In this document: one piece after another, positions 1 to 64,000 of the stretch
How the letters are laid out: each line of letters opens with the position of its first letter
Position numbering within the stretch: position 1 is the first letter of the stretch
Assembly (NCBI GenBank): GCA_021776825.1
Contig: JAJFFG010000133.1
Location: 1-64,000 of the forward strand
Direction: 5' to 3'
Length of the DNA stretch: 64,000 nucleotides
From: Planctomycetota bacterium
Lineage (GTDB): Bacteria; Planctomycetota; JAJSAM01; JAJVHW01
The notes under the pieces: generated by a model
Databases searched by the model: none
What the model was told of the DNA's origin: nothing
The model's input: only the letters and a program-made list of their open reading frames with translations
Made by a program: the position numbers and the translations under genes

Positions 1-100
1 CCCCCCGCCGACACGCGAACGCGCGGACCACGCGCGTAGCAGGCGCGCCGCGGAGACGCTGGCAGCGCGAACCATCACCGGCGAGGGGGAGCCGCGAGAC

Positions 101-598
101 CTATTGGTTCGCGGCGACCACGTGCGCGCTGTACGGCGGCCGCACGTACGCCGGCAGACCGTCGATCTTCGTCCCCTTCGTGAACCGGCAGAGAGCGGTC
201 TTCAGGTCGTAGTTGACCGCCACGGACTGCACGCCGGGAGCGCCGCCGAGCATCTCGCGGATCTGGCGGACGCACTTCACGGGACACGTCATGCCGCGCA
301 ACTCGAGCATGACGCTCCACATGGGGAGCTCCTGCCCGGCGTACGAGGTCGGGAGGACGGGCGCCGGTCCGTCGGCCGGAGGCGGCGTCGGGCCCATCAC
401 GTTCCGCGGGGCGTCGCGGGCGACCGGACGGCGCGGGTCCGCCGGAGGCGGCTGCGTCGAGCGAGGCGGCCGGCCCTGGCGATACGTGCCGGCGGCGTAC
501 GGCGGCGGCGCGTTCGCCGGGATTGGACGCTCGTCGGAGGCGCACGCGGTGAGCAGCAGACCGACGAGAGCGAAGAGAACGAGGGCGCAGACGCGCAT
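101..598 (-). CDS. Secreted lipoprotein with C-terminal heavy-metal-associated (HMA)-like domain (LRGMTCPVKCVRQIREML...GVQSVAVNYDLKTA)
   Basis: ORF 101..757(-); internal start MRVCALVLFALVGLLLTACAS gives a signal peptide with lipobox; GMTC motif and HMA-like beta-alpha-beta pattern. Confidence 0.8.
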   Translation of the reverse strand: MRVCALVLFALVGLLLTACASDERPIPANAPPPYAAGTYRQGRPPRSTQPPPADPRRPVARDAPRNVMGPTPPPADGPAPVLPTSYAGQELPMWSVMLELRGMTCPVKCVRQIREMLGGAPGVQSVAVNYDLKTALCRFTKGTKIDGLPAYVRPPYSAHVVAANQ

Positions 599-716
599 GG
601 CGGACCTCCTGGGAGTCGTCATCGACACAGGATGGGCCGCACTGTGAGCCCGCGTGGCCGGAATCACGAGGCGGGGCCGACCGAAGTCGACCCCGCCCAT
701 TGAGGCTTCGGTCGCT

Positions 717-1169
717 CTACTCCTGGACCTTGCCCGAGTAGGGACCCGAGAGGGCACCCGTCAGCGCGTCGACATCGACGTCGCCGCTGACCTCGATCTT
801 GGCCACACCCGTGGCGAAGTCGACATCGACGTTCGTCACGCCATCGACCTTCTCCAGCATCCCCGCAACGCGGGGCGCACAGCCGACACCTCAGGTCATG
901 CCGTCAACGGCCAGGGTGACCGTCTGCGACGCGGCGGCAGCCACAGCACCGGCGGCGGCGACAGCCGCGCCCATGCCGTTGTCGATCGCGGCCGCGGCGG
1001 CGCCGCCGGCGGCCTCGTTGACCGCGTTGGCCGCGTCATCGGCAGCAGTCTTCTCAGGGGTCGCGGCGGGCGTGGTCTCGGTGCCGGAGTCAGTCTCCGT
1101 AGCAGCGCCACAGCCGGCAGCGAGGCCGATCAGGCCCGTGAGGGCCAGAAGGGTCGGGATCGCTCTCAT
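717..1169 (-). CDS. Probable selenocysteine-containing HMA-domain lipoprotein; in-frame TGA at 891-893 read as Sec (150 codons, then TAG at 717-719)
   Basis: ORF 891..1169(-) ends ...TVTLAVDGMT-TGA; the same frame continues GVGCAPRVAGMLEKVDGVTNVDVDFATGVAKIEVSGDVDVDALTGALSGPYSGKVQE-TAG, completing an HMA fold; TGA aligns with Cys of GMTC in the adjacent paralog. Confidence 0.8.
861..875 (-). promoter_or_regulatory. Candidate bacterial SECIS hairpin (CCCCGC-GUU-GCGGGG) downstream of the in-frame UGA
   Basis: Perfect 6-bp stem, 3-nt loop beginning with G; 21 nt between UGA and apical loop on the minus strand. Confidence 0.65.
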
Positions 1170-1227
1170 GTTGAATCTCCTTGTGAACGACAGATGTCGG
1201 AGATCCTAAACGTCCGTCCTCCCTGGA

Positions 1228-1602
1228 GTGTTCCCCGTGCGACCGAATCCTTTGATCGAACCGATCCGCGAGGCTCTGGCGGCGGTCTGGTCGAGCGGCG
1301 GTCGTCAGTTCGTCACCTTCGAAGCCGGGGGCGACGAGGACTCCTTCGTCCAGTACCTCGACGGTCAACTGAACATCGCCTGGCCTCTGGACGACGATCC
1401 GGCGACGACTCTGGCCGCGCTCGGCGCGCCGCTCCCGACCGGGGCGTTCCACCTGGCGTGGGCTCCGCACGCCACCGCCCACGTCGCCGTCGGCGCCCTC
1501 CTCCTCGACCAGGTCGCGGCGTTCGTGCTCGCTCTCCTGCAAGCCGTCCATGAGCTCGAACCGGGGGAAGGGGTCACGGTCCGGATCGACGCGGATCGCT
1601 GA
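1228..1602 (+). CDS. Hypothetical protein (possible TY-Chap/YbjN-like chaperone fold)
   Basis: 124-aa ORF with coherent composition (FVTFEAGGDEDSFVQYLDGQLNIAWPL...). Confidence 0.5.
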   Translation: MFPVRPNPLIEPIREALAAVWSSGGRQFVTFEAGGDEDSFVQYLDGQLNIAWPLDDDPATTLAALGAPLPTGAFHLAWAPHATAHVAVGALLLDQVAAFVLALLQAVHELEPGEGVTVRIDADR

Positions 1603-1915
1603 GCGCGGCCGATCGCGCGCTCTCCCGCAGCGCCGGCCGCTCGTCCAGGGATTGCCGGCCGCTCGCCTGGGGATTGACGGAACGGCGGTTCGATGCCTAT
1701 CGTCACACCTGGAATGCGACAGTTGCGCCCACCGTTCTGCTGAGTCGGCGGAGGCACTCGTGCAGGTTCTGCACGGGGGAGCTTCCGCTCGAACTCGCTG
1801 GGACGCTGACGAGACGCACCTCCTCATCCCCATCGAGCTCGCCGGGAGCGACCGACGTCCGTCGACGTCGAAGCGGTGGGAACCATGGGATGACAGAACG
1901 AGGAGGCGAGGTTCG

Positions 1916-2827
1916 ATGCGACGATTCATGGTGATGACATTGGCCGCGGGTCTGCTCGCAGGCTGTGGCGGCGGCGACACTCCTGCACCCGAGGCAGGCG
2001 ACGCTGGAGGGGCACCTGCGACGGCCACCGCGACGCTCAAGTTCTCGGCCATCCCCGGCGAGGACAAGACCGAGCTGAAGGCCAAGTTCGACCCGGTCGC
2101 CAAGTACCTGAGCGAGACGCTCGGCGTGCCGTGCGAGTACGTGGCGGCGGAGACCTACGAAGCGTCCGTCGAGATGTTCAAGAACGGTGACATCCAGCTC
2201 GCCTGGTTCGGCGGCCTGACCGGCGTCCAAGCGCGCGCCGCCGTGAAGGGCTCGAACGCCATCGTGCAAGGCGCCGAGGACCCGGAGTACTTCTCGTACT
2301 TCATCGCCAACAAGAGAACGGGACTCACGCGAAGCGACACGTTCCCTGCAGAGATCGCCGAGCTTGCGTTCACGTTCGGCTCCGCGAGTTCGACATCGGG
2401 CCGGCTGATGCCGGAGTACTTCATCCGTCAGATGGGCGGCACGTCACCGAAGGAGTTCTTCGCGAAGGATGTCGGCTTCTCGGGCAGCCACGCCAAGACG
2501 GTCACGGCGGTCAATGACGGCACCGCCATCCAGGCCGGTGCTCTCAGCTACACGACGTTCGAGAAGATGCAGAAGGCGGGCAAGGCCGACGACTGCGTCA
2601 TCGTGTGGAAGACGCCGTTCTATGCCGACTACAACATGACCGCACACCCGGACCTCGAGACGACGTACGGAGCAGGCTTCACCGCGAAGCTCCAGAAGGC
2701 GCTCACCGACATCACCGACCCCGGTCTGCTCTCGGCCTTCCAGCGCTCGGGACTGATCGACGCCAAGAACGAGGACTTCGCGGCGATCGAGAAGACGGCC
2801 GTCGAGCTCGGAATGCTGCGCCCCTAG
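1916..2827 (+). CDS. Phosphate/phosphite/phosphonate ABC transporter substrate-binding lipoprotein (PhnD-like)
   Basis: MRRFMVMTLAAGLLAGCGGG lipobox start inside ORF 1550..2827; LKFSAIPGEDKTELKAKFDPVAKYLSETLGV, LAWFGGLTGVQAR typical of PhnD family. Confidence 0.9.
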   Translation: MRRFMVMTLAAGLLAGCGGGDTPAPEAGDAGGAPATATATLKFSAIPGEDKTELKAKFDPVAKYLSETLGVPCEYVAAETYEASVEMFKNGDIQLAWFGGLTGVQARAAVKGSNAIVQGAEDPEYFSYFIANKRTGLTRSDTFPAEIAELAFTFGSASSTSGRLMPEYFIRQMGGTSPKEFFAKDVGFSGSHAKTVTAVNDGTAIQAGALSYTTFEKMQKAGKADDCVIVWKTPFYADYNMTAHPDLETTYGAGFTAKLQKALTDITDPGLLSAFQRSGLIDAKNEDFAAIEKTAVELGMLRP

Positions 2828-2831
2828 TTCG

Positions 2832-3623
2832 ATGACCGGTCACGGCTCGTCCGACGGACTGCACGTGGCCGATGTCTCGGTCGTCTACGCGGGCCTCCCG
2901 GCCCTCGACTCGGTCTCGCTCGGCATCGCGCCGGGCGAGGCCGTTGCCTTTGTCGGGCCGAGCGGCGCCGGCAAGACCACGCTCCTGCGGGTGCTCAATG
3001 CGACTGTTCGCCCGACATCGGGCTGCGTCACGTATCGCGGCGAACACTTGGGCGAGCTCTCGGCGAACGACCTGCGTGCGGTGCGCGGCCGCATCGGGTT
3101 CGTGCACCAGAGTCTCGGACTCGTGCCGAACCTGCGCGTGATCCAGAACGTGATGGCCGGTCGTCTCGGACGCCAGGGGCTCTTGCAGTCGCTCCGAGCG
3201 TTCGTGCGACCGAAGCCGGCGGAGATCGAGCACGCGTACGAGATCCTCGAGCGCGTCGGCATCCCCGAGAAGCTGTACGAGCGGACCGACCGCCTCTCCG
3301 GCGGACAGCAGCAGCGCGTGGCGATTGCCCGGGCGCTGTATCAGGACCCCGAGATGCTCCTCGCGGACGAGCCGGTATCGAGCGTTGATCCGGCACGCGC
3401 GCGCGACACGGTGAAGCTGCTCACGGAGATCTCGAGCGAGCAGGGGCTGACCCTCTGTATGTCGCTCCACAACCTGGACCTCGCGCGCGACTACTTCCCG
3501 CGCCTCGTCGGGCTGCGCAACGGCAAGATCGCGTTCGACGCACCGGTCGGAGAGGTCGACCCGGACGAGTTCCAGCGCCTCTACGACCTCGAGCAGGGCG
3601 AGATGCTCGCCGATGGTGCGTGA
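2832..3623 (+). CDS. Phosphonate-type ABC transporter ATP-binding protein (PhnC-like)
   Basis: Walker A GPSGAGKTT, signature LSGGQQQRVAIARAL, Walker B MLLADEP. Confidence 0.93.
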   Translation: MTGHGSSDGLHVADVSVVYAGLPALDSVSLGIAPGEAVAFVGPSGAGKTTLLRVLNATVRPTSGCVTYRGEHLGELSANDLRAVRGRIGFVHQSLGLVPNLRVIQNVMAGRLGRQGLLQSLRAFVRPKPAEIEHAYEILERVGIPEKLYERTDRLSGGQQQRVAIARALYQDPEMLLADEPVSSVDPARARDTVKLLTEISSEQGLTLCMSLHNLDLARDYFPRLVGLRNGKIAFDAPVGEVDPDEFQRLYDLEQGEMLADGA

Positions 3624-4506
3624 CGCCGGCGCTCTGAGACGACCGCCCCCGATCGGGCCGCGGGGTCTGGTCTTCGCCGGCATCGCCGCCGCCGGAGTGT
3701 GGTCGTTCGTCCTGCTCGACGTTCCGGCGGAACGACTCCTGCCGGGCAGCGGGCTGCTGCCGGAGCTCCGTGACCTGCGGGTTCTCGGCGACTTCCTCTC
3801 CCGGGCGGTCAGCCCCGCGCTCGACTACGAGTCCTCGTTCGTCCCGGACTCGGCTCCGCCGTTGCTCATGAAGGTCCTGGACGGCGCGCATCGCACGGTG
3901 GCGTACGCCGCGATGGCAATGACGCTGTCGCTACTCCTCGCGTTCCCACTCGGGTTCGTCGCGTCGAGCGCGTGGTGGCGTGGTGACCCGGCGCGCGTGA
4001 CGACCGCGACGCGGTTCGTACCTCCGCTACTCTTCGGCGGCGTGCGTGCGCTGATCGCATTCATGCGCTCGATCCACGAACTGCTCTGGGCCATCGTCTT
4101 CCTCGCCGCGATGGGCTACAGCACGTTCGCCGCGATCCTCGCGATCGTCATTCCCTACGCGGGCACGCTCGCGAAGGTCTTCTCGGAGATCCTCGACGAG
4201 GCGCCGCGCGACACAGCGCTCGCGTTGCAGGCCACCGGTGCGTCGCGCACACAGGTGTTCGTGTTCGGCCTGTTGCCGCGCGCGCTGCCGGACATGGCGG
4301 CGTACGCCTTCTACCGCTTCGAGTGCGCGATCCGCTCCGCCGCGATCCTCGGATTCTTCGGACTCGAGACACTCGGCAAGTTCATCTCGTCTTCGTTCGA
4401 CGAGGGCTACTACGGCGAGGTCTGGACGTACATCTACGCCCTCTTTGCACTCGTCCTGGTGATGGAGTGGTGGAGCGGCGCTCTGCGGCGGAAGGTGACC
4501 GCATGA
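3613..4506 (+). CDS. Phosphonate-type ABC transporter permease (PhnE-like), first copy
   Basis: Multi-TM ORF overlapping the PhnC-like gene; EILDEAPRDTALALQATGASRTQVFVFGLLPRALPDM permease loop. Confidence 0.88.
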   Translation: MVRDAGALRRPPPIGPRGLVFAGIAAAGVWSFVLLDVPAERLLPGSGLLPELRDLRVLGDFLSRAVSPALDYESSFVPDSAPPLLMKVLDGAHRTVAYAAMAMTLSLLLAFPLGFVASSAWWRGDPARVTTATRFVPPLLFGGVRALIAFMRSIHELLWAIVFLAAMGYSTFAAILAIVIPYAGTLAKVFSEILDEAPRDTALALQATGASRTQVFVFGLLPRALPDMAAYAFYRFECAIRSAAILGFFGLETLGKFISSSFDEGYYGEVWTYIYALFALVLVMEWWSGALRRKVTA

Positions 4507-5432
4507 ACGACCGCGTTCGCTGCATCGCCGACCTGCACATGCAACGCCCGCGCAGCCGCGCGCTGTGGTGGAGCATGGGTGCGCTCGGGCTGCTCGGCAT
4601 CTACTCGTGGACGTGGGGACTCGCCACAGGCGACCTGAGTTTCGGCGACACGTTCTCCGCGCGACGTCTGCAGAACCTCGAGCGCTTCCTCGGCGAGATC
4701 CGGCCGTATCCGCTGCACGGTGTCGAGTGGGACACGGGCATCGCTCTCGACTGGGCGCGGACTCTCATGAGCGAGCACGGTTACGAGGCGATGGTCACGA
4801 CGCTCGCCATCTCGGTGGTGGCCATCTGCATGGCAGGTCTAGTGGGAGCCATGCTCGCGCTGCCGGCCGCGCGCACGCTCGCCCGCGCCGATGCGTATCT
4901 GCCGACCGCGAAGCCGGCGACGCGCGGCGTTCGATTCGCGTGGGCTGCGCTCGTGACGGTGACGCGCGGCCTGATGGTCTTCCTGCGGGCGATCCCCGAG
5001 TACGTCTGGGCGTTCCTGCTGGTCACGATGCTCGGTGTGACGGCGTGGCCGGCCGTGCTCGCGCTGGCCATCCACAACGCGGGCATCATGGGACGTCTGC
5101 AGTCCGAGGTCATCGAGAACGTGCCCCCGACGACCCCGGCGACGCTGCGAGGTCTCGGAGCAACTCGCAGTCAGGTGGCGTTGTTCGCGCTGATGCCCGA
5201 GACGCTCAATCGCTTCCTGTTGTTCTTTTTCTCCCGCTGGGAGACGTGCGTCCGTGAGGCGACGATCCTCGGGCTGCTCGGCATGGCGTCGCTCGGAGCC
5301 GTCATCAGCGAATCGCGTGCGGGGCAGCGTCTGGACGAGATGATGTTCTTCGTGCTGGTCGGATCCCTCCTGGTCGTCGTCGGAGATGCGCTCTCGATCC
5401 TCGCGCGCCGTCTGGTCCGCGAGGCCGGATGA
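4503..5432 (+). CDS. Phosphonate-type ABC transporter permease (PhnE-like), second copy
   Basis: Start MNDRVRCIADLHMQRPRSRALWW at 4503 overlaps the upstream stop; EVIENVPPTTPATLRGLGATRSQVALFALMPE. Confidence 0.88.
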   Translation: MNDRVRCIADLHMQRPRSRALWWSMGALGLLGIYSWTWGLATGDLSFGDTFSARRLQNLERFLGEIRPYPLHGVEWDTGIALDWARTLMSEHGYEAMVTTLAISVVAICMAGLVGAMLALPAARTLARADAYLPTAKPATRGVRFAWAALVTVTRGLMVFLRAIPEYVWAFLLVTMLGVTAWPAVLALAIHNAGIMGRLQSEVIENVPPTTPATLRGLGATRSQVALFALMPETLNRFLLFFFSRWETCVREATILGLLGMASLGAVISESRAGQRLDEMMFFVLVGSLLVVVGDALSILARRLVREAG

Positions 5433-7543
5433 GCATGCGCCGCGCCGCACCGATCGCGATCGCGGCCGTGCTGTCCGTCGTCATCGTGGTCGCGATTGCA
5501 GCCGGATGCAGCGACGACGAGCCGCCGCCCGTCACGCCCCTGCGAGACATCTCGTCGAGCGGGAACCGCTACCCGACGACGACACCTCACCAGAGTGGCG
5601 TGGCCGTCGGCGAGTCGCTGCTGACGGCCGACATCAGCGAGGGCTGCGGCGACTGCCACGCTGATGTCGTCGAGAGCTACCGCGAGAACGGCATGCACGA
5701 CGCGCTCATGCTCCCGAGCGGTCGCGGAAGCATCGAGTACGAGCTGATCGGCCAGGAGGTCGTCGATCCCGACACTGGCATCACGGGGCGGTTCGACATC
5801 GGCGCCGGTGGTTACGAACAACAGCTGCTGTTCCGCGACCCCGACGGAACGGTGCGCGCGTCGTGGAGCATGCCGATCGACCTGATCATCGGCAGCGGCA
5901 CATCGGGACGTGGCTACCTCGCGGCGAGGGATGGCGACCTGTACGTGCATCCGCTCGCTTGGTACCGCGAGCTCGACGGCCTGGCGTTGTCGCCCGGTCC
6001 CGGCTTCGCGACTCATGCGACGCGCACGGCGACGCACCTGTGCGTGGGCTGCCACACCGGCGTGGCGCGTCCGCGCGACACGCGCATCGACGTTGGGTTC
6101 GCGGGAGACATCTCCCTCGGGATCGCCTGCTCGCGCTGTCACGGCGACGGCGAGACCCACACTTTGGACGGCGACCCGCGCAGCATCGTCAACCCGTCAC
6201 GCCTGGCGGTCGAGCGGCAGAGCGAACTCTGCTACCAGTGTCACTTCTCCGGCGGCACTCAGCTGCTGAAGCCAGGCAAGGCGATGGCGGACTACGTGCC
6301 CGGCACGCCGCTTGGTCTCGTGCAGTCGGTGTTCGTCGCCAAGGAGCCGAAGCGCGACAGCGGGGCGCGCGTCGCGAGTCACGTCGCCCGCATGCTCCGG
6401 TCGCGCTGCTTCACGCAGAGCGACGGCATGACGTGCACGACGTGCCACAACCCGCACCGCAAGGTCGGCACCTCCGGAGACGCGAGCGGTTGCGCAGTCT
6501 GTCACCAGACGGACGATTGCGGCGAAGCGCATGGAGCGCGGGGCGACCGCACCTGTGTGGACTGCCATATGGCGAACGTGCCGTCGTCGGATATCCGCCA
6601 CACGACGACGACGGATCACTGGATTCGCAAGCGACCGGAGCTCGCGGCGGCGCTGCAGGTCTCGCCCGAAGAGGCATCGATCGGCGCTCTGGCGATCGCC
6701 GACGAGGACATCGTCGACGTGCTCGATCCGGAGGGGGCTTTACCCGACGCCACGCTGATGCGGGTGGACGCGTACCTGCGCGGAGTTGACGTCGCTGCCG
6801 AAGTGTTCAATCGGGACGCGCCGGCGTATCTGCAGCGCGCCCGGACTCTCCTCAACGAGCTCCAGTCAGAGGACCCGAGCAACGTCGAGGTGCTGTGGCG
6901 CCAGGCCCGGGTGCGGCGCTTCGGTCACGACAACCCGTCAGCGCTCCGGTACGCGACCGCCGCGGCAGAGCGCGATCCGTCACACCCGCGCGTCTTGTTG
7001 GAGATGGCACTCGCATCGTTCGGCATGTACTCCGCCGGAGACCTCGGGAAGGCGCTACCAGCGGTGGCCCGCGCACGGCGCGCGATGCCGGACGACCTCA
7101 CGCTCGCGCACGCCGAAGCCATGATCCTCGAGCACAAAAAGCGACCGCGCGAGGCCGTCGCGGTGCTCGAGCAGATCCGAGACCGTCGCGGCCCGCGGAG
7201 TGACCTCGCAGAGTTCGGCGTCCTGATGGCGGAACGCTCCGGCATCAACGACGTCGCGCTGACGTTCGCGCTCGACGCGCTCCTGTTCGCGCCCCGCGAT
7301 CCAGACCTGCTTGCACGGGCCTCGCGCCTCTCGCTGGCCGAGAATTGGAATCCGAAGACCGTGACGCACCTCGCCAACATGGCGCTCGAACAGGACGCGA
7401 ACCACCTCGGGGCGCTCCTCGCACTGGCCAATGCCTACTTGAACACCGGCGACGACGAGAACGCCCGTCAGACCGCACGGCGCGCCGCCGATGCGCACCC
7501 GCGACACCCTGCTGTCGAGGCGCTGCTCCGGCGACTCCGCTGA
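5429..7543 (+). CDS. Multiheme cytochrome c lipoprotein with C-terminal TPR region
   Basis: Seven CxxCH motifs (CGDCH, CVGCH, CSRCH, CYQCH, CTTCH, CAVCH, CVDCH); lipobox AIAAGCSDD; ATGA overlap with upstream permease. Confidence 0.9.
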   Translation: MSMRRAAPIAIAAVLSVVIVVAIAAGCSDDEPPPVTPLRDISSSGNRYPTTTPHQSGVAVGESLLTADISEGCGDCHADVVESYRENGMHDALMLPSGRGSIEYELIGQEVVDPDTGITGRFDIGAGGYEQQLLFRDPDGTVRASWSMPIDLIIGSGTSGRGYLAARDGDLYVHPLAWYRELDGLALSPGPGFATHATRTATHLCVGCHTGVARPRDTRIDVGFAGDISLGIACSRCHGDGETHTLDGDPRSIVNPSRLAVERQSELCYQCHFSGGTQLLKPGKAMADYVPGTPLGLVQSVFVAKEPKRDSGARVASHVARMLRSRCFTQSDGMTCTTCHNPHRKVGTSGDASGCAVCHQTDDCGEAHGARGDRTCVDCHMANVPSSDIRHTTTTDHWIRKRPELAAALQVSPEEASIGALAIADEDIVDVLDPEGALPDATLMRVDAYLRGVDVAAEVFNRDAPAYLQRARTLLNELQSEDPSNVEVLWRQARVRRFGHDNPSALRYATAAAERDPSHPRVLLEMALASFGMYSAGDLGKALPAVARARRAMPDDLTLAHAEAMILEHKKRPREAVAVLEQIRDRRGPRSDLAEFGVLMAERSGINDVALTFALDALLFAPRDPDLLARASRLSLAENWNPKTVTHLANMALEQDANHLGALLALANAYLNTGDDENARQTARRAADAHPRHPAVEALLRRLR

Positions 7544-7574
7544 TACCCTCGCCCACCGGACGGAGGGGCAGGCG

Positions 7575-8750
7575 ATGAGCGACGAGCGACCAGTGCTGGC
7601 GACGCGCCTACAGGGCTTCGGCACCACCATCTTCGCCGAAGTCACTCGCCTCGCCCGCGCCCACGGCGCCGTCAATCTGGCCCAGGGCTTCCCCGACTTC
7701 GAGGGACCGCCGATCACGCGGAGCGCGGCGATCGCCGCTATCGAGGGCGGCCACAACCAGTACGCGCGCATGCAGGGCGCACCGGAGCTCGTAACCGCGA
7801 TCAGCGAGACACTCGCCGCGCGCACCGGGTTGATCTACGACCCGATGACGGAGGTCGTCGTCACGAGCGGAGCCACCGAGGGCATCCACTGCGCGTTGAT
7901 GTCGCTCTGCGAGCCGGGCGACGAGGTCGTGATGCTGGAGCCCTACTACGACAGCTACCGGGCGTGCTGCAAGATGGCGGGCGCGACGCCGCGCTTCGTG
8001 ACGCTGCACGCGCCCGACTTCCGCTGGCGACCCGACGAAGTGCGCGCCGCGTTCTCGGACCGGACGCGCGTGCTGCTGCTCAACACGCCGCACAACCCGA
8101 CCGGGCGAGTGCTCGATCGCGCCGAGATGGAACAGCTCGCGGCGCTCTGCATCGAGCACGACGTGATCTGCGTGACGGACGAGGTCTACGACCGCATCGT
8201 CTTCGACGGCGAGCACATCCCGATGGCGACGCTGCCGGGCATGCGCGAGCGCACCGTCACGTTGAACTCGACCGGCAAGACGTTCTCGATGACCGGCTGG
8301 AAGATCGGCTGGGCGACCGCGCCCGCCGAACTGGCGTCGGCCGTGGCGACCGCGCATCAGTTCGTGACGTTCGCGGTCGCGACGCCGTTCCAGCACGCGA
8401 TGGCCGCGGCGCTGCGTTCCCCGCCCGAGTACTTCACGACACTCGCTGACGAGTACCGCGGACGCCGCGACTTCCTCACCGAAGCGTTGCAGCGCGTCGG
8501 CCTCGCCGTCGAGCCCTCGCAGGGCACGTACTTCGTCATGGCCGACGTGCGTCCGCTCGGCTTCGAAGACGACGTCTCGTTCTGCCGCCACCTGATCGAG
8601 GAGATCGGCGTGGCAGCTCTCCCGCCGACGTCGTTCTACGAGAACAAGGACGCGGGCCGGTTCCTGGTGCGCTTCGCGTTCTGCAAGACGATGGACACGC
8701 TGCGCGCGGGCGTCGAGCGTCTCGAGGCTCTGCGGGGCCGCGCCGGGTGA
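7575..8750 (+). CDS. PLP-dependent class I/II aminotransferase
   Basis: MSDERPVLATRLQGFGTTIFAEVTRLA; NTPHNPTGRV; STGKTFSMTGWKIGW Schiff-base Lys motif. Confidence 0.93.
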   Translation: MSDERPVLATRLQGFGTTIFAEVTRLARAHGAVNLAQGFPDFEGPPITRSAAIAAIEGGHNQYARMQGAPELVTAISETLAARTGLIYDPMTEVVVTSGATEGIHCALMSLCEPGDEVVMLEPYYDSYRACCKMAGATPRFVTLHAPDFRWRPDEVRAAFSDRTRVLLLNTPHNPTGRVLDRAEMEQLAALCIEHDVICVTDEVYDRIVFDGEHIPMATLPGMRERTVTLNSTGKTFSMTGWKIGWATAPAELASAVATAHQFVTFAVATPFQHAMAAALRSPPEYFTTLADEYRGRRDFLTEALQRVGLAVEPSQGTYFVMADVRPLGFEDDVSFCRHLIEEIGVAALPPTSFYENKDAGRFLVRFAFCKTMDTLRAGVERLEALRGRAG

Positions 8751-9850
8751 CCACGCCGGTCCGTCTGCCCGAGCCACTGCAGACGGCCGTCCTCGAGCAG
8801 CTCCTCCGTCACGCGGGCGAGCTCGGTGTCGCGGCGCACGAGCAGCATCTGCCGCCGGACCTCGAGACCGCGTTGCGCGCGTGGCATGCGGAGCCTCCGC
8901 GACCGTTCGAGCGGGACGGTCTCTCGCTCGACCCGCAGCAGGTCAAGACGCTGACGATCGATGCGTTGCGGCTGGCGCACCTGAAGTGGCTACGCGAGTC
9001 GGGCGAAGCGTTCGGAGCCGCGCGCGCGGAACTCCGTCAACGCGTCGGTGGGCGTGTCGCCGTGCTGTCCGGCGCGGGCCTGTCCGTGGATGCCGGGTTC
9101 CCGACGTTTCGAGGTGCCGCCGGCGAGGGACTCTGGGACCAGGTCGATCCGATGGTCCTCGCGAGCGTCGCGGGCTACCGCGAAGACCCACAGCGCTCCA
9201 TGCGTTGGTACTGCCATCGCCGTTCGCTCGGCCTGCCCGCCGTCCCGACCCTGGCGCACGCGGCCATCGCCGTTGCTCAGGATCGCAACGACAGCGGGTG
9301 GGCCGGCGTCCACACCCAGAACGTCGACGGTCTGCACGAGGTCGCCGGCAGCCGCGGGGTCAACCGCATCCATGGCTCGATCTGGGTCTGGAAGGACCTC
9401 GTCGACGAGCAACTCGTGTTCGACCCGAGCGACGACCTCGACGATGTGCCGCTCGGTGACGACCGCCGTCCGCGGTGGCGACCAGGCGTTGTGATGTTCG
9501 GTGACTTCGCGCCGACCGGCATCTACGCGCGCGCCACGCATCAGCTCCTGCGCGCCGACGTCGCGCTCGTCGTCGGCACGTCCGCGCAGGTGAGCACGCT
9601 CTGGCCGCTGCTCGACGCCGCCTACCAGGGCGGCGCGCTGCTCGTGGAGATCAACCCCGAGGCGTCCCCGGTGACACTCGAGCTCGGCGCCACCCACCTG
9701 CCGCTGCCCGCGGGCGTCGGTGTGCCGCTGGCCCTGGAGGAACTCGGCGCGCTCGATGCCGACACGACGGATCGTCTGGCCCGCACGCCCCGCGAGCCGT
9801 TGCGCACCGTCATTCACCGGCTGGGTCCCGAGTTGACGCGCGACGCGTGA
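8747..9850 (+). CDS. Sir2 family NAD-dependent deacetylase
   Basis: VLSGAGLSVDAGFPTFRG, HTQNVDGLHEVAGS, NRIHGSIW, VVMFGDFAP, LVVGTSAQV. Confidence 0.93.
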   Translation: MTTPVRLPEPLQTAVLEQLLRHAGELGVAAHEQHLPPDLETALRAWHAEPPRPFERDGLSLDPQQVKTLTIDALRLAHLKWLRESGEAFGAARAELRQRVGGRVAVLSGAGLSVDAGFPTFRGAAGEGLWDQVDPMVLASVAGYREDPQRSMRWYCHRRSLGLPAVPTLAHAAIAVAQDRNDSGWAGVHTQNVDGLHEVAGSRGVNRIHGSIWVWKDLVDEQLVFDPSDDLDDVPLGDDRRPRWRPGVVMFGDFAPTGIYARATHQLLRADVALVVGTSAQVSTLWPLLDAAYQGGALLVEINPEASPVTLELGATHLPLPAGVGVPLALEELGALDADTTDRLARTPREPLRTVIHRLGPELTRDA

Positions 9851-9878
9851 GTTGTGTCCCCACCCCCGGCAGGGCTCG

Positions 9879-12800
9879 CTACTTCGGCTCGATGAGGACC
9901 TCCGACCCCGGCGTGACGCCCTCGCGGGAGATGCGCATCGCGCCCTCCGCGGGGCTCGTCCACGTCGCTTCCACCTTGAGCGGCGGCGCGCCGGCGGGGA
10001 CGCGGATGGAGAACGCGCCCGCGTCGTCGCTCCGCCCGAGGAACGAGTAGCCTCGATCGTCGTTGACAATCGCGCGCACCCTGGCGCCGACGACGGGATC
10101 TCCGCTCGCGTTCATGACGGTTCCCGTGACGACGGCGGAGGCGACGAAGACCATCGTGACGGTCTGACCGCCTGGATCGACGAGCACGCTTTTCGGCGGC
10201 AACCAGTCGTTCGGGGCGGGCGGGGAGTCGGGGAAGGCCGCGATGCTGCACTCCTCGGCCGCGAGTCCGGTCAGAGTGGCCGTGCCGGAGTCGTCGGTGA
10301 CCTGAGCATCCGTCGGCGAGTCGAACGCCCAGACGCGGATGTTGGGGAGCGCCACCCCGTCGGGCCCCGTCACGTGGACGGTCAGCGTGCGGTCGAGCGC
10401 AATCTTGTGACAGCGAACCGTCACCTCGTCTCCACCGGGCACCAGACCGCGTAGCTCGCCACGCACGGGGAGGTAGTCCATCCGCGTCACGTTGTCCTGC
10501 GTTCGCATCGCGCGGCCCGTGACGACGAGGTCGACGGTCTCGACATCGACGAGCGAGACCGCAATGCGGCCCTCGTCGTCGGTGGTGTCGGTCTCGGGGT
10601 GCTCGCCCCCAACGTGCAACTCCACGAGGACGCCGGCGAGCGCCTCTCCGTCGGGATCGAGCACGCGTGCGCGCACCGTCTTCCCGCGCTCGAAGCGGAA
10701 TGTCATCTCGGTTGTCCGATCGCCGAGTTGCTGTGCGGGTGGCGAGACGACGTCCTCCCCCCATCCGCCGTGGAGCGAAACGGCGAGGATCTGGACGAGG
10801 CGGCCCGACTCCACCATGAGCGTGCAACGACCGTCGGCGTCGGTCTCGGCCTGGACACGCCCGGGCAGGCCCATCGCCAGGACGTACATGCCCTCGAGTC
10901 GCTTGCCGTCTGGACCAATCACGGTGACCGTGAGCTCACGGCTGCGTCCCATCTCGATCGACACGTCGAGCACGTCGGCATCGCGCAGTTCGACCTCGAC
11001 AACGCGTTGCGGGGCGCCACGCGGGACGGCGGCGATCGTGTACGTCCCGGGGGCGAGATCGGGGAAGCGGAAACGCCCCAGGTCGTCCGTGTGCCGTCGT
11101 TCCGATCGGCCGTAGTGGAAGTCCGGCGATGCCTCGTTGCGCAGCCGTCCTCGATCGGCGTTCGCTCCCTCGAGCGTCACGGTGACCCCCGGTATCGGCA
11201 CGCCGTCGGCGTCGCGAACGACGCCTTCGATCGCGAGCCCGGCCGCCAGTGCGATGTCGCCAAGATCGATCGTCCCGGCTCCGTCGAGACGAGGATCGAA
11301 GTCGATGAGAGTGCGACCGACTCCCTCAGCGGTGATCACGAGTGTGTGCACGAGATCGCGACGCAGACCGTCGACGAGGAACCGCCCTGACGCGTCGCTC
11401 ACGAAGTGGCCGAAGCTCGTCGTCTGAACGGGACCACTGTGGTCGCTGGCAACCGCCGCGACCAACGCCCCGGAAACGGGCTCGCCCGTGGGTCCGAGAA
11501 GGCGACCCGTCACCGCGTCGCCGCGACGCAGCTCGACATCGACGTGATCCCGCTTACCGACCCGTTCCTCCTGGCGGCCGTAGCCAGCGGCGGTGACCGC
11601 GATCTCCTGGACACCAGCCCCCGTCCAGCCGAACAGCTCGTAGCGTCCGTCCGCGGCCGAACGGACCGAGTTCTTCTGCGTCCAGTTCATGCCGATGATG
11701 GCGCCACCGATCGGCTGCCCGGTGTCGGCGTCGCTGACGAGCCCCGTGATCGTGCGCCCGCGCGGGATCTCGATCTCCGCGACGTGCTCACCGTCGCCGG
11801 GAAGGTCGACATCGATCCAGTTCGTGGAGCCGCGGCCCGCCGCGCCGACCTCGACCTGCAGCGACGCGTGCGGCGCGAAGCCATCGAAGCGAGCACGCCC
11901 GTTGTCATCCGCGGTCTCCGTGCGATCGACGGTGGTCCGCTGACCGGCCAGCGTGAACACGTGCACCGTGGCACCCGGCACCAGGCTGTTGTCGGCGTCG
12001 GTGACCTGGACGATCAGGTCCACCGCGCCGCCCCCGGTCGCAGCGAGCACGACCTCGAGCCGCTCCCCGGCCTGTGCATCGCGAACCGACTCCGTCGCGA
12101 ACCCATCCGCCTCGATACTCAGGCTGACGAGAGCGCCGCGGCGCAGCGCGAACGAGAACGTCCCGTCCGTCGCGCTCAGCGCGTCGGCGACGGGCTCAGA
12201 ACTGTGGTATCCCGAGGAGTTCATCACGCTGGCGCGGCGCCAGGGATGACGCACGACAGCGAGACGGGCGCCACCAACTGGGTCGCCGTCCGTATCGACC
12301 ACGCGGCCGTGGAGATCGCGATCCCGATCCACGCGAGAGAGATCGACGGGCGCGGGCGTCGTCGACGAGTCGGCCGCCTCCGGGACGGGCTCGCTCACCG
12401 TCGCTCCGACGCGGGCTCGCGCACGGTCCGCAGCATCCTCCTCGACCGGGAGCTCGACGCCGGTGCGCTCGGTCGCAGGGGCGACTCCGGGTTCCAGGAC
12501 GCTCCAGACCCCGAACCCTCCCAGCACGAGCGCGAGAGCCGCCGCGCCGACCAAGACCTTCTGCGTCGTTCCCATCAGGAGTCCTCCGGTGAGCAGGGCA
12601 GCAGCGGTGCCGACCTGGGCGGTCGATGAGGTTGGACGGAGTTCCGTGGCTGCGCTCACGACGTGATCGCGCACCGCGTCCAGTCCACGCCCCGCGTAAA
12701 CGGCGATGCCGATCGACAGGGCGCCGAGCGACTCTTCGAGGCGCTTCGCCGCCCGATGCAGCAGCGAACGCACCGTGCCGGGCGGCTCGGAGCGCGCATG

Positions 12801-13265
12801 GGCAATCTCGGCGGGCTGGAGTCCGTACTGCCAACGCAGCACCGCGACGCTGCGCTGCGGCTCGGGCAGTTCCTCGATCGCGGCGTGGACACGTTCGCGG
12901 TCTTCGCTCGAGATCGCGGCGTCGATCGGATCTTCGGCCTCGCGATCAGGCGGAAGACGCCGCGGGTCGGGGCGACGCGCGGCCTCGCGGCGCTGACGGC
13001 CGATCTTCCGTCGCAGGATGCCCATCAGCCAGGGCAGCACGAGTCGGCCCTCTTCGAACCGCTCGGCGTGTTCCAACGCGGCGAGGAATGTCTCCTGCAG
13101 CGCGTCCTCGGCCGACGCCGCGTCATGCGCCAGCGTCAACCCAACGCGGAACAGCGCCGGCGCCGTCGCGTCGAAGAGTCGGCCCGCGGCATCGGGGTCG
13201 CCCGACTGCACGTACTCGCGCAGCCAGCGCTCAGGGGCTCCCACCGGGTCCGTGCGAATTGTCAT
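9879..13265 (-). CDS. ECF-type RNA polymerase sigma factor fused to a TM helix and multiple carboxypeptidase-regulatory-like domains
   Basis: N-term sigma region 2/4 (ALFRVGLTLAHDAASAEDALQETFLAALEHAERF; ELPEPQRSVAVLRWQYGLQPAEIAHARSEPPGTVRSLLHRAAKRL), TM VLVGAAALALVLGGFGVWSVL, then repeated GxVxDADGxPIxGAxV beta-sandwich repeats. Confidence 0.9.
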   Translation of the reverse strand: MTIRTDPVGAPERWLREYVQSGDPDAAGRLFDATAPALFRVGLTLAHDAASAEDALQETFLAALEHAERFEEGRLVLPWLMGILRRKIGRQRREAARRPDPRRLPPDREAEDPIDAAISSEDRERVHAAIEELPEPQRSVAVLRWQYGLQPAEIAHARSEPPGTVRSLLHRAAKRLEESLGALSIGIAVYAGRGLDAVRDHVVSAATELRPTSSTAQVGTAAALLTGGLLMGTTQKVLVGAAALALVLGGFGVWSVLEPGVAPATERTGVELPVEEDAADRARARVGATVSEPVPEAADSSTTPAPVDLSRVDRDRDLHGRVVDTDGDPVGGARLAVVRHPWRRASVMNSSGYHSSEPVADALSATDGTFSFALRRGALVSLSIEADGFATESVRDAQAGERLEVVLAATGGGAVDLIVQVTDADNSLVPGATVHVFTLAGQRTTVDRTETADDNGRARFDGFAPHASLQVEVGAAGRGSTNWIDVDLPGDGEHVAEIEIPRGRTITGLVSDADTGQPIGGAIIGMNWTQKNSVRSAADGRYELFGWTGAGVQEIAVTAAGYGRQEERVGKRDHVDVELRRGDAVTGRLLGPTGEPVSGALVAAVASDHSGPVQTTSFGHFVSDASGRFLVDGLRRDLVHTLVITAEGVGRTLIDFDPRLDGAGTIDLGDIALAAGLAIEGVVRDADGVPIPGVTVTLEGANADRGRLRNEASPDFHYGRSERRHTDDLGRFRFPDLAPGTYTIAAVPRGAPQRVVEVELRDADVLDVSIEMGRSRELTVTVIGPDGKRLEGMYVLAMGLPGRVQAETDADGRCTLMVESGRLVQILAVSLHGGWGEDVVSPPAQQLGDRTTEMTFRFERGKTVRARVLDPDGEALAGVLVELHVGGEHPETDTTDDEGRIAVSLVDVETVDLVVTGRAMRTQDNVTRMDYLPVRGELRGLVPGGDEVTVRCHKIALDRTLTVHVTGPDGVALPNIRVWAFDSPTDAQVTDDSGTATLTGLAAEECSIAAFPDSPPAPNDWLPPKSVLVDPGGQTVTMVFVASAVVTGTVMNASGDPVVGARVRAIVNDDRGYSFLGRSDDAGAFSIRVPAGAPPLKVEATWTSPAEGAMRISREGVTPGSEVLIEPK

Positions 13266-13339
13266 CCTCGACCAGCATTACCACGAGGGCGGTGTTGCGT
13301 TGCAGTCGAGGGCGAAATTCGGGGCTGACCGTGACGCGA

Positions 13340-14754
13340 CTACTCGTCGTCGCGCTGCGCGTCCCACCAGTGCTGCCACTGGCCCAGGGCCCGGTTCCAG
13401 CGCCCACGGCCGTCGCTGTCTCGCATCGGCTGCATCGCGGGCCCCATGGCGTTGAGGTCGAACCCGACGCCCCCGGTGTACGCCACGGTCCAACCACTGC
13501 CGAGAACGTGCTCGACGCTGAGCTCGCCTCGGGGCGACTCCGGGTTCTGGACACGCCCTTCGTAGACGACCTGACGCCCGCCGAATCGTTCGCCCGTGAT
13601 CGAGCGCAGCCGGCGGAACGCGTTCCAGCGAACGGGCAACGAGGTCTGATCGAGGAGCGCGATCAGAGACGGCACGCGGCTGTCGGGGTCGTCGATCTCC
13701 GCTCCCGCCTTGCGGAGCGCGCGCTCGACCAGCGTCTCGTCCTTGCGGTTCTTCGCCCACCACGCGCGAAACGTCCCCATCGAGGTGAAGCGCCGCCCGA
13801 CCAGGAGTGACAGCGCCCAGACGGCGGCCTCCGGCTCCTCGTCCGCCCGCGCGAGGATCGCAGGAACGTCGGCCAGGTCGCCGGTCAATCCGAGTCCGCG
13901 CAATGCCGGCTCGAGCACGAAGTCGTCGTCCTCGGCGAGGGCGGCCCGGAACGTCGTCACCGAAGCTGGCTCAGCCCACGCCACGAGCGCGTCCATCCCG
14001 TTCCAGCGGATCTCGACATCGGCATCCAAGTCCGCGACCTCGCGCGACAGCTTGATGACGACGTCGGCGGCGGGCGCTTCGTAGCCGGCGAGGGCCAGGA
14101 CCGCGGTCGGCGCAGTGTCCACCTCGGTGAGCAGGTCGAGCAACTGCGCGTGCACAGACGCATCGGCCAGCTCAGCGAGCTGGACGGCGGCCTCCTCGCC
14201 CTCGACGGGATCAGCCGCGGCGGCCAGAAGCTCGCCGATCCGCGAGTCCCATTCCGCGACGACCGCCTCTCGCCACTGCGGAGTCGCGTCACCGTCACCT
14301 CTCGCCCCGTGGTGGTACGCATACCCGACGCGTTCCAATCGAGAAGCTGGCGGGCGTCCCACTCGGCGTCGGCCAGGTCGCGCCACACCTGCGGAACCGC
14401 GGGGTCCCAGTCCTCCTCCGGGTGCAGCAGCGCGGCGCGGAACTCGCCCCGCGCCGTCCACTCGGCGATCTGCCAGAGGCTCGCACGATGGTACGGATGT
14501 CGTTCCTCGGCCTGGATGAGGTAGACCAACGGAGCATCGCCGTTCGCGTTGCGGCACCCGTCGGCGTCGACTCCGCCGTACGTGTTCGAGGACTGGACGC
14601 GCACGCTGGGGTACGTCTTCTCGCACGAGGCGCACTCGACGGGAACCTCCTCGACGCGCGTCGCGGTAGCGTCACCCACGAGGAGCACGGTCGCCAGCGC
14701 CGCCGCTCCGACGATCCGCCGCCATCCTCGACTCAGGGCTCGCGACATCGACAC
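13340..14754 (-). pseudogene. Frameshifted zinc-ribbon/HEAT-repeat secreted protein (N-terminal half in ORF 13957..14754, C-terminal half in ORF 13340..14635)
   Basis: N-term VEEVPVECASCEKTYPSVRVQSSNTYGGVDADGC and C-term QPMRDSDGRGRWNRALGQWQHWWDAQRDDE match the intact paralog at 16229..18133; frame changes at a GGGG run near 14305-14308. Confidence 0.75.
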
Positions 14755-14784
14755 CTCCGTGTGGCGCCCGCTCAGGTCAGGCGC

Positions 14785-14910
14785 CCCTGATCTGCATTGG
14801 CGCCCTGATCGGCATTGGCACCCTGATCGGCATTGGCACCCAGATCCGCATTGGCACCCTGATCCGCATTCGCACCCAGATCCGCATTGGCACCCAGATC
14901 AACTCAGGCA
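14785..14910. repeat. 18-bp tandem repeat array (consensus cc(c)tgatccgcattggca), about 6-7 units
   Basis: Units start at 14785, 14803, 14821, 14839, 14857, 14875, 14893 with exact 18-bp period; last unit degenerate. Confidence 0.95.
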
Positions 14911-14936
14911 CCGTAGTCTGGAGGGGAGGAGGCCGA

Positions 14937-16232
14937 ATGCGCAATGGGGTGATGCCGGCTATCGCCATCGGGGTGGTCGCGGTCCTCGCGGGACTCACGT
15001 GGCTGGTCCTCGCTCCGGCGGCGACCACCCCGCCGGCCACCGACAACAGTCTCGCGATGAACGCCGAGGGCGACGCTCCACCGGAGGCCGCCCGACCGCG
15101 CACCTCCGATCGCGCCGACCATGACGGACCGCCGACTCGCGACGCGTCGCCGCCAGGGCCGGCAGAGGACGCGGACGGTCCCGATCGGCGCTCGGCGCGG
15201 GCGGACGCTCGCCCCGACGCGGGTCCGGTCGAGAAGCGAGCACGCGTCCGGGTCCGCAAGCCCAGCGCGACGACGTCGGGCGCGCCGCAAGGAACCGAGG
15301 CGATCGCTCGGGCGGCGCAGATGCTCCGGTCCCAGGCGCGCGAGTCCTCGAACCCGGCCGAGGTCGAGGCGCTGCTGGCCGCGGCCGAGGAGCTGGAGCG
15401 CAAGCTGACGCCCTACGTCGGTGCGCTGGCGCGCGACGAGCTCGATCTGCGGACCGCGCTCGCGGTCCTCGGGGCGGATGCCGCGCTCAAGGAGCGGTTC
15501 GCCGAGCCGAACGATTCGGAGATCCTGGACGGCTCCAAGTGGACGCCGGACGACGGCCTCCCCGAGCACGTCGTGCTCCAGTTCCCGAAGGGCGTCCATC
15601 GCTTCAATCCGGAGGACGTGTCAAGGCTCGATCCTCCCCCGAAGACTGTCGTTATCGAGGGCGCGGGAATGGACTCGACGGCGCTCGTCGGTTGGGCGCG
15701 CTGGAACCCGCCTCGGAACGGGCCGCGGTGGACATTCCGAGACTGCACGATCCACTGCAACGACGAGCCCTTCGCCAACGGTGGTCGGGGAGAGTTCCGG
15801 CTGGAGCGCGTCCGCGTCGTCGGCTACCTCGACGGTTCTGGGGGCTCGACGATGATGGACCAGTCGGGGCTCCTGGTCGCCGTGGACTGCCGCTTCGAAG
15901 CAGGCTTCGCGGGCAGATCGGGCAGCCGCCTGTTCATGGGGAGGGACCTCTTCGTGCGCCTCGAGGGCTGCACGTTCGTGGGCCCGTTCCAAGACTTCAG
16001 TAGCGCCACGGCGCTGGTGGCAACGGACTGTGCGTTCGAGTGGACGAAAAAGGCCTTCGTCAAGCACCTCGAGAAGGCCGTGGCGGCGGCCGCCAGAGAG
16101 GCGGAGGGCGGTGCGTCACGCAGGCAGCCCGAGTGGTTCTACGACTGCGTCATCGAGTCTGTCCACGAGAAGGGGCACTGGCCGGAGCGCAAGCTCGCGG
16201 ACATCAACGTGGACTGGGCGCCCGACCGATGA
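14937..16232 (+). CDS. Secreted/anchored hypothetical protein with possible right-handed beta-helix region
   Basis: N-terminal TM VMPAIAIGVVAVLAGLTWLVLA; repeated VVIEGAGMDSTALVG...FRDCTIHCNDEPFANGG...RLERVRVVGY...VAVDCRFEAG pattern. Confidence 0.75.
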   Translation: MRNGVMPAIAIGVVAVLAGLTWLVLAPAATTPPATDNSLAMNAEGDAPPEAARPRTSDRADHDGPPTRDASPPGPAEDADGPDRRSARADARPDAGPVEKRARVRVRKPSATTSGAPQGTEAIARAAQMLRSQARESSNPAEVEALLAAAEELERKLTPYVGALARDELDLRTALAVLGADAALKERFAEPNDSEILDGSKWTPDDGLPEHVVLQFPKGVHRFNPEDVSRLDPPPKTVVIEGAGMDSTALVGWARWNPPRNGPRWTFRDCTIHCNDEPFANGGRGEFRLERVRVVGYLDGSGGSTMMDQSGLLVAVDCRFEAGFAGRSGSRLFMGRDLFVRLEGCTFVGPFQDFSSATALVATDCAFEWTKKAFVKHLEKAVAAAAREAEGGASRRQPEWFYDCVIESVHEKGHWPERKLADINVDWAPDR

Positions 16233-18133
16233 TCTGCCTCCGCACCCCGTCGAAGCGCAACAGGCCACTCGCGCGACTCGCTCTGCTGCTCACGCTGTTC
16301 TTCGTCTTCTGCATCGCGACGTCGGCTCACGCCACGACGACGCGCCCCGTCGAGGTCGCGTGCCCGGTCTGCGCGCACGAGTTCACGGCGTATGAAGTCG
16401 GCTCCACCAACACGTTCGGCGGGACCGACTTCGACTTCTGCGCGCACGCCCGCGGCGAGCCGCCGAACTCGCACTGGGTCTGGGCGTGCCCATCGTGTCA
16501 CTACGCGAACTGGGCGGATGACTTCCCCGACGAGATCGAGGACGCCGACACACGCAGGACCCTGCGCGACGCGCTGAAGATCGGGATGGAGATCACGCTC
16601 GACGCCGACCAACGGAGGATTCCTGCGCGCGACAAGTACGCGCTCTTCCTCCAGTCGATGGACGTCGTCGGCGCCAGCCCGGGGGAACTCGCTCACGTGG
16701 CACTACTCGGCGCGTGGGCTGAGCGGCTCGAGGCTCCGTACATCGGCGACCGCATCGAGGGCGTCGACGAGCTCCGCCCGGTGTGGAAGTCGCTCGACAG
16801 CGAGCTCACGGAACGCATGGAGGCCCTCGGTGGCGACAGCAAGAGCGGCCTGAACTGGCCGCGCCGCAAGATCGTCGTGGCGACGGCCATCCTCGCGGAG
16901 TCACCGCCAGAAGACGCGCCGCGCTCAGCGATCGACACACGACACCTCCGCGCCGCGTGGCTCCTGCGGCTGCGTGGCGAGAACGCCACCGCCGCGCCGG
17001 TGCTGCGCCGGCTCGCTGACGACGAGGACGCGCACGACATCATCCGCGCCGCCGCGAGCGACGTGCTCGCGGGCATCGGACACGAGACGCGTCTGCAGGA
17101 GGAGTGGCTCACCTACGCGCTGACGGCACATCGGTCCGGCGAATGGAGCGGCGACGACGCCGCGTCCCGCGCGCATCAGATCGGGGACACGTATCGCCGT
17201 CTCGGCCGCATGGAGGCGGCGCTGTCCTGGTACGAACGCACGCTCCGCGACCCGCACGTCGCGGCGCCGGTCTTCGACGTGACGCGTGAGTGCGTCGAAC
17301 GCTGGTGCCGGGGGCGCATCTCCGACGAGGAGCTCGAGGAGTTGCGCGCCACCCGGCTCGACGGGTTGCTCGACCTGCTTGCGGACCCGGAGACCACGTA
17401 CGACGCCTATCGCTCCCTCCGCGCGCTCGGCGAGCGGTCGACGATCCCGGGCATCGTCGCCGCGCTCGACCACGAGCACGACAAGGTACGCGCGTGCGCG
17501 GCGCGGACGCTCCGGAGCCTCCCGGAGCTGCCGGACAACGCCATCGACGCGCTCGCCAAGGTGCTGAGCGAGGACCTCGACGACTCGGAGGAGTACGCGG
17601 CCGCGGCATTGGTCCAGAACGGTTCGCCGCGCGCCCGCGAGGCATTCCTGGGCGGAATCGACTCGTCGACCGAACGCACGCGTAGGTGGTGCGTCGAGGG
17701 ACTGGGTATGACGGGAGAGGCCAACGACATCCCGGTGTTGCTGGGGCTCATCGAGACGTACCCGGGCATGGAGAGCAGGGTGTGCGAGGCGCTGACGCAG
17801 CTCGTCTGTCAACCCGTGGAGAAGCTGAAGACGTTCCGCGTGTGGTGGAAGCTGCACGAGCACGAGACGCGCGCGGACTGGACGACGGCCGTCTTCGCGA
17901 ACGGCGCTCTCGTGCTCGACGGCGTCGACGCGCGGACGCAGCAGATGCGGCTGATCGAGACGCTCGCGAGTGACGACGTCCCGCTGCGCTGCGCGGCGCT
18001 CCGCCGGCTGCGCGAGATGACCGGCCGCTCGATCGGTTGGGATCCGCTCACGAACAATGGGACGTACCCACGTCTCGTGCAGGAACGTCGCATGGCCGTC
18101 AGCGCCTGGCGGACCTGGTGGGACGGCGAGTAG
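16229..18133 (+). CDS. Secreted protein with N-terminal CxxC zinc ribbon (DUF2225-like) and HEAT repeats
   Basis: Start MICLRTPSKRNR overlaps upstream stop; VEVACPVCAHEFTAYEVGSTNTFGGTDFDFC; HEAT region GIVAALDHEHDKVRACAARTLRSL. Confidence 0.82.
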   Translation: MICLRTPSKRNRPLARLALLLTLFFVFCIATSAHATTTRPVEVACPVCAHEFTAYEVGSTNTFGGTDFDFCAHARGEPPNSHWVWACPSCHYANWADDFPDEIEDADTRRTLRDALKIGMEITLDADQRRIPARDKYALFLQSMDVVGASPGELAHVALLGAWAERLEAPYIGDRIEGVDELRPVWKSLDSELTERMEALGGDSKSGLNWPRRKIVVATAILAESPPEDAPRSAIDTRHLRAAWLLRLRGENATAAPVLRRLADDEDAHDIIRAAASDVLAGIGHETRLQEEWLTYALTAHRSGEWSGDDAASRAHQIGDTYRRLGRMEAALSWYERTLRDPHVAAPVFDVTRECVERWCRGRISDEELEELRATRLDGLLDLLADPETTYDAYRSLRALGERSTIPGIVAALDHEHDKVRACAARTLRSLPELPDNAIDALAKVLSEDLDDSEEYAAAALVQNGSPRAREAFLGGIDSSTERTRRWCVEGLGMTGEANDIPVLLGLIETYPGMESRVCEALTQLVCQPVEKLKTFRVWWKLHEHETRADWTTAVFANGALVLDGVDARTQQMRLIETLASDDVPLRCAALRRLREMTGRSIGWDPLTNNGTYPRLVQERRMAVSAWRTWWDGE

Positions 18134-18154
18134 CCCCCGGACCCGAATCCGTTG

Positions 18155-18173
18155 CGGCTCCGTAGCGGAGCCG
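18155..18173. terminator. Hairpin CGGCTCCG-TAG-CGGAGCCG between genes (possible rho-independent-like terminator, no clear T tract)
   Basis: Perfect 8-bp stem just after the stop at 18133. Confidence 0.4.
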
Positions 18174-18217
18174 GCGGCCGTGGCACGACGACGTACTCTG
18201 ATCGGTGGGAGGCTCCC

Positions 18218-21200
18218 ATGCGCACCGTCCTGCTCGCAGCGACCGTTCTCGTCCTGACCGCGTGCGGTGACGCCGCGGCGCCGACTGCGCCCGTCGGTCC
18301 GGTCGCGGCTCCGGTCACGGGTCCGGTCACGGGTCCGGTCACCGGGGCGGGCGACGCGGCCGACGGCGACCCGCGCCTCTGGGTCGACGAGCACTTCGCT
18401 CCGGACTGGTTCGCTCCGCCGGTCTCGAAGGACGACGTGGCCGCGAACGCCGACGAGGAGCTGCCGCGCTTCGGTCTGGGCTCGGAGGGCGTCGCCGCGT
18501 TCGGGGGGGCCGGGGGATCGGAAGAGACCTGGAGCTTCGGTGCTCCGACCTTCACGAGCGCCGCGCCGTTCGAGGGCGGGGTGCTCAGCCGGGACCAGGC
18601 CAACGAGCCCGTCGCTACCGACGGCCACGCGGTCTGGGGCACGGATCCCTCCGACGTCGAGGTTCCCGGGGGCGCGGGCGGCGCATTCGGAGAGAACGAG
18701 GCCGACGACGCAGGCGATTCTGCCAACCCCGCCATCTGGCAGCGCTCGCGACTCGCCCCCAACGCGTCCGTGCTCCAGGTCGGCGACGAAGTCCGACTCC
18801 CGCTCTCGAGCTTCCAGGCCAGCGTGCGGATCGACGGCTATCGCGCCCGGGTGGTCCTCGACCTCACGTTCGAGAACACGTTCGAGCAGCAGCTCGAGGG
18901 ACTCTTCAAGCTGCGCGTCCCGGACGAGGCCTCGGTGCACTATCTGGCGTTCGGGGGCGTCGTGGCCGAGGCACCGCTGCTGATCCCGATGTCGTCGGAC
19001 GCACCGCTCGCGCTCTCCGCGGCCGCCCTCACCGCCGCGCGCGGCGGCCCGAGCGTCGTGAAGGAGGCGCGCATCGTCCCTCGTGAGCAGGCGCAGCGAG
19101 CCTACGCCTCCGAGACGGCGCGCCAGGTCGACCCAGCGCTGCTCGAGTGGAACGGTGCCGGCGTGTTCTCCGCACGCGTGTTCCCGCTGCTCCCCCGCGC
19201 CATGCACCGGGTCACCGTCGCCTACGACGTCGAGCTCACGGCGAGTGCGGGCGAGCGCGCGTTCACGCTGGACGTGCCGTCGGAGGCGCTGGAGCGCGAC
19301 GTGCGGATCGACGTCGCGGGCAATCTCACCGGCTCGTACACGCCGGGCGGCCAGGTGGCGCGCCACGACGATCGCGCGGCGCTCACGTGGCGGCAGCCCG
19401 ACGACGCGCGCATCCAGGTGACGATCCCGGCGCGAGACGCCATCGCAGTCACGGGCGTCGATCCCGCGCTCGGACCCCACTTCGCCGCGTGGGTCCGACC
19501 CGACCTCCCGGACGGCAAGACGGTGGTCCGGCGTCGCGCGGTGTTCTTGCTCGACGCATCCATGTCGTCGAACGCAACCCGCATGAACGTCTGGCGCTCG
19601 CTCGTTGCCGCGATCCTCGAAGAGAACCGCGGCGAGCTCGACGAGTTCGCGGTGCTGTTCTTCAACGTGGAGCAGTGGTGGTGGCGAGACGGGTTCGCGC
19701 CGAACGACGCCGGGACGGTCGACGCACTGCTCGGCGACATCGACCGACTGGCGCTCGAGGGCGCCACCGATCTCGGCAGCGCGCTCGAGCGGGCCGGGAC
19801 GCCGCGTTGGCCCGGGGACGTCACCGACGCGGCGTTCTTCTTGCTCTCGGACGGCGCCACATCGTGGGGCCTGCGCGACGCCGTCGACTCCGCAACGGTG
19901 CTTCCGGGCCCGCTCTTCTGCTACACGACCGGCCTCCCCGGGACAGACACGCGCACGCTCCGCGCGGTCGCGCGTCGCAACGACGGAGCCGTGTTCTCCG
20001 TCGCGGGGGCGAGCGAGGTCGCCGCGGCTGCGACTGCCCACCGCAGCCGACCGTGGACGTTGCGCGGCGTGGAGCTCGGAGGCTGCTCCGACGTGCTGGT
20101 CGCGGGCCGACCGGCAACGCTGTTCCCCGGTCAGCGGCTCCGCATCGCCGGTCGCGGGCGGCCGAGCGTGGGCGACGAGGTGACCGTGGAACTCGAACGA
20201 GACGGCGCGAACGTATCGCTGCGCGTCCCGCTGACCGCGGTACGCGACTCGTCGTCCGCCGCACGAGCGTACGGGGAGATTGCCACCGGGCGGCTGGAGG
20301 AGGTCCTGTCCCCCGGTGACGGAGTATCGCGTGCGTACGCACAGCACTATCGCGTCACGGGCGCGACCTGCTCGCTTCTGATGCTGGAGAGCGAGGAGCG
20401 CTACCAGGCCTACGAAATCGAGCCGGCCGAGGACGCGCAGGTCGTGGAGGCACGGACCGTGAGGAGCGTCGTCGCCACGTCGAGCGCGGCGCGCGAACGG
20501 ACGCTCAGCGATCCGCGTAACGCGTTCCTCGAGCAACTCGACCGGCTGGAGCGGGTCTCCGGTGTCCTCTTCGACGATCTCGACGCGGTGCGCGACGCTG
20601 CACGCGCGCTGCCCGCGTCGGCGTTCGTCATCGTGCCGGCGCCGTTGTCGGCGACGACGCGCACGTGGGAGCACGTCGCGGGCGACGTCCAGGAGCTACT
20701 CGCGGCCTCGAAGCCGACGTACGACGCGATGTACGCGGAGGCCGATCGGCGGCTCACGTCGCGCGGCGCCCCGGACGCGCTTCGCGCGCTCTCGAGTCTG
20801 GTCGAGGCGGACCCCGGGTCGCCGGACGTCCTTCGTGACGTTGCCTACTCGGCGCTCGACTGGGACTTCCCGCAGGCGGCGTACGGGCTGCTGCAGCGCG
20901 TCGCCGACGCACGCCCGCACGAACCCGAAACCCAGCGCGCGCTGGCCGACTGCCTGCAGCGCATGGGCAACACCGACCTCGCGATCCTGACGTACGAGAT
21001 GATCCTCCGCGGCGAGTGGGACGAGCGCTTCGGCGCGTTCCGGCTGATCACGGCAATGGACTACCTTCGGCTGCTGCGTGCCGTCGAGCGCGGTGACGCG
21101 CAGACGCGACTCTCCGGTCTCGGCGGCACTCGCCAGCGGCTGGAGCAGGAGTTCGTCGCCGGCAGTCCGGACCTCGTCGTCACCCTGACGTGGAACACCG

Positions 21201-21529
21201 ACCGCACGGACGTCGATCTGCATGTGGTCGATCCGTCCGGCGAGGACTGCTACTACGAGAATCCGCGCACGCTGCTCGGCGGCGCGATCACGGCGGACGT
21301 GACCCGGGGCTACGGCCCGGAGATGTTCGTGCTCGGACATGCGCCCGCCGGCGAGTACGAGGTGATGGTGCAGTACTTCGCCTCCGACGCGCGGCGCACG
21401 ACCCTGCGCAGCAAGGTGTACGCCACGATCTACCGTCGGTGGGGACGCGCGGACGAGTCGGTGGAGCGTCACGCCCTCGTCCTCAATGAGGCGACCCAGA
21501 TGTCCCAGGTGGCCCGCTTCCGGGAGTAA
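18218..21529 (+). CDS. VIT and von Willebrand factor A domain lipoprotein with TPR and C-terminal DUF2135/YfaP-like domain
   Basis: MRTVLLAATVLVLTACGD lipobox; VIT-like QASVRIDGYRARVVLDLTFENTFEQQLEGLFKLRVPD; VWA-like VFLLDASMSSNATRMNVWRSL; C-term LTWNTDRTDVDLHVVDPSGEDCYY. Confidence 0.85.
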   Translation: MRTVLLAATVLVLTACGDAAAPTAPVGPVAAPVTGPVTGPVTGAGDAADGDPRLWVDEHFAPDWFAPPVSKDDVAANADEELPRFGLGSEGVAAFGGAGGSEETWSFGAPTFTSAAPFEGGVLSRDQANEPVATDGHAVWGTDPSDVEVPGGAGGAFGENEADDAGDSANPAIWQRSRLAPNASVLQVGDEVRLPLSSFQASVRIDGYRARVVLDLTFENTFEQQLEGLFKLRVPDEASVHYLAFGGVVAEAPLLIPMSSDAPLALSAAALTAARGGPSVVKEARIVPREQAQRAYASETARQVDPALLEWNGAGVFSARVFPLLPRAMHRVTVAYDVELTASAGERAFTLDVPSEALERDVRIDVAGNLTGSYTPGGQVARHDDRAALTWRQPDDARIQVTIPARDAIAVTGVDPALGPHFAAWVRPDLPDGKTVVRRRAVFLLDASMSSNATRMNVWRSLVAAILEENRGELDEFAVLFFNVEQWWWRDGFAPNDAGTVDALLGDIDRLALEGATDLGSALERAGTPRWPGDVTDAAFFLLSDGATSWGLRDAVDSATVLPGPLFCYTTGLPGTDTRTLRAVARRNDGAVFSVAGASEVAAAATAHRSRPWTLRGVELGGCSDVLVAGRPATLFPGQRLRIAGRGRPSVGDEVTVELERDGANVSLRVPLTAVRDSSSAARAYGEIATGRLEEVLSPGDGVSRAYAQHYRVTGATCSLLMLESEERYQAYEIEPAEDAQVVEARTVRSVVATSSAARERTLSDPRNAFLEQLDRLERVSGVLFDDLDAVRDAARALPASAFVIVPAPLSATTRTWEHVAGDVQELLAASKPTYDAMYAEADRRLTSRGAPDALRALSSLVEADPGSPDVLRDVAYSALDWDFPQAAYGLLQRVADARPHEPETQRALADCLQRMGNTDLAILTYEMILRGEWDERFGAFRLITAMDYLRLLRAVERGDAQTRLSGLGGTRQRLEQEFVAGSPDLVVTLTWNTDRTDVDLHVVDPSGEDCYYENPRTLLGGAITADVTRGYGPEMFVLGHAPAGEYEVMVQYFASDARRTTLRSKVYATIYRRWGRADESVERHALVLNEATQMSQVARFRE

Positions 21530-21596
21530 GCGCACTCGCCGAGACGTGCTGGCGCGACTCCTCGTCGTCCGGGGGCGGGCGCGTACGCTCATTCTC

Positions 21597-22796
21597 ATGC
21601 GCAAGACGCTCGTCGATGGACTGCTGCGCGGCGCCGCGCTCTTCGCGGGTGCATTCGTCCTGATCGGTCTTGCCGCGCGCTGGCGCGACCCAGCCCTCGA
21701 CACGTCGCACTGGCTGGTGGATCTGCGCGAGCTGCCGAACCTGGCGCGCATCGCTGGGCTCGGCATCCTCGGGATACTGGCGGCTCTTTGGGGCGTCCGC
21801 GGGACCCCGCTCCGACGTCTAGCCCGCATCGTTCGCGAGGACGCCACGCCTGGCGGTCCTGAGCACGCGATCTCCCGCCCCGGCGCCGCTTCACAACCGC
21901 ATCTAGAGGGTGCACGCGCGGCTCCGGAACGAGATCTCACGCACTCAGGGCCGCCAGGACACTGTGCGACGAGAGAACGTGGAACGTCACGCAGTTCACA
22001 CACGCCGTTCCTCGATCCCGCCGCGCTCACGCGACGCCCTCATGAACGATTCGGACTAGCACCCCTCGCCCTGGCGGCGCTGGCCGGCGTCGCGGCCTGG
22101 GACACAGCAAGCGTGCTGTTCGTCCATTGGCGCGGCGACGTCGTGCTCAGTGCTCCGCCGCTCTCGCTCGGCGTGACTCTCGTTCTGGCGATCGCGGCAT
22201 GGCGGGCTCGGCACGCAGCGCCTGCGCCCGTCCCGCTCGTCGTCGCCGGCACTGGCGGAGCCGCCGGAGCGTTCGCGCTCGCGCTGATGCTCTGCCTGGG
22301 CACGACGGACTACCGTCGCCCGGCCGACGCCGTGGTCGTGCTCGGCGCCCGGGCGTACGCCGACGGTTCGCCGTCGCTCGCTCTCGCGGATCGCATGCGG
22401 ACGGCCGCGGGACTCGTCACGGGCGGACACGCGCCGCTGCTCATTGTCTCTGGCGGCCCCGGTGACGGTGCGTTCCACGAGACCGACGTCATGCGTCAGA
22501 TCGCCATCGATGCCGGAGTGTCGGCCGATCGGATCCTCGTCGACCGCGATGGCCTGAACACGCGAGCCACCGCCGTCAACGCAACGCGCCTGCTCCGCGA
22601 TCGAGGTGCCGCGAGCGCACTCGTCGTCAGTCACGCCTACCACCTCCCGCGCGTGAAGGCCTCGTTCGAGAGCGCGGGACTGCGTGTCTACAGCGTGCCG
22701 GCGGCCGAGAGCCGGACGATGCTCAAACTGCCGTGGTTCGTGGCCCGCGAGACGGCAGCGTGGTGGGTCTACTGGACGCGCGACCGGCTGGGGTGA
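21597..22796 (+). CDS. YdcF/DUF218 family membrane protein (ElyC/SanA-like)
   Basis: DAVVVLGARAYADGSPSLALADRMRTA, LLIVSGGPGDG, SADRILVDRDGLNTRATAVNA, ALVVSHAYHLPRVKASFESAGL. Confidence 0.85.
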   Translation: MRKTLVDGLLRGAALFAGAFVLIGLAARWRDPALDTSHWLVDLRELPNLARIAGLGILGILAALWGVRGTPLRRLARIVREDATPGGPEHAISRPGAASQPHLEGARAAPERDLTHSGPPGHCATRERGTSRSSHTPFLDPAALTRRPHERFGLAPLALAALAGVAAWDTASVLFVHWRGDVVLSAPPLSLGVTLVLAIAAWRARHAAPAPVPLVVAGTGGAAGAFALALMLCLGTTDYRRPADAVVVLGARAYADGSPSLALADRMRTAAGLVTGGHAPLLIVSGGPGDGAFHETDVMRQIAIDAGVSADRILVDRDGLNTRATAVNATRLLRDRGAASALVVSHAYHLPRVKASFESAGLRVYSVPAAESRTMLKLPWFVARETAAWWVYWTRDRLG

Positions 22797-22915
22797 CGCT
22801 GTGCGGCTGCTGACCTCGAAGCAGGCGGCAGGAGGCCAGCGCACTCCTCCGCCAAACGCACACGCCTGTCGTTCGTTGCTAGGGTTGAACCTGGTCGCGG
22901 GAGAGAGGAGACCCC

Positions 22916-23380
22916 ATGTCCCGAAAGCACGTCCATCGGCTCGTCATCGCGGTCCTGGCCGCCGGATTTCTGACCAGCGTCGGCTACGCCGCCGCAGTCG
23001 CGCAGCAGCGCGCGACGACCATGCTGCCCATCGTCGACGGCTCGCGAGTGATGAAGATGAGCGGCGACACCGTCTACTTCGTCGACGACGGCGAGCTCCG
23101 TCCGATGCGCTACGCCGCCTACAAGAACCTGTTCCGCGGCTGGGGCGGCATCGGGAAGATCGGCGAGGTCCCCGAGGAGATGCTCGGCGAGACGATGACC
23201 GGCAAGACGCGCCTCGTCCGCGTCAAGGGCGAGCGCCACGTCTGGCTCATCGACAACGGCAAGACCCGTCGTCACGTGCGCGAGATGCTCGACTTCTCGC
23301 GGAAGCTGATCGAGCCCGTGGCCTGGTCGGAGATTCTCGAGTATCCCGAAGGCCCCTCGATCGGCGGCCCGACGGAGTAG
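22916..23380 (+). CDS. Secreted hypothetical protein
   Basis: 154 aa with N-terminal signal; RBS-like gagagaggag upstream of ATG. Confidence 0.65.
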   Translation: MSRKHVHRLVIAVLAAGFLTSVGYAAAVAQQRATTMLPIVDGSRVMKMSGDTVYFVDDGELRPMRYAAYKNLFRGWGGIGKIGEVPEEMLGETMTGKTRLVRVKGERHVWLIDNGKTRRHVREMLDFSRKLIEPVAWSEILEYPEGPSIGGPTE

Positions 23381-23453
23381 AGGTCTCCGGAGACGTCTCG
23401 ACCATCAACACGGTCGGTCGGGGGCGCGGATCGCTATCCTCGCCGGGCTCCCG

Positions 23454-24590
23454 ATGACGCGCTTCCTCCACACCGCTGACTGGCAGCTGGGCATGACCCG
23501 GCACTTCCTCGACGAGGATGCCCAGGCTCGATTCGACGCCGCCCGGATCGACGTGATCCGCGAGATCGCCCGCGTGGCGGACGAGCGCGAGTGCGCGTTC
23601 GTCATCGTGGCGGGCGACGTATTCGACTCCAACCAGGTCGACCGGCGCACAGTGGCACGCGCCTGCGAGGCGCTGCGCACGTTCTCGATGCCGGTGCTGC
23701 TGCTGCCCGGCAATCACGACGCCCTCGATGCATCGAGCGTCTATCGCTCCGCGGCGTTCACGAGCGCGTTCCCCGACGGCGTAGCGGTGCTCACCGACGA
23801 GACGCCCATCGAGATCGTGCCCGGCGTCGAGGTCGTCGGCGTGCCCTGGACCACGCGCCGACCGGTGCGGGATCTCGTGGCGGCCGCGTGCGCCGAGCTC
23901 GGGCCGGCTACCGGGTCTACGCGCGTGATGGCGGCGCACGGTGGCGTCGACGCGGTGGTGTTCGATACCGGCGACCCGGCCCTGATCCGGCTGGAGTCCG
24001 CTGAGGCCGCCCTCGCCGAGGAACGCATCCACTACCTGGCGCTCGGGGACCGTCACTCGGTGACCGAAGCGGGCACGACCGGTCGCATCGGGTACTCGGG
24101 CGCTCCGGAGCCGACGAGCTATCGCGAGGACCGACCGGGACACGTGGTGATCGTTGATGTCGATGCCGCCAGCGTCTCGACCGAAGCCGTCCGCGTCGGT
24201 CGCTGGCGCTTCGTCGACGTCCAGCTCGAGCTGGCGTCGGACGACGACGTCGAACGCCTGCGCGCGGAGCTCGATGCGCTGGACGACAAGGACCGCACGA
24301 TCGTCCGCATCGCGCTCGTCGGATCGCTGACGCTGTCGGGGAAGACCCGGCTCGACGCGCTGCTCGCGGAGGCCCGCGATCTGTTCGCCGCCGTCCAGGA
24401 GTGGGCGCGGCACACGGACCTGACGGTGATCCCTGCGGATTCCGACTTCGCCACTCTGGAACTGGCGGGATTCGCGCAGGAGGCCGTCCTCGACCTGCGC
24501 GCGCACGCGGAGGGCGGAGATGCGACTGCGCGTGATGCGCTGGCGTTGCTCGTGCGCCTTGCCGGCAGCGACGTGGCGAGCGGCACGTGA
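23454..24590 (+). CDS. SbcD/Mre11-like metallophosphoesterase (DNA repair exonuclease)
   Basis: FLHTADWQLG, VAGDVFDSN, LLPGNHDAL, MAAHGGVD phosphoesterase motifs. Confidence 0.9.
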   Translation: MTRFLHTADWQLGMTRHFLDEDAQARFDAARIDVIREIARVADERECAFVIVAGDVFDSNQVDRRTVARACEALRTFSMPVLLLPGNHDALDASSVYRSAAFTSAFPDGVAVLTDETPIEIVPGVEVVGVPWTTRRPVRDLVAAACAELGPATGSTRVMAAHGGVDAVVFDTGDPALIRLESAEAALAEERIHYLALGDRHSVTEAGTTGRIGYSGAPEPTSYREDRPGHVVIVDVDAASVSTEAVRVGRWRFVDVQLELASDDDVERLRAELDALDDKDRTIVRIALVGSLTLSGKTRLDALLAEARDLFAAVQEWARHTDLTVIPADSDFATLELAGFAQEAVLDLRAHAEGGDATARDALALLVRLAGSDVASGT

Positions 24591-27235
24591 AGATCCGCCG
24601 CATCCGACTGAAGAGCTACCGCGGTGTCGCGGAGCGGACGATCGAGTTCCCGGAGACGGGCGTCACCGTCGTCGTCGGCCCGAACGAGATCGGGAAGTCG
24701 AGCCTGTCCGAGGCCCTCGATCTGCTGTTCGATCAGCTCGACAGCTCGAAGCGTCAGTCGGTGCGCGCGGTCCAGCCAGTGCATCGCGACGAGGGCACGG
24801 AGATCGAGGCCGACGTCACGTGCGGGCCGTACGCGTTCACGTATCGGAAGCGCTTCCACAAGAAGCCGGAGACGCACCTGACGATCACACAACCGGTGCC
24901 GGAGAACCTGACCGGTCGCGAGGCCCACGAGCGCGTGCTGGCGATCCTCGGGGAGACGGTCGACGTCCCGTTGTGGCGCGCGCTGCGCATCCAGCAGGGC
25001 GAGGAGCTCGCGCAGCCCGACCTCGGCAGCGGCGCAACGCTCTCCGCCGCGCTGGATCGTGCCGCGGGGCAGACGCAGGCCGACGATGACGCCGAGTCGC
25101 TCTTCGATTCGGCCAGCGCCGAGTACGAGCGCTACTTCACCGCGCGCGGGAAGCCGAAGAAGGACGCCAACGAACTAGCCGCTGCCGTCAGCGCGACCGA
25201 GGCGGAACTGGCCGAGATCGAGGACGCGCTGCGACGAGTCGAACAGGACGTGCGGCAGAGCGAGGAGATCGTGCGTCGCGCGGCCGAGGTGTCGGGCCAG
25301 TTGGCGCAGCTCGAGGAGCACGCGGTCGCGGCCGAGGCTCGCTGGACGAGCGTTCAGGGCGAGAGCGAGCGCGTGCAGCAGCTCGGACTGGCCGCGGACC
25401 TGGCCGCCGCGCGCGCCTCCGAGTCCGCGCAACGGGCGCAGGAACGTGCCGAGCTCGTGGCCCGGGAGAGCGAGGTCCGTGCACGGCTCGGTGAGCTTCG
25501 CGCGCGGCAGGAGCAGGAGTCCGGTCCGCTGGCGGCCGCGGAGGCGCGACTCTCGGAGAGTCTCGTCGAACTCGAGACTGCTCGCACGGCCGCCACCACG
25601 GCTCGCGAGCTCGCCGAGCTGCGCGATCGTGATCGCGAGTTCCGACGCGCCGAGCTCGATCACGTTCAGCTGAGCGAACGGCTCGCCCGAGTGCGAGCCG
25701 CCGACGAGGCTGCTCGTGTCGCTGAGGAGTTGCTGTCGAGGAGCCGCGCGGATGAGGCCGGAATCGCGGCCGTACGCGAGGCGTCTCTGGAGCTCGAACG
25801 AGCGCGCGCGCGACTCGACGCCGGCGCCGCGCACGTCCGTGTCGATGCCCTTCGAGACGTGAGCATCGCGACCGGTGAGGACGACCCGCGGGCTCTCTCT
25901 GCGGGAGACGTCGTCGAGAAGTCCGTCTCCGGAGAGCTCCAGATCACGATCGGCGATGCAGCACGGCTGACGGTGACACCGAGTCGCGGCGCACAGGACC
26001 TGATCGATGCGCTGGCGGCGGCCGGGACAGAGCTGAGCACGGCCTTGGTGAGAGTCGGCGCGGACGACGTCGCGGCCGCGGAAGCGGCACACGTGGCCCG
26101 GGGAGAAGCCGAACGCGCGGTCGTCGATCGGCAACGGGTGCGGGCGAACGACCTGCGCGATCTCACCTCCGAGGAGTTGGAGCGCAAGGCCGAGACGACC
26201 GCGCGGTTCGCCGCCCACTATCTGGCGGAGCGGGTCGAGGAGCCGCCCCCGGCCGACGACTTCGACACCGCGAAGGTCGCGGCCAAGACCGACTTGGAAG
26301 CACGACGGGCGACGGACGACGTCGCCGAGCGGGCCCGCGACACCCACGCCGTGCTCGAGCAGCGGATCCGCACGCTGCGCGAAGAACATGTCGAGTCGAC
26401 GGCTCGGCTCACGGTGACGGCGGCGGAGCTCGCTCGTGAAGCCGCGGCGCTCGAGACGGCGCGGGAGATCGCGGACGACGAGACTCTGGCGGAGCAGCAG
26501 GACCAGACGGTGGCGGCGGGCGCCACGGCGCGCGAGACGCACGGGCTGGCGGCCTCGGCGCTCGCTCGATCGGAGCCCACACTGGTGGAGAGCGCGGCGA
26601 GCGGAGCGCGGGCGGCGGTGACCTCGGCGCGCGGCGAGCTGCGTGATCTCGATCGACGTCAGATCGAGATCGGCGCGCGACTCGAGGAGCTCGGGCAGCG
26701 CGGCCTCGCGGAGCGTGCCGGCGAGACCGGTTCCCTGCTCGAGCGTCACCGCGCGTCGCTCGCGGGACGCACGCGCAGAGCAGCCGCCGCCGAGCGGCTG
26801 TTCACCGCGCTGCGCACGAGGCGAGACGATGCGCGGCGCGCCTACGTCGCTCCGCTCGCGGCGCGCGTCGACCAGCTCGGCCGCTTTGTGTTCGGGGCGG
26901 ACTTCGCGGTCACGCTGGACGACGATCTGCGCGTCGTCAGTCGCACGCTCGGTGGCCGTACCGTGCCGTTCGACGACCTGTCTGGTGGCGCGCGCGAGCA
27001 GCTCTCACTGCTGCTCCGACTGGCCGCGGCCCAGGTGGTGGCAGCTGACGGCGGCGTACCGCTGATCCTGGATGACGCTCTCGGGTACTCCGATCCAGGA
27101 CGCCTCGCCGCCATGGGTGCTGTGCTCGACCGCGCGGGGGAGAGCACGCAGGTGATCGTCTTGACCTGCCTGCCCGAGCGATACCGGCACGTGAGCCGCC
27201 GCACGGAGATCCGCCTCGAAGCGGACGTCGACTGA
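24587..27235 (+). CDS. SbcC/YhaN-like AAA ATPase with long coiled coil, GTG start
   Basis: MKIRRIRLKSYRGVAERTIEFPETGVTVVVGPNEIGKSSLSEAL; C-term DDLSGGAREQLSLLLRLAAAQ...PLILDDALGYSD; overlaps SbcD-like stop. Confidence 0.9.
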   Translation: MKIRRIRLKSYRGVAERTIEFPETGVTVVVGPNEIGKSSLSEALDLLFDQLDSSKRQSVRAVQPVHRDEGTEIEADVTCGPYAFTYRKRFHKKPETHLTITQPVPENLTGREAHERVLAILGETVDVPLWRALRIQQGEELAQPDLGSGATLSAALDRAAGQTQADDDAESLFDSASAEYERYFTARGKPKKDANELAAAVSATEAELAEIEDALRRVEQDVRQSEEIVRRAAEVSGQLAQLEEHAVAAEARWTSVQGESERVQQLGLAADLAAARASESAQRAQERAELVARESEVRARLGELRARQEQESGPLAAAEARLSESLVELETARTAATTARELAELRDRDREFRRAELDHVQLSERLARVRAADEAARVAEELLSRSRADEAGIAAVREASLELERARARLDAGAAHVRVDALRDVSIATGEDDPRALSAGDVVEKSVSGELQITIGDAARLTVTPSRGAQDLIDALAAAGTELSTALVRVGADDVAAAEAAHVARGEAERAVVDRQRVRANDLRDLTSEELERKAETTARFAAHYLAERVEEPPPADDFDTAKVAAKTDLEARRATDDVAERARDTHAVLEQRIRTLREEHVESTARLTVTAAELAREAAALETAREIADDETLAEQQDQTVAAGATARETHGLAASALARSEPTLVESAASGARAAVTSARGELRDLDRRQIEIGARLEELGQRGLAERAGETGSLLERHRASLAGRTRRAAAAERLFTALRTRRDDARRAYVAPLAARVDQLGRFVFGADFAVTLDDDLRVVSRTLGGRTVPFDDLSGGAREQLSLLLRLAAAQVVAADGGVPLILDDALGYSDPGRLAAMGAVLDRAGESTQVIVLTCLPERYRHVSRRTEIRLEADVD

Positions 27236-27363
27236 GCGGCGCGTCGCCCGTGAGGGGCGGGCACCGCCGGGCCGCCGTCTCCCCCCAGCAGCGCCCCCCA
27301 GCAGCGCCCCCGAGCAATGCCCCTGATCCCCCCTCCCCGGCGAGCACCGTGCGTGCAGCGAGC

Positions 27364-27396
27364 TCCGGGTGGTCCGGGTGGTCCGGGTGGTCCGGG
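27364..27396. repeat. 9-bp tandem repeat tccgggtgg (about 3.5 copies) in GC-rich intergenic region
   Basis: Units at 27364, 27373, 27382, partial 27391. Confidence 0.8.
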
Positions 27397-27608
27397 CGAT
27401 CGATGCCGTCGGTGCGGGAATTCCGAAGTCGCGATGTCACGTTTGCACCCTGTCGCACGTCCCCCTGGGGTGGGTGGTCGGGGGGCTGGGTGGGAGGTTC
27501 TCGCGCGCGAGCGTGCACGCCCGCGCACGGCCTGAGCCCGACAGCGGTCGATCGAACTTCTCGGGAACGATTTCGGATCCGCGGCGTGAACAGGGGTGGA
27601 ACGCCAGA

Positions 27609-29786
27609 ATGGACCCCGTGAACACGGCCGCCGTCCCCATGGATCTGCTCCTCGCCCACCGTGGCTGGGTGCGGTCTCTGGCGCTGCGGCTCGCCCGCGA
27701 CGAGCAGAGCGCCGACGACCTCGAGCAGCAGACGTGGCTGCGGGCGCTCCAGAACCCGCCACTCCGCGCTGAGTCCGCGCGGGCATGGCTGGCGACCGTG
27801 CTGCGTCACCTCGCCCGCGATGGCTGGCGAAGCGAGACCCGCCGCACACGGCGCGAGACGGCTGTCGCGGCACCGGACTCGACGCCCGGATCAGCAGAAC
27901 TGGTCGCCCGAGCAGAAGCCCACCGACGACTGATCCGCGAAGTGCTGCGTCTCCGCGAGCCGTATCGCACCGTCGTCCTGCTCCGCTTCTTCGAGGACCT
28001 GCCGCCGCGCGAGATCGCCCAGCGGACCGCGACGCCACCCGCGACCGTGCGCTCTCGTCTGCACCGCGCACTCGACGTCCTGAGAACCCGACTCGACGCC
28101 GAGGACCTCGGCTGGCGTCTCGCACTACTGCCACTACCTGGTGCCGTCCTCACGAACTCTGCCATGCTCGCGGAATCTGCCACGTCGACGACCGCGCTCC
28201 TCGGAGGGATCGCCATGACCGCCAAGAAGAAGATCGCTGCCGTCGCGGCCCTGCTCGCACTGCTCTGCGCGAGTGCGTACGTCGTGGTCGCCGACGACGA
28301 CGTCGCGCCGGAAGCGACGGCAGCGCCGGAGACCGCCGCCGCGGCGCCGACGGCCGAGCGACAGCGAGTGGAGGTGCCACGGACCGAGGACCCGGCCCCA
28401 GAGCCCGAGCCCCCGACGCCGCTGCCGCCCCCCGTCGAGCAGACCGCGCCGCCGGTGCCGACCGTCGAGCACCTCGCGGTGACGGTGCTGCGCAGCGTGC
28501 CGCCACGCGAGGTGCCGCGCGGCTACCGCGAGATCGCGTCATCGGACGAGATCCCGGAGATCGGCGGCGGCGAGCCCGACGGCGACATGCGTCGAGGCGG
28601 AGGCGGCATGAGCCCGCTGCCGTACTGGCAGCGCTGGCCGTCACCGCCGGAGACCGGCACGGTCACGCTGCGCGGGCGCATCACGGACGCGACGGGTCGC
28701 CCTCTCGCGGAAGCCCAAGTGATGCGCGTCTCGCTCGACGGCAGCGGCACGCGCTCGAGCCCTGCGAGCTACCAGTGGATCAAGGAGATCGCCGTCACAG
28801 GACCCGGCGGTCGCTTCGAGGCGCACCATCAACCCGAAGGCAGCTGGCTCATCGCCGCGGAGTGGTTCGGGACTCGCAACACCTCGCGCGGTCTGGATCT
28901 CGGCGGCGCCATCGACGTGACGGCGGGCAGGGACGATGTGCTGACCGGCCTCGACGTGCAACTGCCGATCGAGTCCGCGCGCATGGCGTTCGTCACCGGA
29001 ACCGTTCGCAACCACAAGGGCCAGCCCGTCAAGAACGCCGCCGTCTGGATCGGACGGACGCGCCGCGAGTACACGGCCAAGGACGGCACGTTCCGCTTTG
29101 GCGCCCTCGAGCCGGGATCGCTCACGCTGCTCGTCGACAAGGGGAGCTTCGAGCCCGCCGAGATCGAGCTGGAGCTGGCTCCCGGCGCGCGCCGCGACGT
29201 ACCCGTGGGCCTGGAGCTCGCCGAGACGGGTCCGCTCGTCCTCGAGGGGCGCGTGATCGACGAGGAGGGTCGCCCGGTCGTCGACGTGCCGATCTTCCTC
29301 GGCGCCAGTCGCCAGGGCTCGCGCTGGGCGCGGACGGACGACACCGGCACCTTCCGCTTCGAGAACCTCCACCAGAAGTACGCTAAGCAGACAGTCGACG
29401 TGATGGTCTCCCCGAACCCCGACTCGGCACCCGTCCTGCCCACCGTGCGCAAGGGGCTGACCGTGCCCGCGCCGGGCCTCGAGCTCGTCACACAGCGCGT
29501 CGCGCCGCTCACCATCCATCTCCGCGACGCCATCTCCGGTGCACCGGTCGTCACGTACGTGGTCCATGTGGAAGCGGAGACGGTGACGGACGGCGAGGCC
29601 TCGACGCGGCGCGTCGGCGGCGCGTGGAAGTGGGACGAGACGGGGACGTTCACCGTGCGCGTTCCGAAGGGGCGCCTCATCGTGACGGCGCGAGCGAAGG
29701 GCTACACCGGCATCGAGGTCGACGTGGCGCTCGACGACGCGGGCGGGCTGCCGAAGGCCATCACGGTGGAGATGCAGCCGGAGTGA
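27609..29786 (+). CDS. ECF-type sigma factor fused to TM helix and carboxypeptidase-regulatory-like domains
   Basis: MDLLLAHRGWVRSLALRLARDEQSADDLEQQTWLRALQNPP; LREPYRTVVLLRFFEDLPPREIAQRTATPPATVRSRLHRALDVLR; TM KKKIAAVAALLALLCASAYVVVA; VTLRGRITDATGRPLAEAQVMRV. Confidence 0.9.
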   Translation: MDPVNTAAVPMDLLLAHRGWVRSLALRLARDEQSADDLEQQTWLRALQNPPLRAESARAWLATVLRHLARDGWRSETRRTRRETAVAAPDSTPGSAELVARAEAHRRLIREVLRLREPYRTVVLLRFFEDLPPREIAQRTATPPATVRSRLHRALDVLRTRLDAEDLGWRLALLPLPGAVLTNSAMLAESATSTTALLGGIAMTAKKKIAAVAALLALLCASAYVVVADDDVAPEATAAPETAAAAPTAERQRVEVPRTEDPAPEPEPPTPLPPPVEQTAPPVPTVEHLAVTVLRSVPPREVPRGYREIASSDEIPEIGGGEPDGDMRRGGGGMSPLPYWQRWPSPPETGTVTLRGRITDATGRPLAEAQVMRVSLDGSGTRSSPASYQWIKEIAVTGPGGRFEAHHQPEGSWLIAAEWFGTRNTSRGLDLGGAIDVTAGRDDVLTGLDVQLPIESARMAFVTGTVRNHKGQPVKNAAVWIGRTRREYTAKDGTFRFGALEPGSLTLLVDKGSFEPAEIELELAPGARRDVPVGLELAETGPLVLEGRVIDEEGRPVVDVPIFLGASRQGSRWARTDDTGTFRFENLHQKYAKQTVDVMVSPNPDSAPVLPTVRKGLTVPAPGLELVTQRVAPLTIHLRDAISGAPVVTYVVHVEAETVTDGEASTRRVGGAWKWDETGTFTVRVPKGRLIVTARAKGYTGIEVDVALDDAGGLPKAITVEMQPE

Positions 29787-30081
29787 ACCGGCGCATGATG
29801 TCGCTGTTCGACTGAGCACACTCGTCGGGAGGCGGCCATCAGCATCGTCACGCGGCGTCGCGTCTGCCAATCGGTCCTCTCTGCCCGCGCATCAGTGTCC
29901 CCAAGTATCGAGACTCGCGTGCCCACTGTCGCTCAGCCAGCCGGGACGCTACGCTTCGAATGCTGAGCACACGAGCCGCGGACGGACGAAGGGTCGACTC
30001 GCCTTTTCCGATTTATTGGAGGCGAAGCGGGTGGCCGGACGTCCATTCCATCGGGTGCACCCGTGGGAGGGAGTTGAGGCT

Positions 30082-31716
30082 ATGTCGCGAACTCGCGAGA
30101 GATCACGCCGCGTGATGAGGGTGGTGGTCGCCGCCGTAGCTCTGGCGGCCCTCCTGCCGTCCACGGCTCGAGCGGACACCCACAAGGACGAGAAGCTCGG
30201 CTTCTCCATCGTCTATCCACGGAAGTGGAAGATCATGCCGGTTGCGGCGGACTCCCGCTGGCTCGTGGCGCGGTTCCAGTCCCACCGGGAGTATGAACAC
30301 AGCGACGCGAAGACCAACTTCTGGACTCGCCACGAGCCGAAGTTGGATGTGGTCATCATCCCGCTGTCGGCGGGCGAAGACCGCGGCGCAACCGTCAAGA
30401 AGACCAAGGACGGCGTGAGCATCAGCGAGGCCGCGCCGTACCGCGATCTCAAGGAGTACATGGACAAGACGCTCCGCAACGAGGGCGGCTTCCACTTCTC
30501 CGCCGAGGACGAGGTCGAGATCAACGGGCGTAAGGTGATGCAGTACGAGGTCACCATCGACAAGCTGGCCCGGGTGCCCAAGCGCGTCTGGGGATGGGCG
30601 TACTACGGCGACGACGCGATCTACGGCGTGGTCGCCGATTCGCTGATGGCTCACGAGGACAAGATCAAGCCGGACATCATGAAGGCGTTCAGGTCCGTGA
30701 AGCTCTTCCAGCGCAGCGGCACGCTGCCGAGCGGCGAACGAACCGGGTCCGACATCACTCTCCGAGGGTTCGACACCGACGCGGACCTCACCGAGGAAGA
30801 CATCGCCGACCGGCGCGACAAGGGCGTGGACCGCGAAGTGAGTCGCATCGTCGACGGCCTGCCCAAGGACTGGACGGTCAAGGAGACGAAGCACTTCGTC
30901 ATCGTGAGTCACGCCGACAAGCGGTACACGAAAGAGGTCGCGCGCCACTGCGAGGCCTTCCGCGGCTGGCTGGACAAGAAGTTCGACTACCTCGGCAGCG
31001 GACACCGCGGACGTGTCATCGTTCGCATCTGCGCCGACAGCGACGAGCGGAGCAACTACCTCGAGTCCAAGGGCTGGTTCTCCGACACGTACGAGGTGGT
31101 GACGTACAAGGACCGCGACGGTTGGTCCGACTGGGCCATGGAGAGCCTGAACCGCGGCATCTGGAACATCTGGTTCTCCGACACCAATCGGGACCTCGCC
31201 GTCGGCGCGCCGCGCTGGATCTCGTCGGGACTGGCCGACGTCATGGAGCGCGCGAGTTCGAAGGGCAAGAAGATCGAGTTCAAGGCTGACACCTGGGACA
31301 AGAGCCGCATCAACGAGCTCCGTCGTGATGACAAGCTGCTCCCGGCGAGCGCGTTCTTCAACCTCACCACCGCGGAGTTGTGGGCGGACTGGGAGAACGG
31401 CCGGCAGGTCGAGTTCTTCGTCAACTACCTGCTCGTCGGCGCCGGCTCCAAGGGCAAGTACAAGTCGGTGTTCCCCGACTACGTCAAGAACCTGATCGTC
31501 GCGATGGACGAGGCGGGCGGCGACGAGGAGTACATCAAGCTCCTGGAGACCGTGCCCAAGACGGAGGCGGAGGAGACGGAGCTGTTCCGCAAGCGCGCGG
31601 AGTACTGGACCAATCAGGAGCGCACGATGCTCGACCAGCTGCGCGAGCGAACGTTCGGCGACTGGGCGGTCAAGGACTGGGAGCGATTGAGCGCGGCGTA
31701 CTGGAAAGAGCTGTGA
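30082..31716 (+). CDS. Secreted protein with degenerate gluzincin/DUF1570-like C-terminal region
   Basis: Start MSRTRERSRRVMRVVVAAVALAALLPSTARA within ORF 30016..31716; C-term resembles the next gene but lacks HExxH. Confidence 0.7.
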   Translation: MSRTRERSRRVMRVVVAAVALAALLPSTARADTHKDEKLGFSIVYPRKWKIMPVAADSRWLVARFQSHREYEHSDAKTNFWTRHEPKLDVVIIPLSAGEDRGATVKKTKDGVSISEAAPYRDLKEYMDKTLRNEGGFHFSAEDEVEINGRKVMQYEVTIDKLARVPKRVWGWAYYGDDAIYGVVADSLMAHEDKIKPDIMKAFRSVKLFQRSGTLPSGERTGSDITLRGFDTDADLTEEDIADRRDKGVDREVSRIVDGLPKDWTVKETKHFVIVSHADKRYTKEVARHCEAFRGWLDKKFDYLGSGHRGRVIVRICADSDERSNYLESKGWFSDTYEVVTYKDRDGWSDWAMESLNRGIWNIWFSDTNRDLAVGAPRWISSGLADVMERASSKGKKIEFKADTWDKSRINELRRDDKLLPASAFFNLTTAELWADWENGRQVEFFVNYLLVGAGSKGKYKSVFPDYVKNLIVAMDEAGGDEEYIKLLETVPKTEAEETELFRKRAEYWTNQERTMLDQLRERTFGDWAVKDWERLSAAYWKEL

Positions 31717-33281
31717 TCCTCCGCTCCTGGTTTGCTCTTGCACGACCGACGCTGGCGCTCCTGATGGGGCCAGCGCTGCTGCTCGCCACGACCGCGCCGG
31801 CGTTGGCCTCGGACGACATCCTTCAGCTGAAGGACGGCCGGGTCGTCGATGGCGTCACGATGGAGCTCACCGAGACGGCCATCGTCGTGAAGTACAAGAA
31901 TGGCGACGTCACGGTCCCCCTCGACCGCGTCGAGGACTACTTCGTCGGCGGGCGCTCGCGGGAGACGGGCCTGACGGACGAGGACAAGGAGAAGCAGGCC
32001 TCCGGACTCGTGCGCTTCCGAGGTCGGTGGATCACCGTCGCGAAGCGCACGCAGCAGCTCGAGAAGGAGCGGCGCGAGCGGCACGAAGCGCTGAAGGACG
32101 TCCAGGCGCACCGCGAGTGGCGCAACCGCTACCAGTTCGAGACGAAGAACTTCGCGATCCAGTCGACGCTCCCGCCGCACATCAACGAGAGGTACTCACA
32201 GCTCCTCGAGGACTACTTCGCCGAGTTCAAGAAGATGTGGGGCATTCGCGTGCCCAAGAAGTGGGGGCGGCTGCCGGTCTGCTTCTACCACGACCGCGAT
32301 TCCTTCAATCGGACGGCCGGCGTGTCGGGCGGCACCGCGGCGTACTACCGCTTCGTGGACCCGCGGGACCTGAACTTCTACTACGACCGCACCGACCCGG
32401 ACCAGACGGTCGCGGTGATGTTCCACGAGGCCAATCACTACCTCACGGACCTGATGAGCGAGACGTTCCAGTACCCGAACTGGGTGAACGAGGCCATGGC
32501 CGAGTACTGGGCGGTGACCGTCTGGGATGCCGACACCGGCAAGGTGCAGATCGGCGGCATCCAGGATGGTCGCCTCGTCGAGGTCAAGAACGACATTGAG
32601 GCCGGCAAGCGCTACGGCCTGCGACGCCTGATCACCAACGAGAACCGCGAGTACGAGTTCTACTACTGGGGCTGGTCCTTCGTGCACTTCATGCTCGAGA
32701 CCAAGAAGTACGAGAAGGGCTTCCGGAAGTTCTTCGTACAGCTCGCCCGCGGCAAGGGCGTCAAGCGCTCTCGAGGTGCATTCAACTTCGAGTACGTGAG
32801 CGGTGACGAGTGCCTGCGCGTGTTCTTGAAGAACCTGAAGCTGAAGGATGGGGATCTCGAGGCATTGCAGACCGAGTGGTACGCGTACATCGATCAACTG
32901 GAGAGCAACGGAACGCGAGGCCTCGAGGAGGCCGGCATGTCCGCGTTCGCGCACAACCGTCGACTCCGGGCTGAGCGTCTCCTGAAGGCCGCCATGGAGG
33001 CGGGGAGCACCAGCATCTCGGCCCACATCCGCTACGCCGAGATCCTGCGCATGAAGCCGGAGGGCCTCGCCGAGGCCGAGAAGATCCTCCGTCGTGCCGT
33101 CGAGATCGACTCGCTGGAGGCGCGCGTGTGGGCGCACCTGGGCTACACGCTCTGGATCGGCGACAGGAAGGAAGACGGCAAGCGTCTCGCCAACCTCGCG
33201 CGGGAGATCGATCCCGACAACCCCTTCCTCCTGATCGACATCGCCGAGGCGCTCGGCGAACACCTGGATGACGCGCGATGA
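31713..33281 (+). CDS. Secreted gluzincin/DUF1570-like metallopeptidase with C-terminal TPR, GTG start
   Basis: FHEANHYLTDLMSETFQYPNWVNEAMAEYW (HExxH with downstream Glu); start overlaps upstream TGA. Confidence 0.8.
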   Translation: MILRSWFALARPTLALLMGPALLLATTAPALASDDILQLKDGRVVDGVTMELTETAIVVKYKNGDVTVPLDRVEDYFVGGRSRETGLTDEDKEKQASGLVRFRGRWITVAKRTQQLEKERRERHEALKDVQAHREWRNRYQFETKNFAIQSTLPPHINERYSQLLEDYFAEFKKMWGIRVPKKWGRLPVCFYHDRDSFNRTAGVSGGTAAYYRFVDPRDLNFYYDRTDPDQTVAVMFHEANHYLTDLMSETFQYPNWVNEAMAEYWAVTVWDADTGKVQIGGIQDGRLVEVKNDIEAGKRYGLRRLITNENREYEFYYWGWSFVHFMLETKKYEKGFRKFFVQLARGKGVKRSRGAFNFEYVSGDECLRVFLKNLKLKDGDLEALQTEWYAYIDQLESNGTRGLEEAGMSAFAHNRRLRAERLLKAAMEAGSTSISAHIRYAEILRMKPEGLAEAEKILRRAVEIDSLEARVWAHLGYTLWIGDRKEDGKRLANLAREIDPDNPFLLIDIAEALGEHLDDAR

Positions 33282-34798
33282 GCAGGACACGCACGTGGAG
33301 TCTGTGCGTGATCGCCGCACTCGGCGTGGTGACGTCGATCGTGCCGTCGGCCGCCGTTCCCCTGGTGCGGGCCGAAGAGGATCCGGTGGCAGCCGCGAGC
33401 GCGCTCGCGGACGAAGCCGCTGAGCACTTCGCCGCCGCCGGAGACACCGACGCGTCGCACGCGGAGCGGAAGAAGAGTCGCCGGGAGGCCTACTGGCGCT
33501 TGAAGAAGGCGCGCAACCTGCTGAACGACCATCTCGACGCGCACCCCGACGAGACGGAGTCCCTCGACTCGCTCTACGTGCGGATCTCCACCATGCTCTT
33601 CTGGACGAAGAAGGAAGCCGGCATGGGCGAGCTGGAGGGCGCTGGCAGCGGGTCCGGGGGCACCTCGGGCGGGACGAAGCCGAAGCCAAAGCCCGGCGGC
33701 CTGCGCGCCGAGCCGCGTAAGAAGCCGACACCTCCTCCTCCGTCCGCCGACCGAGACGACCCCGCCAAGTCGGCACCCACCGAGCCCGAGCCCGAACCCG
33801 AGATCCCCGCTGGGCCGACCGCCGCCGACGGACTCGCCGAGGTGCAGGATTACGAACGGCGGCATCCCGGCGACGTGCCCGGCCTTCACGAACGCTACAC
33901 CGAGTTCCTCGGCGCGTTCCCGGACCCGGCCACGGACGAGTACGAGAACGCGATGACGAGGCTCGAGGCCCTCGGACGTCAGCTGAAGGACGTCTACCGG
34001 AGCCTGCGCGACGAGGACCCTGACGAGCTCGCGGACCTGGGCGACGCCGAGTCGGGGCGACTCGTCACGCAGCTGATCGCAGATCTGGCGCCGGACAACG
34101 ACGACGTCGTGCGCGAGCGCGCGGCACGCTATCTCGGTTCTCTCGGAACGCGCGCTGCCGTCGTCGCCCTGATCGACCTGTTGAAGGCCGAGCCGGATAC
34201 GCCGATGGGCGAGGCCTGCGCTGAGGCGTTGTCGCGCGTCGGAGGACGGATCGTGTGCGCGCGCCTCGCGCGCCTGAAGCGACCGTCGGCAGAGCTCTCC
34301 AACCAGGTGGTCATGATCCTCTCGGCGGTGGTCGAGCGCGGTGGCCCCGAGGGCCGCGTGGCCGGCGAGACGATGGCGGAGTTCGCCCTGTCGCGCAACG
34401 ACGAGTCGCTCCACACCGCCGCCGTGGAACTGCTGCGCGACGCCGGAAAGCCCGGCGCGCTGGGCCTCGCGAGCCTCCTGTCCGTCGCCGGGGCGGCCGA
34501 CGTCGAGGCGCACATCGTGCACCTGGGGGAGATGGGAGATCCGCGCACCGCGACGCACCTCGCTGCCTATCTCAAGAGCAACGCGCGCGGGATCGACGGC
34601 CGGCGATCCAAGGCCGCTCGCGCCGCCATCCAGAAGTTCGGCAAGCCGTCCGTGCGCTACCTGATCCCTGCCCTGGACGATGCCGATGTCGCGGTCTGGA
34701 CGGCGGAACTGCTACGTCGCTTCACGGGCGTCAAGCAGAAGAACGACAAGCGCAAGACCTGGGAGCGCTGGTACCGCAAGAACCGCCGCGACTTCTGA
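33278..34798 (+). CDS. Secreted HEAT-repeat-like protein
   Basis: ATGA overlap with upstream gene; NDDVVRERAARYLGSLGTRAAVVALIDLLKAEPDTPMGEACAEALSRVGG. Confidence 0.75.
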   Translation: MSRTRTWSLCVIAALGVVTSIVPSAAVPLVRAEEDPVAAASALADEAAEHFAAAGDTDASHAERKKSRREAYWRLKKARNLLNDHLDAHPDETESLDSLYVRISTMLFWTKKEAGMGELEGAGSGSGGTSGGTKPKPKPGGLRAEPRKKPTPPPPSADRDDPAKSAPTEPEPEPEIPAGPTAADGLAEVQDYERRHPGDVPGLHERYTEFLGAFPDPATDEYENAMTRLEALGRQLKDVYRSLRDEDPDELADLGDAESGRLVTQLIADLAPDNDDVVRERAARYLGSLGTRAAVVALIDLLKAEPDTPMGEACAEALSRVGGRIVCARLARLKRPSAELSNQVVMILSAVVERGGPEGRVAGETMAEFALSRNDESLHTAAVELLRDAGKPGALGLASLLSVAGAADVEAHIVHLGEMGDPRTATHLAAYLKSNARGIDGRRSKAARAAIQKFGKPSVRYLIPALDDADVAVWTAELLRRFTGVKQKNDKRKTWERWYRKNRRDF

Positions 34799-34828
34799 CG
34801 CGCGAAACGCCCCAAGTCGATCGCTCAG

Positions 34829-34876
34829 CGCGCGCGCCACGGCGCGCGCGAGTTCCGCGATCTCATCGAGATCGCG
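34829..34876. terminator. Two adjacent perfect hairpins (CGCGCGCGCC-AC-GGCGCGCGCG and CGCGATCTC-ATC-GAGATCGCG)
   Basis: 10-bp stem at 34829-34850 and 9-bp stem at 34856-34876 in the 34799-34888 intergenic gap. Confidence 0.5.
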
Positions 34877-34888
34877 TATCACGCAGAG

Positions 34889-35545
34889 ATGGCCTCGCTC
34901 TTCCCCTGCGACCCCGATGGCAGCGTCGAAGCGTTGCCCGAGCGCGTGATCCTGGTCCGCCACGGCGAGACCGAATGGAACGAGCGCGGCGTCTGGCAGG
35001 GACAAGCCGACATCCCGCTGTCCGATGTCGGTCGCGCCCAGGCACGTGCCGTCGCGGAACGGCTGGCGAACCTGGCGGCAGACGCGCTCGTCACGAGCGA
35101 TCTGCTCCGAGCGGCCGAGACGGCCGAGATCATCGGCGCACGGCTCGGACTGACTCCGGTCCCGTTGCCGGGGCTGCGCGAGCTGCACGTCGGAGAGTGG
35201 TCGGGGCTGAACGGGGAGCAGATCGCGGCGCGGTCCCCGGAGCAGTTCGCGCGCTTCCGCGACGGTCTGGCCCCGGCACCGGGCGGCGAGTCGCTGGTGG
35301 CGTTCTGGGAGCGCGTGATGGCTGCGTTCCGGGAAGCGGTGGCGCTCGCGCCCGGCGGAACGCTCGTGCAGGTGTCGCACGGTGGGACGCATCGCAATCT
35401 CATGGCCCAGCTGCTCGGAGTGCCGATGGGGAAGTCGGGGCGGCTCTCATCCGGCCGCAACACGTCGCTCTGCGAGATCCGCTTCCGCGGCGGTGCGCCG
35501 CATGTCGTGCGCATGCACGACACGCGCCATCTCGACGATCTGTGA
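34889..35545 (+). CDS. Histidine phosphatase family (phosphoglycerate mutase-like) protein
   Basis: VILVRHGETEWNERGVWQGQADIPLSDVGRAQA; VSHGGTHRNLMAQLL. Confidence 0.92.
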   Translation: MASLFPCDPDGSVEALPERVILVRHGETEWNERGVWQGQADIPLSDVGRAQARAVAERLANLAADALVTSDLLRAAETAEIIGARLGLTPVPLPGLRELHVGEWSGLNGEQIAARSPEQFARFRDGLAPAPGGESLVAFWERVMAAFREAVALAPGGTLVQVSHGGTHRNLMAQLLGVPMGKSGRLSSGRNTSLCEIRFRGGAPHVVRMHDTRHLDDL

Positions 35546-35594
35546 ACACCGACGCACGCACGCCGTCCAACGCGTGAGACGGAGGAACGACACG

Positions 35595-36296
35595 ATGCGA
35601 GCAGGTACATGGATCGGTCTGATGGCAGTGGCGCTGCTGAGCAGCGGGTGCGCGTCTGTGGGGACCAGTAGCCCGACGGCGAAGCGCATGCGGCCCGCGG
35701 CGTCGGTCGCCCCGGACGGCTCGGCGAGTGGGTTCGCGGACGTGCCGGACGCGGAGCGCGCCGACAGTGCAATGTCCGGACGGATGGTGATCCGCAACGC
35801 CGGACTGTCCCTGGCTGTCGACGACATCGATGCGGCCGGCGATGCGGTGGTCGCGCTCGCGGCCTCCTCCGGCGGCTTCGTGTTGTCCTCGAGCCGGACG
35901 AGCTACACGATCAAGGTGCCGTCGACCGGCTTCGAGCCGGTGCTCGAGGAACTGACTGCGCTGGGTGAGGTCACGCGCAAGAGCCTGAGCGGCGAGGACG
36001 TGACCTCGGAGTACCTCGACCTCGAAGTGCGGCTGAAGAACGCGCACGCGGCGCGCGACGCGTACGAGGCGCTGCTGAAGCGCGCGACGAGCGTCGAGGA
36101 GATCCTGAAGGTGGAGCAGGCGCTCAACGCGACGCAGGAGCGCATCGAGCTGCTCGAGGGTCGACGCAAGTATCTCGATGAGAACCTGGCGCTCTCGACG
36201 ATCCGCGTCTCGCTCCGCGAGCGCAAGCGACCTGGTCCGCTGAAGATGCTCTTCGACGGGACGCGCTGGCTGGTGATGAAACTGATCTGGCTCTAG
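35595..36296 (+). CDS. DUF4349-type lipoprotein
   Basis: Lipobox LLSSGCAS; RMVIRNAGLSLAVDDIDAAGDAVVALAASSGGFVLSSS...GEVTRKSLSGEDVTSEYLDLEVRLKNAHAARDAYEALL. Confidence 0.82.
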   Translation: MRAGTWIGLMAVALLSSGCASVGTSSPTAKRMRPAASVAPDGSASGFADVPDAERADSAMSGRMVIRNAGLSLAVDDIDAAGDAVVALAASSGGFVLSSSRTSYTIKVPSTGFEPVLEELTALGEVTRKSLSGEDVTSEYLDLEVRLKNAHAARDAYEALLKRATSVEEILKVEQALNATQERIELLEGRRKYLDENLALSTIRVSLRERKRPGPLKMLFDGTRWLVMKLIWL

Positions 36297-36571
36297 CCCG
36301 ACCCTCTCACCACGTCGCCACGCCTGACGCGTCGCAGGGACCACGATCTCTGCGTTGACACAGCTCGTTGGGGGGATCAGCCCCGACCACGCTGCGTCCG
36401 CCTTGATCTCGCGGCCCCCGCTCGGTCAGGACACTCTGTCGTGGCTCCAACGCCAGACTTCACGCCGTGCATCCCTCGCAGTCCCTGCGTTCCGGCCGCA
36501 GCCCGCGCCGACGTGGTGAGAAGGCCGGGCTAGCCCGAATCGAATTCGGAGGCCGGCGTGAGCCGCCGCCC

Positions 36572-37708
36572 CTACTCGCCGCCGGCGAGTTTGCGGAGGC
36601 GCTCGTAGCGCTCGGGCTCGTCCGTCTTCATCCAGTCGTTCGTCTCGAGGACCTCCCACGCCTTGGCGAAGTGGGCGGGCGCCTCGTCGGCGCGATCGAG
36701 GAGCAGCAGGCACTCACCGAGCTCCTCGTGGACGTAGCCGGCGGGCGTGCCCGATGCTTCGCGCGCGGCGAGGACCTCCACCTGGATCGCGTACGCCTCC
36801 TCGACGCGGCCCAGGCTCCGCAGGCAACGCCCGACCGTCCAGCGAGCGATGCGCGTCTGCTCCGCGTTCTCCTTCGCGACGTGGTACGCGTGGCAGCGCT
36901 CGAACAGCTCGAGCGCGCGCTCGTACTCGCCAGCGGTGTGGTACGTCCAACCGGTGTTGTTGTAGAGCGGCCCGAGCCACCCCTTGGCGCGCTCGTCGGT
37001 TGTCTCCTCGGCGATCTGGATGGCGCGCTCGTTCCATGCGAGCGAGTCGTCGCGAGGGAGGACGATCCCGAGCATGTGCGCGGCGTCGATCGCAAGACCG
37101 TCGAGCTGCGCTTCCTGGGCTACGCCGAACGCCTCCTCGAACAACAGCGCGGCCGGTTCCTTCTCGCCGGACGAGTTGAACGTGCGTCCCCGCTCGAGCA
37201 GGTAGCGGACGCGCGGCAGAGCTGCCGCGTCGCGCAGGAGCGGCTCGACCGTGTCGAGGATCTCGTGACTCTTCGCGAAGTCACGCCGCAGGCCATGTGT
37301 ACGCGCGATCTGCGTCAGGAGTTCGGCCCGGTAGTCGTCATCGCCGCGGGCTTCCGCCAGCGCCAGGATCTCGCGGAACTTCACCTCGCTCGACGCCGGA
37401 TCGCGGAAGTTCCAGTGCTTCCGGAAGTCCGGCAGCGGCTCGACGTCGGGCGACGCCGCTGCGTCTTCGGCCGCGTTGGCGGAATCCGGCTGGTCGGCGG
37501 CGTCCTCTCCGTCAACCGGGTCGGCTGCGTCGGCTGGGTCGGCTGGCCGCGCGTCCTCTGTCGTGTCAGATTCCGGCGTAGCGGCGTCCGACGCCGTGGA
37601 CTCGTCCGAGCGGCCAGGGGGATCGTTCGGCATACCGCAGCCTCCGGTGAGAAGAGCCAACGCGAACGACGCTGAGCAGAGGGCGCGTCGGGCGTGCAGA
37701 GTGGTCAT
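36572..37708 (-). CDS. TPR-repeat lipoprotein
   Basis: Internal start MTTLHARRALCSASFALALLTGGCGM; tetratricopeptide-like repeats throughout. Confidence 0.78.
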   Translation of the reverse strand: MTTLHARRALCSASFALALLTGGCGMPNDPPGRSDESTASDAATPESDTTEDARPADPADAADPVDGEDAADQPDSANAAEDAAASPDVEPLPDFRKHWNFRDPASSEVKFREILALAEARGDDDYRAELLTQIARTHGLRRDFAKSHEILDTVEPLLRDAAALPRVRYLLERGRTFNSSGEKEPAALLFEEAFGVAQEAQLDGLAIDAAHMLGIVLPRDDSLAWNERAIQIAEETTDERAKGWLGPLYNNTGWTYHTAGEYERALELFERCHAYHVAKENAEQTRIARWTVGRCLRSLGRVEEAYAIQVEVLAAREASGTPAGYVHEELGECLLLLDRADEAPAHFAKAWEVLETNDWMKTDEPERYERLRKLAGGE

Positions 37709-37979
37709 CCGGGCACTGTATCGCGCGGAGCCGATCCGGCGGATCCCCCTCGCATCGGCCTCCTCGCCGCGCAAAAGGACCCACCCACCCCGTAAGGGGG
37801 AAGACGTGCGGGAGGAGCGAAGGTTACGGCGGGCTGTCGAACGTCCGTTCGATCGAGGCCGGAGGTGAGCCGGACCCGCAGTGTGGGAGCACGGCGGCGT
37901 CCGAGCGCGACGACGACCGGAAGCGTCAGCGATCGAGTCTCAGGGGGCGCCCACGAGCCGCCCACGAGCCGCGGGGACG

Positions 37980-38486
37980 CTACTGACCGCGGGCGGCGGC
38001 GAGGATCGCCGTGTAGTCCGGCTCGTCGGCGATCTCGCCCACGAGTTCCTCGTATCGCACCGTGCCCGACGGATCGATCACGAACGCGGCACGCGCCATG
38101 ACACCCTGCAGCGGTCCGTTGGCGATCGCCACGCCCCAACGCGTCGCGAAGCCGCGATCCCGCATGTCCGACGCGCCGGCGACGTTCTCGATGCCCTCGG
38201 TGGCGCAGAAGCGACCGATCGCGAACGGAAGGTCAGAGCTGGCGACCAGGACGTCGACACCCTCGAGTTCGGCTGCCGCCTCGTTGAAGCGGCGCGTCTC
38301 GGCCTGACACACGGGCGTGTCGAGACTCGGCACGGTGAGCAGGATGAGCGTGCGACCCGCAAAGTCGCCCTTGGTCACCTGCGACAGATCCTGCCGCACG
38401 AGCGAGAACTCGGGCGCCGGCGTGCCAACGGGCGGCAACGTGCCGGCCAGGTCGCAGAGGTTGCCCTTCAGCGTGACGCTCGACAT
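37980..38486 (-). CDS. tpx: Thiol peroxidase (atypical 2-Cys peroxiredoxin)
   Basis: VTLKGNLCDLAGTLPPVGTPAPEFSLVRQDLSQVTKGDFAGRTLILLTVPSLDTPVCQAETRRFNEAA. Confidence 0.93.
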   Translation of the reverse strand: MSSVTLKGNLCDLAGTLPPVGTPAPEFSLVRQDLSQVTKGDFAGRTLILLTVPSLDTPVCQAETRRFNEAAAELEGVDVLVASSDLPFAIGRFCATEGIENVAGASDMRDRGFATRWGVAIANGPLQGVMARAAFVIDPSGTVRYEELVGEIADEPDYTAILAAARGQ

Positions 38487-38622
38487 GGGGATCTCCGGGG
38501 GTGACGCCGTGGCGCCGTTCTGCGACGAGAGTCCGCGGATGGTATCGAGGGGGGAGGGGCCGACAACGAGAACCCGGGCGACCTCGGGCCGTCATCCAGC
38601 GCCGTCGGGTAGGCTGCCCGCC

Positions 38623-40989
38623 ATGGCCCGCCTGCGCCGCTACCGCGACCTGATCGTCCTCGGACTGCTGGCGTTCGGCGCGTGCTCGCAGCAGGCGGCG
38701 CCGACCTCCGCCGTCGACGACGGCGGCGTGGGGCCGGCCGCCGAGCCAGCACCGCCGGCGCCCTCCTTCGAGCAGGACGGACACCCGTTCATCGAGCGCC
38801 ACTGCCTCGACTGTCACCACAGCGATGAACCGACCGAGGGCGTCGCGTTCGATCCGTTCACGGACGAGGAGCAGATTCGCAAAGCGTGGCGGATGTGGGA
38901 GCTCGCGGGCGAGCTCGTGCGCGATGGCGAGATGCCGCCCGCGAAGCGACCGCGCCCCGAGAATGCCGAGCGCGAGCGGTTCCTCGAGTGGCTGGACTCG
39001 GTCCTCGCGACCATCGATCGCAGTGCCCCGCCGGACCCGGGCCGTGTCACGCTCAAGAGGCTCTCGCGCATCGAGTACGAGAACACGATTCGGGACCTCC
39101 TGGGCATCTCGATCGATGCGTCGGAGTGGTTCCCGGCCGACGACGTTGGGTACGGGTTCGATCGGATCGGCGACGTCCTCGCCATGCCGCCGCTGCTGCT
39201 CGAGAAGTACGTCGCGGCGGCCGAGGTCATCGCGGCCGACACCATCGTCTCGGACGACCCGGCGAACCCACCCACGCGGCGGCTGCTCGGCGTCGACTGT
39301 CGCTCGACCGGGCGCGGCGGAGTCGTCGGCAGCGGAGCGCGCGTGCTTTCGACGAACGGCGAGGTGTACGCGTCGTTCGACCTGCCGCGAGACGGTGAAT
39401 ACGTCGTGCGCGTCGGCGCCTGGGGCCAGCAGGCCGGACCGGACTCGGCACGGATGCGGCTGCGCGCCGCGAACCGGAGTCTCGCCACGGTGGACGTTGC
39501 GGCGCGGCGCGGTGATCTGCACGTCGAAGAACGGACCGTGCGACTCGGCCGTGGCCCGCAACGGGTCGGCGCCGCGTTCATCAACGACTACTGGAAGCCG
39601 AAGGACCCCGACCCGGCACAGCGCGATCGCAACCTCGTCATCGAGTGGATCGAGGTCGTCGGGCCCGTCGACGCCCGCGTGGGGCCGCTTCCGGAGCCGC
39701 ATCGACGCGTGATCTTCGAGACACCTGGTGACACCGACACGGGAGCCGTGCGCGAACGCATCCTGCGCCGGCTCGCGGATCGCGCATTCCGGCGGCCGGC
39801 CACCGACGACGAAGTCGCAAGGCTCGCCGCGCTCGCGGTCGCCGTCGAGGGGACCGGCGAGCCGTTCGAGGGCGGCATCCGCGTGGCGCTCACGGCCGTG
39901 CTGTCGTCACCGCACTTTCTGTTCCGCGTCGAGCTTCACGCGGCACCGGACGATCCGTCGAACGTGCAACTCCTCGACGACTGGGCCCTCGCGTCGCGGC
40001 TCTCGTACTTCCTCTGGAGCAGCATGCCGGACGCGGAGCTCCGCGCGGCGGCCGACGCCGGCCGACTGCGTGCCGACCTCGACGACCAGGTCGACCGCAT
40101 GCTCGCCGACGCGCGCGCCGACGCGCTCGTCACCGACTTCGCGGGACAGTGGCTCCAGCTCCGAACTCTGGATGACGTCGAACCCGACCCGCAGGCGTTC
40201 CCCTACTTCAGCGACGCGCTCCGCAACTCGATGCGACGCGAGAGCGAGGCGCTCGTGCGCGAGGTACTCCGCGAGAACCAGAGCGTGCTCGAGTTGCTGC
40301 GAGCCGATCACACGTATGTCGACGGACGGCTGGCTCGCCTCTACGGCATCGACGGCGTCTCGGGTGACGAGTTCGTCCGCGTCGACTACCCAGACGCGAG
40401 ACGGGCCGGCGTCCTGGGGCACGCGAGCGTCCTCACGCTCACCTCGTATCCAACCCGCACATCGCCCGTGAAGCGCGGCAAGTGGCTGCTCGAGCAGGTC
40501 AGCGGATCGCCGACGCCCCCGCCGCCGCCGGGAGCCGACGATCTACCCGAGGCCGGTGAGCAGGGCGTGCCCGCATCGTTGCGCGAACGTCTGGCGCAGC
40601 ACCGCGCCGACGAAGCGTGCGCGGTGTGTCACGATCGGCTCGATCCACTCGGCTTCGCGCTCGAGAACTTCGACGGGATCGGACGGTGGCGCGAGATGGA
40701 CGGCGACGTCGCGATCGATCCGAACGGCAGCCTGCCCGACGGACGCGCGCTCGACGGGCCGGCGTCGCTGCGCGAGGCGCTGCTCGAGGGCGACGCGTTC
40801 CCCGAGCACCTGACGGCGACGATGCTCACGTACGCCCTCGGTCGCGGTCCGCTCCCCTCGGACGTCGACGTCGTCGAGCGGATCGTGGAGGATGCGCGTC
40901 CGGGCGGGTACCGGCTGCACGACCTGGTGCGCGGCGTCGTCGCATCCGTGCCGTTTCGCATGGTGCGGGGTGAGGAGGTGGCCGAATGA
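38623..40989 (+). CDS. DUF1592-type planctomycete protein with N-terminal cytochrome-like CxxCH
   Basis: ERHCLDCHHSDEP, LKRLSRIEYENTIRDLLGI, YPTRTSPVKRGKWLLEQVSGSPTPPPPP, CAVCHDRLDPLGFALENFDGIGRWRE. Confidence 0.92.
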   Translation: MARLRRYRDLIVLGLLAFGACSQQAAPTSAVDDGGVGPAAEPAPPAPSFEQDGHPFIERHCLDCHHSDEPTEGVAFDPFTDEEQIRKAWRMWELAGELVRDGEMPPAKRPRPENAERERFLEWLDSVLATIDRSAPPDPGRVTLKRLSRIEYENTIRDLLGISIDASEWFPADDVGYGFDRIGDVLAMPPLLLEKYVAAAEVIAADTIVSDDPANPPTRRLLGVDCRSTGRGGVVGSGARVLSTNGEVYASFDLPRDGEYVVRVGAWGQQAGPDSARMRLRAANRSLATVDVAARRGDLHVEERTVRLGRGPQRVGAAFINDYWKPKDPDPAQRDRNLVIEWIEVVGPVDARVGPLPEPHRRVIFETPGDTDTGAVRERILRRLADRAFRRPATDDEVARLAALAVAVEGTGEPFEGGIRVALTAVLSSPHFLFRVELHAAPDDPSNVQLLDDWALASRLSYFLWSSMPDAELRAAADAGRLRADLDDQVDRMLADARADALVTDFAGQWLQLRTLDDVEPDPQAFPYFSDALRNSMRRESEALVREVLRENQSVLELLRADHTYVDGRLARLYGIDGVSGDEFVRVDYPDARRAGVLGHASVLTLTSYPTRTSPVKRGKWLLEQVSGSPTPPPPPGADDLPEAGEQGVPASLRERLAQHRADEACAVCHDRLDPLGFALENFDGIGRWREMDGDVAIDPNGSLPDGRALDGPASLREALLEGDAFPEHLTATMLTYALGRGPLPSDVDVVERIVEDARPGGYRLHDLVRGVVASVPFRMVRGEEVAE

Positions 40990-42320
40990 CACGCGCTCTC
41001 CACCGACGGACGGTGCTGCGCGGCCTCGGCGTTGCCATGGCGCTGCCATTCCTCGACGCCATGCGCCCGGCGATGGCCTGGGCGCAGGAGGGTTCGGCGA
41101 CCGTCACGCCAACGCGACTCCTGTTCGTCTTCGTCCCGAACGGCAAGCACATGCCGACGTGGACGCCGAAGGGCGAGCACGGCGAGTTGCCCTGGACGCT
41201 CGAGCCGTTGCGACCCCATCGCGAGGATGTGCTCGTGCTCAGCGGACTCGCCATCGACGGTGGGCGCGCCCATGGCGACGGTCCCGGCGACCACGCACGA
41301 TCGGCGGCGTCCTTCCTGACGACGGCGCATCCGGTCAAGACCGGCGGCGCCGGGATCCGCGCCGGGATCTCCGTCGATCAAGTCGCGGCGGAGCATCTCG
41401 GCAGGTCGACGCGGTTCCGCTCGCTCGAGCTGGGTTGCGAGCGCGGCGGGCAATCGGGACAGTGCGACTCGGGCTACAGCTGCGCGTACTCGTCGAACGT
41501 CTCGTGGCGCACGGCGACGAGTCCGAACGTCAAAGAGATCGACCCGCGACTCGTGTTCGAGCGCTTGTTCATGAGCGTGCGGGACGGCGAGTCGGCGACC
41601 GACGCCGCGCGCCGGCTGCGCTCGCGCGGCAGCGTGCTCGACTTCGTGCTGCAGGATGCCAAGCGTCTCTCCGGGAAGCTCGGGCCGTCCGATCGGCGCA
41701 AACTCGACGAGTACACGACGGGCGTCCGCGAGCTGGAGCGACGGCTGCGGATGATCGAGCAGGCGCGCGGTGACGGCGCTGTCCTCCCGATCGACCGCCC
41801 GGCCGGGATCCCGCGCGATCATCAGGAGCACGTCCGGCTGATGCTCGACCTGATCGTGTTGGCGTTCCGCACCGATCTGACTCGCGTGGCGACCTTCATG
41901 GCGGGCAATGCCGGGAGCAACCGCAGCTACCGCTGGCTCGGCGTGCCCGAGGGACATCACGGGCTCTCGCATCACGGCAAGGACGCGAAGAAGCGGGAGA
42001 AGATCCGCAAGATCGACCGCTTCAACGTGGAGCAGTTGGCGTACCTGCTCGAACGCCTGCGCGCGCGTGACGAGGACGGCGCCGCTCTCGTCGACAGCTC
42101 GCTCGTGCTCTACGGCAGCGGCATCGGCGACGGCAACCGGCACAACCACGACCAGCTCCCGCTGCTGCTCGCCGGCCGCGCGGGCGGCGTCAGGCCTGGA
42201 CGACATCTGCGGAGCGGTCACAACACGCCGGCCGCCAACCTCTACCTGTCGATGCTTCGGGCCGCCGGCGTCCCCGCCGAGTCGTTCGGCGACTCGAAGC
42301 GCCCCCTCGACCTGACGTAG
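40986..42320 (+). CDS. DUF1552-type protein
   Basis: RRTVLRGLGVAMALPFLDAM, FVFVPNGKHM, YGSGIGDGNRHNHDQLPLLLAGRAGG; ATGA-overlap with upstream DUF1592-type gene. Confidence 0.93.
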   Translation: MTRALHRRTVLRGLGVAMALPFLDAMRPAMAWAQEGSATVTPTRLLFVFVPNGKHMPTWTPKGEHGELPWTLEPLRPHREDVLVLSGLAIDGGRAHGDGPGDHARSAASFLTTAHPVKTGGAGIRAGISVDQVAAEHLGRSTRFRSLELGCERGGQSGQCDSGYSCAYSSNVSWRTATSPNVKEIDPRLVFERLFMSVRDGESATDAARRLRSRGSVLDFVLQDAKRLSGKLGPSDRRKLDEYTTGVRELERRLRMIEQARGDGAVLPIDRPAGIPRDHQEHVRLMLDLIVLAFRTDLTRVATFMAGNAGSNRSYRWLGVPEGHHGLSHHGKDAKKREKIRKIDRFNVEQLAYLLERLRARDEDGAALVDSSLVLYGSGIGDGNRHNHDQLPLLLAGRAGGVRPGRHLRSGHNTPAANLYLSMLRAAGVPAESFGDSKRPLDLT

Positions 42321-42323
42321 CCA

Positions 42324-42507
42324 AGCCCTGCCGTAACTAACTAACTTCCAGCCTCAACTGCGCCCGGCGGTGGGAGCGGAGAGTGCGGCAGAGCCCGACG
42401 GACGACGCTCGCGCCGCTGTGCGCACTCACGACGCGGCCGGAGGGATCGCGGCGTGCATCCGTTCTCGCAAAGTCGAGGCTGGAAGTTAGTTAGTTGGGG
42501 CAGGGCT
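42324..42507. mobile_element. 184-bp MITE-like element bounded by 35-bp imperfect inverted repeats
   Basis: Left agccctgccgtaactaactaacttccagcctcaac (42324-42358); reverse complement of right 42473-42507 is agccctgccccaactaactaacttccagcctcgac (3 mismatches). Confidence 0.75.
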
Positions 42508-42523
42508 CGAGGAGGGACGGCGA

Positions 42524-42834
42524 TGCAGATCGACGGCGCGAGGGTGCTCATCACGGGCGGCGGGACGGGGATCGGCCTCGCGACCGCACAACAGCTCGTC
42601 GCCGGCGGCGCGCGCGTCGCCATCTGCGGTCGACGCCCGGAGCCGCTTGCGGCGGCGTCCGGCGCGCACGGGATCGCTGCGATCCAGGGCGATGTCGTCA
42701 CGGATGCCGATCGGATTGTCGACGAGACGGTCGCCGCGCTCGGCGGACTCGACGTGCTCGTGAACAACGCGGCGATCGGGTACTTCGCCCCGCTGCTCGA
42801 GACCGACGATGCGCGCTTCGCAGCCGCCGCCTAG
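42524..42834 (+). pseudogene. Truncated short-chain dehydrogenase/reductase (N-terminal Rossmann half only)
   Basis: VLITGGGTGIGLATAQQLVAGGARVAICGR...LDVLVNNAAIGYFAPLLETDDARFAAAA then stop; no YxxxK catalytic region. Confidence 0.75.
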
Positions 42835-42836
42835 TG

Positions 42837-43070
42837 ATGCTGTCGCTCGGGTTGATCGTCGTCGAGTTCGCGGCCTGCTTCTGCTGCGCCCTCGTCTTCG
42901 CGCTGCCGCCGCTCATCTACGGGATGGTCGTGCTCGCCGACCCACATGTCGTCCACGCGTTCCGGCTGCGCGCAGCCGGCGTGGCCCGCGAGCACGTGGC
43001 AGCGCAGGTCGAGAAGGACATGCACTGGTTGCGACAGGGGCACACCGAACTGCCGCCGCGGCGGGCGTGA
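42837..43070 (+). CDS. Small membrane protein, hypothetical
   Basis: MLSLGLIVVEFAACFCCALVFALPPLIYGMVVLADPHVVHAF; one long hydrophobic segment. Confidence 0.5.
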   Translation: MLSLGLIVVEFAACFCCALVFALPPLIYGMVVLADPHVVHAFRLRAAGVAREHVAAQVEKDMHWLRQGHTELPPRRA

Positions 43071-43094
43071 GCGCGCTCCCCGTGGAGCGTCGCC

Positions 43095-43829
43095 TCAGAG
43101 CGACGTCAGCAGGTGCTCGAGCTCGTCGTCGACGTCGGCCGGATCGCTGACCGTGTCGGCGATCTCCGCGCGCAGGCGGTCGCGATAGCGCCGACGCAGG
43201 CGGTGCACGGCGACCTTGACCGCGCCATCCGTCATGCCGATCGCATCGCCGACGTTCCGATACGACGGCAGCGGTGAGCCGCCGACGAGGTAGGGCTTCA
43301 GCGCGTCGAACAGCGGTTCGCGACCGGCCTCGCGGAACTCGTCGCGCACGGCACCGAGAACCTGATCGAGCAGCGTCAGCGCCCAACGCCGCTCGAAGAC
43401 CCGCTCCGGCGTCAGGTCGTGGGCCGGCTCCAGACGATAGCGTTCTTCGCCGCGCGCGAAGTCGAGCGAGAGGTGTTTGCGGTCGCCGCCGCGCTTCTGT
43501 GCACGCTCGCGATCGCGCTCCTTCGACCCGTGGTGGCGGAACGCGGTGATGAGGAACGTCCGGAAGCGACCGCGATCGCGGTCGGCCGCAGCGAAGTAGC
43601 CCTTCTCCAGCACCGTCGCGAAGAACGCCTGCACGCGATCCTGCGCAGTGTGCACGTCATCACCACCGCGGCGCGCGAAGGCGTAGAGCGGGTACCAGTA
43701 CGCGGCGCAGAGTGACTCGAGCGCGCGTCCCGCTGCCGGCGACGAGTCCGCGCCGGCGGCGACGACGACGCTCCACTGGGTGGTCGCGAAGCGCGCGCCG
43801 CCGGCGGGCTCTGGGTCAGCGTCCCTCAT
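43095..43829 (-). CDS. RNA polymerase ECF-type sigma factor (kinase-linked)
   Basis: FATTQWSVVVAAG...YPLYAFARRGGDDVHTAQDRVQAFFATVLEKGYFAAADRDRGRFRTFLITAFRHH; MTDGAVKVAVHRLRRRYRDRLRAEI; overlaps kinase gene end. Confidence 0.88.
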   Translation of the reverse strand: MRDADPEPAGGARFATTQWSVVVAAGADSSPAAGRALESLCAAYWYPLYAFARRGGDDVHTAQDRVQAFFATVLEKGYFAAADRDRGRFRTFLITAFRHHGSKERDRERAQKRGGDRKHLSLDFARGEERYRLEPAHDLTPERVFERRWALTLLDQVLGAVRDEFREAGREPLFDALKPYLVGGSPLPSYRNVGDAIGMTDGAVKVAVHRLRRRYRDRLRAEIADTVSDPADVDDELEHLLTSL

Positions 43830-45258
43830 CGCCGCTCCGGGGGGGCTCCGCCGGCCTGGGCTGATCTGGGCCGGGCTGCGGCGCTTCACCCGCGTCCTCG
43901 AGCGGGTAGATGAACGGCACGAGCTCGGGCTCGTCGTGCGCGACACGCGTCCCCGCCAACGTCATCCAAGAGGCCATCGGCACGCAGCAGAGGAGCGGGA
44001 GGAACGTGCCGAGGATCGCCAGCCAGAGCCCGTGGAGGCGGCCCTCGCTGCGGACGATCTGCACCCACCCGCAGATACTCATGATGACGCCCGAGAGGAG
44101 CATCACGGCTGGCAGGAGACCCGCCACCATCGCGATGCCCGCGACCGTGCCGTCGACCTCGTTGTCACCACCGCCCGCGAACGCCAGTCCAAGAGCGGCC
44201 ACCAGCAATCCGGCCACCAGCGCACCGGGGGCCATGATCGCGCCCCAGATGGCGAGTTTGCTGTACCGGCGCGGATGGTGCCGCGGAGCCTCCTGAGGGG
44301 CCGTGGCCGCCGTGCCCGCGGAGGAGACCGCCGTCTTCATCTGATCGACGCGCTGATAGCGCCTGTCGAGCTCCTTCTCGAGCGAGCGCAGGACGACGGC
44401 GTCGATCCCAGCGCTCACGTCGGACTTCTCCGACGGCGCCGCAAAGCGCCCGATCGGCAGTTCGCCGGTGAGCATCTCGTAGAAGACGACGCCGAGAGAG
44501 TAGATGTCCGCGCGGTGGTCGACGGTACCGGGGCTCTCGATCTGCTCGGGCGCCATGTAGTGCGGCGTTCCCATCAGCTGACCCTTGCCGGTCAGGGTGA
44601 AATCCGACGGCGTCCGGGTGACGAGCTTCGCCAGTCCGAAGTCCGCGATCTTCACGTCGCCGCTCTTCGTGAGCAGGACGTTCTCCGGCTTGATGTCGCG
44701 GTGCACCACGCCCTGATCGTGGGCGTACTGCAGGGCGTCGCAGATCTGCGGCACGATGGCGAGCGACTGCTCCGGCGTGAGCTGGCCGGCCCGCATTGCC
44801 TCGCGCAGGTTCACGCCGTCGACGTGCTCCATCAGGAAGTAGTAGAGGCCGTCGCGCTCGCCGAACTCGTACACCGACACGATGTGCGGATGCTGCAGTC
44901 GCCCGAGGGCGCGCGCTTCGCGCTGGAACCGCTCCTCGAATGCCGCGCCGTCGGCGCCCGTGACGTCGGGAGAGAGGACCTTCAGCGCGACGTCGCGATC
45001 GAGTGACGGCTGCCGAGCGCGGTAAACGACGCCCATGCCGCCACGACCGAGGATCCCAGAGATCGCGAGATCGGGGAAGTGCGCAGCCATCGCCGCCGGG
45101 GTCGGCGCGTCGCCGGTCGGGCCATCGCGGGGAGGGACTGGGCCGCCGGTCTCGAAGCCAGCGCGCAAGAGACACTTCGGGCAGGACGACTCGGGGGCGT
45201 CGGCCGGCAGGGCATCGCCGCACTGCGGGCAGAGTGGGCGGGGGTCGGCGTCGCTCAT
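43816..45258 (-). CDS. Ser/Thr protein kinase with N-terminal zinc ribbon and C-terminal TM segments
   Basis: CPQCGDALPADAPESSCPKCLLRAGFETGG; ILGRGGMGVVYRARQPSLDRDVALKVL; VVHRDIKPENVLLTKSGDVKIADFGLAKL. Confidence 0.95.
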   Translation of the reverse strand: MSDADPRPLCPQCGDALPADAPESSCPKCLLRAGFETGGPVPPRDGPTGDAPTPAAMAAHFPDLAISGILGRGGMGVVYRARQPSLDRDVALKVLSPDVTGADGAAFEERFQREARALGRLQHPHIVSVYEFGERDGLYYFLMEHVDGVNLREAMRAGQLTPEQSLAIVPQICDALQYAHDQGVVHRDIKPENVLLTKSGDVKIADFGLAKLVTRTPSDFTLTGKGQLMGTPHYMAPEQIESPGTVDHRADIYSLGVVFYEMLTGELPIGRFAAPSEKSDVSAGIDAVVLRSLEKELDRRYQRVDQMKTAVSSAGTAATAPQEAPRHHPRRYSKLAIWGAIMAPGALVAGLLVAALGLAFAGGGDNEVDGTVAGIAMVAGLLPAVMLLSGVIMSICGWVQIVRSEGRLHGLWLAILGTFLPLLCCVPMASWMTLAGTRVAHDEPELVPFIYPLEDAGEAPQPGPDQPRPAEPPRSGDEGR

Positions 45259-45394
45259 AGTGATCTCTCCGTCATGGTGGGGTCTGGTTCACCCCTCCAT
45301 GACGGAGATGAGCGCGGAGGTTACAGGTCGGTCGTGGATTTGTGCGGCGGACGGGCAGATCCCCGCTCGCGGCACGGGGTCGACGGCGCGTGGC

Positions 45395-47800
45395 TCAGTC
45401 GCCGAGCACGCGCCGAACGGTCGCCAGGAACTCCTTCGTACCGTCGTGCACGGCCGAGGTCTGACGGATCACGAACATGCCGTCCCAGTACCAGACCGCC
45501 GCCATGTCGTAGTTCTCCCAGGTCCTGGGCAGGACGGACATCCGCAGTCGATCCATGAGCTCATCGACGCCGCCCATCCCGTTGCGCGCGTCGACCACGT
45601 CCTGCACCTCGTAGCACTCGATGTGCATCGGCGGCTGCTCGGAGAAGACGACGGCGCCGTCGGCGTGCGTGACGTGGAGGCGCGTGATGCGGGCGATCCA
45701 GGCGAGCACGTCGGCGCGCTTGACGTCGCTGAGCGAGAGCTCGATCGGTTCGTCGGCGTAGTCCTCCGGCACGACGATCGAGATGCCGGTCTGCTCGCGG
45801 AGCATGGTGGCGGCATCGCCGAGGGACACATCGACGAACGCGACCGAGATCGGAGCCTCGAGTCGGCGCGCCAGGTCCTGCTCCCACTCCGGGACGGGGA
45901 GCGCCAGTTGCTTGCCACGGTTCAGGATGAGGTTGAGGAACGCCTCGGTCTTGGCGTGCGCGTCCGAGGTCTGCGTCGCGACGAGCAGTCCCTTCCACGT
46001 GGAGAGGGAAGTCCCGTCGCGCTCCCACGCCGCGGGATCGCCGAACGACTGCGTGGCGTCGATCAGTTCGTCCGTCGCGAAGTACTCCTCGATCGGCTCG
46101 TCGGGCGAGAAGTTGGGGTCCTCGGCGGCGGCCTCGACGAAGAAGCGGCGGGCCTGACGCTCGAGCAGCGGCGCGACGTCGTAGAAGCGCTGCTCCAATC
46201 CGGTCGGCAACCGATGGCGCTCGCTCACGTACACGACGTTGTCGGTGAGGCAGTAGTCCAGTTCGACCTGGCGGAGTACGTGCCGCAGCATCTGATCGGC
46301 AGAGAGTTCCATCCCTTCAGCCACCGTGACCGTCTCGTCGCCCTTGTCGTCGCGGGCCTCCGCCTCGAACACGAAGTTCAATCCGGTCGCCTTCCGGAGC
46401 GACGCGATCAGGTCGCTGAGAGACGACTCCCCCGTTCCGGTCACCCGCGTCTCGGTCAGCGTGCGGCGCAGCGTCCGCTCCCATTCCGCCTCGGCGCGTT
46501 GACGCTCGACGCGGATCGTCCTCACGAACGACCCGACTACGAAGCGACTCTCGGCGCGCAGGTCGCTCGACACGAACAGCGCCGGCTCGCGCTGCGGCGC
46601 TGGCGTCGTCGCAGCGTCCGAGTCGTCGGGTTTCTCCTGCGCCGATGCCGGCGACGGATCGAGCACCGCTCCCGTGAGCGCCGCCGCGGCGACAAGTGCG
46701 GTGACAGCAAGTCCGGCGGCGACGGCACGGACGGTTGGCTTCTCAAATCGGGCGATCATGATGAGTCTCCTTCGCAGCTCGGCGCGACCCTCGAGGATGC
46801 CCACGGCAGCGGGACGGGTGGCGCGCGCGGCGCCGCCCTCCAGCAGTCGCAGGAGTGTGTCGCCGTAGGCGACGGGAGCCGCGGCCGGTTGTGCGGCGAG
46901 CGCACTCCAGTCGCGGACGGACTCCCGCTCGGCGCGGAGGCGCGTGAACGCCAGCCACACGAACGGGTCGAACCAGTGCAGGGCCTGGACGGCAGCCAGG
47001 ACCCAGTTGACGAGCACGTCTCCAGCGCGCAGGTGCGCCAGCTCGTGGGCGAAGACGAAGCGGAGCTCGTCGTCGGTGAGGCGCGCCGCGAGTCCCGCCG
47101 GGAGCAGGAGACGCGGACGCAGCACACCGGCGAGGGCAGGCGCATCGACGGCATCGGTGCTCACGATGCGCGGTGGTCGACGGACGCCGGCTGTCGCGGC
47201 CGCTTCGGCCAGGAGCGTGACGACACGGGCGTCGGTCACGGCGTTGGCCGTGCGCAGGCGGCGCGAGAAGCGACGCTCGCGTCGCAGCGTCCACGCCGTC
47301 ACGACCACGGCGCCGAGCAGCCAGATGAGCGTGACCCAGGAGGTCCACGGCCACGCACGCTGTGTCACCGCGACGGCCGGCATCGCCGTCGGCGCGCCGA
47401 CGCGTGCAGCGTCTGGGGCACCGACTCGCGCAGCGTTTCGCGCACCGACTCGCGGCAGGTCGACGACGACGGGCGCGGCCCCGCTCGGCGCCGAGGTCGA
47501 CGGGCTAGGAGACGCCGCGGGGCGGGCGCGGGGAGGCACGGGAGCCGAGAGTGCGGCGCTCGACGACGCGGCCACGTCGCTGGCCAGGTTGAACACGCTG
47601 GTCGGTGACGGGGGAGCCGCGGGCATGAGCAGACGCACGAGCACGAGCACCCACAGCGCGTAGCGCCAGCGCGGCGTCAGCCAGCGACGGAGCCCCCACT
47701 GCGCGAGGAGCACGGCGGCAACGAGCACCGCGACGGCGACGGTGGTCTCGCGTAGCCACTCGAGGGCCACGGCGGCAAGGGAGTGGAAGCCGTCCATCAC
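45395..47800 (-). CDS. BlaR1/MecR1-like M56 metallopeptidase with C-terminal secretin-N/STN-like repeats
   Basis: FVFAHELAHLRAGDVLVNWVLAAVQALHWFDPFVWLAF; C-term repeats ISVAFVDVSLGDAATMLREQTGISIVV...IELSLSDVKRADVLAWIARITRLHVTH. Confidence 0.88.
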   Translation of the reverse strand: MMDGFHSLAAVALEWLRETTVAVAVLVAAVLLAQWGLRRWLTPRWRYALWVLVLVRLLMPAAPPSPTSVFNLASDVAASSSAALSAPVPPRARPAASPSPSTSAPSGAAPVVVDLPRVGARNAARVGAPDAARVGAPTAMPAVAVTQRAWPWTSWVTLIWLLGAVVVTAWTLRRERRFSRRLRTANAVTDARVVTLLAEAAATAGVRRPPRIVSTDAVDAPALAGVLRPRLLLPAGLAARLTDDELRFVFAHELAHLRAGDVLVNWVLAAVQALHWFDPFVWLAFTRLRAERESVRDWSALAAQPAAAPVAYGDTLLRLLEGGAARATRPAAVGILEGRAELRRRLIMIARFEKPTVRAVAAGLAVTALVAAAALTGAVLDPSPASAQEKPDDSDAATTPAPQREPALFVSSDLRAESRFVVGSFVRTIRVERQRAEAEWERTLRRTLTETRVTGTGESSLSDLIASLRKATGLNFVFEAEARDDKGDETVTVAEGMELSADQMLRHVLRQVELDYCLTDNVVYVSERHRLPTGLEQRFYDVAPLLERQARRFFVEAAAEDPNFSPDEPIEEYFATDELIDATQSFGDPAAWERDGTSLSTWKGLLVATQTSDAHAKTEAFLNLILNRGKQLALPVPEWEQDLARRLEAPISVAFVDVSLGDAATMLREQTGISIVVPEDYADEPIELSLSDVKRADVLAWIARITRLHVTHADGAVVFSEQPPMHIECYEVQDVVDARNGMGGVDELMDRLRMSVLPRTWENYDMAAVWYWDGMFVIRQTSAVHDGTKEFLATVRRVLGD

Positions 47801-48174
47801 GACGCCTCCTTCTCGGTCAGCACGCGTCGTAGTTCCTCGATGTCGTCCAACGTGAGGTCGGCCTCGCGGACCATGTGGACGAGCATCGGACTCCCGTCAC
47901 CGCCGAACACGCGGTCGACGAACGAACGGCTCTCGGCGCGCACGCAGCGATCGCGGGAGACCTTCGGAGCGTAGAGGTAGTGACGGCCCGCCACCTCGAA
48001 CCCGAGCGCTCCCTTGCGGACGAGTCGCCCGAGCAGCGTCTTGACGGTGCGAGCCGACCAGCGCGTGCGGTCGGCGAGCGCCTCGAAGACGTCGGCGGCC
48101 GTGATCGGGTGCTCCTCCCAGACCACGTTCATGACCTCCCACTCGGCATCGCTGATCCGCGGTACGTCGCTCAT
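47797..48174 (-). CDS. BlaI/MecI/CopY-family transcriptional regulator
   Basis: RISDAEWEVMNVVWEEHPITAADVFEALADRTRWSARTVKTLLGRLVRKGALGFEVAGRHYLYAP; overlaps M56 gene. Confidence 0.92.
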   Translation of the reverse strand: MSDVPRISDAEWEVMNVVWEEHPITAADVFEALADRTRWSARTVKTLLGRLVRKGALGFEVAGRHYLYAPKVSRDRCVRAESRSFVDRVFGGDGSPMLVHMVREADLTLDDIEELRRVLTEKEAS

Positions 48175-48235
48175 GGTTCGTCTCCCGGTCGCCCCGTCGT
48201 CGGTCTGCCTTATCGCTGGCCTGCCTCGCCCCGAC

Positions 48236-48263
48236 TACATGCGTAATCGTAATTACACATGTA
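48236..48263. promoter_or_regulatory. Putative BlaI-type operator (28-bp palindrome TACATGCGTAAT-CGTA-ATTACACATGTA)
   Basis: Near-perfect dyad upstream of the BlaI-like start at 48174, containing TACA..TGTA and TACA..CGTA half-sites. Confidence 0.7.
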
Positions 48264-48315
48264 ATCCCGTCAAGGGGTCCATTGGAGATCGAGGCGACGC
48301 CCGCCTCCTGCACGC

Positions 48316-48960
48316 TCAGGAGTGCGCGCGAGCGTCCTCGACCACGCGCCAGAGGAACCACGCGGCCACGCTGCGGAGTGGCGCCCAGACGGTTCCTCGT
48401 TCGGCGAGCGCCGACGGCGTCGGTCGGTCCTCGAGGCCATCGAGCAGCCGCGCACCCTCGCGTACGCCGAGGTCGGTGACGGGAAAGACGTCGAGCCGTC
48501 CGAGGCGAAAGATCAGGAACATCTGGGCGCTCCACGTGCCGATCCCGCGAACCGCGACAAGACGTTCGATGATCTCCTCATCGGGGAGCCGGCCGATCGC
48601 GTGCAGCACCAGCCGCCGGTCGAGCAGACGCTCGGCGAGGTCGCGGAGCGCGGCGACCTTCGCCCGCGAGAGTCCCGCGCCGCGCAGGTCGTCGTCCACG
48701 AGTTCGACGATCTCCTCGGGTCGCGGGAAGCGCGGACCAGCCGTGAGCGCGCACACGCGCCCGTGGATCGTCGCCGCCGCCTTGCCGGTCAGCTGTTGGT
48801 AGACGATCGCATCGGCGAGGGCGCCGTAGTGGGTGCTGCGCCGCGAGCCGCGCTGTGGGAAGCCGGGGTAGGGCGTCAGCCGACGCATGGCCGCGCCGAG
48901 AACCGGATCGCGGCGGGCGAGCGCACGGAGGGCGGACGGATCGGGCAAGCGCGGGGTCAC
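48316..48960 (-). CDS. DNA-3-methyladenine glycosylase II / HhH-GPD family
   Basis: DAIVYQQLTGKAAATIHGRVCAL; AVRGIGTWSAQMFLIFRLGRLDVFPVTDLGVREGARLL; GTG start 48960 or ATG 49116. Confidence 0.88.
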   Translation of the reverse strand: MTPRLPDPSALRALARRDPVLGAAMRRLTPYPGFPQRGSRRSTHYGALADAIVYQQLTGKAAATIHGRVCALTAGPRFPRPEEIVELVDDDLRGAGLSRAKVAALRDLAERLLDRRLVLHAIGRLPDEEIIERLVAVRGIGTWSAQMFLIFRLGRLDVFPVTDLGVREGARLLDGLEDRPTPSALAERGTVWAPLRSVAAWFLWRVVEDARAHS

Positions 48961-49104
48961 GGTGCTCCTCGGGCGGGGCGGCGAGATGGGCAATTGAAGG
49001 GGCGAACGATCGGAAGGTACCGCCGTCGCGGGGTGCCGTCCGGGACGTTCCGAATTGGCTCCGTAACCTTCGACCCCGCTCGTGCGTCCCTCTCCGGGGT
49101 TTCC

Positions 49105-50913
49105 ATGCCGAGTCACCAGCGCATCCGTCGTCGTTCACGGCTCCGATCTGCGGGCCGCGGCCTGAGGTCCGTCATCGGCCTCGTCGTTCCGGTCTTCCTC
49201 TGCGTCCTGCTCGTCGCACTCGCATTGGCGTCGCGGCGGCGCCCGGACCGAACGGAGGAGCTGCGAGCGGCGCGCGCCGACCTCGCGCGGGGCGCCGCCA
49301 ACGTGGCCGAGATCCGTGCACGACGGGTACTCAGCGTGCACGAGGATGATCCCACGGCGTGGATGCTCCTGGCCGAGGCGCTCGGCGAGCAGGGACGCCA
49401 GCGCGAACAGATCGCAGCCCTCGCACGTGCCAGCGCACTGGCCCCGGCCTGGCCTGTTCCCGCTGTGGTGCTGGCGGCCCGTGACCTCTCGCGCGGCTCC
49501 GCTCGACGGGCCCGCGACCGGCTCGACCGCTGCCTCGGTGGCCGCGACGGACCGGCGCCCGCGCATCGTCTCCGCTCGCGGGCACGCCTCGCGCTCCGCG
49601 ACGTCCGTGGCTCGATCGATGATCTCGAAGCGGCGGCGCGCGCCGACCCGTCCGGGGGCCGCGACCTGCTAGAGGCTGCGTCTCGCATGCGCTGGTGCGC
49701 CGTTCGTTCGATGTCGCACGAAGACGCCGCACGAGCAGCCAAACTCGCGCGACACGCCTCGATCGCGGGCCTCGCTGCGGGGCCGGCGGGCTCCGGTATC
49801 GAGGCAGCAGCGCTCCTGCTTCGTGGGCGGATCGACGACGCGAAGAGCGCCGTCGGCTACGGCGGCCGCTCGGACCCCGGGGCCACCGTACGCCTGCTCC
49901 TTGCCGAAGCACTCGGGCGGTCCGGACACGCGGCCGAGGGAGCCCGTGAGGTCCGAGCCGCGGTGGAAACCGCTGAGGGTGTCGCCGAGTTCGCCGCACG
50001 GATTGGAGCCGGCGGTAGCTCGGCCCCGGGTGTCCTGCTCGCGCTCGCGGCACCGTCGTCGTCACCGCGACTCGTGGACGCCGTGGCGCGGCGCGATGTC
50101 GACGCTGCCGAGATCATCACGGCGCTGGCAGCACGCGGGCGTTCTGCACCGGCGAACCTCGCTCTCGCGCACGACCTCCTCTGCCACGGCGCGTGGGAGC
50201 GGGACGACATCGGGAGCTTGCTCGACACCGCGGCGCGCGCGATCGAGTGCTCGCCCCACGATCTGCGGGGGCCGTTGTGGCGAGCGCGCGGGCTCGGTCG
50301 CCTGGACGACCGGCCGGCCCTCGAGGGCCTGCTGGCATCGCGCGCAGGAGCGGCGCTCACGGACGCCGAACGAGACGCCCTCCGCGTCGAGTACCTGATC
50401 GGTGCCGGGCGGCCGGCCGCCGCGCTGGCGCCCATGACCTCGCTGCTGCAAGCCAGCGACCAGGGGACAGTGTCGTGGCGGGCCGGGACCTCCCTGGCTC
50501 GGTCGCTCTTCCGCCACGGAGGCGCTCCAGCGACGCGCCGCGTGTTCACCGCACTGTGCGAGGCCGCACCCGAGTCGCCGCTGGCTCCCTACGTCCTCGG
50601 GCGTCTGACGGAGGACGACGCGCCTACGGCGGCGGCGTACTACCGCGCGGCGCTCGACCGCGACCCAGACTTCGTCCCGGCGCTGAACGACCTCGCGTGG
50701 AGCCTCTCCACGAAGCTCGCGCAACCGGACGAAGCGCTCGTACACGCCGTCGCCGCACGCGACGCCGCTCCGACCGATCCGCGGGTGGGCGACACGCTCG
50801 GTGCTGTGCTGCGAGGCACCGGTGATCACGCGCGCGCTGCGGAGATCGTGGCGGAGGCGGCGCGACGCCGTCCCTGGGCTGCGCGGCACACGAGGAACGG
50901 AGCAGACCGATGA
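49105..50913 (+). CDS. TPR-repeat membrane-anchored protein
   Basis: N-term TM SVIGLVVPVFLCVLLVALALA; VHEDDPTAWMLLAEALGEQGRQREQIAALARASALAP. Confidence 0.8.
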   Translation: MPSHQRIRRRSRLRSAGRGLRSVIGLVVPVFLCVLLVALALASRRRPDRTEELRAARADLARGAANVAEIRARRVLSVHEDDPTAWMLLAEALGEQGRQREQIAALARASALAPAWPVPAVVLAARDLSRGSARRARDRLDRCLGGRDGPAPAHRLRSRARLALRDVRGSIDDLEAAARADPSGGRDLLEAASRMRWCAVRSMSHEDAARAAKLARHASIAGLAAGPAGSGIEAAALLLRGRIDDAKSAVGYGGRSDPGATVRLLLAEALGRSGHAAEGAREVRAAVETAEGVAEFAARIGAGGSSAPGVLLALAAPSSSPRLVDAVARRDVDAAEIITALAARGRSAPANLALAHDLLCHGAWERDDIGSLLDTAARAIECSPHDLRGPLWRARGLGRLDDRPALEGLLASRAGAALTDAERDALRVEYLIGAGRPAAALAPMTSLLQASDQGTVSWRAGTSLARSLFRHGGAPATRRVFTALCEAAPESPLAPYVLGRLTEDDAPTAAAYYRAALDRDPDFVPALNDLAWSLSTKLAQPDEALVHAVAARDAAPTDPRVGDTLGAVLRGTGDHARAAEIVAEAARRRPWAARHTRNGADR

Positions 50914-51755
50914 CCCGCAACGGCACGCACGGCATCGCGCTCATCGTCGCCCTGGCCGCAGCACTCGTTACCGCGCTTGTCGGTGCGCGCGACGCCACGG
51001 CGGACGAGTTCCTCGTCTTCACCGACGATCGCGCGGCACACAGCGCGTCGCTCTCGCAGGATGCAGCGCAGACGGTCGTCGACACGGGCGGCGCATTCGC
51101 TGCGGACCCGCTGACGGGAAGTGGTTCGTCCGTCACGCGTTCGGGATCGATCGATGGGCGCGCGTACACCTACGTGCTCTACGACCTGCAGTTCGATACG
51201 ACGCCGACGGGCACCATCACACCCGGGGTGGTCGGCGGCGACACGGGAGCCCTCAGCAGCGTGTTCGTGGAGTCGCCAGCCTCGCAAGCTGGAGTCTCCG
51301 GTCTCGGATCGTGGGGGCTCGACAGCGGCGCCGTCAGCACGTCACGGCAGAGCGGAGTGCTGCTCGATTTCACGACCACGCCTGGGGGCGCCGGGGTCGG
51401 CCACGTCGGCCTCGACCTGATCGACTTCGAGACGGGCGGCAACGCACAGCTGCGCCTCTACGCGGCTGGGGTGCTCGTGTTCAGCACGAACGTCGATCTC
51501 GGGGGCAACGGCGGGAACCAGGAGGTGCGCTTCCTCGGCGTCACCGCGAACCTCGCGGAAGGAGGCCAGCGCTTCGACCAGATGGCCGTGCTGGTGAATT
51601 CACCGACGGACCGCTGGGCCGCCGACCGCTTCTCGTTCGGGGTGGCCGCCAACCCGGAGCCCGGCACCTGGGTGCTCATGACGCTCGGCGTCGGGGTCCT
51701 GGTCTTCGCTCGACGCCGCTCGCGAGCTCAGCTGCGCAAGTCGGAGAGGGGGTAG
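50910..51755 (+). CDS. PEP-CTERM sorting-signal secreted protein
   Basis: N-term signal; C-term NPEPGTWVLMTLGVGVLVFARRRSR; ATGA overlap with TPR gene. Confidence 0.87.
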   Translation: MTRNGTHGIALIVALAAALVTALVGARDATADEFLVFTDDRAAHSASLSQDAAQTVVDTGGAFAADPLTGSGSSVTRSGSIDGRAYTYVLYDLQFDTTPTGTITPGVVGGDTGALSSVFVESPASQAGVSGLGSWGLDSGAVSTSRQSGVLLDFTTTPGGAGVGHVGLDLIDFETGGNAQLRLYAAGVLVFSTNVDLGGNGGNQEVRFLGVTANLAEGGQRFDQMAVLVNSPTDRWAADRFSFGVAANPEPGTWVLMTLGVGVLVFARRRSRAQLRKSERG

Positions 51756-52870
51756 AACGTGTCACGCCACACCACCCCACCGCGTACGAGGGTGACCAGG
51801 GTCGAACGCCACGTCACGTAGATGAGAACGAGCACCGCGAACGGGAAACCCAGCGCATACCACGGCCGGGTGGTGCAGGTGCGCGACGTCTCGACGAACA
51901 GCGCCGTGATGATGAGCACCGTCAACACGTTGGCGATCTGCGAGGGGCCGCGCGTGACGCCGAGTCCGATGAACGGCCACAGGCAGAGCAGCGCCTGCAT
52001 GAGCGTGGCGCCGATCACAGCGGAGAGGTGGTAGTCGAACGCCGAGAACGCGTTCTTGGTCAGGCCGCGAACGACCTCGCCGAGGGACTGATACCACGCG
52101 ACCCACACGGCGTCCTTGCCGAAGAGCACGTCCTGGCGACCGCCGGCGGACTTCATGAGTCGTCCGAGTCGCAGGTCGTCGTCGGGCCGCATCGCGATTG
52201 GAGCGTGGCCACCGCGCTCGATGTACGCGGCACGACGCACGAGGTTGAACGCCCCGATGCCGAGATGCGCTCGACTCTTCGGGTCGCGCGCCTTCCACGG
52301 CCGTGTGAACGCGGAGAAGCCGATGGCGAAGACCGGTGCGAACGTCTGCAGGATCGGGCCGGGCATGCGCAGGTCCGGCATCAACGCGACGTGATCGAGT
52401 CGTCCGCGAGCGAGGAACCCGACGGCGCGCGCGAGCGCGTCGGGGGCGAAGTGCACGTCAGCGTCGGTGAAGAGGACGAGCTCCGTCGTCGCCGACATCG
52501 CGCCGGCGTGCAGCGCATGGCACTTACCGAGCCAGCGTGGGGGCAGTTCGGTTACGTGAACGACGCGCAGGCGATCGTCAGCCGCGGCCATGCGGTCGAG
52601 GATCGCGCCCGTGGCATCCGTGGATCGATCGTTGACCGCGACGACCTCGATCCGCCCGTAGTCCAGGGCGAGCACGGAGCGCAGCGCGGCCTCGATATCG
52701 CGTTCCTCGTTGCGGGCGGCGATCACGACGGTCACGCCCGGCGAGTCGTCGTCGAGAGGCGCCTCGTCGCGCACGAAGCGGATCGTGCGGAGGCCACGAA
52801 GCGCGATCAGCGAAGCCACGAGCCACGCGGCGAGCACGGTCACCGACATCCAGAGCGCGATCTGCTCCAC
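51728..52870 (-). CDS. Glycosyltransferase family 2 membrane protein
   Basis: GVTVVIAARNEERDIEAALRSVLALDYGRIEVVAVNDRSTDATG; LFTDADVHF; C-terminal TM helices. Confidence 0.9.
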   Translation of the reverse strand: MEQIALWMSVTVLAAWLVASLIALRGLRTIRFVRDEAPLDDDSPGVTVVIAARNEERDIEAALRSVLALDYGRIEVVAVNDRSTDATGAILDRMAAADDRLRVVHVTELPPRWLGKCHALHAGAMSATTELVLFTDADVHFAPDALARAVGFLARGRLDHVALMPDLRMPGPILQTFAPVFAIGFSAFTRPWKARDPKSRAHLGIGAFNLVRRAAYIERGGHAPIAMRPDDDLRLGRLMKSAGGRQDVLFGKDAVWVAWYQSLGEVVRGLTKNAFSAFDYHLSAVIGATLMQALLCLWPFIGLGVTRGPSQIANVLTVLIITALFVETSRTCTTRPWYALGFPFAVLVLIYVTWRSTLVTLVRGGVVWRDTFYPLSDLRS

Positions 52871-52950
52871 AGGTCGAGCGTCACCGCGATGGCGCGGGGC
52901 GTGTAGATTCGATCGAGGGGTCGAACGGAGTGTCGAATGGGGGTCGGGAC

Positions 52951-53844
52951 ATGACGAGAGGTCGCTGGCGCCGCATGCCGCTGCTCGTGGCGCTCGTGCT
53001 GCTCACCTCGTGGGTCGTGGCTCCCGTCGGTCTTCTCGCCAAGGAGGAGAAGAAGCGGCACCGCGACCAGGGCAGCACCGGTGCGGGTCCCGGATCCGAC
53101 CAGGCGAAGGATCGGAAGGACAAGCGCGACGACGAGAAGGACAGCGCGGAGGAGCCCGTCGAGCTCACGCTTGTCATGTTGCAGCGTCTGCTCGGCTCGA
53201 AGAAGTCCGAGGACGTCAAGAAGGCGTTTGCGGGACTTCGGCGCCGCCGCGACGCCGACGCCCGCCGACTGCTGACCGACTTCGCCAAGTCGAAGCGTCG
53301 CCCGAAGCTGCGCGCCGGAGCACTGCTCGCCCTCGGCTGGCCCGGCAACCGCAAGTCGGTTGAGTTCCTCTCCGGCAAGTACGGGGTGCTCTCGTCGAGC
53401 AACGAGGTGGCCGCAGCCGCGTGCCGCACGCTCGGCAATGTCGGTGATCCCGCGGCGATCGAGATCCTGCTCACGGCCGTCCGGCGACCGGCCCCCGAGG
53501 TCGCGGCCGGCGCGGTCGAGGGTCTCGCGACCCTGGCCCCGAAGGACACGCGCGTGCACGAGGTCCTCACGATGTTCGAAGAGCACGAGGACGCCGCGCT
53601 CCGCGCCTCGGTCGCACGCGCACTCGCCGAGCTCGACGACGCGAAGTCCCTCGCACGACTGCGCGCCTACGCCGCCACCGACGCGTCACCGGCCGTCCGC
53701 GCCGCCGCATGCACCTCGCTCGGCGATCGCGGCGACATCACCGCCATCGGCGACCTCGAACGCCTCCGCACCGAGGACGAGGACAAGTCCGTTCGCGCGG
53801 CCGCGTTCGCCGCCCTGACGAAGATCGCCGACGCCGACGAGTAG
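52951..53844 (+). CDS. Secreted HEAT-repeat protein
   Basis: Signal RMPLLVALVLLTSWVVAPVGLLA; HEAT repeats DAALRASVARALAELDDAKSLARLRAYAATDASPAVRAAACTSLGDRGD. Confidence 0.82.
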   Translation: MTRGRWRRMPLLVALVLLTSWVVAPVGLLAKEEKKRHRDQGSTGAGPGSDQAKDRKDKRDDEKDSAEEPVELTLVMLQRLLGSKKSEDVKKAFAGLRRRRDADARRLLTDFAKSKRRPKLRAGALLALGWPGNRKSVEFLSGKYGVLSSSNEVAAAACRTLGNVGDPAAIEILLTAVRRPAPEVAAGAVEGLATLAPKDTRVHEVLTMFEEHEDAALRASVARALAELDDAKSLARLRAYAATDASPAVRAAACTSLGDRGDITAIGDLERLRTEDEDKSVRAAAFAALTKIADADE

Positions 53845-53851
53845 GGCGTGA

Positions 53852-54271
53852 TCACTCGGGCTGCGCGTGGAGTTCCAAGAAGCGGCGCGCCTCCGCTCGG
53901 ACGTCGGGCGCCACGTCCGGCTGCGCCGCGACGTCCGCGAGGAGTGTCAGGAGCTCGGCGCGGACGCGGTGCTCCTCCCGCCCGTTCAGGAGTCGGTTGA
54001 CCATGCACAGGGTGTGCGTCGTCGCCCGACGCCGGACCGACGCACGTAGATGGCCGCAGTAGCGCGGGTAGGCGCGCTCGAGGAAGTGGACGAGCGGACC
54101 TGGCGCACCGAGGTCCGAAGCCGCGTTTCGCTCGAAGAAGCGGAACGACTCCTCGAACGTACGATCGTCAGCCTCGGTGGCATCGGCGTCGTCCAGCAGA
54201 TCCCACAGGAACTCCGTGTAGTCATCGAGTCCGTAGGGCGCGTTTCGAAGGCTCTTGGCGATGGCGGCCAT
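53852..54271 (-). CDS. Hypothetical protein
   Basis: 139 aa, MAAIAKSLRNAPYGLDDYTEFLWDLLDDADATEADDRTFEESFRFFERNA; plausible composition. Confidence 0.55.
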   Translation of the reverse strand: MAAIAKSLRNAPYGLDDYTEFLWDLLDDADATEADDRTFEESFRFFERNAASDLGAPGPLVHFLERAYPRYCGHLRASVRRRATTHTLCMVNRLLNGREEHRVRAELLTLLADVAAQPDVAPDVRAEARRFLELHAQPE

Positions 54272-54472
54272 GTCCGCGCAACGGTACCAGACACCGGACG
54301 CTCGCTGTGGCGAGGCCAGTGAGCCTGCGTTGGGTCCTGCGCACGGGGGAGCTACTCCCTCTGGAGCCGTGCGGGCCGGCCACTCGCAGCCTCGTTCGCG
54401 AGAAACCTGCGCTCATCGCCGTAACCTGCGTCGCGTTCTCCTCTATCCGCTTGTGAACGGAGGAGACGCGCC

Positions 54473-56176
54473 ATGCCCGACCCCACACCTGCTTCCGACG
54501 ACCGCCCCGCCGGACTCGACCCCGAGGGGCTGCTCGCCGCCGGGCTCGATGACGCTTCAGTCGGTGCCGCGGACATCGCCGAGCACTTCCCGCAGTACGA
54601 GATCCAGGGATTGCTCGGCGAGGGTGGGATGGGCGTCGTCTACCGCGCGCGGCACCGAGATCTCGACCGGGTCGTCGCGCTCAAGGTGCTGCCACCTGGC
54701 GTCGATCGGCGGCCGGGATTCGCGGAGCGCTTCCGGCGTGAGGCTCGCGCCTTGGCGCGCCTCGAGCATCCCAACATCGTGCGGGTCTACGACTTCGGCG
54801 AGACCGAGGGGCTCTACTTCCTGGCGCTCGAGCACGTCGACGGCGTGACCCTGCGCGATCTGATCCGCGACGGAGAGATGGAGGCGCGCGAGGCGCTGTC
54901 GATCGTGCCGCAGATCTGCGATGCGATCCAGTACGCCCACGATCAGGGGATCGTGCACCGCGACATCAAGCCGGAGAACGTCCTCGTCTCGAAGGGGGGC
55001 ACGGTCAAGCTGGCCGACTTCGGACTGGCAAAGCTGATCGACCCGGATGCCGCCGATCCCACGCTCACGCGGCAGGGCCAGGTCATGGGGACACTCCACT
55101 ACATGGCGCCCGAGCAGCTCGAGACGCCGAACGACGTCGACCATCGCGCGGACATCTACTCCCTGGGCGTCGTCTTCTACGAGATGCTCACCGGCGAGCT
55201 CCCGCTCGGTCGCTTCGATGCGCCTTCGCAGCGGGTCGAGGTGGATGTGCGTCTCGACGCCGTCGTGCTCCGCGCACTCGAGAAGCAGCGCGACCGGCGC
55301 TACCAACGCGCGGAGCACGTGAAGACCGCCGTGCATGATCTCGAGTCGGCGCCCGCGCCGGTTCCGGCGCAGCGCCGCGGAGACGCGCCGCGAGACTCCG
55401 CGTTCTGCTCGATGGCCGCATGGAGCCTCACGTTCGGGCTGATCGCGCTGGTCCTGCTCCTCGCGTCGTGGGTCGTCGTGCTGTTCGACCCCACGTGGCA
55501 GGGCATCGGCATCGCTGGGAACTGCCATCTCTGGGCCCTCGTGACCGCGGTCATCGGACTTGTGCTCGGCGGTGTGGCCTGGCTGCGCATCGCGCTCGGT
55601 CGCGGCGCGCTCACCGGCGTGCGCATCGCGGCGTGGGGCACACTGGGTCCGCTCGTGCTCGGGCCGCTGCTGTCATTCGTCGGCCACGTCTACGTCCTGG
55701 CTCCAGCGCACGGAGACCTGTTCGCGCGGGCGCAGCAGGTGACTCAAGGGCAGAGGCACATCAGCCCGCCCGAGGGCATCCAGCTCGTCTCGGAAGTCAG
55801 CCGACTGTGGCGTCTCGGGCGCGACCAGGCGCGTCACCCGGCGGACCTCAGCGGCCTGGAGAGCGTCTACTCCGCCGCCGACGCCCGATCGATCCGCGAT
55901 CTCACCGACGAGCAGCGGGAACGGCTCCGACAGCGGCGCGACCTCGGTGTGCCGCTCCTCGACCTCTCGCAGCTGCACGAGCCGCCCGAGTCCTATCGAC
56001 GCATCCATCGCATCACGCTCGACAGCCGCGGCGACCGCGGCGTGGTGGAGATCCTCGCCAACAACTGGGGTGTCTCCTTCCCGATCGTCCGGACGGAGCA
56101 TGGCTGGCGCTTCCACGTTGGAACTGTGTCCGAGGTACGCATCGCCGATCCGGCCCTGCGCGGCGGAGGCCGATGA
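54473..56176 (+). CDS. Ser/Thr protein kinase with C-terminal TM region
   Basis: LLGEGGMGVVYRARHRDLDRVVALKVLPPG; IVHRDIKPENVLVSKGGTVKLADFGLAKL. Confidence 0.95.
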   Translation: MPDPTPASDDRPAGLDPEGLLAAGLDDASVGAADIAEHFPQYEIQGLLGEGGMGVVYRARHRDLDRVVALKVLPPGVDRRPGFAERFRREARALARLEHPNIVRVYDFGETEGLYFLALEHVDGVTLRDLIRDGEMEAREALSIVPQICDAIQYAHDQGIVHRDIKPENVLVSKGGTVKLADFGLAKLIDPDAADPTLTRQGQVMGTLHYMAPEQLETPNDVDHRADIYSLGVVFYEMLTGELPLGRFDAPSQRVEVDVRLDAVVLRALEKQRDRRYQRAEHVKTAVHDLESAPAPVPAQRRGDAPRDSAFCSMAAWSLTFGLIALVLLLASWVVVLFDPTWQGIGIAGNCHLWALVTAVIGLVLGGVAWLRIALGRGALTGVRIAAWGTLGPLVLGPLLSFVGHVYVLAPAHGDLFARAQQVTQGQRHISPPEGIQLVSEVSRLWRLGRDQARHPADLSGLESVYSAADARSIRDLTDEQRERLRQRRDLGVPLLDLSQLHEPPESYRRIHRITLDSRGDRGVVEILANNWGVSFPIVRTEHGWRFHVGTVSEVRIADPALRGGGR

Positions 56177-56940
56177 GCACGCCACACGGTCCACAACCAC
56201 GTGGGCGCAGTCGTCAGCGCTTCGGGACAACCCACCGATTCGGGACCACACAGTGGAGCGTGGTGCTCGCAGCCGGCGGCTCCGACACCGGCATCGCACG
56301 GCCGGCGCTCGCGACGCTCTGCGAGGTGTACTGGTATCCGCTCTACGCGTACTCGCGCCGGCGCGGCAGCGAGGCGGACGAGGCCGCCGATCTCGTCCAG
56401 GGCTTCTTCACAGAGCTGATCGAGAAGAGCGCCATCGCGGCGGCCGATCCGGAGCGCGGACGGTTCCGCGGGTTCCTCGTCACGTCGTTCCGCCGCTTCG
56501 TCTCACGGCAGCAAGAGCACGACTCTGCCGCGAAGCGCGGGGGCGGCGTGGCGGTGCTCTCACTCGACTTCGCTCACGGCGAGCAGCGCTACGCCCGCGA
56601 GCCCGCCGACACGTCGACACCGGAGCGCATCTACGAACGCCGATGGGCATTGACCATCCTCGAGACCGTGATCGTCCGGCTGCAGGACGAGGTCGTCCGC
56701 GGCGGCCGTGCGGAGCTCTTCGACTCGCTCAAGTGCTACCTCGACGGCTCGACGCCGGTGCCGGCGTACGCCGATGTCGCGGAGCGGCTCGGCATGACGG
56801 TCGGGGCGGTGAAGGTCTCCGTGCATCGCCTGCGCCGTCGGTATCGCGATCTCCTGCGCGCGACCGTCGCCGACACGCTGACCGACCCCGCCGCAGTGGA
56901 CGAGGAACTGCGGCACCTGCTCGAAGCGGTTCGGGGGTAG
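56173..56940 (+). CDS. RNA polymerase ECF-type sigma factor (kinase-linked)
   Basis: FGTTQWSVVLAAGGSDTGIARPALATLCEVYWYPLYAYSRRRGSEADEAADLVQGFFTELIEKSAIAAADPERGRFRGFLVTSFRRF; ATGA overlap with kinase. Confidence 0.9.
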   Translation: MSTPHGPQPRGRSRQRFGTTHRFGTTQWSVVLAAGGSDTGIARPALATLCEVYWYPLYAYSRRRGSEADEAADLVQGFFTELIEKSAIAAADPERGRFRGFLVTSFRRFVSRQQEHDSAAKRGGGVAVLSLDFAHGEQRYAREPADTSTPERIYERRWALTILETVIVRLQDEVVRGGRAELFDSLKCYLDGSTPVPAYADVAERLGMTVGAVKVSVHRLRRRYRDLLRATVADTLTDPAAVDEELRHLLEAVRG

Positions 56941-57016
56941 GGGGGGGCACTGGGTCCGCAACGCACGCTCCCCTCCACGGGCCATCGTGCCGACGGAGCA
57001 CTCGATGATCCCCGTA

Positions 57017-57040
57017 GGGGTGGAGCCCCTGCTCCACCCC
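57017..57040 (+). repeat. REP-like hairpin GGGGTGGAGC-CCCT-GCTCCACCCC
   Basis: Perfect 10-bp stem preceded by cgta. Confidence 0.85.
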
Positions 57041-57213
57041 GCCGACGCGCGTCGCTCGGACCTTGGGGGCGGACGGCGGTCAGCGAACGACGCCGGTGGA
57101 GCGGACGGCCACGGGCGATCCACGTTGACACCCTCGTCCGTTGGCCGACCGCATCGCCAACCTCGCCCGCCAAGCGCCACCGGAACCGAGTCGCCCGAGC
57201 CACCCCGGCGGGC

Positions 57214-57237
57214 GGGGCGGGCCAGGGGGCCCGCCCC
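57214..57237 (-). repeat. REP-like hairpin, inverted copy (minus-strand GGGGCGGGCC-CCCT-GGCCCGCCCC)
   Basis: Perfect 10-bp stem, same CCCT loop and flanking cgta in opposite orientation. Confidence 0.85.
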
Positions 57238-57302
57238 TACGGCCTCCTGAACATGCGGCACCACTGGATCCGGCAAACCGCCCGCAGGGGCGGAACCGTC
57301 TC

Positions 57303-58070
57303 TCACTGGGGCCGCCCCTCCCGCGGGGGCCGCAGCAACGCCTCGACACCCTCCGGCGAACGACAGGGGATGACGTGCGTCCAGCGGCCCGGGCGGCGGC
57401 GGTCCCGGATCACCTCGGCCTCGATCACATAGTGAGCCGAGGGCTGATCCACACGCCGCCGCCGGGCCACCGCGCGGAGTGAAACGAGGGCACCGAGCGA
57501 GGGGGCCTCGTCGGGTTTGGCGGTGAGACAGACGGCCGCGGCCTCGTGCTCGCGACAGAGCGCCGCCAGCCGATTGAGCAGCGCTGGCGCCATGCGTGCC
57601 CGTGCTCCGTCGTCGACGAGATCGAGTACCACGAGTCCGAAGGCCCCCGACCGAACGAGCCGCTCGGCGAGCCGCGGCACGTCGCGCGGACCTCCTGCCC
57701 GCACGACCGCCAACGCCCCGAGATCCACTCCGGCGCGCTCAGCATCGGGTGGGAAGAGCGTCGCGCCGCCCGGCGTGACCCACGCGGTGGTCTCGCCCAT
57801 CTGCTGCGCATCCCGCACGAGCGCCACGGCGAGCGAGAGCCCCGCTGACGCCCCCGCGGCCGACGAGATCTCGGCCAACCGTCCCGCGAGTTCGGCCTGC
57901 CCTAACCGAACAGAGCCGCCGCTCGGCCCACGCCCGATGCCATCCCGCCCGATGCCATCCCGCCCGATGCCATGCGCCCCCCGGACGACGCCCGGGATAC
58001 CCCCCGGCTTCCCACCTGGCTTCCCACCTGGAATCCCACCTGGGCGGCGGGGCTCCCTCTCGTGGGGCAT
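57303..58070 (-). CDS. imuA: ImuA-like RecA-fold protein with repeat-rich N-terminus
   Basis: QAELAGRLAEISSAAGASAGLSLAVALVRDAQQMGETTAWVTPGGATLFPPDAERAGVDLGALAVVRA; immediately downstream of lexA and opposite imuB. Confidence 0.75.
   Translation of the reverse strand: MPHEREPRRPGGIPGGKPGGKPGGIPGVVRGAHGIGRDGIGRDGIGRGPSGGSVRLGQAELAGRLAEISSAAGASAGLSLAVALVRDAQQMGETTAWVTPGGATLFPPDAERAGVDLGALAVVRAGGPRDVPRLAERLVRSGAFGLVVLDLVDDGARARMAPALLNRLAALCREHEAAAVCLTAKPDEAPSLGALVSLRAVARRRRVDQPSAHYVIEAEVIRDRRRPGRWTHVIPCRSPEGVEALLRPPREGRPQ
57931..58043. repeat. Intragenic minisatellites in imuA 5' end: 15-bp cgcccgatgccatcc x3 and 12-bp cttcccacctgg x3
   Basis: Units at 57931, 57946, 57961 and 58008, 58020, 58032. 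Confidence 0.92.
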
Positions 58071-58071
58071 C

Positions 58072-58833
58072 TCAGTTCCCGGGCGATGCGTCGAGGGTGC
58101 GCCGCACCTCGACGACGCGACCGAGCAGCCGCAGATCGGCGGGATCGGGGGTGATCGTCGCGAAGTCGGGGTTCGCCGGAACGAGGGCCACTCCGCGCTG
58201 ACCGGATCCATACTGCCCCGATCCGGGCTGTCCTGATCCGGGCTGTCCTGATCCGTGCGGCCCCGATCCGTCTTGATCCGATCCGTCTTGATCCGGGCTG
58301 TCTTGCCCTGAGCCGCGTCGCTCCGGGCCGGTGAAGCGCAGGGTCTTGACCGTGGCCTCGTCGCCCACGAACGCCACGACCACATCGCCCGAGCGGGGGG
58401 TGACGTCGCGGCGCACGATCACGACATCGCCCTCGAGGATGCCCGCATCGCGCATGCTGTCGCCCGAGACACGCAGCGCGAGGAGTTCGCCCGGCGCGCC
58501 CGCCGACGCCCCCGCGACGGCCACATAGCCGTCCGGCTCCTCGATGGCGGCCGTCAGACCACCCGCCTGGACCCGGCCGAGCAGCGGCACGAGCGCAGGC
58601 GCCCCCCCGCCCGGCGCATCGAACGGGAGTCGATAGCCCCGCGCCTTGCCGGAGTCCTTCTCGAGCCTCCCGTCCGCGACGAGTCGCTCGAGATGCACCC
58701 GCGCCGACTCGACGGCCTTGAGCCCCACGGCCCGCTGCACCTCCCGCACGGTCGGGGGCCGCCCCGCCAGGAGCCGCTCCCGCACGAAGAGGTAGATCCG
58801 CTCGCGTGTCGCACCGCGCGCACCAGGACTCAT
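58072..58833 (-). CDS. lexA: LexA-type SOS repressor with Gly/Ser/Gln/Asp-rich insertion in the S24 peptidase domain
   Basis: wHTH TRERIYLFVRERLLAGRPPTVREVQRAVGLKAVESARVHLERLVADGRL; cleavage-like LLGRVQAGG; catalytic RVSGDSMRDAGILEGDVVIV and EATVKTLRF. Confidence 0.9.
   Translation of the reverse strand: MSPGARGATRERIYLFVRERLLAGRPPTVREVQRAVGLKAVESARVHLERLVADGRLEKDSGKARGYRLPFDAPGGGAPALVPLLGRVQAGGLTAAIEEPDGYVAVAGASAGAPGELLALRVSGDSMRDAGILEGDVVIVRRDVTPRSGDVVVAFVGDEATVKTLRFTGPERRGSGQDSPDQDGSDQDGSGPHGSGQPGSGQPGSGQYGSGQRGVALVPANPDFATITPDPADLRLLGRVVEVRRTLDASPGN
58201..58305. repeat. 15-bp tandem repeats within lexA (7 degenerate units encoding GSGQP/DQDGS-type pentapeptides)
   Basis: Unit starts 58201, 58216, 58231, 58246, 58261, 58276, 58291. 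Confidence 0.9.
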
Positions 58834-58866
58834 CGCCGCATCCTCCGAGACCGCACCAGAAAACCG

Positions 58867-58926
58867 GACATTCGTCCGTATGTCAACGAGCATCGCTGCT
58901 GGGGTCATGCTATACAGACGTATGTC
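58867..58926. promoter_or_regulatory. Candidate SOS operator region between divergent lexA and imuB
   Basis: GACAT-TCGTCCGT-ATGTC dyad at 58867-58884; CGTATGTC repeated directly at 58877-58884 and 58919-58926 (42 bp apart). Confidence 0.4.
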
Positions 58927-58955
58927 CGCAAGTTGCGGGCGGAGGCGCGCGACAG

Positions 58956-60551
58956 ATGGCCGGGACAAACAGGACGACGAGGGCAGCACGATCGGGAACG
59001 ACACCCCCCAGACCGAGACGGACAGCAGCCGACGCCGGCCGCGTGGCCTGCGTGGATCTGCCGGCGTTCCCGCTGCAGCTCCTTCATCGACGCGATCCCG
59101 ATGCCCGGACGGGACCGGCGGCGATCGTCGACCGGGACCATCCCCAGGGGAAGATCCTGTGGGCCAACCCGGCTGCGCGGGATCGGCGGGTGCTGCCGGG
59201 CCAGCGGTATTCAGCGGCGCTCTCGCTCTGCCCGGGGCTGCGGGCCGCCGAGGTGCCGATCGAGGAGATCGCGGCGGGGGTCGCCGCCATCACCGAGCTC
59301 CTGCGGCGCTTCTCTCCCGAGGTCGAGCCGGCGCGCGAGGAGCCGGGCGTGTTCTGGCTCGACGCGGGCGGACTGGTGCATCTCCACCCCTCGCTGCTCG
59401 AGTGGGGCGAGCGCCTCCAACGCGCGCTCGTGGCCGACGGCTTCACGGCATCGGTGATCGTCGGTTGCTCACGCTTCGGTGCCTACGCGCTGGCGCGGGC
59501 AGCGGGGGAAGGCGCGTGGCTGCTCGGCACTCTCGACGAGGAACGGGCCGCGACGCGGCGGGTGCCGCTCGCCCGACTCGGCATCGAGCCGCGCTTTCGG
59601 GATGCCCTGTCGCGGCTGGGCGTGCACACGATCGGCGAGTTGGCCGAGCTGCCCGAGGGCGGGCTCTCCCAGCGCTTCGGCAAGGAGGCGGAGCGTCTCC
59701 ATCGGCTGGCCACCGGATCGCTCAGCGAACCGCTTACCCCGGCCCTGCCCGTCGAGCCCCCGGTGCGGCGCGTGGCGTTCGAGATGCCGGAGACCGACCT
59801 CCGGCGTCTGCTCTACGCCCTCGAGCAGGAGGTGCCGGGACTCCTTGCCGAGATCGCCGAGCGCCGCCAGGCGCTGGCCGGACTGGCGCTGCGGATGGAG
59901 CTCGACGGCGCCTCGCCACGACGGATCGAGGTCCGGCCTGCCACGCCCACGCTCGTCGGCGGTCAGATCCTCGAGCTGCTCCGGCTGCAGCTCCAGAACG
60001 GGTCGTGGCTGCGCGCCGGGATCACGGCCGCGGTGCTCACCGCCCGGGGTGTCCCGGCCCGGGCCGAGCAGTTGCGGCTCTTTCGCGAGAACCCCCGCCG
60101 GGACCTGCGCGCCGCCGCGCGGGCACTGGCCCGGGTGCGCGCCGAGATCGGGCCGTACGGCGTCGTCGCCGCGCGGCTGACCGAGGGACACCTGCCCGAG
60201 GCCACGTTCACCTGGGAGCCGCTCGACACGATCCGCTTCCCCGAACGAAGCGTCCGCCGTGACGATCGCCCCGCCGCCCTCGTCCGCCGCGTGTTCGCGC
60301 GCCCCACGCCGTTGCCGCCCCGACCGCGCCACGAGCCCGACGGCTGGCTGCTCTCGGGCCTCGCGTGCGGACCGGTCCGGCAGTACGTCGGTCCGTACAT
60401 CGTCTCCGGCGGCTGGTGGGCGCGCCCCCCCGGCGATCGCGACGCCATTCACCGTGAGTACCACTTCGCCGAGACCGCTCGCGGCGACCTGCTGTGGGTC
60501 TTCCACGACCGTCGGCGCCGCCGCTGGTTCCTGCAGGGAGCCGTCGAGTGA
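58956..60551 (+). CDS. imuB: ImuB-like Y-family polymerase-related protein
   Basis: RVACVDLPAFPLQLLHRRDPD; RYSAALSLCPGLRAAEVP; LSRLGVHTIGELAELPEGGLSQRFGKEAERLHRLATG; C-term WARPPGDRDAIHREYHFAETARGDLLWVFHDRRRRRWFLQGAVE. Confidence 0.88.
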   Translation: MAGTNRTTRAARSGTTPPRPRRTAADAGRVACVDLPAFPLQLLHRRDPDARTGPAAIVDRDHPQGKILWANPAARDRRVLPGQRYSAALSLCPGLRAAEVPIEEIAAGVAAITELLRRFSPEVEPAREEPGVFWLDAGGLVHLHPSLLEWGERLQRALVADGFTASVIVGCSRFGAYALARAAGEGAWLLGTLDEERAATRRVPLARLGIEPRFRDALSRLGVHTIGELAELPEGGLSQRFGKEAERLHRLATGSLSEPLTPALPVEPPVRRVAFEMPETDLRRLLYALEQEVPGLLAEIAERRQALAGLALRMELDGASPRRIEVRPATPTLVGGQILELLRLQLQNGSWLRAGITAAVLTARGVPARAEQLRLFRENPRRDLRAAARALARVRAEIGPYGVVAARLTEGHLPEATFTWEPLDTIRFPERSVRRDDRPAALVRRVFARPTPLPPRPRHEPDGWLLSGLACGPVRQYVGPYIVSGGWWARPPGDRDAIHREYHFAETARGDLLWVFHDRRRRRWFLQGAVE

Positions 60552-60698
60552 CGTGTCGTAGGAACGACCCGGAGAGCGGCCCAGAAGGCGCCCCGGAAAG
60601 CGTCGCGGAAAGCGCAGCAATGCGCTCGCGGGATCTCCTCGCGCGCAGCGAGTACAGTCGCGACGGTGCCGCGCCTCGGCGGTGTCGAACGGAGGCCC

Positions 60699-61772
60699 AT
60701 GAAGCGCGCGCGCAAGCTCGGTCTCGGCCTGCTCGTGGCCGTTCTCGCACTGTCTGCCGTCGAGGGCTGCAGCAACCTCGGCGTGACGCTCTACGACGCC
60801 CTGTTCGAGAGCGACTCCCCCATCGCCGAACGACTGCACACCGAGTACGACGCGGAGCTCGGCTGGACGAACGTGCCCGGCAAGCGCGTCGAGGATCTCT
60901 ACGGATCGGGGCGCACGGTCACGATCAACGCGCAGGGCTTCCGCGGTGTCGACCCGACCCCGCAGGCACGGACGAACGACCGGCCCCGGGTCCTCTGCTC
61001 GGGCGACTCGTTCACGTTCGGATACGGCGTGGGCGATGCCGAGGCGTGGCCGGCGCAGCTCGACGCGCTGCGGCCGAAGATCGACATCGCCAACCTCGCC
61101 CTCGGTGGCTACGGCGCCGACCAGGCCTACCTCCACTACCTGCGGGCCGGGATCGATCTCGAACACGACCTGCACCTGTTCGCGATCATCGCCGACGACA
61201 TCAACCGCATGACCTACGACGCGTTCTCGGGCTACGGCAAGCCGTGGCTCGTGCGCGTCGACGGGCAGTTGCAGACGCGCAACGTCCCGGTGCCCGAGGC
61301 GGGCTTCGGCGCGCCGTGGTTCGTGCAGAACGGGCGACTCCTGCGACGGCTCGGCGTCGTCGAGCTCGGACACCGGATGGGCGGTGGCGAGGACGCCCAG
61401 GTGCTGCGTCGTGTGACGCCGGTCGAAGAGGCCGTCAACCTGACGCGCACGGCGCTCGTGGACATGACGGCGCGCACGGCCGACCGCGCGCTCCCCCAGG
61501 CGATCGTCTTCCTGCCCACGCTGGCCGACGTCAACCCGAACAGCACCGACTTCCTCCGCGAGCCGCTCCTCGCCGCGCTGCGCCGCGACGGTCTGCCGGT
61601 GATCGATCTCGTCGCGGCCTTCCGTGCCGAACCGCCGACCGACTTGACAACGTTCTTCCTGCAGCCCGGCGAGGTCAGTTTCCCCGGCGCCCAGGGCCAC
61701 TACACGGCCCTCGGCAACCGGTGGGTGGCAGAGCGCCTCGCACCCGTCGTCGATCACCTGCTCGCCGACTGA
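60699..61772 (+). CDS. SGNH/GDSL-hydrolase-like lipoprotein
   Basis: Lipobox-like LSAVEGCSN; VLCSGDSFTFGYGVGDAEAWPAQLDAL; NLALGGYGADQAYLHYLRAG. Confidence 0.82.
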   Translation: MKRARKLGLGLLVAVLALSAVEGCSNLGVTLYDALFESDSPIAERLHTEYDAELGWTNVPGKRVEDLYGSGRTVTINAQGFRGVDPTPQARTNDRPRVLCSGDSFTFGYGVGDAEAWPAQLDALRPKIDIANLALGGYGADQAYLHYLRAGIDLEHDLHLFAIIADDINRMTYDAFSGYGKPWLVRVDGQLQTRNVPVPEAGFGAPWFVQNGRLLRRLGVVELGHRMGGGEDAQVLRRVTPVEEAVNLTRTALVDMTARTADRALPQAIVFLPTLADVNPNSTDFLREPLLAALRRDGLPVIDLVAAFRAEPPTDLTTFFLQPGEVSFPGAQGHYTALGNRWVAERLAPVVDHLLAD

Positions 61773-61826
61773 CCCGACCGGTTCGTGATCGGCCATCACG
61801 ATCCACCCGAGCGCCCCACATTGAGC

Positions 61827-61847
61827 ACAAGTATGTGGTATATTTGT
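61827..61847. promoter_or_regulatory. Putative VapBC autoregulatory operator ACAAGTAT-GTGGT-ATATTTGT
   Basis: 7/8 palindromic arms immediately upstream of the antitoxin ATG at 61852; AT-rich island in a GC-rich context. Confidence 0.5.
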
Positions 61848-61851
61848 CTCG

Positions 61852-62088
61852 ATGGCGCAACTGCACCTCTACGTCCCCGACGAGATCGCCGCAACGCTCC
61901 GCGAGCGCGCGCGGACACGGGGCATCCCGCTCTCCCGTCTGCTCGCCGAGATCGTCCGCCGCGAGGTCTCCGCCGGATGGCCTGCGCACTTCTTCGAGGA
62001 CGTGGTGGGCGGCTGGGACGGCCCCACGCTCGAACGCCCCGAGCAAGGGGAACCCGAGGAGCGGGACCCTCTCGGGGGAGCGCCGTGA
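61852..62088 (+). CDS. VapB-like antitoxin
   Basis: 78-aa RHH-like MAQLHLYVPDEIAATLRERARTRGIPLSRLLAEIVRREV; overlaps PIN gene. Confidence 0.8.
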   Translation: MAQLHLYVPDEIAATLRERARTRGIPLSRLLAEIVRREVSAGWPAHFFEDVVGGWDGPTLERPEQGEPEERDPLGGAP

Positions 62089-62495
62089 AGACCCTCCTCG
62101 ACACGAACGCCTGCATCGCCCTGCTGAACGGCTCCTCGGAGTCGCTCGTGGCACGCGTGGCACGGTCCTCGCCGGTCGACCTCGCCATCAGCGCGGTCAC
62201 CGAGGCGGAACTGGTGTTCGGTGCCCATCGCAGCGCACAGCCGGCGAAGAACCTGCGACTGCTCGCCCGGTTCCTCGAGCCGCTCCCCTCCCTGCCCTTC
62301 GGCAGCCGCGCGGCCGAGCACTACGGGCGCATCCGCGCCGATCTCGCCGCGCGCGGAACCCCCATCGGCGCGAACGACTTGCTGATTGCGGCGACGGCGT
62401 TGGCGCACGATCTGACGGTCGTCACGCGCAACACACGCGAGTTCGAACGCGTCGTCGGTCTCCGCGTCGAGGACTGGGAAGCCGCCGCGGAGTAG
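62085..62495 (+). CDS. VapC-family PIN-domain toxin, GTG start
   Basis: LLDTNACIALLN...ISAVTEAELVFGA...PIGANDLLIAATALAHDLTVVTRNTREFERVVGLRVEDW. Confidence 0.95.
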   Translation: MKTLLDTNACIALLNGSSESLVARVARSSPVDLAISAVTEAELVFGAHRSAQPAKNLRLLARFLEPLPSLPFGSRAAEHYGRIRADLAARGTPIGANDLLIAATALAHDLTVVTRNTREFERVVGLRVEDWEAAAE

Positions 62496-62503
62496 AGCTG
62501 CGC

Positions 62504-63580
62504 TCAGCGCGTCGGCGCGGCGCTGGCGGTGGTCGCACCGCGCGGGCGGACCTCGACGTCCTGGTCGCCGCCGGTCACGCCCAGCCAGGTGTCTCTCCCG
62601 TTTCGGACCCGCTCCTGCGTGTGGTACCGGATCGTGTAGGGGACCTTCGCGCAGCCGCGGAAGACGAAGCGGCCCTCGTTGTTGGTCCGCGCCTCGCCGT
62701 AGGGGGAGCTGACCGTGCCCCGCCAGTGGCGCGACCGATCCGCCGACCAGTTGTAGTAGGCGACCTGGACCCCTCGGCCTCCGCGCCCCTTGCTCGTCGC
62801 CGTCTGATTCACCCACGATCGCACGTGTGCCCCGACGACCGGCCGCCCCTCGGGGTCCAGCACACGCCCGGCCACGAGAGCGCCGGGCTCAGGGTCCAGC
62901 ACGAGCTCGCGCGAACGCTCGTCGGTCGAACCGATCACGACGGACCCCACCGTGCGCGCATAGAGCCGGTCGCCGATCCGCTGCGCGGGGAACGTCACGC
63001 GGTACGACGACCGACGTGGCGGGAGACCGCGCACCGACCAGGTGCCGCCCCGCCCGGCGCTCAGGTGATGCTTCCGCGCGGTCCACATCCGGGAGCCCTG
63101 CAGGTAGATGTGCGCTCCGCGCCAGCTCTCCTGGCGAGACGCCGCGGCGAGGCGCACCAGGGGACGGGGATCGCGCTCGAGCCGCAGGTCGAGGGCACCT
63201 CGTGCGGACGACATCGGGAGCGTCACGCCGCGGAACCCGGGGCCGGACACCTGGACCTCGCGAGCGCCGCTCGGCTCCCCGTACAGGATGAACTCGCCCT
63301 GCCCGTCGGTCCGGGTGCGCTGCTCACCCAGCCGCACGTCGGCACCGGCCACGGGGCGTCCCATCGCATCACGAACGGTGCCGGACGCCCGCGCGGTCAC
63401 GCGCCAGCCGGGACGTGGGGGCTCCGATGCAACTCGTCCCCCCGGAACCGCCTCCGGACGCTCGACGACCGCCTCTTCGGGAACGTCACCGAACACCAGC
63501 ACGAATGCACCGACCGTCGCCGCGGCGACGCCCAGCATCGTCGCGACCAGCAGTCCCCGTCCGAAAGCGGAGGTCCTCAC
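62504..63580 (-). CDS. Membrane-anchored protein with carboxypeptidase-regulatory-like domains
   Basis: N-term TM GLLVATMLGVAAATVGAFVLVFG; ASGTVRDAMGRPVAGADVRLGEQRTRTDGQGEF; AGRVLDPEGRPVVGAHVRSW. Confidence 0.8.
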   Translation of the reverse strand: MRTSAFGRGLLVATMLGVAAATVGAFVLVFGDVPEEAVVERPEAVPGGRVASEPPRPGWRVTARASGTVRDAMGRPVAGADVRLGEQRTRTDGQGEFILYGEPSGAREVQVSGPGFRGVTLPMSSARGALDLRLERDPRPLVRLAAASRQESWRGAHIYLQGSRMWTARKHHLSAGRGGTWSVRGLPPRRSSYRVTFPAQRIGDRLYARTVGSVVIGSTDERSRELVLDPEPGALVAGRVLDPEGRPVVGAHVRSWVNQTATSKGRGGRGVQVAYYNWSADRSRHWRGTVSSPYGEARTNNEGRFVFRGCAKVPYTIRYHTQERVRNGRDTWLGVTGGDQDVEVRPRGATTASAAPTR

Positions 63581-63612
63581 ACCTCCAGTATCGGCCCCCC
63601 CGAGAGGACACC

Positions 63613-64000
63613 GTGAGCTACGCCGCGCTCTGGTGTAAGACGCACTTCTCGTTCCTCGAAGGCGCGGGCGCCCCCGGCGAGCTCGTCGAGGAGGCGCGGC
63701 ATCTCGGGCTGCGGTCGCTCGCGGTGACCGACCGCGACGGTGTGCACGGCATCGTCCGCGCGCATGTCGCCGCCAAGGAACACGGGCTGCACCTGATCGT
63801 CGGTTCGCAGATGATGGTCGGCACGCGCGACGACGACCTCTCCGAGATCGTGGTGCTCGCCGAGGACCGGGCGGGCTACGCCAACCTCACGCGCCTCGCT
63901 ACCGCAGGGCGGCTGCGCTCGGCGAAGGGCGACTGCCGCGTGACCTGGGACGAGGTGTGCGCGCATGCACCGGGGCTCGTCGGCCTCTGGGGCGGCGAAC
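63613..64000 (+). CDS. dnaE2: Error-prone DNA polymerase III alpha subunit, N-terminal PHP domain (truncated by window end), GTG start
   Basis: VSYAALWCKTHFSFLEGAGAPGELVEEARHLGLRSLAVTDRDGVHGIVRAHVAAKEHGLHLIVGSQM; SOS locus context. Confidence 0.85.
   Translation, partial: MSYAALWCKTHFSFLEGAGAPGELVEEARHLGLRSLAVTDRDGVHGIVRAHVAAKEHGLHLIVGSQMMVGTRDDDLSEIVVLAEDRAGYANLTRLATAGRLRSAKGDCRVTWDEVCAHAPGLVGLWGGE

Follow-up and report, generated by a model that had tools for sequence, protein, structure and literature searches.

The 64,000-nucleotide stretch of planctomycete DNA analysed here (positions 1 to 64,000 of contig JAJFFG010000133.1, hereafter the window) carries on its minus strand, at 58072–58833, a gene for a 253-residue LexA-type repressor/autoprotease, which we designate lexA2 on account of its gene neighbourhood. 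The full-length profile TIGR00498 gives the product 119.7 bits against a curated cut-off of 110.95, and both constituent domains, the LexA DNA-binding domain PF01726 (35.5 bits) and the S24 peptidase PF00717 (77.7 bits), score above their cut-offs; in addition, the protein resembles solved LexA structures, by sequence in the PDB and by predicted fold in Foldseek. The cleavage pair A90-G91, S126 (in the GDSM motif) and K163 are all present and invariant across an alignment of 44 sequences. These profile and residue data bear out the initial annotation, which had read the gene as a LexA keeping its autoprotease residues.

Directly downstream of lexA2, on the same strand, lies an imuA-like gene (57303–58070, 255 aa), whose product matches the ImuA model NF033429 below the model cut-off (E=1.9e-7) and the RecA-like profile PF00154 weakly, and whose assignment is backed by synteny, as its homologues adjoin lexA2 in relatives. 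Transcribed divergently from lexA2 is an imuB-like gene on the plus strand (58956–60551, with the ATG at 58956 as probable start), whose product matches the IMS profile PF00817 with 49.8 bits and shares 40–63% identity with ImuB-like homologues adjoining lexA2-imuA in most relatives scanned; the lexA2-imuA-imuB arrangement was found repeatedly in relatives. The genome encodes two DnaE proteins, one of which, a putative DnaE2, is located on the window's contig just past the window (C39:64462). Between imuB and dnaE2, at 60666–61772 on the plus strand, we also observed a gene for a lipoprotein-like protein with a GDSFTFGYG motif.

It is this position within an imuA/imuB/dnaE2 cassette that identifies the window LexA as LexA2. 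A second LexA of normal length (198 aa, TIGR00498 188 bits) is encoded elsewhere in the same genome (G000, C78:87084-87632) and the window copy is part of a mutagenesis cassette, so the earlier proposal that the window LexA is the SOS repressor is not supported as it stands. The situation is akin to that described in Pseudomonas putida, where lexA2, imuA, imuB and imuC (dnaE2) form a mutagenesis cassette (PMC3901139): in both cases a second LexA is encoded next to imuA and imuB, a second DnaE lies on the contig and operator-like sites occur at the cassette. In contrast to the P. putida cassette, imuB of the window is divergent from lexA2-imuA, dnaE2 follows at a distance of about 4 kb, and the LexA2 hairpin is lengthened by 15-bp repeats.

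We derived a dyad operator matrix from sequences upstream of lexA2 genes outside the family of the window species; when it was applied to 475 kb of the genome, its three highest scores all fell within the lexA2/imuB gap. Among these predicted sites, the operator-like dyad ACAGACGTATGTCCGC at 58914–58929 scores best (16.4 bits) and CCGGACATTCGTCCGT at 58864–58879 third best (12.5 bits); over 100 column permutations of the matrix, scores in the same gap averaged −0.4 with a maximum of 18.1, which exceeds the real 16.4. Consistent with such sites, LexA2 would repress its own lexA2-imuA unit as well as the divergent imuB, and repression would be relieved by RecA-stimulated self-cleavage of LexA2 between Ala90 and Gly91 by means of Ser126 and Lys163.

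Within lexA2, seven 15-bp units are arrayed at 58305–58201 (minus strand, residues 177–211), all in phase and encoding QDSPD QDGSD QDGSG PHGSG QPGSG QPGSG QYGSG, in agreement with the initial description of seven such units. In the output of Tandem Repeats Finder, the array is represented by overlapping entries of period 15, 30 and 45. When the register is shifted by two codons, neighbouring units share 10, 15, 9, 12, 14 and 10 identical bases of 15; as unit pairs thus range from 9 of 15 to identical, some copies look recent and others degenerate. In the LexA2 model, the insert falls between the predicted strands 159–168, which bears the catalytic lysine, and 214–218, and its placement in the short turn of the hairpin that follows the catalytic-lysine strand, as first proposed, is supported. 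Structure prediction, suggested at that stage as a check, returned a confident core, most blocks of which have a pLDDT close to 90 or higher, and an insert without secondary structure at a pLDDT of about 52–56.

We found no description of repeats in the LexA hairpin in our searches of the literature, and likewise no account listing the residues at the RecA–LexA interface. Extra segments relative to E. coli LexA are a feature shared with Mycobacterium tuberculosis LexA, which has an N-terminal extension and an 18-residue insertion in the hinge (PMC8607333); in LexA2 of the window, unlike in that protein, the extra segment consists of tandem repeats and sits in the hairpin following the catalytic lysine.

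We then compared hairpin length, defined as the number of residues from K163 to the next conserved leucine (L217), among LexA homologues. The hairpin comprises 10 residues in 106 of the 134 homologues, a set in which a few rows represent one gene fetched twice, and 53 residues (about five-fold) in the window LexA2. In four relatives of the same family, the hairpins measure 15, 15, 24 and 33 residues, indicating that the length is variable within this family and that the window species is its extreme. In these relatives, the loop differs in sequence from that of the window and is not repeat-like. Duplications were also seen at other places in LexA2 orthologues, namely a 15-bp duplication in another loop (DGRSLDGRSLDG) ahead of the SGDIVVA strand in the orthologue L006 (genome G004), and a GPPLKGPPLK duplication in the hinge of the orthologue L011 (genome G021).

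The window hairpin is by far the longest among the 134 homologues and the insert cuts the S24 profile match short at residue 169, both of which would fit a LexA2 disabled by its insert, that is, a protein unable to cleave itself or to dimerize, acting as a constitutive repressor or encoded by a decaying gene. Against such a loss of function stand the intact reading frame, the retained catalytic residues and the intact modelled core. Moreover, in the region past the insert, which is still aligned, differences between lexA2 and its two closest orthologues are distributed over the first, second and third codon positions as 8/10/21 and 10/10/19, and the third-position bias is found on either side of the insert. 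This predominance of third-position differences argues that the protein has been constrained on both sides, even if a very recent loss of function would still show this pattern. Overall, the LexA2 protein looks otherwise intact apart from the insert, and we regard its inactivation as very unlikely.

The repeat count itself might stem from an error of metagenome assembly or from a mixture of strains, given that the genome is in 133 contigs and looks metagenome-derived, and that the assembly of tandem repeats is known to be error-prone (PMC6868369). At 105 bp, the array is short, its units are distinguishable and the frame is intact, while longer hairpins are independently present in other assemblies, which together make an artefact of this kind highly improbable.

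To what extent, then, is the array particular to lexA2? Tandem Repeats Finder detected 55 arrays in 464 kb of the genome, compared to 3 in an order-3 Markov simulation (11.9 versus 0.6 per 100 kb), indicating that short tandem arrays in this genome are not due to chance. For arrays with periods of at least 9 bp, the period was a multiple of three in 38 of 54 cases (p=3e-8). Short arrays were also present in 7 of 8 comparison genomes of the phylum, and the only low-GC genome sampled had none in 20 kb. These features recall the short, in-frame, scattered repeats with periods mostly multiples of three that have been reported genome-wide elsewhere, including in the planctomycete Rhodopirellula baltica (about 4 in-frame short tandem repeats per Mb by the criteria of the published survey, which differ from those applied here); what sets the lexA2 array apart is its location within a regulator's autoprotease domain.

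Arrays are likewise found in the adjacent imuA, whose N-terminal region bears a 15-bp array encoding GIGRD repeats (57931–57973, minus strand, 2.9 copies, 100%) and a 12-bp array encoding GGKP/GGIP (58006–58043, minus strand, 3.2 copies, 92%); the ImuA proteins of relatives carry arrays unlike those in the window. In one of them (L162, genome G002), long 27/54-bp arrays with SSPLADAARGAPS repeats occur around 7141–7288 and are far larger than those of the window. By array content, the lexA2-imuA stretch belongs to the top 0.35% of genome segments of equal size and is thus array-rich even for this genome, so that the site may not be random. As a general rule, an array hotspot at lexA2-imuA was rejected: the stretch is dense in arrays only in G000 and G004, the density is not significant in G002, G034 and G051, and arrays are absent there in G001 and G003.

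A core similar to that of the 15-bp unit recurs at several loci elsewhere in the genome, in various frames and on either strand with respect to the genes, which points to a process acting at the DNA level. The unit pattern was found at 51 places genome-wide, versus 14 for a control read backwards, and the exact unit family in the 464-kb sample exceeded most, not all, shuffled-unit controls. Shared ancestry or spreading of the units across the genome is thus suggestive only, and common Asp/Ser/Gly codon use may account for part of the excess. Elsewhere in the window, at 14785–14912, an 18-bp array of CCCTGATCCGCATTGGCA (about 6.4 copies) is located a short distance upstream of an ATG (14937); its unit is similar to that of lexA2 with 3 bp added. 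In addition, the 21-mer ATCTCCTGATCCGCCCTGCCC, perhaps a dispersed repeat element, occurs at six places in the genome (C6:23438, C51:67479, C59:24467, C60:227, C99:22896 and C106:21583).

These distributions bear on the possibility that the array acts as a tunable linker, the gain or loss of 15-bp units altering the rate of LexA2 self-cleavage or its contact with RecA or a dimer partner, and thereby creating heritable variation in when the cassette is switched on. Two adjacent units are identical, which fits a recent change in copy number; the insert begins a few residues past the catalytic-lysine strand; the hairpin is longer in all members of the same family; and the target genes form a mutagenesis cassette. 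However, similar arrays throughout the genome and in ImuA mean that no LexA-specific cause is needed, none of the results points specifically to LexA tuning as the origin of the repeat, and the relatives' loop differs in sequence and lacks repeat character, so that we consider such a linker unlikely. A stricter form, in which the number of units sets the self-cleavage rate as a length-variable rheostat and the trigger threshold of the cassette itself mutates fast, appears quite doubtful.

Taken together, these results favour, with a probability of roughly 0.7, a working LexA2 with a permissive, disordered loop that has been lengthened by a genome-wide habit of tandem duplication. The hairpin turn after the catalytic-lysine strand would represent a permissive surface site that is lengthened in the family of the window species. 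In the window species itself, a 15-bp unit would have been duplicated in tandem, so that the hairpin exceeds its usual length by about 40 residues, yielding a hydrophilic, presumably disordered loop of Gly, Ser, Asp and Gln that is probably near-neutral. The array would then be one case of in-frame duplication acting genome-wide and persisting where the protein tolerates it. We favour this permissive loop over a LexA-specific device because arrays are common across the genome, occur also in ImuA and in other LexA2 loops of relatives, and include units with a similar core in other frames and strands. Arguing against a neutral loop, most of the lengthening affects a single hairpin in a single family, which could also reflect selection.

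Overall, the LexA hairpin following the catalytic lysine appears able to bear about 40 extra residues in a gene still under constraint, a tolerance that identifies this position as permissive in an autoprotease that has been studied extensively. Were the number of repeats to change cleavage, a fast-mutating repeat would be tied to how a mutagenesis cassette is controlled. Since repeats are common genome-wide and LexA2 looks otherwise intact, the protein is better seen as a curious variant than as a new mechanism, and the lexA2 array mainly as one instance in which the short tandem repeats found across the genome have come to lie in a regulator.
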